Of a stretch of DNA of 20,241 bases, positions 1-20,241 are shown in pieces. The notes under the pieces were generated by a model. It had not been told where the DNA came from, searched no databases, and worked only from the letters and a program-made list of their open reading frames with translations. The position numbers and the translations under genes are program-made. Numbering within the stretch: position 1 is the stretch's first letter; each line of letters begins with the position of its first letter. Origin of the DNA: a virus; the IMG/VR virus record IMGVR_UViG_3300047374_000260, positions 1 to 20,241 of that record; one strand, given 5' to 3'.

Positions 1-146
1 CCCTGAACACTCCTCCATCGGCCCATGCCAGCTGCGTTGCCATTCCCATTCTGAAAGCGGAATACGCGCAACATATTGCCATTCCAACCCCCTGCCCGTT
101 ACGCAACCGTGAAGGTCTTGCTATTGTCATGCCATCTAGTAACTAA
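1..146 (+). CDS. C-terminal fragment of an unidentified protein (5' partial)
   Basis: An open frame enters the window from the left (first full codon at base 3) and ends at the TAA at 144-146, giving 47 residues ending in REGLAIVMPSSN. The other two plus frames close earlier, at base 4 and near base 113. The stop lies 3 bases before the GTG of the methyltransferase gene, the tight spacing seen elsewhere in this operon, which supports a real gene end. I do not recognise the protein; the fragment is rich in Pro, Ala and Ile with two Cys and no clear motif. It could also be chance, as 47 open codons is weak evidence. Confidence 0.45.
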   Translation, partial: LNTPPSAHASCVAIPILKAEYAQHIAIPTPCPLRNREGLAIVMPSSN

Positions 147-149
147 AAA

Positions 150-1391
150 GTGACATCAATCACTTCCTTAGTTGGTGACCATAAAAACGCCAGAAGACGC
201 ACAGACCGCTCTTCTCAGCTAATTAAAGAGTCACTCCAAAAATATGGAGCTGCTCGCTCCATCGTTATTGACGAAGAAAATCGAATCCTTGCCGGTAACG
301 GCACCATCGAAGGTGCTAAAGCCGCTGGCATTAAAAATGTCCGCGTCATCGAAACTGATGGCTCTGAAGTAATCGCCGTCCGCCGCACTGGCCTTTCAGA
401 AGACGAAAAAGTTGGCCTAGCCCTAGCTGATAACCGCACCGCAGACCTATCCGAATGGGATCAGGAGATGCTGCATCAGCTCAGCGAAGAGCACGATATC
501 TCCGACTGGTTCACACAAGAAGACCTTGACGAACTCCTCAGCGTCGACAAGCTCGACCCCGCTGAAGGCAACACTGATCCTGACGACGTACCTGAAACAC
601 CAGAGGATCCAACAACAAAACCCGGTGATCTATGGATCCTTGGCAACCATCGCCTGCTCTGCGGTGATAGCACCAACCCGCAGCACGTTGAACGACTGAT
701 GGATGGCAAGAAGGCTGACATGGTCTTCACCGACCCGCCTTATGGCATGTTTCTTGACACAGATTGGTCAGGCATTCAAGGCAGCATGAAGTCAATGGGT
801 GCCAAGGCAGGCACTTCTGGTAATAAATACAAAAAAGTAATAGGCGACCACGACGATTTCACCCCAGAGCTGATACATACAATCTTTGCCTCTTTCAGTT
901 ACTGCAAAGAGATTTTTGTCTGGGGCGCTGATTATTTTGCAGAGCTGCTCCCTAACAAAAACGATGGCTCATGGCTTGTCTGGGACAAACGGAAAGAATC
1001 TCAAGCGGAAGCCATCGGCGCTGAATTTGAACTGTGTTGGTCTAAATCCAAACATAAAAGGCGAATGCTCCGTCACGATTGGTTTGGGTTCCTTTCTTCC
1101 TCAAATCCAACAGAAGCTCGTAATCGCGTTCATCCAACTCAAAAGCCCACGTCACTCTGTGAAGACGTAATGAGTCAGTGGGGGGAAACAGGTGACATCG
1201 TTGCCGATCTCTACGGCGGATCAGGCACCACGCTTATCGCCTGCGAAAAGACCTCTCGTCACTGCCGAATGATGGAACTAGACCCCGCCTATTGCGATGT
1301 AATAGTCAAGCGCTGGGAAGACTTCACCGGTAACACCGCCGTCTGTGAACCATCGGCTGAGCACTTTCAAGAGGAACAGGAGGTCGCCTGA
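150..1391 (+). CDS. ParB-like / DNA adenine methyltransferase fusion
   Basis: A 413-residue fusion protein. Residues about 3-115 resemble the ParB/sulfiredoxin-like domain that often precedes phage methyltransferases, with AGNGTIEGA (48-56) at the site of the usual GxRR-type motif. An acidic, Pro-rich linker (about 135-158) follows. The methyltransferase then starts at GDLWILGNHRLLCGDS; it has catalytic motif IV DPPY at 195-198, and the AdoMet-binding motif I DLYGGSGTT at 353-361. Motif IV before motif I is the beta-class order, as in N6-adenine or N4-cytosine enzymes; DPPY with this ParB fusion most often goes with adenine. It probably methylates phage DNA to protect it from host nucleases or to mark it near packaging. 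The start is GTG with no clear Shine-Dalgarno sequence. The stop overlaps the next ATG by one base. Target sequence unknown. Confidence 0.93.
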   Translation: MTSITSLVGDHKNARRRTDRSSQLIKESLQKYGAARSIVIDEENRILAGNGTIEGAKAAGIKNVRVIETDGSEVIAVRRTGLSEDEKVGLALADNRTADLSEWDQEMLHQLSEEHDISDWFTQEDLDELLSVDKLDPAEGNTDPDDVPETPEDPTTKPGDLWILGNHRLLCGDSTNPQHVERLMDGKKADMVFTDPPYGMFLDTDWSGIQGSMKSMGAKAGTSGNKYKKVIGDHDDFTPELIHTIFASFSYCKEIFVWGADYFAELLPNKNDGSWLVWDKRKESQAEAIGAEFELCWSKSKHKRRMLRHDWFGFLSSSNPTEARNRVHPTQKPTSLCEDVMSQWGETGDIVADLYGGSGTTLIACEKTSRHCRMMELDPAYCDVIVKRWEDFTGNTAVCEPSAEHFQEEQEVA

Positions 1392-1729
1392 TGGCTGACA
1401 AAAAGAAGCCGAAAGCAAAATCAACCAACGCTGAAAAGGACATGCGGATCAACCGCTTTGCTCGCCTTCTCAGCAATGGCGGCACGCGCTCAGACTGTCT
1501 GCAATACGGCGCAAGCCAGTGGGGGCTTAGCGTTCGCCAGTCTGATCAATACATCCGCTGGGCACGGGATGTCTTAAAAGACGACTGGGAGATCGATCGC
1601 CGTACCTTCACCGCAGAGCTTTTGTCACAGCTCGCTTCCCTTCAGAAAGAGTCTCGCAAGAATGGACAGGGGCATATTGCCCTTGGTTGCATTAACTCAG
1701 CCGCCAAACTTGCTCAGCTAATCCAATGA
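1391..1729 (+). CDS. terS: Terminase small subunit (probable)
   Basis: A 112-residue basic protein with a Lys-rich N-terminus and a helix-turn-helix-like stretch (about residues 24-62, including DCLQYGASQWGLSVRQSDQYIR). A C-terminal helical hairpin (about 73-110) resembles the oligomerisation part of small terminases. The expected role is to recognise the viral packaging site as a ring and hand DNA to TerL. The call rests on the HTH, the size and the position ahead of TerL, with one small gene between. The start is well supported: AGGAGG lies just upstream and the ATG overlaps the preceding TGA (TGATG). It ends in an ATGA overlap with the next gene, so the four genes are probably one translationally coupled operon. 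Confidence 0.72.
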   Translation: MADKKKPKAKSTNAEKDMRINRFARLLSNGGTRSDCLQYGASQWGLSVRQSDQYIRWARDVLKDDWEIDRRTFTAELLSQLASLQKESRKNGQGHIALGCINSAAKLAQLIQ

Positions 1730-1908
1730 CAACTGAACTTACCAACCTTCCTTGTGGCACTGTGCAGATCAAGGTCTGTGAGGACAACATTTGCGCTACA
1801 GGTTGGGTCAGCTCACATCACTTGGTCGGCACCAAAGAGACTCAGCTAAAGGAGTCGCTTAGGCGGGCGGCTTACAACTCATTTATTGAGGAGAAGGCTG
1901 CCGGATGA
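1726..1908 (+). CDS. Small protein between the terminase genes
   Basis: A 60-residue protein I do not recognise. It looks beta-rich at the N-terminus (GTVQIKVCEDNICATGWV) and helical at the C-terminus (KESLRRAAYNSFIEEK). Two cysteines lie five residues apart (CEDNIC). It overlaps the upstream stop by ATGA and its own stop overlaps the TerL ATG in the same way, so it is locked between the two terminase genes and probably translated by coupling. Position suggests a packaging accessory, but nothing in the sequence proves that. It is more likely real than chance because both overlaps are the compact kind used throughout this phage. Confidence 0.7.
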   Translation: MTTELTNLPCGTVQIKVCEDNICATGWVSSHHLVGTKETQLKESLRRAAYNSFIEEKAAG

Positions 1909-3230
1909 GTCTTTTAGATCGGTGCGCAGGCGGTTCAGTTCTTGATCAACCCGTTGCACAGGTTGCGAAATCAAACCTCGTTCCGTTTGCCACCGATCTA
2001 ATTAGTGGGCTGTCTACACCGCAGTCGGAGGTTTATAGCGATCCTTCACGCTTCAAAATGCTCTGTTCAGGGCGGCGCTTTGGTAAGACGCATCTTTGCT
2101 TGGTTCAGTTGATCGTATGGGCTGCAATGAAGACAGGCAGCCTTAACTGGTACATCGCGCCAACTTATAAATCAGCGAAACAGATTGCCTGGCGTCAGCT
2201 CAAGGCAATGGTGCCATCAGAGCTATTCGCGGCAAAGAACGAGGTCGACTTATCAATCGAGCTGGTCAACGGTTCACGCATCGAATTAAAGGGCGGTGAA
2301 TCAGCTGACAACCTTCGTGGCGCCAGCCTTAGCAATGTCGTGCTCGATGAGGCTGCTTATATCCCCCAGGACGCATGGGAGATGGTCATCAGACCAGCCC
2401 TGGCTGATCAACGGGGTTCTGCTTTCTTTATCAGTACGCCAGCGGGCTACAACCACTTTCACGAGATGTGGGAGCAGGCTGCCGAGCTAGAGGACTGGCG
2501 GACCTTCAGCTACAGCACCATCGAGGGTGGCAACGTCCCTCCAGAAGAGGTCGAGCTAGCCCGACGCACCTTGGATGAGCGGACGTTCAAGCAAGAGTTC
2601 CTGGCCAGCTTCGAGACGTTCTCTGGGAGAGTTTTCCCAGAATTCGACGATGCCAACGTCGATGACGTTCAGGACATGGGCGGGCCAATCCTGGTTGGCC
2701 TCGACTTCAACGTCGGAATCATGGCTGGTGTCATCTGCTCCAAGGTCGGCGACACCCTGCATCAGTGGGACGAGATAGCCGTTAAGAACTCGAACACCGA
2801 CGAGGTAGCGCAGATGCTGCGTCAACGCTTCCCTGACCGCCGAATCATCTGTTATCCCGACCCAACAGGTCGGGCACGTAAGACCTCAGCAGCAGGTGCC
2901 ACTGACCATGGGATCCTGCGCAAGTACGGCTTAGAGGTCGTCGCTCCCAAGAGTCCCTGGTCGGTCAAGGACAGGCTCAACGCCACCAACTGGCTCATCT
3001 GCAACGCTGAGGGACAACGTCGCCTCTTTGTCCATCCGCGCTGCAAGAACACGATCAAGGGTTACCGCAGCGTGACCTACAAGGAAGGGGCCGAAGACTT
3101 CGTCGTTGACAAGGATCCGGGGCTTGAGCACTGGATTGACGGCGCTGGGTACCTAATTCTGAGTGCCATGAATCAGGTCAAACCCTGGACGGTGGGCGCT
3201 GGCAAATCACGCGCTGCACAGGTATGGTGA
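1905..3230 (+). CDS. terL: Terminase large subunit (ATPase and nuclease)
   Basis: A 441-residue packaging motor protein. ATPase domain: Walker A CSGRRFGKT at 54-62, Walker B VVLDEA at 145-150 with catalytic E149, and coupling motif STPAG at 177-181. RNase H-like nuclease domain: first acidic residue D267 in GLDFNVG, second D319 in CYPDPTGRA, third probably D412 in HWIDGAGY. All expected catalytic residues are present, so the protein should be active. Length is normal for the family. It translocates DNA into the prohead and cuts concatemers. The ATG overlaps the previous TGA, with a GGAG-type site upstream. It is the last gene before the mixed-strand island, and a hairpin about 130 bases downstream may end its transcript. 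Confidence 0.97.
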   Translation: MSLLDRCAGGSVLDQPVAQVAKSNLVPFATDLISGLSTPQSEVYSDPSRFKMLCSGRRFGKTHLCLVQLIVWAAMKTGSLNWYIAPTYKSAKQIAWRQLKAMVPSELFAAKNEVDLSIELVNGSRIELKGGESADNLRGASLSNVVLDEAAYIPQDAWEMVIRPALADQRGSAFFISTPAGYNHFHEMWEQAAELEDWRTFSYSTIEGGNVPPEEVELARRTLDERTFKQEFLASFETFSGRVFPEFDDANVDDVQDMGGPILVGLDFNVGIMAGVICSKVGDTLHQWDEIAVKNSNTDEVAQMLRQRFPDRRIICYPDPTGRARKTSAAGATDHGILRKYGLEVVAPKSPWSVKDRLNATNWLICNAEGQRRLFVHPRCKNTIKGYRSVTYKEGAEDFVVDKDPGLEHWIDGAGYLILSAMNQVKPWTVGAGKSRAAQVW

Positions 3231-3330
3231 TTCGGCTTAGAAGTTGTGCAGCAGGCGCATCCCCCGGGGGTTTAAGACGCCCTGTCTCCAGCAACAAACA
3301 CCGCAAGGTGAACCCGATCGATTGCCCTAG

Positions 3331-3383
3331 GGCTCTAACGAAAAGACGGGAGCCTTCAGAGCCGCCTTTACGGGCGGCTTTGT
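3331..3383 (+). terminator. Possible terminator after terL, with an overlapping alternative hairpin
   Basis: AGCCGCC (3360-3366) pairs with GGCGGCT (3373-3379) across a 6-base loop, followed by a short T-rich tail (TTTGT). Upstream, GGCTC (3331-3335) can pair with GAGCC (3350-3354), or as GGCTCT with AGAGCC (3358-3363), which would use up the terminator's left arm. The T tract is weak, so termination strength is uncertain. The stem also lies downstream of the minus-strand HNH gene, but no T run follows on that strand. Confidence 0.45.
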
Positions 3384-3388
3384 CGCGA

Positions 3389-3748
3389 CTAGGGCTTTCT
3401 ATGTCTCACGCCATGGCACTTGTGGCATAGGGGCTCTACTGACCACCAAAGGGAATAATCCTCGTGGTGAAAGTGGCCAGCCTGTGCATTGCAATCGCTG
3501 CACTTAAAGACTGACGCCACAGGCCAGATGTGCTGTTGGTGAACGCGCAATCGCACCAAGTTTCGTGCTGCTTCGTGATCAGCATTTCGACGCTTGGACT
3601 CCACCACTTGCGCGTCACGCTTGGCTTTGTTGCGCTTGCGGTACTCCGCGTAATAGCCAGGATTTGCAGCACGCCAACGGCGATGGCGTTCTCTTGCTGC
3701 TTCTGACCTATTACGGCGCTGTTCGTCCGCAATATCCTTGTAGGGCAT
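3389..3748 (-). CDS. HNH-type endonuclease-like protein
   Basis: A 119-residue, strongly basic protein on the strand opposite to the structural genes. The N-terminal half is Arg/Lys-rich (RRNRSEAARERHRRWRA) and the C-terminus has a zinc-binding HNH-like arrangement: KCSDCNAQAGHFHHEDYS, then EPLCHKCHGVRHRK, i.e. CxxC, a HxHH core and CxxCHxxxH. Such proteins are nicking or cutting enzymes. HNH proteins next to terminases take part in cos cleavage in HK97-like phages; others are free-standing homing endonucleases. Opposite orientation and location in an accessory island fit the homing idea slightly better. ATG start; no clear Shine-Dalgarno. A second minus-strand frame over much of the same bases lacks the motif and looks like a shadow. 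Confidence 0.8.
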   Translation of the reverse strand: MPYKDIADEQRRNRSEAARERHRRWRAANPGYYAEYRKRNKAKRDAQVVESKRRNADHEAARNLVRLRVHQQHIWPVASVFKCSDCNAQAGHFHHEDYSLWWSVEPLCHKCHGVRHRKP

Positions 3749-3815
3749 AACTGGTGACTCAGTTGTGACACGGCCAGGGACTGCAATCCGCTGGCCTCTC
3801 CATTATGTCCTGACG

Positions 3816-3844
3816 TTGCGATAACGCGAGCGGAATGGTAATAT
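3816..3844 (+). promoter_or_regulatory. Candidate sigma70-type promoter for the island's plus-strand genes
   Basis: TTGCGA (3816-3821, 4 of 6 to TTGACA), a 17-base spacer, and TAATAT (3839-3844, 4 of 6 to TATAAT). The predicted start would be near 3851, just ahead of the 58-codon ORF at 3869 and the HTH gene at 4049. It lies in the 120-base gap upstream of both this pair and the divergent HNH gene. Assigned by eye only. Confidence 0.4.
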
Positions 3845-3868
3845 GGTGTTGTCGCGAACGACGCGGCT

Positions 3869-4045
3869 GTGAATCCGGTTACGGCGGTCGGACAGATCCC
3901 GAGCCCGCCACCGGTGAAGAATCAGCTCCGCGAGACGCCGCGACACCACGCACCTAGACAACCGATCACGAGAGTCACAGAGGGGCCTCTGGGGGACGCT
4001 GGCCTGGAACCGACGGCCCGTCTCCCGAATTACTTACCCCTCTGA
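3869..4045 (+). CDS. Small proline-rich protein (hypothetical)
   Basis: A 58-codon frame from GTG at 3869 to TGA at 4043-4045. The product begins NPVTAVGQIPSPPPVKNQLR and ends LEPTARLPNYLPL; it is Pro- and Arg-rich, with no transmembrane segment. The frame is closed upstream by a TAA at 3838-3840, with GTG the only usual start. It ends three bases before the ATG of the HTH gene and lies just downstream of a promoter-like sequence, so the two could share a transcript. I do not recognise it. The region is GC-rich, which inflates open frames, so the alternative is a non-coding leader for the HTH gene. Confidence 0.42.
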   Translation: MNPVTAVGQIPSPPPVKNQLRETPRHHAPRQPITRVTEGPLGDAGLEPTARLPNYLPL

Positions 4046-4048
4046 ACA

Positions 4049-4240
4049 ATGACCACCATTACCTGCCTGGTAGCGACGGTGCTGGCCCTGATCACCATCC
4101 CCCTGGTGATCCTGTGGCGCATGTCGCTCACCAAACAACAGAACACCCGACGGCTCGCGTCCAAAGGCTGGACGTGGACACGCATCGGTAATCGTTATGG
4201 CGTCCATCGAACCACAGTGAGGCGCTGGGCTATGGCGTAA
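4049..4240 (+). CDS. Membrane-anchored helix-turn-helix microprotein
   Basis: A 63-residue protein with two clear parts. Residues about 3-24 (TCLVATVLALITIPLVILW) form one hydrophobic transmembrane segment. Residues about 34-63 (RRLASKGWTWTRIGNRYGVHRTTVRRWAMA, split as RRLASKGWTWTR and IGNRYGVHRTTVRRW) are a helix-turn-helix with a good recognition helix (VHRTTVRRW) like resolvase or transposase HTH domains. The combination suggests a DNA-binding domain held at a membrane, on the cytoplasmic side by the positive-inside rule (WRMSLTKQQNTRR follows the segment). The ATG lies 3 bases after the stop of the preceding small ORF. Target and role are unknown; it could regulate the island or tether phage DNA to the membrane. 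It converges on the nblA-like gene. Confidence 0.68.
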   Translation: MTTITCLVATVLALITIPLVILWRMSLTKQQNTRRLASKGWTWTRIGNRYGVHRTTVRRWAMA

Positions 4241-4265
4241 TCACAACACCCCCTCTATGGCTCTC

Positions 4266-4292
4266 GCGTACCTGCACTGATGACAGGTACGC
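4266..4292. repeat. Perfect 9-bp inverted repeat between convergent genes
   Basis: GCGTACCTG (4266-4274) and CAGGTACGC (4284-4292) form a perfect 9-bp stem with a 9-base loop, in the 56-base gap between the convergent HTH gene (ends 4240) and nblA-like gene (ends 4297). No T run follows on either strand, so it is not a classic intrinsic terminator. It may stabilise 3' ends, block convergent transcription, or be an operator for a dimeric regulator. Confidence 0.6.
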
Positions 4293-4296
4293 AAGC

Positions 4297-4479
4297 TCAA
4301 CGGCCTGGAGGCAGCTTCCCCGTGTCCCTCAACAGGCTTTCGTACACCTTCCGCTGAGATATCGTCTGGCTAAACAATCGAATGGCAATTTCCTGAAGCG
4401 TGTATAAATCGGTTGTTCTCATAATCTGCATCTCAAACTTCCTCAATTCAAATTCGCGGGCGAGACCGTAGAGATCCAT
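4297..4479 (-). CDS. nblA: NblA-like phycobilisome degradation protein (auxiliary metabolic gene)
   Basis: A 60-residue protein from ATG at 4479. The N-terminus carries the NblA signature LAREFELRKFE (residues 6-16; cellular forms read LSLEQEFxLRxFE), then a loop and a second helix IAIRLFSQTISQRKVYESLLR (31-51), matching the usual LYxQMMxRExxYxxLLK pattern. The size equals cellular NblA (about 55-65 residues). NblA dimers bind phycobiliproteins and recruit Clp protease, dismantling the phycobilisome antenna. A phage copy would release amino acids or change light harvesting during infection. The frame extends eight codons further to a TTG at 4503, but ATG gives the family length; neither has a strong Shine-Dalgarno. 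It sits on the minus strand, divergent from portal by 47 bases, so it probably has its own promoter and expression timing. Confidence 0.85.
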   Translation of the reverse strand: MDLYGLAREFELRKFEMQIMRTTDLYTLQEIAIRLFSQTISQRKVYESLLRDTGKLPPGR

Positions 4480-4526
4480 AAAAAACGCGCGATTTAGAAT
4501 CAAGCTTATTCATGGTGAGATAGGCC

Positions 4527-6137
4527 GTGCCAGACAATCGCGCATATCCGTCTGGAATTTATGGCCCTGGCTATGGCCCACCTGATGACTTAGCGACAAT
4601 GGATCGCGATGCCGCAGCGGGTAATGACCCGTCGTGGTTGTCTGGCCCATACCTGGAGATGTCTGAGCGTTGGCAGCCGATGCTCGTATGCATGGGCGGC
4701 ACTCAAGCATTCCGTGAGAATGCTGGCGCTTTATTGCCAATCGAACCCAAAGAAGACGAAGCAGCGTGGAAGCGACGGGTTAGTCATGCTGTCCTGTCAC
4801 CCTTCACGATGCGCATTGCTGACCAGGCCGCTGGCTTGATCATGCGAAAGCCAATTCAACTGGAACCGCAGGAAGAGGGCGGTGAGGTTGATGAATACTG
4901 GTCAGAGTGGATTAAGGACGTCGACGGCTATGGAACTGACCTTGATGCTTTTGCTCGTCGTGTTGTCCTTAACTCTTTACTTCTCGGACACAGCGCAGTC
5001 CTGGTTGATTTTCCAAGTACGGAACCTGCGGAAAACCTTCTCCAGGAACGTCAGCTGGGTTTGCGGCCTTATTTCCTGGAAGTACGGGCGGATCAAATAC
5101 TGGGCTGGCGTAAGGAAGCGGACTCGCCGCTTGCGCCAATCAATCAAATAAGGATTAGCGAGTACGTCACTGAAGCCGTCGGCATGTTTGGTGACAAGGC
5201 CGTTCACCAAATCAGAGTCCTTGAACGTGGGGCCTGGTCAATCTGGCGTAAGGGTGAAGACGGCTGGGCCCTGTACCAACAGGGATCCACCTCTTTGCCT
5301 GTTATTCCCCTGGCGGTCACTTACAGCAACAAAGTGAGTGAGCTATTGAGCACTCCGCCGCTGCTACCGCTGGCAAACCTCAACATTCTCCACGCCCAAC
5401 GGCAGGCAGATTTGCAGCACGCTCTCCACGTTGCTGCTCTCCCCGTTATGTACCTCAAGGCGTATGAGGACACGGATAACGAGATCGCGTTGTCTGCCAA
5501 TAGCGCCATTTTGCTGCCTGAAAACGGTGAGGTTGGCTATGCCGAACCAGCCAGCAGCGCTTTCGACAGTCAGCAGAACTTCATCACCGAGATGGAGAAC
5601 CAGATGCGCAACCTGGGCATCTCAACCCTGTTCAGCCAGACCTACGTCGGCGAGACAGCAGAGGCCAAGGCAATGGATCGCAGTGATAGCGATTCAATGC
5701 TGTCAGTGGTGTCTCAAGACCTTGAGAACGCTTTGCAAAATGCCATTGATATGGCTGCAACGTATGTCGGCATTGAAGCCCCGAAGGTTTGCGTCAGCCG
5801 TGACTTTGACCTGCAAAAGCTGGATGGCGCCCAGGTTGGCCAATACATGAGCATGTGGACTCAAGGGGCGATTACGCATCAGACCCTGCTGGAAATTTTG
5901 TCCCGTGGTGAAATCCTTCCTGAGATTGATGTTGAGTCGGAAATTGAATTGATTGAGCAGGAAAAACTCAAGGGCCTTGAACTCCAGGCCGAGCTTGGTT
6001 TACCTGGCCCTGAAGACGAAGAAAGTGAAGAGGAGGATGCTGCAGAAGCTAATTCCGACGGCGACCAAGAGTCCGAAACTCCACAGGAAAGGGCCCGTAG
6101 GCTACGGGAACAATCTGACGAAGAAGACGACGAATGA
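4527..6137 (+). CDS. Portal protein (DUF4055-type)
   Basis: A 536-residue protein. The N-terminal half, with SWLSGPYLEMSERW, AFRENAGALLP and HAVLSPFTMRIADQAAGLIMRKP, is characteristic of the DUF4055 portal family. A long central region (HAQRQADLQHALHVAALPV) precedes the helical C-terminal part (NFITEMENQMRNLG, MLSVVSQDLENAL). The tail (about 495-536) is extremely acidic (EDEESEEEDAAE). Portals form the dodecameric ring through which DNA enters and leaves the head and to which TerL and the connectors bind. The start is GTG, since the ATG at 4512 hits a stop after two codons; GGTGAGATAGG upstream is a weak ribosome site. Its last codons overlap the next small gene. It follows the accessory island rather than TerL directly. 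Confidence 0.93.
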   Translation: MPDNRAYPSGIYGPGYGPPDDLATMDRDAAAGNDPSWLSGPYLEMSERWQPMLVCMGGTQAFRENAGALLPIEPKEDEAAWKRRVSHAVLSPFTMRIADQAAGLIMRKPIQLEPQEEGGEVDEYWSEWIKDVDGYGTDLDAFARRVVLNSLLLGHSAVLVDFPSTEPAENLLQERQLGLRPYFLEVRADQILGWRKEADSPLAPINQIRISEYVTEAVGMFGDKAVHQIRVLERGAWSIWRKGEDGWALYQQGSTSLPVIPLAVTYSNKVSELLSTPPLLPLANLNILHAQRQADLQHALHVAALPVMYLKAYEDTDNEIALSANSAILLPENGEVGYAEPASSAFDSQQNFITEMENQMRNLGISTLFSQTYVGETAEAKAMDRSDSDSMLSVVSQDLENALQNAIDMAATYVGIEAPKVCVSRDFDLQKLDGAQVGQYMSMWTQGAITHQTLLEILSRGEILPEIDVESEIELIEQEKLKGLELQAELGLPGPEDEESEEEDAAEANSDGDQESETPQERARRLREQSDEEDDE

Positions 6138-6283
6138 TGGACATTTTGCAAAGCCCAGTGTTTTGGATCATCGTCACTGCCTGCAGTGAAATCATCGGCA
6201 TGAATAAAAGGCTGAAGGACAACTCAATCATTGAGCTAGTGCTTCATGTCCTGATGGCCCTCAAGCCAAAGGGCAAAAACTAG
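6134..6283 (+). CDS. Small single-span membrane protein
   Basis: A 49-codon frame starting ATG ATG at 6134, overlapping the portal TGA (AATGATGG), and ending in TAG at 6281-6283. Residues 8-22 (PVFWIIVTACSEIIG) look like a short membrane helix, followed by a basic stretch (MNKRLKDN), a second amphipathic or hydrophobic segment (SIIELVLHVLMAL) and a basic tail (KPKGKN). The overlap with portal and the protein-like composition support a real gene. I do not recognise a family. A holin-like or membrane-associated virion accessory is possible, but two weak hydrophobic segments do not decide it. Confidence 0.68.
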   Translation: MMDILQSPVFWIIVTACSEIIGMNKRLKDNSIIELVLHVLMALKPKGKN

Positions 6284-6321
6284 GCCGATTATCATCAGGC
6301 AATCGTTACGCTTTTGATCCC

Positions 6322-7521
6322 ATGGCCTTCAGAGACTCGTTCCACGAGATCGTCCCTGGCTATCGGGTCAATGGCGAAGTCATGGTGTTTGCCGTCAGGA
6401 CCGTCAAGCAAGGCGGCCTGGGCGACGGTTGCAAGTTGCTCCAAATTGGCAACTTTGGCTGCCCCGACAAAATGTTGATCGAGGAGGAAGAGGGTAAAAC
6501 CGCTCCATCTGGCTACACCGGGGTTGCTGATATCGATGCGATTTATCAAACGCTAGAGCTGGCGGGTATGTCGACCGTTGTGGAAGGCGTTCTCGTCAAC
6601 CCCAACAGCGTGGCACTGCTGGAATACGACGACGACAACATGGTCGCTCATGCTGTTGGTGATGGCGGCATCTTTATTTTTGAACGCTCCAACGTTTCAG
6701 CCTGGCAAGTTGAGGGCAACGTCTACAAAGTGCCCACCGATTTGTTCGATGAATTCAAAACTCTGGCCCTGCAGCGTCTGACAACTGCCATACAGGTGGT
6801 GGGTCAAATCTCGAATGCTTACATCCACTTTGATGGCTCCAACGATCACGTGGAGTTCACCGGCAAAGGTACTGAAAACGCTGGCCTGCTGGATTGGACG
6901 CAGGATTGGTCGATTGGCATGACGCTGACTGAGTTTGATATCAGGTCAGACGGCAAGTTTGTCACTCTGTTCAAAAGTGGCGACAACGCAATCATGTTGC
7001 GGCGTGGTGGCTCCAATCATGGCCTTTATGTCACTGGCAATAACGGCGCCACCAAAATCGGTGCCAACACTTGGTATGCACCGAATGCTGGCGGCAAAAT
7101 CTTGTTCGTGTTTTACAAGGAATTCAGCCGTCTGCGGTATTACATCGGCAATGTCGATGGCACTTACAGCTTGCGAGCCAGCTACTCCGTGAATGTCACC
7201 AACATTGGTGGCAATAACCCAGGCACCGAGTTCAGCATCGGCAAGAAAGTCACCAGCAATAACGTGGCTGAAAGCCTGATGTTCCACGGTGGTGCCAATA
7301 ACCTGATCGTGGCTGCGGAGCCCATTGAAGGCCCACTGGTTGCAGAGTATTTCCAGGTGAACAACACCTATGACGAAGCCAGCTTTTATGCAGACCTAAC
7401 CAGCTGGGTCAAGATGGGAGAGGACACTTATCCCAATGTCGTTGACACCAAAGGCATCCTTACCGGCGGTGAATTGATTAACGGCACTGAGGATGACTTC
7501 GTCGAAATCCCTTCGGAATGA
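6322..7521 (+). CDS. Virion protein with a concanavalin/laminin-G-like domain
   Basis: A 399-residue protein. Residues 1-160 form an unrecognised N-terminal domain (AFRDSFHEIVPGYRVNGEV; several DDD and EEEE patches). From about residue 165 to 345 the sequence looks like a LamG/concanavalin-A jelly roll: YIHFDGSNDHVEF at the start, DWSIGMTLTEFD, then repeated short beta strands separated by Gly/Asn turns, ending near NLIVAAEPIEGPLVAEYF. Such domains bind sugars or decorate virion surfaces. Lying between portal and MuF rather than with tail-fibre genes, it may be a head decoration or head fibre protein; a receptor-binding role is the alternative. ATG start without a Shine-Dalgarno. The lectin-fold call is by pattern only. 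Confidence 0.65.
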   Translation: MAFRDSFHEIVPGYRVNGEVMVFAVRTVKQGGLGDGCKLLQIGNFGCPDKMLIEEEEGKTAPSGYTGVADIDAIYQTLELAGMSTVVEGVLVNPNSVALLEYDDDNMVAHAVGDGGIFIFERSNVSAWQVEGNVYKVPTDLFDEFKTLALQRLTTAIQVVGQISNAYIHFDGSNDHVEFTGKGTENAGLLDWTQDWSIGMTLTEFDIRSDGKFVTLFKSGDNAIMLRRGGSNHGLYVTGNNGATKIGANTWYAPNAGGKILFVFYKEFSRLRYYIGNVDGTYSLRASYSVNVTNIGGNNPGTEFSIGKKVTSNNVAESLMFHGGANNLIVAAEPIEGPLVAEYFQVNNTYDEASFYADLTSWVKMGEDTYPNVVDTKGILTGGELINGTEDDFVEIPSE

Positions 7522-7526
7522 ACACC

Positions 7527-7589
7527 ATGGCAACTTACAAAGGCTGTCCCCCGATCAAATACAAAGGCGGGGGTAAAAAGAAGAAGTGA
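7527..7589 (+). CDS. 20-residue lysine-rich micro-ORF
   Basis: ATG at 7527 opens a 20-codon frame ending TGA at 7587-7589. The product has a short N-terminus (MATYKGCPPIKYK) and a Gly-Gly-Gly-Lys4 tail. The ATG lies five bases after the stop of the lectin-like gene, and the final TGA overlaps the GTG start of the next gene (AAGTGA), giving the same coupling seen in other gene pairs here. This arrangement argues for translation, but 20 codons is too short to be sure; it could act mainly as a leader that delivers ribosomes to the weak GTG start of the membrane protein gene. Confidence 0.48.
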   Translation: MATYKGCPPIKYKGGGKKKK

Positions 7590-7957
7590 CATCGTTCAAC
7601 CGTGAGCGGTACTTGTATTGGCTCCTGGGTGCTGTCCTAGGGGTCAATGCTTTGTTTTTTGGCTTTGGGTTGTTCTCCTGCACCAAAGCGGACAACCCGC
7701 GTGAACAATGCCCAGAGATTGGGGCACGTTTTGACAGCTATTCCGAGAAAGCGCTCGCTGCTGTTCTCGGATTGATTGCTGGCGCTGGTGTTGTGAACCT
7801 TACTCAGCGTCGGCTTGCTTCTTCGGACGACCCCGACGTTTCGGCTTTACAACCTCCTCAACCACTTCAGCAGCCTTCTCCAGAAGATTTTTCTCAACCT
7901 TCTCAACCGGCGCAGGGTCGGGGGCAAACTTCGGGACGACAGGGCCGGAAGTCTTAG
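7586..7957 (+). CDS. Two-helix membrane protein with a Pro/Gln-rich tail (holin-like)
   Basis: A 123-residue protein from GTG at 7586. Two hydrophobic segments are clear: residues about 9-31 (YLYWLLGAVLGVNALFFGFG) and about 56-74 (ALAAVLGLIAGAGVVNL), joined by a loop with two cysteines. The C-terminal 45 residues are low-complexity Pro, Gln and Ser (PPQPLQQPSPEDFSQPSQP), ending in a basic tail. Size and topology are compatible with a holin, but no lysin gene is visible nearby, so this is only a suggestion. Bases 7800-7957, coding the low-complexity tail, overlap an AT-hook-like gene on the other strand; the tail may be a by-product of that antisense coding. Confidence 0.65.
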   Translation: MTSFNRERYLYWLLGAVLGVNALFFGFGLFSCTKADNPREQCPEIGARFDSYSEKALAAVLGLIAGAGVVNLTQRRLASSDDPDVSALQPPQPLQQPSPEDFSQPSQPAQGRGQTSGRQGRKS

Positions 7958-8027
7958 GTGCGGGTGCATCAGGGGCATCGCGTTCTACCTGCAAACCACC
8001 TGGCAGGTTGATGATGATTTTTGCCAT
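7800..8027 (-). CDS. Small AT-hook-like basic/acidic protein, antisense to the membrane protein gene
   Basis: A 75-residue frame on the minus strand from ATG at 8027 to TAA at 7800. The N-terminus AKIIINLPGGLQVERDAPD looks folded; the middle is Pro/Ala-rich (DAPAPKTSGPVVPKFAPDP); then comes a charged helix (EKNLLEKAAEVVEEVV) and a C-terminal KPKRRGRPKK, which matches an AT-hook (core RGRP) that binds the minor groove of AT-rich DNA. An AGG lies close upstream of the ATG. Codon choice looks natural throughout. It overlaps the convergent membrane protein gene by 158 bases, so both genes cannot be free to evolve there. It may be a DNA-binding or scaffold-like protein; function unknown. Confidence 0.6.
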   Translation of the reverse strand: MAKIIINLPGGLQVERDAPDAPAPKTSGPVVPKFAPDPAPVEKVEKNLLEKAAEVVEEVVKPKRRGRPKKQADAE

Positions 8028-8063
8028 GCAATTAACCTATAAGAGCCATTGTTTTCAGCATAG

Positions 8064-9332
8064 GTGGGCGGAGAAGACCAGCTGAAAGCATTGATAAGGC
8101 AAACGTTCAGCTTGCAGAACGTGGCTGATAAAGCGGTGGTGAATGTCGATCAGGTGTTGGCGCAAGTGATGGCCAACGTGAAGCGGCTGGTGGAAACGAT
8201 GCCTAAGGAAGGTTTGCTGCGTGAAAAGGCATGGCGTGATCTTGAGCCCCTGGTGCAGGCTGAACTGGACAAATACGGCCAAAGGCTGGGCAAATCGGTA
8301 GTGAGCGCTGAGGTAGATGCCACGCCGAAGATGCGTGCTTATGGAGTGCGGGAGTTCAATTACGGCGGTGCTGGATTGCCCCAGGCGGTGGCGACCAGTC
8401 AACAGCCGTTGGCGTTGAGCCTGCAAATGGCACTGAACAGCAAGGTTGCCGGTTCAACTGTTCGCAAGGTGTTCAACGTGGATGGCACAGCCAGGGGCCA
8501 ATCGCCTGTCAATAAAGCGTTGTTCAAGGTGGTCGACACCCGTGTGCGCGGGGGGTTGATTCGTGGCGAAACGACCAAGGCCATTGCCGACCTGATGGCA
8601 ACGGACGTGATTGCTGCTGGCATTCCTGGCGTCAGCCTGTCGGCCCCAGTGGCAAAGCAGATTCGCAGCCAGGCCATGTCGATTGCCCGGACTGTGACGC
8701 AGGACATGCAGCGCCAGGTGAAGGAAGAGCTGTACGAAGAAAACAAGAGCCAACTAGGCGGCATGGTTTGGATGTGGACAACGGGCTTGGATGCCAAAAC
8801 ATGTGAGACATGCGCCCCGCTTGACCAGCGACGGTGGGATCAGGACGACGCCAGCCGTCCCGTATGGCCATTGCATCCAAACTGCCGTTGTGAGTCGATA
8901 TTGATTGACCCGGAGGATGAGTTCTGGAATGAGACACAACGAACGGCGCAGCAGGTAAGGCCAGCGACAAAGCGTGTTCTGGACAAGGACACTGGCAAAT
9001 GGAAAACGGTAAAAACCGAGCGGTACAAAGGCAAAGGTGCTTACAAGACACCGATAAAAATCAACGGAAAGCAGTATTGGCGCAAGGCCGTAAACGTGAC
9101 ATCAGACCGACCACCAACGGCGTTGGCAGATGTGTACGCAAGCTGGGCTACAAGTCCCACTAATCCGTCCTTGTTAGCGGCCATGGGCCCCACACGGGCC
9201 CGATATTTCCACCGTCAGTTTGCTGAGTTCAACAAAGACCCGGAGCAAATTCTCAACGCGATGCTGACAGGCAAGCCTGGCGCACAAAAGTGGCTTCCGG
9301 TTGACAAGTTACGGGTCAAGAAAACTCGCTGA
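8064..9332 (+). CDS. MuF-type head morphogenesis protein
   Basis: A 422-residue protein. Residues about 235-285 carry the SPP1 gp7 / Mu gpF signature: WMWTTGLDAKTCETCAPLDQ, then WPLHPNCRCESILI, with C247, C250, H271, C274 and C276 as the conserved metal-ligand-like residues. The N-terminal two thirds is helical (LVETMPKEGLLREKAW). Beyond the motif is about 140 residues with a basic segment and no toxin domain I recognise. MuF proteins enter the head with portal and scaffold and help DNA ejection. The start is GTG at 8064; a TAG immediately upstream closes the frame, so no earlier start exists. No Shine-Dalgarno is visible. Confidence 0.93.
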   Translation: MGGEDQLKALIRQTFSLQNVADKAVVNVDQVLAQVMANVKRLVETMPKEGLLREKAWRDLEPLVQAELDKYGQRLGKSVVSAEVDATPKMRAYGVREFNYGGAGLPQAVATSQQPLALSLQMALNSKVAGSTVRKVFNVDGTARGQSPVNKALFKVVDTRVRGGLIRGETTKAIADLMATDVIAAGIPGVSLSAPVAKQIRSQAMSIARTVTQDMQRQVKEELYEENKSQLGGMVWMWTTGLDAKTCETCAPLDQRRWDQDDASRPVWPLHPNCRCESILIDPEDEFWNETQRTAQQVRPATKRVLDKDTGKWKTVKTERYKGKGAYKTPIKINGKQYWRKAVNVTSDRPPTALADVYASWATSPTNPSLLAAMGPTRARYFHRQFAEFNKDPEQILNAMLTGKPGAQKWLPVDKLRVKKTR

Positions 9333-9362
9333 TTGATATTCCTATTTCGCAACCGTTACACT
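9333..9362 (+). promoter_or_regulatory. Candidate promoter for scaffold and major capsid genes
   Basis: TTGATA (9333-9338, 5 of 6 to TTGACA), an 18-base spacer, and TACACT (9357-9362, 4 of 6 to TATAAT), in the 71-base gap after the MuF stop. The predicted start is near 9369, at the base of the small hairpin described next. It would give the two most abundant head proteins their own transcript. By eye only. Confidence 0.45.
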
Positions 9363-9368
9363 GAACCT

Positions 9369-9384
9369 AACTCCATGCGGAGTT
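9369..9384 (+). promoter_or_regulatory. Possible 5'-end RNA hairpin upstream of scaffold gene
   Basis: AACTCC (9369-9374), loop ATGC, GGAGTT (9379-9384): a perfect 6-bp stem at the predicted transcript start, 20 bases before the scaffold ATG. A 5'-terminal stem would protect an mRNA from 5'-dependent decay. Its right arm contains GGAG, but at 25 bases from the start this is too far to serve as a normal ribosome site. Confidence 0.4.
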
Positions 9385-9403
9385 CCAGTTCACTTAACCA
9401 CGC

Positions 9404-10093
9404 ATGTCTGACACTCCAGAGCAAAACATCCAAGCGGATGACGCTCAAGCCCAAGCGGGCGGAAACGATGCCAATGCCGACCTTCTCAGCAAAATTCAAA
9501 GGCTGGAGGACAACAACCGAAAGCTGTTGAATGAGAAGCGAAATGCAAGCGCATCAGTAGAAGATTTGCAGCGTCAAGTCGCTGATTTGCAGAACAACCA
9601 GCAAAAAGCTGAACAAACCAAAAAGGCTGAAGCTGGTGAGTTCAAAACGCTATGGCAGGAAGCAACCGGCACGGTGTCATCCCTTCAGGATGAAATCGCT
9701 CAGCTGAGAACTCAGCTTGAGGAAAAGGATGTGGCCTTCCAACAGCAGCAAATCAAGGCATCCGCACTCAATTCCCTTTCCCAAAGCGGCATTGTCAATC
9801 CAGACCAAGCGTTCTCACTGCTGAAGGACAACTTGAGACTGAAGGATGGTCAGCCAATAGCACTCGCCGGGGGCGTCGAGGTGCCATTGCAGCAGCATCT
9901 GGAATCACTCAAAACTCCAGGCAGCGGTTGGGAGCATCACTTTGCTGGCAGCGGAGCACGCGGAATGAGTGCAGCCGGTTCTTCTTCTTCATCCAACGGG
10001 CAAAAGTCATGGGCCTCTATGGGCCTGATGGAACGCATCAAGTTGGAAGAGGAAAATCCCCCGCTAGCGGCACAACTCAAAGCGGCGGGTTAA
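9404..10093 (+). CDS. Scaffolding protein (probable)
   Basis: A 229-residue acidic protein directly before the capsid gene. After a Gln/Asp-rich N-terminus, residues about 27-107 form a long coiled coil (KIQRLEDNNRKLLNEKRN, LQDEIAQLRTQLEEKDVAFQ). A second folded part (SQSGIVNPDQAFSLLKDNLRL) resembles the C-terminal half of gp20/scaffold-like minor structural proteins, and a Ser-rich linker (GSSSSSN) precedes a short C-terminal helix (MERIKLEEENPPLAAQLKAAG), the place where scaffolds usually bind coat. It would shape the prohead and then leave. ATG start without a Shine-Dalgarno. Scaffold proteins diverge fast, so the call rests on coiled coil, composition and position. Confidence 0.8.
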   Translation: MSDTPEQNIQADDAQAQAGGNDANADLLSKIQRLEDNNRKLLNEKRNASASVEDLQRQVADLQNNQQKAEQTKKAEAGEFKTLWQEATGTVSSLQDEIAQLRTQLEEKDVAFQQQQIKASALNSLSQSGIVNPDQAFSLLKDNLRLKDGQPIALAGGVEVPLQQHLESLKTPGSGWEHHFAGSGARGMSAAGSSSSSNGQKSWASMGLMERIKLEEENPPLAAQLKAAG

Positions 10094-10119
10094 TTCGTCA
10101 ACCCTAATTTTCAAGAACC

Positions 10120-11232
10120 ATGGCAGGCTTCGCCTCCGGCAAAAACTGGGGAACCACCCCGGACCAGGCCACCTTCACAAGTGATGTAGGAAGCGCAACT
10201 CGCCTCGCGACGAGTGGCAGTTTCTCTCGTTATCTGACCGAACAAATCGTGGAAAACTCCGCGATGATTCAGTCAGGCTTGATTGCGACTGATGCCCGTT
10301 TGAACAACATCACGGGTGTTTTGGTTGAGCTTCCCTTCTTTGATCAACTGGATTACACCGAGGAGAACGTTAATTCTTCTGCCACCTGGGGCACGGTGAC
10401 ACCTGGCTCGGGCCGATACACGACCCAAAAGCACACCGCCAGCACGCAATACGGTCCGATTGTGACCCGTGGCGCTGGTTTTGCTGCGGACATGCTGCAC
10501 CAGTACGAAACTGGCGAGCAGGCACTGCAGAACGTTGCTTCTCAGCTGACCCGCAAAATCAACAAGGACATCACCAGCAAGGTGATCTCCCAGTTGACTG
10601 GTCTGTTTGGTACTGCCCTTGCTGGCAACAGCCTGAATAAGGCTGCTGCTGCTGGTAGCACTCCTGATGACAGCAACTACCTGACCGCTGCCAGCGTTAC
10701 GCAGGCCAAGTATCTGCTGGGCGAGAAGGCATCTGACGTGTCCGTGCTGGTTTGTCACCCCCTGGTGGCAGCTGACATGGAAGCTCGCGGAATGCTGACC
10801 TTCCTGAATAGCGGCGGTACTGTCAACTACGCCAGCAACGGCGTTGGTGTTACTGACACTCAGATTGGCTATTTCGCTGGTCTTCGCGTTGTAGTGGACA
10901 GCCAAGTCCCCACCGTCAATCCTGCTGGTGGTGGTACTGGTGATGCTGTTGGCTACACCTGCTATCTGGCAGCACCTGGCGTCATCCGCACTGGTTCCCA
11001 GTTCCCGCTCACGATTGAGCAGGACCGCGACATCCTGTCGCTTCAAGACGTGATGTCAGTTACCTACAACCGCATCGACCACGTTCTGGGTACCAGCTAC
11101 GGCGGTTCTATGCACCCTGAGAACAGCGATCTGGCTGACAAAGGCAACTGGACGCTGGCTTATACCAGCCGCGAGAATGTTCCCCTTGTGGAACTGATCG
11201 TCAACACTCCTTATGGCGCAACCATGCCTTGA
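10120..11232 (+). CDS. Major capsid protein
   Basis: A 370-residue protein with the look of an HK97-fold coat protein: N-terminal helix region (RYLTEQIVENSAMIQSGLI), a segment rich in short beta strands (GVLVELPFFDQLDYTEE), a long helix (RKINKDITSKVISQLTGLF), the coat-like phrase VSVLVCHPLVAADMEARGMLTFL, and the late GYFAGLRVVVDSQVP segment that occurs in many phage coats. Size, position after scaffold, and the strong terminator right behind it agree. The N-terminus shows no obvious protease-removed delta domain, in line with the separate scaffold gene. ATG start; little Shine-Dalgarno (AAGAA). Confidence 0.9.
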   Translation: MAGFASGKNWGTTPDQATFTSDVGSATRLATSGSFSRYLTEQIVENSAMIQSGLIATDARLNNITGVLVELPFFDQLDYTEENVNSSATWGTVTPGSGRYTTQKHTASTQYGPIVTRGAGFAADMLHQYETGEQALQNVASQLTRKINKDITSKVISQLTGLFGTALAGNSLNKAAAAGSTPDDSNYLTAASVTQAKYLLGEKASDVSVLVCHPLVAADMEARGMLTFLNSGGTVNYASNGVGVTDTQIGYFAGLRVVVDSQVPTVNPAGGGTGDAVGYTCYLAAPGVIRTGSQFPLTIEQDRDILSLQDVMSVTYNRIDHVLGTSYGGSMHPENSDLADKGNWTLAYTSRENVPLVELIVNTPYGATMP

Positions 11233-11257
11233 GTACGCTTAAAAAGCGAGAATCTGG

Positions 11258-11280
11258 GGGCCCTTCGGGGCCCTTTTTTT
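11258..11280 (+). terminator. Strong intrinsic terminator after the major capsid gene
   Basis: GGGCCC (11258-11263), loop TTCG, GGGCCC (11268-11273), followed by seven T (11274-11280). All-GC stem, stable UUCG-type tetraloop and long T tract make this a textbook terminator. It separates the head genes from the connector genes and would help give the capsid gene its own high-level transcript. Confidence 0.93.
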
Positions 11281-11320
11281 GTGCAAATAGACTGGCCTTG
11301 CATCCCGGAAGCCTCCGCTG

Positions 11321-11458
11321 ATGGCTGGCATTGTTCGTCTGATGGTTTACAGGAATGGCGTGTCAAACGTCATTGACTGTGCCTTTTCAGAAGTGAAAGC
11401 GACTCGCCTTAGACTCAGTCGTGAAGGCTGGATCCTTTACCACTCAGAGGTTCTGTAA
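11321..11458 (+). CDS. Small protein ahead of the head-tail connector
   Basis: A 45-residue frame from ATG at 11321 to TAA at 11456-11458, with sequence MAGIVRLMVYRNGVSNVID through REGWILYHSEVL. It looks like a small beta-rich domain and I do not recognise it. The stop overlaps the ATG of the next gene (TAATG), the overlap used throughout this module. It begins 40 bases after the terminator, so it is the first gene of the connector operon; no convincing promoter is visible in those 40 bases, so read-through or an unusual promoter would be required. Confidence 0.68.
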   Translation: MAGIVRLMVYRNGVSNVIDCAFSEVKATRLRLSREGWILYHSEVL

Positions 11459-12066
11459 TGGCCGCTTATACCGACATTGATGCCACCGTTGGAGGTTCAA
11501 CCAGCAACAGTTATGTGACTGGGGTTGAGGCTGACACTTTTGCGTCATTTCAGTCCTGGGATTCAACCTGGACTGGCAAAACTGAATCTGAGCGAACCAT
11601 TGCGTTGCTAAATGCAGCCAAGTGGTTGGACACGGTTCCGTTTGCTGGAACACGTTGTAATCCATCGTCAGACGACAAGGACAAGCCGCAGGCAATGTCG
11701 TGGCCGCGTTCAGATGTTTCGTGTGACGGTCTGGCTGCAACCTGCACGATGATTCCAAAGGAGATCAAGGAAACGCAAATCCTTATTGCGTTCAACTTGG
11801 TTGTGAATCCTGAGTTGATTACCGGTACGCCTGGCGGTGGTGGTGGCGCACAAGCTGGCACCTTTATCAAGCGGAACAAGCTGGGTGACTTGGAACAGGA
11901 GTTCGCTGAATTCACCAGCAACAGCAGTGCGGGGCCTGGTGAGTGTGTTGACTGTTCAACGCCTGCAATTATTGCGGCATTGCCATGGCTGAAGGGCGTG
12001 CTGTCCTGTTGGGCAGACATCAGCGTTCCAGGCGTTAGCAAGGTCATTCTCAGGGTGCGGTCATGA
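11458..12066 (+). CDS. Head-tail connector / adaptor protein (DnaT-like fold)
   Basis: A 202-residue protein resembling the 'putative DnaT-like' family that fills the adaptor slot after major capsid genes: SNSYVTGVEADTFASF near the start, then the helix TIALLNAAKWLDT, then QAMSWPRSDV (in relatives a QxLxWPR phrase), IPKEIKETQILIAFNL, and a C-terminal strand segment. These proteins attach to the portal and extend the neck. Residues about 124-131 contain a Gly run (GTPGGGGGA), probably a loop. The name DnaT-like is historical and does not imply replication. ATG preceded by AGAGG, overlapping the previous stop. Confidence 0.72.
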   Translation: MAAYTDIDATVGGSTSNSYVTGVEADTFASFQSWDSTWTGKTESERTIALLNAAKWLDTVPFAGTRCNPSSDDKDKPQAMSWPRSDVSCDGLAATCTMIPKEIKETQILIAFNLVVNPELITGTPGGGGGAQAGTFIKRNKLGDLEQEFAEFTSNSSAGPGECVDCSTPAIIAALPWLKGVLSCWADISVPGVSKVILRVRS

Positions 12067-12224
12067 CTACTGCTGAGAAGGAATTGATGCTGAAAATTCG
12101 TGCCCAGATGGTGCTGGGTAAAGGCATGTTTTTGAACGACGTTGAGTTCAAGGCATGGGCGGCCAAGGAGTACAACATCAGCGAGGCACGAATGACTGAA
12201 TTGATGCGGGAGGTGCTGGCGTAA
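12063..12224 (+). CDS. Small helical protein in the connector operon
   Basis: A 53-residue frame from ATG at 12063 (ATGA overlap with the previous gene) to TAA at 12222-12224, which in turn overlaps the next ATG. The product is almost all helical: TTAEKELMLKIRAQMVLGKG, then FKAWAAKEYNISEARMTELM. The second half looks like a small helix-turn-helix (YNISEARMTELMREVL). I cannot assign a family. Both overlaps and the AGGGTG upstream make it a likely real gene. It may be an accessory of the neck proteins. Confidence 0.7.
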   Translation: MTTAEKELMLKIRAQMVLGKGMFLNDVEFKAWAAKEYNISEARMTELMREVLA

Positions 12225-12592
12225 TGGATATCGATTCCACGTTCCTGCCGGTAGCCAAGGAACTGATTGACAACGTGTTCCCAACTGCGGTGCGGTACAT
12301 CCGCAACACAACGCCGACGTATGACCCAGCGACAGGCATCGTTACGCCTAGCAGCACCCAGTTCGATATCAAGGCTGGAGTGCTGTCACGCGGTCGCCTG
12401 GAGGAAGGTGGCGTAGGTGAAAGCCAGGAGTTGCGTCTATGGATTCATCACGATTCCACCGGCCTGCCGCACCTGCCAACTACTGCCGACCAAGTGGAAT
12501 ACAGCGGGATCACTTGGAAGGTCACGGACATTGACCCGACGTACAGCAGCAAAGGCTTGATCGCCAGCAAAATCATCGCGAGGGCTGGCTGA
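12224..12592 (+). CDS. Head closure (stopper-type) protein, probable
   Basis: A 122-residue beta-rich protein with the phrase YDPATGIVTPSSTQFDIKAGV, which resembles head-closure/stopper proteins, and a C-terminal strand pattern (WKVTDIDPTYSSKGLIASKIIAR) also usual for them. It would sit below the adaptor and close the channel after packaging. Strong ribosome site GGGAGGT, and the ATG overlaps the preceding TAA. Position between adaptor and the HK97 gp10-like gene supports the role more than sequence does; other small neck proteins look alike. Confidence 0.63.
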   Translation: MDIDSTFLPVAKELIDNVFPTAVRYIRNTTPTYDPATGIVTPSSTQFDIKAGVLSRGRLEEGGVGESQELRLWIHHDSTGLPHLPTTADQVEYSGITWKVTDIDPTYSSKGLIASKIIARAG

Positions 12593-13011
12593 TGGCTAAG
12601 CGTCCGCCGAAGTGGGATGGCACAACGATCATCAAGGAAATTGACGCAGCGCTGGACCGGGCTACTGCCAAGTTTTTGAAGAACACCCAAAGCAAGCTGT
12701 CAGCAGCGTCTCCGGTGTTGACCGGTCGGTTGGCGTCTAGTTGGAACATCGGCAAGGGCCAGCCTGATTTGTCCGCCCCTCCGGTTCGAGAAACCAAGGG
12801 CGCCATTACGCAAAAGCCGTTTCAAGGCCAGATCACTTACGGCGGCATGTGGTACATCAGCAGCAACTTGCCTTACACCCAGCGGGCAGTGCTGGACCCG
12901 TACAACGGTCGTCGGGGTGGTGGTGATTGGTTCAGCAGAATTGAGAACAGGCTGCAGGTTGAATTCGAACGCACCATCCAGCGCGAACTCTCACAGGTGA
13001 AAGGCAAATGA
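12592..13011 (+). CDS. Neck / tail completion protein (HK97 gp10-like)
   Basis: A 139-residue protein with an N-terminal helix (EIDAALDRATAKFLKNTQSKL) followed by SPVLTGRLASSWNIG, the hallmark of HK97 gp10-like neck proteins, in which a P-[VR]-[DL]-TG-x-L-x-x-S sequence is common. A middle strand region (GQITYGGMWYISSNLPYTQRAV) and C-terminal helix (RIENRLQVEFERTIQREL) complete the pattern. These proteins link head closure to the tail terminator. ATG with GAGGG upstream; it overlaps the previous stop, and ends in an ATGA overlap with the next gene. Confidence 0.75.
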   Translation: MAKRPPKWDGTTIIKEIDAALDRATAKFLKNTQSKLSAASPVLTGRLASSWNIGKGQPDLSAPPVRETKGAITQKPFQGQITYGGMWYISSNLPYTQRAVLDPYNGRRGGGDWFSRIENRLQVEFERTIQRELSQVKGK

Positions 13012-13430
13012 CGTTTCAATCCATCCGCGCCCACATTGAGACGAAGGTGAACGACGCATTTCAAGCATTGACACCGGCTGTGCCAGTCGTGTTCGACAAC
13101 GTTCAGGAAACGCCACCTGCGCTGCCTTATGTCATCTGCCTGATCTCTTACACCGACACCACTATCCCCACGGTGTGCGTCACCGATGGTGCTGTGGAGC
13201 AAATCAACGGCAATCTGCAGCTTTCCATTTATGTGCCACGGGCCCAGGGCATGAAGGCATTGGAGGAATACGGCGCAGAAGCGATGAAAGTGATGAACAC
13301 CTTGTTTAGCTGGGGTGACCCAGTGAAGGTCAAGGCAGGGCAAATCAATGGGCCTGTCCCTTTGTTGGACGGCGATCAGCCATACGCATTAGCAACGATT
13401 AGCTGTCCATTTTTGGCTTCGGTAAGCTGA
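13008..13430 (+). CDS. Tail terminator protein (DUF4128-type)
   Basis: A 140-residue protein. FDNVQETPPALPYVICLISY (residues 36-55) matches the TPPxxPWVR-type phrase of tail terminators of the DUF4128 group, and the helix GMKALEEYGAEAMKVMNTLF and C-terminal strand region fit that fold. The protein caps the tail tube at the correct length and joins it to the neck. ATG overlaps the previous TGA and is preceded by AAAGG. It is the last gene of the tightly overlapped connector operon. Confidence 0.75.
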   Translation: MTFQSIRAHIETKVNDAFQALTPAVPVVFDNVQETPPALPYVICLISYTDTTIPTVCVTDGAVEQINGNLQLSIYVPRAQGMKALEEYGAEAMKVMNTLFSWGDPVKVKAGQINGPVPLLDGDQPYALATISCPFLASVS

Positions 13431-13447
13431 ACATGTCTCTTGCCCCC

Positions 13448-13475
13448 CGAGACAACGCCCCAAAATGTTGTTTCG
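13448..13475 (+). promoter_or_regulatory. RNA hairpin upstream of the major tail protein
   Basis: CGAGACAAC (13448-13456) pairs with GTTGTTTCG (13467-13475) over 9 pairs with one G-U, across a 10-base loop. It ends 12 bases before the AGGAG. No T run follows, so it is not a terminator; it may be an mRNA processing or stability element. Confidence 0.5.
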
Positions 13476-13487
13476 CCTCCCTTAATT

Positions 13488-13503
13488 AGGAGCTAGACCC
13501 ACG
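13488..13503 (+). promoter_or_regulatory. Shine-Dalgarno AGGAG placed before an ACG codon
   Basis: AGGAG (13488-13492) lies 8 bases before ACG (13501-13503). No ATG, GTG or TTG occurs in the tail protein's frame between the TAA at 13483 and the GTG at 13624, yet the sequence between is clearly coding. This decides the proposed start. Confidence 0.6.
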
Positions 13504-14295
13504 CCGGTAGCCTGCTCGACGAGCGCCTTAACAGGCCAAGATGGCTCTCTTTATTACACGCCATCCGCTACAAAATTCTGCCTCAAGGATTTCTCTGATT
13601 TCCCTGCTGGCGATGACATCACGGTGCCTTCCCAGCACGACTTTCGTGTTGGCGACCCTGTTGTTTTCACTGAGGTTGATGGTGGTTCCATTGACACCGC
13701 CCTGACTGCTGGTGACCCGTATTACGTGGTCGCTACTGCAACAACTACGATCCAGGTTTCTGCCACAAAGGGCGGCACTGCTGTCACCTTGAATGGTGAT
13801 GGTGGCACTGGTACTGCTGACACCACCGGTCACATCAACATCAAGTACGACCCGTTTGGTGCTGTCTGTCAGATCCAGTCGTGGGACTTGAGCATTGAGC
13901 GCGAGTCGCTTGATGTGACGACCCTGCCATGTGGTGTCGGCAACTCTGCTACTGCTGGCAAGTACGCAGCCTTCCGTAAAACCCAGCCGGGTTATGCGTC
14001 AGGCACTGGCACCATCACGGTGATTTTCACTGATAACGATGACGCCCTGGGCCAGCGGATGCTGGACAACGTGATGCTGTCTTCGCAAGAAGGTGCTCGC
14101 GTCAGGTTGTTTGTAAATACCGTTTCTGACGGTGCAGCAACGCCTGATGTTGACCTGACCAAATCGATGTATATCGAGGCGGACATCAGCATGGAGTCCA
14201 TGAGCATTTCGGTGAACCCCGACGACCCATTGACTGCTGAGATTGGTTACTCAGTCAGCAATGTTGCCCACCTGTTCAAGACAGCTATCAGCTGA
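13501..14295 (+). CDS. Major tail (tube) protein, apparent ACG start
   Basis: A 264-residue protein if started at ACG. A conventional start at GTG 13624 would remove 41 residues that look genuine: PVACSTSALTGQDGSLYYTP, then FCLKDFSDFPAGDDITVP, continuing straight into SQHDFRVGDPVVF. The body is beta-rich with Gly/Thr repeats (ATTTIQVSATKGGTAVTLNG), a middle segment CQIQSWDLSIERESLDVTTLPCG typical of tube proteins, and MYIEADISMESMSISVNPDDPL near the end. It polymerises into the tail tube around the tape measure. AGGAG sits 8 bases before the ACG. The alternatives are a single-base change of ATG to ACG, or initiation at the inner GTG. A strong terminator follows. Confidence 0.85.
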   Translation, partial: TPVACSTSALTGQDGSLYYTPSATKFCLKDFSDFPAGDDITVPSQHDFRVGDPVVFTEVDGGSIDTALTAGDPYYVVATATTTIQVSATKGGTAVTLNGDGGTGTADTTGHINIKYDPFGAVCQIQSWDLSIERESLDVTTLPCGVGNSATAGKYAAFRKTQPGYASGTGTITVIFTDNDDALGQRMLDNVMLSSQEGARVRLFVNTVSDGAATPDVDLTKSMYIEADISMESMSISVNPDDPLTAEIGYSVSNVAHLFKTAIS

Positions 14296-14323
14296 TTGAA
14301 TTAGGTCCTGTTCCCCATCACCG

Positions 14324-14349
14324 GCCTCGCAACATTGCGGGGCTTTTTT
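14324..14349 (+). terminator. Intrinsic terminator after the major tail protein
   Basis: GCCTCGCA (14324-14331), loop ACAT, TGCGGGGC (14336-14343): an 8-bp stem with one G-U, followed by six T (14344-14349). It would end the tail-tube transcript and lower expression of the chaperone and tape-measure genes compared with the tube. Confidence 0.88.
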
Positions 14350-14353
14350 CTTG

Positions 14354-14414
14354 GGTAAGCTCAATGCGGGCGCTGTTGAGCTGCACCCAGGGCGCGAGGG
14401 GGGTGGTGCTTACC
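14354..14414 (+). repeat. Nested inverted repeats in the leader of the chaperone gene
   Basis: AGCTCAA (14358-14364) pairs with TTGAGCT (14376-14382); GGTAAGC (14354-14360) pairs with GCTTACC (14408-14414); GCACC (14383-14387) pairs with GGTGC (14405-14409). The first two share AGC, so they compete. The region lies between the terminator and the chaperone start and could be a structured leader. Confidence 0.42.
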
Positions 14415-14460
14415 TCCCCTTACGCCTGAGCTATTGTCATTCCGTAAGCACAACATCATC

Positions 14461-14832
14461 ATGCGCCAATTAGACCGGCTGCTGGAGGTAGCGGCACGCA
14501 ATAACAAGCTCACCAAAAAGACGGTGATGCTTGATGGTGAGGATTTCACCTTTTGGCATAAGCCAATGACCATCGCTGAATATCAGGAGGCGAAGGCCAA
14601 ATCCAAAAATCCAGAAGACGAGCTTGAGGCTGCAATTCGTCTGTTCGTCAAAAAGGCATTGGATGAAAATGGCAGCCCGCAGTATCAGGTGGATGCCATT
14701 CCGGTGTTGACCAAAGTGCTGCCATTGAGCCTGGCGAGCGAACTGTTGGGCGCGATGCAGGCAGGCGAAGAAGAAGAGGAAGAGGAGACCTTGGACATGA
14801 AAAGTCCTGGTAAGTCAACTAAAAAAGGATGA
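14461..14832 (+). CDS. Tail assembly chaperone, short form (G-like)
   Basis: A 123-residue acidic protein from ATG at 14461; the frame extends nine codons upstream to a TTG, but ATG gives the natural start MRQLDRLLEVAARNN. It contains MLDGEDFTFWHKPMTIAEYQEAK, usual in siphophage G-like chaperones, an alpha-helical core, and a long Glu tract (GEEEEEEETLD) before the C-terminus. It sits between the tube and tape-measure genes, the universal place for these chaperones, which hold the tape measure during tube assembly. The frame ends AAA AAA GGA TGA, overlapping the second open frame at 14828, so a longer frameshifted product is expected. Confidence 0.83.
   Translation: MRQLDRLLEVAARNNKLTKKTVMLDGEDFTFWHKPMTIAEYQEAKAKSKNPEDELEAAIRLFVKKALDENGSPQYQVDAIPVLTKVLPLSLASELLGAMQAGEEEEEEETLDMKSPGKSTKKG
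14818..14832 (+). promoter_or_regulatory. Programmed frameshift site (A6-G run before the G-form stop)
   Basis: Zero-frame codons are ACT AAA AAA GGA TGA (14818-14832). The continuing frame reads GAT GAC GTA from 14828. A +1 slip from AAA to AAG, or a -2 slip inside the A6 run, joins the frames; -1 runs into a stop within ten codons. The second frame has no ATG, GTG or TTG upstream of this point. Confidence 0.75.
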
Positions 14833-14998
14833 CGTACTGCTGGCCCAACTGCATGTAGCAAAAGAGTTGGGCATGAGCCTGACTCAACTGCGGCATGAGA
14901 TGACCTTTGAGGAAGTTTGGCTTTGGTGCGCTTACTTCCAGTTGATGGGTGAACAGCAGGAAGAAGCCAACCGAAAAGCGCAAAGACTCCGCCGTTAG
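14828..14998 (+). CDS. Tail assembly chaperone frameshift extension (T part of G-T)
   Basis: Fifty-six codons starting DDVLLAQLHVAKELGMSLTQ and ending QEEANRKAQRLRR, stop TAG at 14996-14998. FEEVWLWCAYFQLMGEQQ strongly resembles the C-terminal part of G-T chaperone fusions, in which a W..W/Y-aromatic cluster recurs. There is no usual start codon joining it upstream, so it is expected only as a fusion of about 178 residues made by ribosomes that change frame at 14821-14827. The two forms normally occur in a set ratio and the long form contacts the tape measure. Its stop codon lies inside the loop of the terminator hairpin before the tape-measure gene. Confidence 0.8.
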   Translation, partial: DDVLLAQLHVAKELGMSLTQLRHEMTFEEVWLWCAYFQLMGEQQEEANRKAQRLRR

Positions 14999-15022
14999 AC
15001 TTGGTTATCGGCGGATTTTTTT
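14988..15022 (+). terminator. Intrinsic terminator between chaperone and tape-measure genes
   Basis: TCCGCCG (14988-14994) pairs perfectly with CGGCGGA (15009-15015) across a 14-base loop, followed by seven T (15016-15022). The chaperone TAG is in the loop and the tape-measure GTG begins immediately after the T run. Within an operon, such a site should act as an attenuator rather than an absolute stop. Confidence 0.8.
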
Positions 15023-17524
15023 GTGGCTACAACCGCGCCAATCATTCTTCCGATTCAGACGCCTGGCTTGTCGCAGCTCGACAAGATGGCGTCGAAGATG
15101 AAGGCGCTGGAAAAGCAGGTTGAGCAATTAACAGTTGATCTGGTCAGAAATTCAAAGGCGACAAAGGCAACAGGCAAGGCAGCGGCTACTGCGTCGGGCA
15201 ATATTCAGCGTTTCGGTATTGCGTTTCGGTCAACGCTTGGTTCTGTGGTCGCGTTTTATGGCGCTATCAGGATCGCGAATAACTCTCTGGCTTTATTGGG
15301 CAAGCGTGAGGCTGACGTTAAAACGCTGCGCAATGGCCTATCGAAACTTGGTGAGGGCGAGGCGACCTTGCAGAAGCTGCAAAAGGCAGCGGATAAGTTC
15401 GGCGATTCAACGCTGTTCAACCAAGAGGATTTCACCAAGGCTGCTGGCGTGTTGACCAGCTTTACTGACATTGCCGTAAAGGATTATGAGCGTGTCATCA
15501 ACGTTGCTGGCGACCTGGCGGAAACGAACGGTGGTGCCGTCAAGGACAGCCTGTTGCAGTTGGCTAAGGCATTAAATGCCCCTTCGCAAAACCTGTCAGC
15601 CCTGAGTCGTTCCGGTATTCAGTTCACAGAACAACAGAAGGCACAAATCAAAGTTCTGGAATCAACTGGTCGTTCGCTAGAAGCCCAAAGCATCATCCTG
15701 AAAGAGATTGAACGCCAATACGGCGGCAATGCCAAGGCGGCGGCAGATGGATTCGCTGGTGCGTTGGACACGCTAGGTGAAAACACCAGAGATCTACAGG
15801 AGACATTTGCCAAGGGCATTCTGCCGTTGGCGCAGAGGTTTGTTGAGGGAGCAAGTGATCTGGCGGCAGCCTTTTCTCAACTTGACCCCAAAATCATCGA
15901 AGTAACGGCCTCTATTGGCTTGTTGATTGTTGGCGTGAAAACGCTAGAGGCAGCGTTCAAGGCGTTAATTGGCACCAAGCTGGTAACTTTCTTTGCGCCA
16001 ATCGTCGACCAATTAAGCCTAGGAAATATCCAGTTTGCTCTGTTCATTACCAAGACAAAACTGGCAACGATTGCGATTGCTGGCTTGAAACTTGCTTTGG
16101 CATCCCTTGGCCTTGGTTTGATTATTCTTGCCGTTGGTGCATTGGTCAACAAAATTGTTGAGTGGACCAGTGCAAACAAGAACGCAACTTTAGAGCAGGA
16201 AAAATTAAATCAATCTCAAGAGCGATTTAGGAATATATTGAGCTCTGGCTCAATCCCTGCGCTACAAAAAGAAATTGCTGCGATCGCTGAAAGCACCAGG
16301 GCGTTGATTGCTAAAAAAACTACTTTGCAAGAAGACTCAAAAGAGCGAAAAATAAACAACGATCGAATGGTGGCCTTGCAGAAAGAATTAAAGCGATTGA
16401 TTCAACTTAGAAAAGAAGAACTTGCTGTACTCGCTGTGAGCGGCAAAAAGACTGCAAACGCCAAAGCAAAAACTGATCTTCAGCGTGAAACACAACTGTT
16501 AGAGAATCGCACGAAACTGCAAGGTGCTTACTTTGAGGCAGAGGGTAAAATTCTGGAGCTACAAAAACAGCGGGCGACACAACAAAATGACATCGTAGCG
16601 ATTTATCAGATTGAGGTTAAGCAGGCTGAGCTGGTCTATAAACAAACATTGGCGCAAATCAGGGCTGAAGTTCAAAAGGCTCAGCTAAAAGTCAAGCAAG
16701 TTGAGTTGAACACAAAGGAACTTCAGGTTCAGCTGTTAATCAAAAAAGCAAAAGAGGACCTGAAGCTTGAAGACAGATTGGCGTACAAGGCGCAACTGGA
16801 AACCGTTCAATTGGCCAAAGAAAACCTTTCGCAGGTCAGGCAAATTGCTGTTGAACAGACGCGTGGAGCCCAGGCTGTATTTGCAGCCAGCACTGAAGCA
16901 GCACGGTACGGCTACAACCAGGCGTATGTGGCGCAACAGGCAGAGCGCACGGCAACGGCGCAGCAGCGTGGTGCCAGTGCCCTGGAACGGCAGGCAAAGG
17001 CTGCTAGCAGCATGGGTGGTAGTGGTGGTGGTGGTGGTTCAGGCTCTGGTGACACCTGGATGATTGAAGGAAAGAAATACACCTTCCAGGGGAGCAAAAC
17101 CGCAGCGAATGGTGGGGCCACCATCATCAACAAATCACATCCTTTCGCTTCGACTGCCCCAAGTCATTTGTGGGGTGCATCTAAGCCGAAAGGATATGCA
17201 GAAGGCGGTTACGTCAGCGGGCCGACCAATGCATTACTCGGCGAAGGTGGCGAAAGTGAATACGTGATTCCGTCCAGCAAAATGGATTCGGCCATGGCCC
17301 GTTACGCCAAAGGCGCACGCGGTGAATCAGTTACTGGTGGTGGCGGCCAGAAGAACAGCAAGGTCGGCGGTGGCGCTGTCGTCAATGTGAACACCGGTCC
17401 GGTGATGCGTATGAATAACAAGGATTACGTCACTGTGAGTGACCTGAACAGCGCCCTGGGCAGCGTTGCGTCAGCCATGGGTGGCAGCGGTGGCAACTAC
17501 GGCGGCAGCGCAAGGGTGAGCTAA
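15023..17524 (+). CDS. Tail tape measure protein
   Basis: An 833-residue protein, the longest complete one here. The N-terminus is coiled (DKMASKMKALEKQVEQLTVDL). Residues about 100-260 match the core of lambda-type tape measures (GDSTLFNQEDFTKAAGVLTSF; LLQLAKALNAPSQNLSALSR; GIQFTEQQKAQIKVLESTG). Two hydrophobic segments lie at about 290-312 and 348-382, the latter strongly membrane-like (ALASLGLGLIILAVGALV), fitting a role in DNA passage through the membrane. A long coiled coil covers about 389-620, then a Gly-rich linker (about 662-678) and a Gly/Ser-rich C-terminal part with GYAEGGYVSGPTNALLGEGG. From the usual 1.5 angstrom per residue, the tail would be about 125 nm. The start is GTG without a ribosome site because a terminator T tract occupies it; M22 is an alternative. 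Confidence 0.95.
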   Translation: MATTAPIILPIQTPGLSQLDKMASKMKALEKQVEQLTVDLVRNSKATKATGKAAATASGNIQRFGIAFRSTLGSVVAFYGAIRIANNSLALLGKREADVKTLRNGLSKLGEGEATLQKLQKAADKFGDSTLFNQEDFTKAAGVLTSFTDIAVKDYERVINVAGDLAETNGGAVKDSLLQLAKALNAPSQNLSALSRSGIQFTEQQKAQIKVLESTGRSLEAQSIILKEIERQYGGNAKAAADGFAGALDTLGENTRDLQETFAKGILPLAQRFVEGASDLAAAFSQLDPKIIEVTASIGLLIVGVKTLEAAFKALIGTKLVTFFAPIVDQLSLGNIQFALFITKTKLATIAIAGLKLALASLGLGLIILAVGALVNKIVEWTSANKNATLEQEKLNQSQERFRNILSSGSIPALQKEIAAIAESTRALIAKKTTLQEDSKERKINNDRMVALQKELKRLIQLRKEELAVLAVSGKKTANAKAKTDLQRETQLLENRTKLQGAYFEAEGKILELQKQRATQQNDIVAIYQIEVKQAELVYKQTLAQIRAEVQKAQLKVKQVELNTKELQVQLLIKKAKEDLKLEDRLAYKAQLETVQLAKENLSQVRQIAVEQTRGAQAVFAASTEAARYGYNQAYVAQQAERTATAQQRGASALERQAKAASSMGGSGGGGGSGSGDTWMIEGKKYTFQGSKTAANGGATIINKSHPFASTAPSHLWGASKPKGYAEGGYVSGPTNALLGEGGESEYVIPSSKMDSAMARYAKGARGESVTGGGGQKNSKVGGGAVVNVNTGPVMRMNNKDYVTVSDLNSALGSVASAMGGSGGNYGGSARVS

Positions 17525-17958
17525 TGGCAACGCAGTTTTACTGGCAACAGGTTGAGGTACTCAGTACCGGGTACGTCGCGCAAAACGCTGACCTGAACGC
17601 TCCTAATTTTGTGCCATTCAGCTGCAGTGAATATTCTGATAACTCAGAGGGCGATGACTCTGGCCTGACGTTGGTCTTTGCCATCGGCACTTTTGATCAA
17701 GTCACGCTGGAGAAGTGGATTAACGATGCCCTGCAAGTTGTCGTTACTTGTTCCAAGGGCGACCCGGTCGGTGCGCAGCTGGATACGAGGTGGAAATTCC
17801 AGGGGCAAGTTACTGACGCGTCGTTGACACTGAACAACATTGTTTTGACGATTGGCAGTCCACTTCGTCCCGCCACAAATAACGAGGCACCTGGCATGGT
17901 TCCGCCGCGCAGTTTGATGTCAGACATCGCCGGTAGACTGCCGATAGCACGACGCTGA
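17524..17958 (+). CDS. Distal tail / minor tail protein (DUF1833-like, tentative)
   Basis: A 144-residue protein starting TQFYWQQVEVLSTGYVAQNA, with a beta-rich body (LTLVFAIGTFDQVTLEKWIND; WKFQGQVTDASLTLNNIVLTIG) and a C-terminus with PGMVPPRSLMSDIAGRLPIARR. Strand pattern and place between tape measure and J-like gene resemble lambda M- or L-type minor tail proteins and DUF1833 proteins, which build the cone below the tube. I cannot prove the family. The ATG overlaps the tape-measure TAA (TAATG) and is preceded by AAGGGTGAG, so the start is secure. Confidence 0.68.
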   Translation: MATQFYWQQVEVLSTGYVAQNADLNAPNFVPFSCSEYSDNSEGDDSGLTLVFAIGTFDQVTLEKWINDALQVVVTCSKGDPVGAQLDTRWKFQGQVTDASLTLNNIVLTIGSPLRPATNNEAPGMVPPRSLMSDIAGRLPIARR

Positions 17959-17960
17959 CC

Positions 17961-20241
17961 ATGGGACGAAAGGGCTCGGCGTACAAATTTCTCAAAAAAA
18001 ATGGTTTTGGAAAGCCAGGAAAAGCCAGCAACGTTGCTGCGCCTGGCACCTATGGAGGCCAAACAACACAGCCGCAACCTTCGACTTATGGGCTGAATGC
18101 CGCTAACCAGCAATTAGCAGAGCTGGGCGAACCAATTCCGCTGCTTTTTGGCAACCGTCGCAATGGCAATGGAGGTTTCATCCATACGCCATCGCTGGTC
18201 TACCAACGGATGTATAGCCAAGGCTCGTTTCAAGAGACCCGAATCGGCTTTGTTGTTGGTGAGGGCGGTGAAGAGCTAGAAAAGCCCAGCAAGCGTGGCA
18301 TCCGCCTGGGCAAGGATTTGCTGAATGCCCAGCAACCTGATTTCTATCAAATTCGATTCACTGACGGCAAGGGACCAAACAATCAGCCCGACTACGGAAA
18401 CACTGACCCCTGGGGCCAGAAATACATTGCTCCTGACACGTTGGATGCCAGCGACAAATTTCTGGTGGTCCGCGATCCCGACCGGGAAGTCAAGGGTTTT
18501 TCACAGTGCTACGACCCTGGTAAATCGTTTGGGCTTGAGAGTGAGCAGCCCGACTGTGCGCAAACCTATGACCAAGAATTCACATCGCTGATTCCTTTTC
18601 CCAGTTTTGATGCGTCGCCGTTAATCAAGTACAGCCCAGTCGATGCGTCAATCGGCAATACACGCAACTGCCGGACGACGGAGTTTGGCTTTGCTATTGA
18701 CCTGCCGCAGCCTGCAGCTGTTGCGCAGGAAGAAAGCCCAAATGGCGTGCCTGTAGGCAGCCAGTGGAAGTTCGTAAAGGGGCGTGTGGGTGGTATTCCT
18801 TTCTCTTATCGACTTTGCACGCAATACGATTTTGGCGGCATAGCGATAGATCCACAAACGGGTCTGCCGTTGATTGTTGGCAACGCATTTCAACTGGCTC
18901 CCGGAAGCAAGGTCGAGGTCATTTCTAATGACACAGCGTTTTATGCGTTGTATCGCCGTTATTACAAGAGGTACGGGCAGGAAGCACTGTCAAAAATGTA
19001 TAGCAAGTTTGTGAAGTCATGGGGTCAATATATCCTTTTCATCAATCGGAAAAAATTGCCTTCGCCTATTTATGCGCTGAATACCAGATATTTCGATGAT
19101 CCTGATGGCTGGCTTGCGTACATGGAGCGCACCGACGGGCAATTTTCACCAACTAATTACAACTCTCTCGACCCGTGTGAAACCGCTGAGCTTGACCCTG
19201 AAGCACTGCTGGACCCAAAGGTTCCAAAGCTCTTTTTCAAGCTCTTTTATCGCAAGCTTGATGATCAGGATGATGACTGGCATCCGGTATGTAGGGAGCA
19301 GTTTTGCCTGCTGAGTCCTGATGCCTCAACCCTTTATGCCAGTGTCCAGGTGCATCACCCTGGCTTGCGTGAACAGGCGTATGAGTACAGGTTCAAAGCA
19401 ACAACGCCGCTGCAATATGAAACCGATAGTCAGGCGGTTTACGAACGGTGCAAGTATGGAATGAAAACCGGCGCAGGCACGACCAATCAAAAGTCCTATG
19501 TGCTGTATCCGAAAGGTCAGCGAGAAGTAAGCGTGAACGGCCTGGATGGTTTCAAGTTGACATTCAGAGGCTTGATTGAGGACGTTGTATCCGAAACCAA
19601 GCTTGATGCGCAGGCGACCAACTTCAAGTGCGAAATTTCTTATGTCAACGAGTTCCTCAAGGATGTCACTCCCAAGTACCCGTACATGAGCACCGGAGTA
19701 TTGGAAGTGCGGGCGGGCAAGGGGCTGTCATCGCTGGAACAACTTTCGATGTTCTATGCCAACGGGATGGAAATCAAGAGGTGTGACCTGACCGATGGCC
19801 CATCGGACCTGTTTGGCGACCTTGTTTTTTATCTGCTGCATCAGTACCCAGGCAACATCCCCGGCCCTGTTAAACCGAGTCAGTTCAACCGTGGGTCATT
19901 TATCAAGGCAAACGATTACACCGAATCCAAAAACCTCAAATACAACGGCGTTATTTCACAACGCGCTGGCATCCATGAGTTCATCAGCGAACACGCGAAA
20001 TACTTCCTGCTGCGGTTTGGCACCAGGAATGGCGAGTATTACTTGTTCCCTGCGCTTAACGATTCCGAAACCAATACGCCTGCTGCAAGTGCTGGGCAGG
20101 TGGTGACGATGGACATGATCGATGCCGAGAGTTACACGATTGAGTACGCGACGTTGAGCCAGCGGGAAGAAGGGCGGATGCAAGTGATTTGGCGTCAGCA
20201 GGAGCGCAACATGCCTGGCGTAAACCAGTCGGTCACAGTGC
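17961..20241 (+). CDS. Tail-tip / host-specificity protein, J-like (3' partial)
   Basis: An open frame from ATG at 17961, two bases after the previous TGA, running off the window: at least 760 residues. The N-terminus is basic, then LAELGEPIPLLFGNRRNGNGG and QETRIGFVVGEGGEELEKP resemble the start of J-like tip proteins (usually LGDPIPVVFG... and VVGEGG). Further on, VTPKYPYMSTGVLEVRAGKGL, then DLVFYLLHQYPGN and KYNGVISQRAGIHEFISEHAKYF match the hub part of J proteins. J-like proteins close the tail end and carry or attach the receptor-binding parts. An A8 run at 17994-18001 (CTC AAA AAA AAT) lies close to the start and could be slip-prone. The host-binding C-terminus is outside the window. 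Confidence 0.82.
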   Translation, partial: MGRKGSAYKFLKKNGFGKPGKASNVAAPGTYGGQTTQPQPSTYGLNAANQQLAELGEPIPLLFGNRRNGNGGFIHTPSLVYQRMYSQGSFQETRIGFVVGEGGEELEKPSKRGIRLGKDLLNAQQPDFYQIRFTDGKGPNNQPDYGNTDPWGQKYIAPDTLDASDKFLVVRDPDREVKGFSQCYDPGKSFGLESEQPDCAQTYDQEFTSLIPFPSFDASPLIKYSPVDASIGNTRNCRTTEFGFAIDLPQPAAVAQEESPNGVPVGSQWKFVKGRVGGIPFSYRLCTQYDFGGIAIDPQTGLPLIVGNAFQLAPGSKVEVISNDTAFYALYRRYYKRYGQEALSKMYSKFVKSWGQYILFINRKKLPSPIYALNTRYFDDPDGWLAYMERTDGQFSPTNYNSLDPCETAELDPEALLDPKVPKLFFKLFYRKLDDQDDDWHPVCREQFCLLSPDASTLYASVQVHHPGLREQAYEYRFKATTPLQYETDSQAVYERCKYGMKTGAGTTNQKSYVLYPKGQREVSVNGLDGFKLTFRGLIEDVVSETKLDAQATNFKCEISYVNEFLKDVTPKYPYMSTGVLEVRAGKGLSSLEQLSMFYANGMEIKRCDLTDGPSDLFGDLVFYLLHQYPGNIPGPVKPSQFNRGSFIKANDYTESKNLKYNGVISQRAGIHEFISEHAKYFLLRFGTRNGEYYLFPALNDSETNTPAASAGQVVTMDMIDAESYTIEYATLSQREEGRMQVIWRQQERNMPGVNQSVTV

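Follow-up and report, generated by a model that had tools for sequence, protein, structure and literature searches.

A probable diverged NblA encoded opposite the portal gene of an S-2L-related siphovirus

The window analysed here (the whole stretch of DNA, a 20,241-base IMG/VR virus record) carries terL, portal, major capsid and tape-measure genes and, on the minus strand just upstream of portal, a short gene, P0001. P0001 very likely (probability about 0.83) encodes a diverged phage NblA, a ClpC adaptor that would trigger breakdown of the phycobilisomes, the light-harvesting antennae, in infected cyanobacteria, an activity proposed by analogy with known NblA systems. In these, NblA acts as an adaptor of ClpC and brings it phycobilisome proteins to degrade (PMC7966870), with an N-terminal motif for ClpC and a C-terminal motif for phycobiliproteins (PMC4103541). 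Phage copies of nblA have been reported to be expressed and accompanied by phycobilin loss (PMC9602691, PMC5780444). The features of the window to which the text refers are as follows.

4297-4479, minus strand: nblA (P0001), ATG at 4479, 60 amino acids, MDLYGLAREFELRKFEMQIMRTTDLYTLQEIAIRLFSQTISQRKVYESLLRDTGKLPPGR
1905-3230, plus strand: terL (terminase large subunit), phrog_2 at E 2e-45; nearest named relative Cyanophage S-2L, 50%
4527-6137, plus strand: portal, phrog_145 at E 3.3e-100; conserved head-to-head partner of nblA
3389-3748, minus strand (that of nblA): HNH-like endonuclease ORF between terL and portal, phrog_2340 at E 2e-7
4049-4240, plus strand: 63-amino-acid ORF, hydrophobic in an N-terminal segment and bearing an HTH at the C-terminus; a neighbour of nblA, joint action being only hypothetical
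1726-1908, plus strand: 60-amino-acid ORF, 72-76% nucleotide identity to two CsoS2-bearing picocyanobacterial genomes; used for the host assignment
4480-4526, unstranded: divergent intergenic region of nblA and portal, 47 bp between the two starts

An earlier note on this DNA had placed a minus-strand ORF at 4297-4479 between terL and portal, within the structural region of a siphovirus. Its coordinates are exact, the flanking genes are identified by phrog_2 and phrog_145, and the setting is supported. The ORF does lie between terL and portal but is not directly adjacent to terL, since the HNH-like ORF (minus strand) and the 63-amino-acid ORF (plus strand) intervene. Its orientation against the late genes also stands and is conserved in relatives; the early expression suggested from that orientation is unsupported: no signal for it was seen, and a promoter scan of 3200-4800 returned no sigma-70-like site.

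Relatives of the gene were found on five other phage contigs (L001, L003, L029, L030/L036 and L039; 64-76% amino-acid identity), in every case just upstream of portal and on the strand opposite to it, as in the window. Pairwise dN ranges from 0.11 to 0.41 and dS from 1.05 to 2.3 where computable, and is otherwise saturated. In all pairs that allow the computation dN lies far below dS, which shows purifying selection on the minus-strand protein. The ORF is intact on six contigs, and P0001 is a genuine gene, beyond chance. The normal NblA length earlier ascribed to its product is a fair description, members of the phage clade having about 58-60 amino acids and cellular genes about 60-66.

Taken alone, P0001 matched no family in Pfam (E<=10), PHROG or NCBIfam, and tblastn against phages gave no match. 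The latter result is not counterevidence, because a Nostoc NblA tblastn query likewise missed known phage nblA genes. No close cellular relative was found in about 85,000 genomes, and the sole match in a sequence search of the PDB was NblA itself (1ojh), collinear over residues 5-56 at E 0.45. The HMM check proposed for the NblA assignment thus formally goes against it when the single sequence is used, and is overturned only through the profiles of its relatives. PF04485 is the best family for four of the five relatives (E 2.5e-4 to 1.4e-3, 19.4-21.9 bits, profile positions 7-49 of 50), the one from L039 having no PF04485 match. The curated 25-bit cut-off is not reached by the clade, whose best score is 21.9 bits; this is read as a sensitivity limit of PF04485 because the profile-level tests are decisive. 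By Pfam's rule the protein is strictly a divergent NblA homologue and not a strict PF04485 member.

Homology was assessed with a profile (A3) whose sole input was the six phage proteins, searched against 291 whole Cyanobacteriia genomes; PF04485 was searched against 145 of that class. The A3 profile finds cellular nblA, with a best E of 2.5e-6. In genomes searched with both profiles, 55 of 57 A3 matches at E<0.01 overlap a place defined as nblA by PF04485, and the best 30 A3 loci are textbook NblA without exception (30/30). Across the loci examined, all nblA ORFs (63/63) were recovered at E<0.01 and nothing else was, and on these same loci neither the reversed A3 profile nor any of 40 column-shuffled profiles produced a match. 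A reciprocal profile, made from eleven cellular NblAs and the NblA of Ma-LMM01 and PaV-LD, placed the window clade at the top of 7,748 six-frame phage ORFs (window ORF E 6.4e-4), and hhalign of the clade with NblA, spanning 55 columns with 22% identity, gave 95.7%. A profile of the window clade with its same-slot relatives (A6) also recovers the gene annotated nblA in phage S-SCSM1, as well as Ma-LMM01 nblA. By these sequence comparisons the clade and cellular NblA share common ancestry; the A3 genome search, reciprocal search, hhalign and controls show the earlier identification as NblA to be correct in kind.

Cyanophage S-2L is the closest named relative of both terL (50%) and portal (36%), and marine cyanosiphovirus relatives were also found; on protein similarity the carrier is an S-2L-related siphovirus. 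Unlike in the window, terL and portal are adjacent in S-2L, and its genome gave no PF04485 or A6 match. In contigs L001, L030, L038, L039, L040 and L042, terL is swapped for a version of ~26% identity (roughly 24-28%), and portal and the minus-strand ORF upstream of it are retained, in several cases as the nblA-portal pair itself. This terL replacement is a modular exchange at the packaging genes.

In other relatives the place upstream of portal is taken by a small minus-strand ORF that has diverged further, termed Type B. When a GTG start is read, four of these begin with [VM]DR[YF], like the window type. Four Type B proteins reach 20-22 bits with A3, the L009-like ones 0.5 bits; Pfam does not recognise Type B, and its own profile finds no cellular nblA. 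Despite the shared slot, the DR[YF] start and the A3 scores, Type B was rejected as independent proof of NblA because its profile alone misses cellular nblA, and we call it a same-slot relative of the window nblA, function unproven. Between nblA and portal, 8 of 10 aligned loci, diverged Type B loci among them, carry an identical TTAGAATCA (plus strand, window 4494-4502), which is a candidate regulatory element. A minus-strand 60-amino-acid ORF in the same interval of phage S-H1 was considered as an nblA and rejected, its sequence being unrelated. A 50-amino-acid Lys-rich ORF (MAAKRGLYANINAKKKRGGKPRKPGSKGAP...KKPKKKK) is conserved beside Type B between terL and portal in L009-L012, L018, L027, L038 and L040.

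Two small cyanobacterial genomes match the gene at 1726-1908 with 72-76% DNA identity. CsoS2, a protein of the alpha-carboxysome and, within the cyanobacteria, a marker of picocyanobacteria, is present in those two and in six others with weaker DNA matches to the window. The host is therefore probably a picocyanobacterium, with moderate confidence because mainly one shared gene supports it; that gene aside, a search of cyanobacterial genomes for CRISPR-spacer-like links gave DNA matches that were all short or weak, and no tRNA genes were found as a host clue. PF04485 had no match in the eight CsoS2-bearing genomes. The A6 profile matches 1-4 small ORFs in each (L231-L240), and those tested fall into no convincing Pfam or NCBIfam family; they agree with the divergent picocyanobacterial nblA that has been reported (PMC9602691). 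The A6 profile also matches, at E 2.4e-6, a 97-amino-acid ORF of Cyanophage MED4-117 (L212:2186-2479, minus strand). The host of this phage, Prochlorococcus MED4, is without ordinary phycobilisomes.

AlphaFold2, run on the phage-only alignment, places helices at 3-21 and 25-53 (mean pLDDT 86, pTM 0.53), in line with the two-helix fold anticipated earlier, as a predicted and not a solved structure. Foldseek of this model against the PDB returned no useful match, a result that is uninformative because a model of true cellular NblA also matched nothing. The F-x-L-R-x-F core and the helix 2 pattern Y-x-x-L-L-[KR] of cellular NblA are kept. The clade is without LEQ before the core, its helix 2 is not followed by Trp-Gly, its C-terminus reads LPP in place of WGL, and its loop is one residue longer than that of cellular NblA; in the alignment, the longer loop is also seen in the divergent NblA-like ORFs of picocyanobacteria. 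The divergence described in the earlier note is thus real at the loop and C-terminus (the extra residue and LPP), but the segment it took for a middle helix, RTTDLYTLQEI, is the inter-helix loop and the start of helix 2. Since LEQ and Trp-Gly are absent, binding to ClpC or to phycobiliproteins may be changed or lost.

Such changes could mean that P0001 is an NblA derivative put to another use, either bringing ClpC a different target (a defence or regulatory protein of the host) or working as an anti-adaptor against host NblA. The diverged termini are consistent with this, as is the presence, in the same slot of relatives, of the still more diverged Type B, invisible to Pfam and with a profile that misses cellular nblA; the putative hosts also carry several divergent NblA-like ORFs, so the function of the family may have diversified. 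However, the window type retains both core patterns and is the nearest to canonical cellular NblA by profile scores and, weakly, in a tree, and divergent NblAs from marine viral metagenomes still caused phycobilin loss in S. elongatus PCC 7942 (PMC9602691). We consider repurposing unlikely. That P0001 is a functionless remnant of a true nblA in this phage is much less probable: no promoter is recognisable, but dN falls far short of dS in all computable pairs, the ORF is intact on six contigs, and its slot is conserved across the terL replacement. Least probable of all is a short helical protein unrelated to NblA that resembles it through amphipathic helices alone, since, although the single sequence has no family match and short helical proteins do match spuriously (a Type B query, for example, matched designed coiled coils), the blind genome search was specific and collinear for nblA (55/57), shuffled and reversed profiles failed, and the Type B profile, of similar length and from the same slot, missed nblA, so being short and helical is not enough for a family to retrieve nblA.

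If P0001 is a diverged NblA that acts as a ClpC adaptor, it would be made during infection, fold as the predicted helix-loop-helix and presumably dimerise. Its second helix would dock onto phycobiliproteins, which would then be passed to ClpC-ClpP, the protease of the host. In this way the infected cell, probably a picocyanobacterium, would dismantle its phycobilisomes, and the phage would stand to gain amino acids and an altered light input.

In some relatives a second small ORF, Type C (MLSAPGNTPPATLEQRLDLEV...), is found, at L213:1814-2032 (plus strand), G295:C1:19990-20088 (minus strand) and L015:10424-10633 (plus strand); none was found in the window. Its PF04485 matches are weak (E 0.0015 in L213 and 0.033 in G295:C1) and absent in L015. 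L213 is the contig of L029 and G295:C1 that of L039, so two Type C phages also carry window-type nblA, and two NblA-like subunits per phage are possible. We tentatively suggest that one lineage of picocyanobacterial siphoviruses keeps a diverged, portal-partnered NblA with altered ends and loop, acting on hosts that have a diverged multi-gene NblA-like set, and that some sisters (the L029 and L039 contigs) may pair the window type (Type A) with Type C. Such pairing would be comparable to the NblA1/NblA2 heterodimer of Synechocystis named in the title of Baier et al. 2014, as listed in PMC7966870.

Cellular NblA (PF04485; PDB 1ojh) and the window clade are alike in length, collinear helix-loop-helix, core residues and mutual profile matches, and differ in that the clade has only about 22% identity to it and stays below the Pfam cut-off. 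The freshwater phages Ma-LMM01 and PaV-LD likewise bear NblA homologues, but these phages come from other lineages, and their NblAs lie much nearer to the cellular protein, with PF04485 scores of 45-52 bits. The nblA of Ma-LMM01 is expressed, and infected hosts lose their phycobilisomes; PaV-LD NblA is reported to be active (PMC5780444). The NblA of marine cyanophages (S-SCSM1, S-TIM5 and cyanopodoviruses), again in other lineages, is as a group also highly diverged; that of S-SCSM1 is recovered by A6, yet scores only 3.9 bits with A3 alone. Marine cyanophage NblA was reportedly detected by Nadel and colleagues (2019, 2025) using distant-homology methods.

The earlier view that phage copies are known from a few freshwater cyanophages is therefore outdated. 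Podoviruses and myoviruses from marine and estuarine waters are also reported to carry NblA (PMC9602691, where a cyanosiphovirus category appears in a figure legend as well), and an ocean-scale importance of phage NblA is attributed to Nadel et al. 2025 (Nature 648:434) in PMC12892361. The window clade is a distinct divergent member of established viral NblA, and not a new kind. Surveys based on Pfam or on single sequences would miss it, because the window gene alone scores nothing; with the six-sequence profile and the portal-adjacent position, genes of this sort can be counted in siphoviruses. The absent C-terminal Trp-Gly also provides a natural variant with which to probe the NblA residues needed for ClpC and phycobiliprotein contacts.

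Two further observations concern the neighbourhood. The 63-amino-acid ORF belongs to a family found near terL in relatives (L006:3162-3344, L007:7934-8119, L008:2331-2516, L019:4220-4492 and L036:2739-2927), its members being 60-63 amino acids long (90 in L019) and, with their hydrophobic segment and HTH, resembling membrane-anchored DNA-binding proteins. At 150-1391 (plus strand) the window encodes a ParB-like domain fused to an N6/N4 DNA methylase (phrog_498, PF01555).
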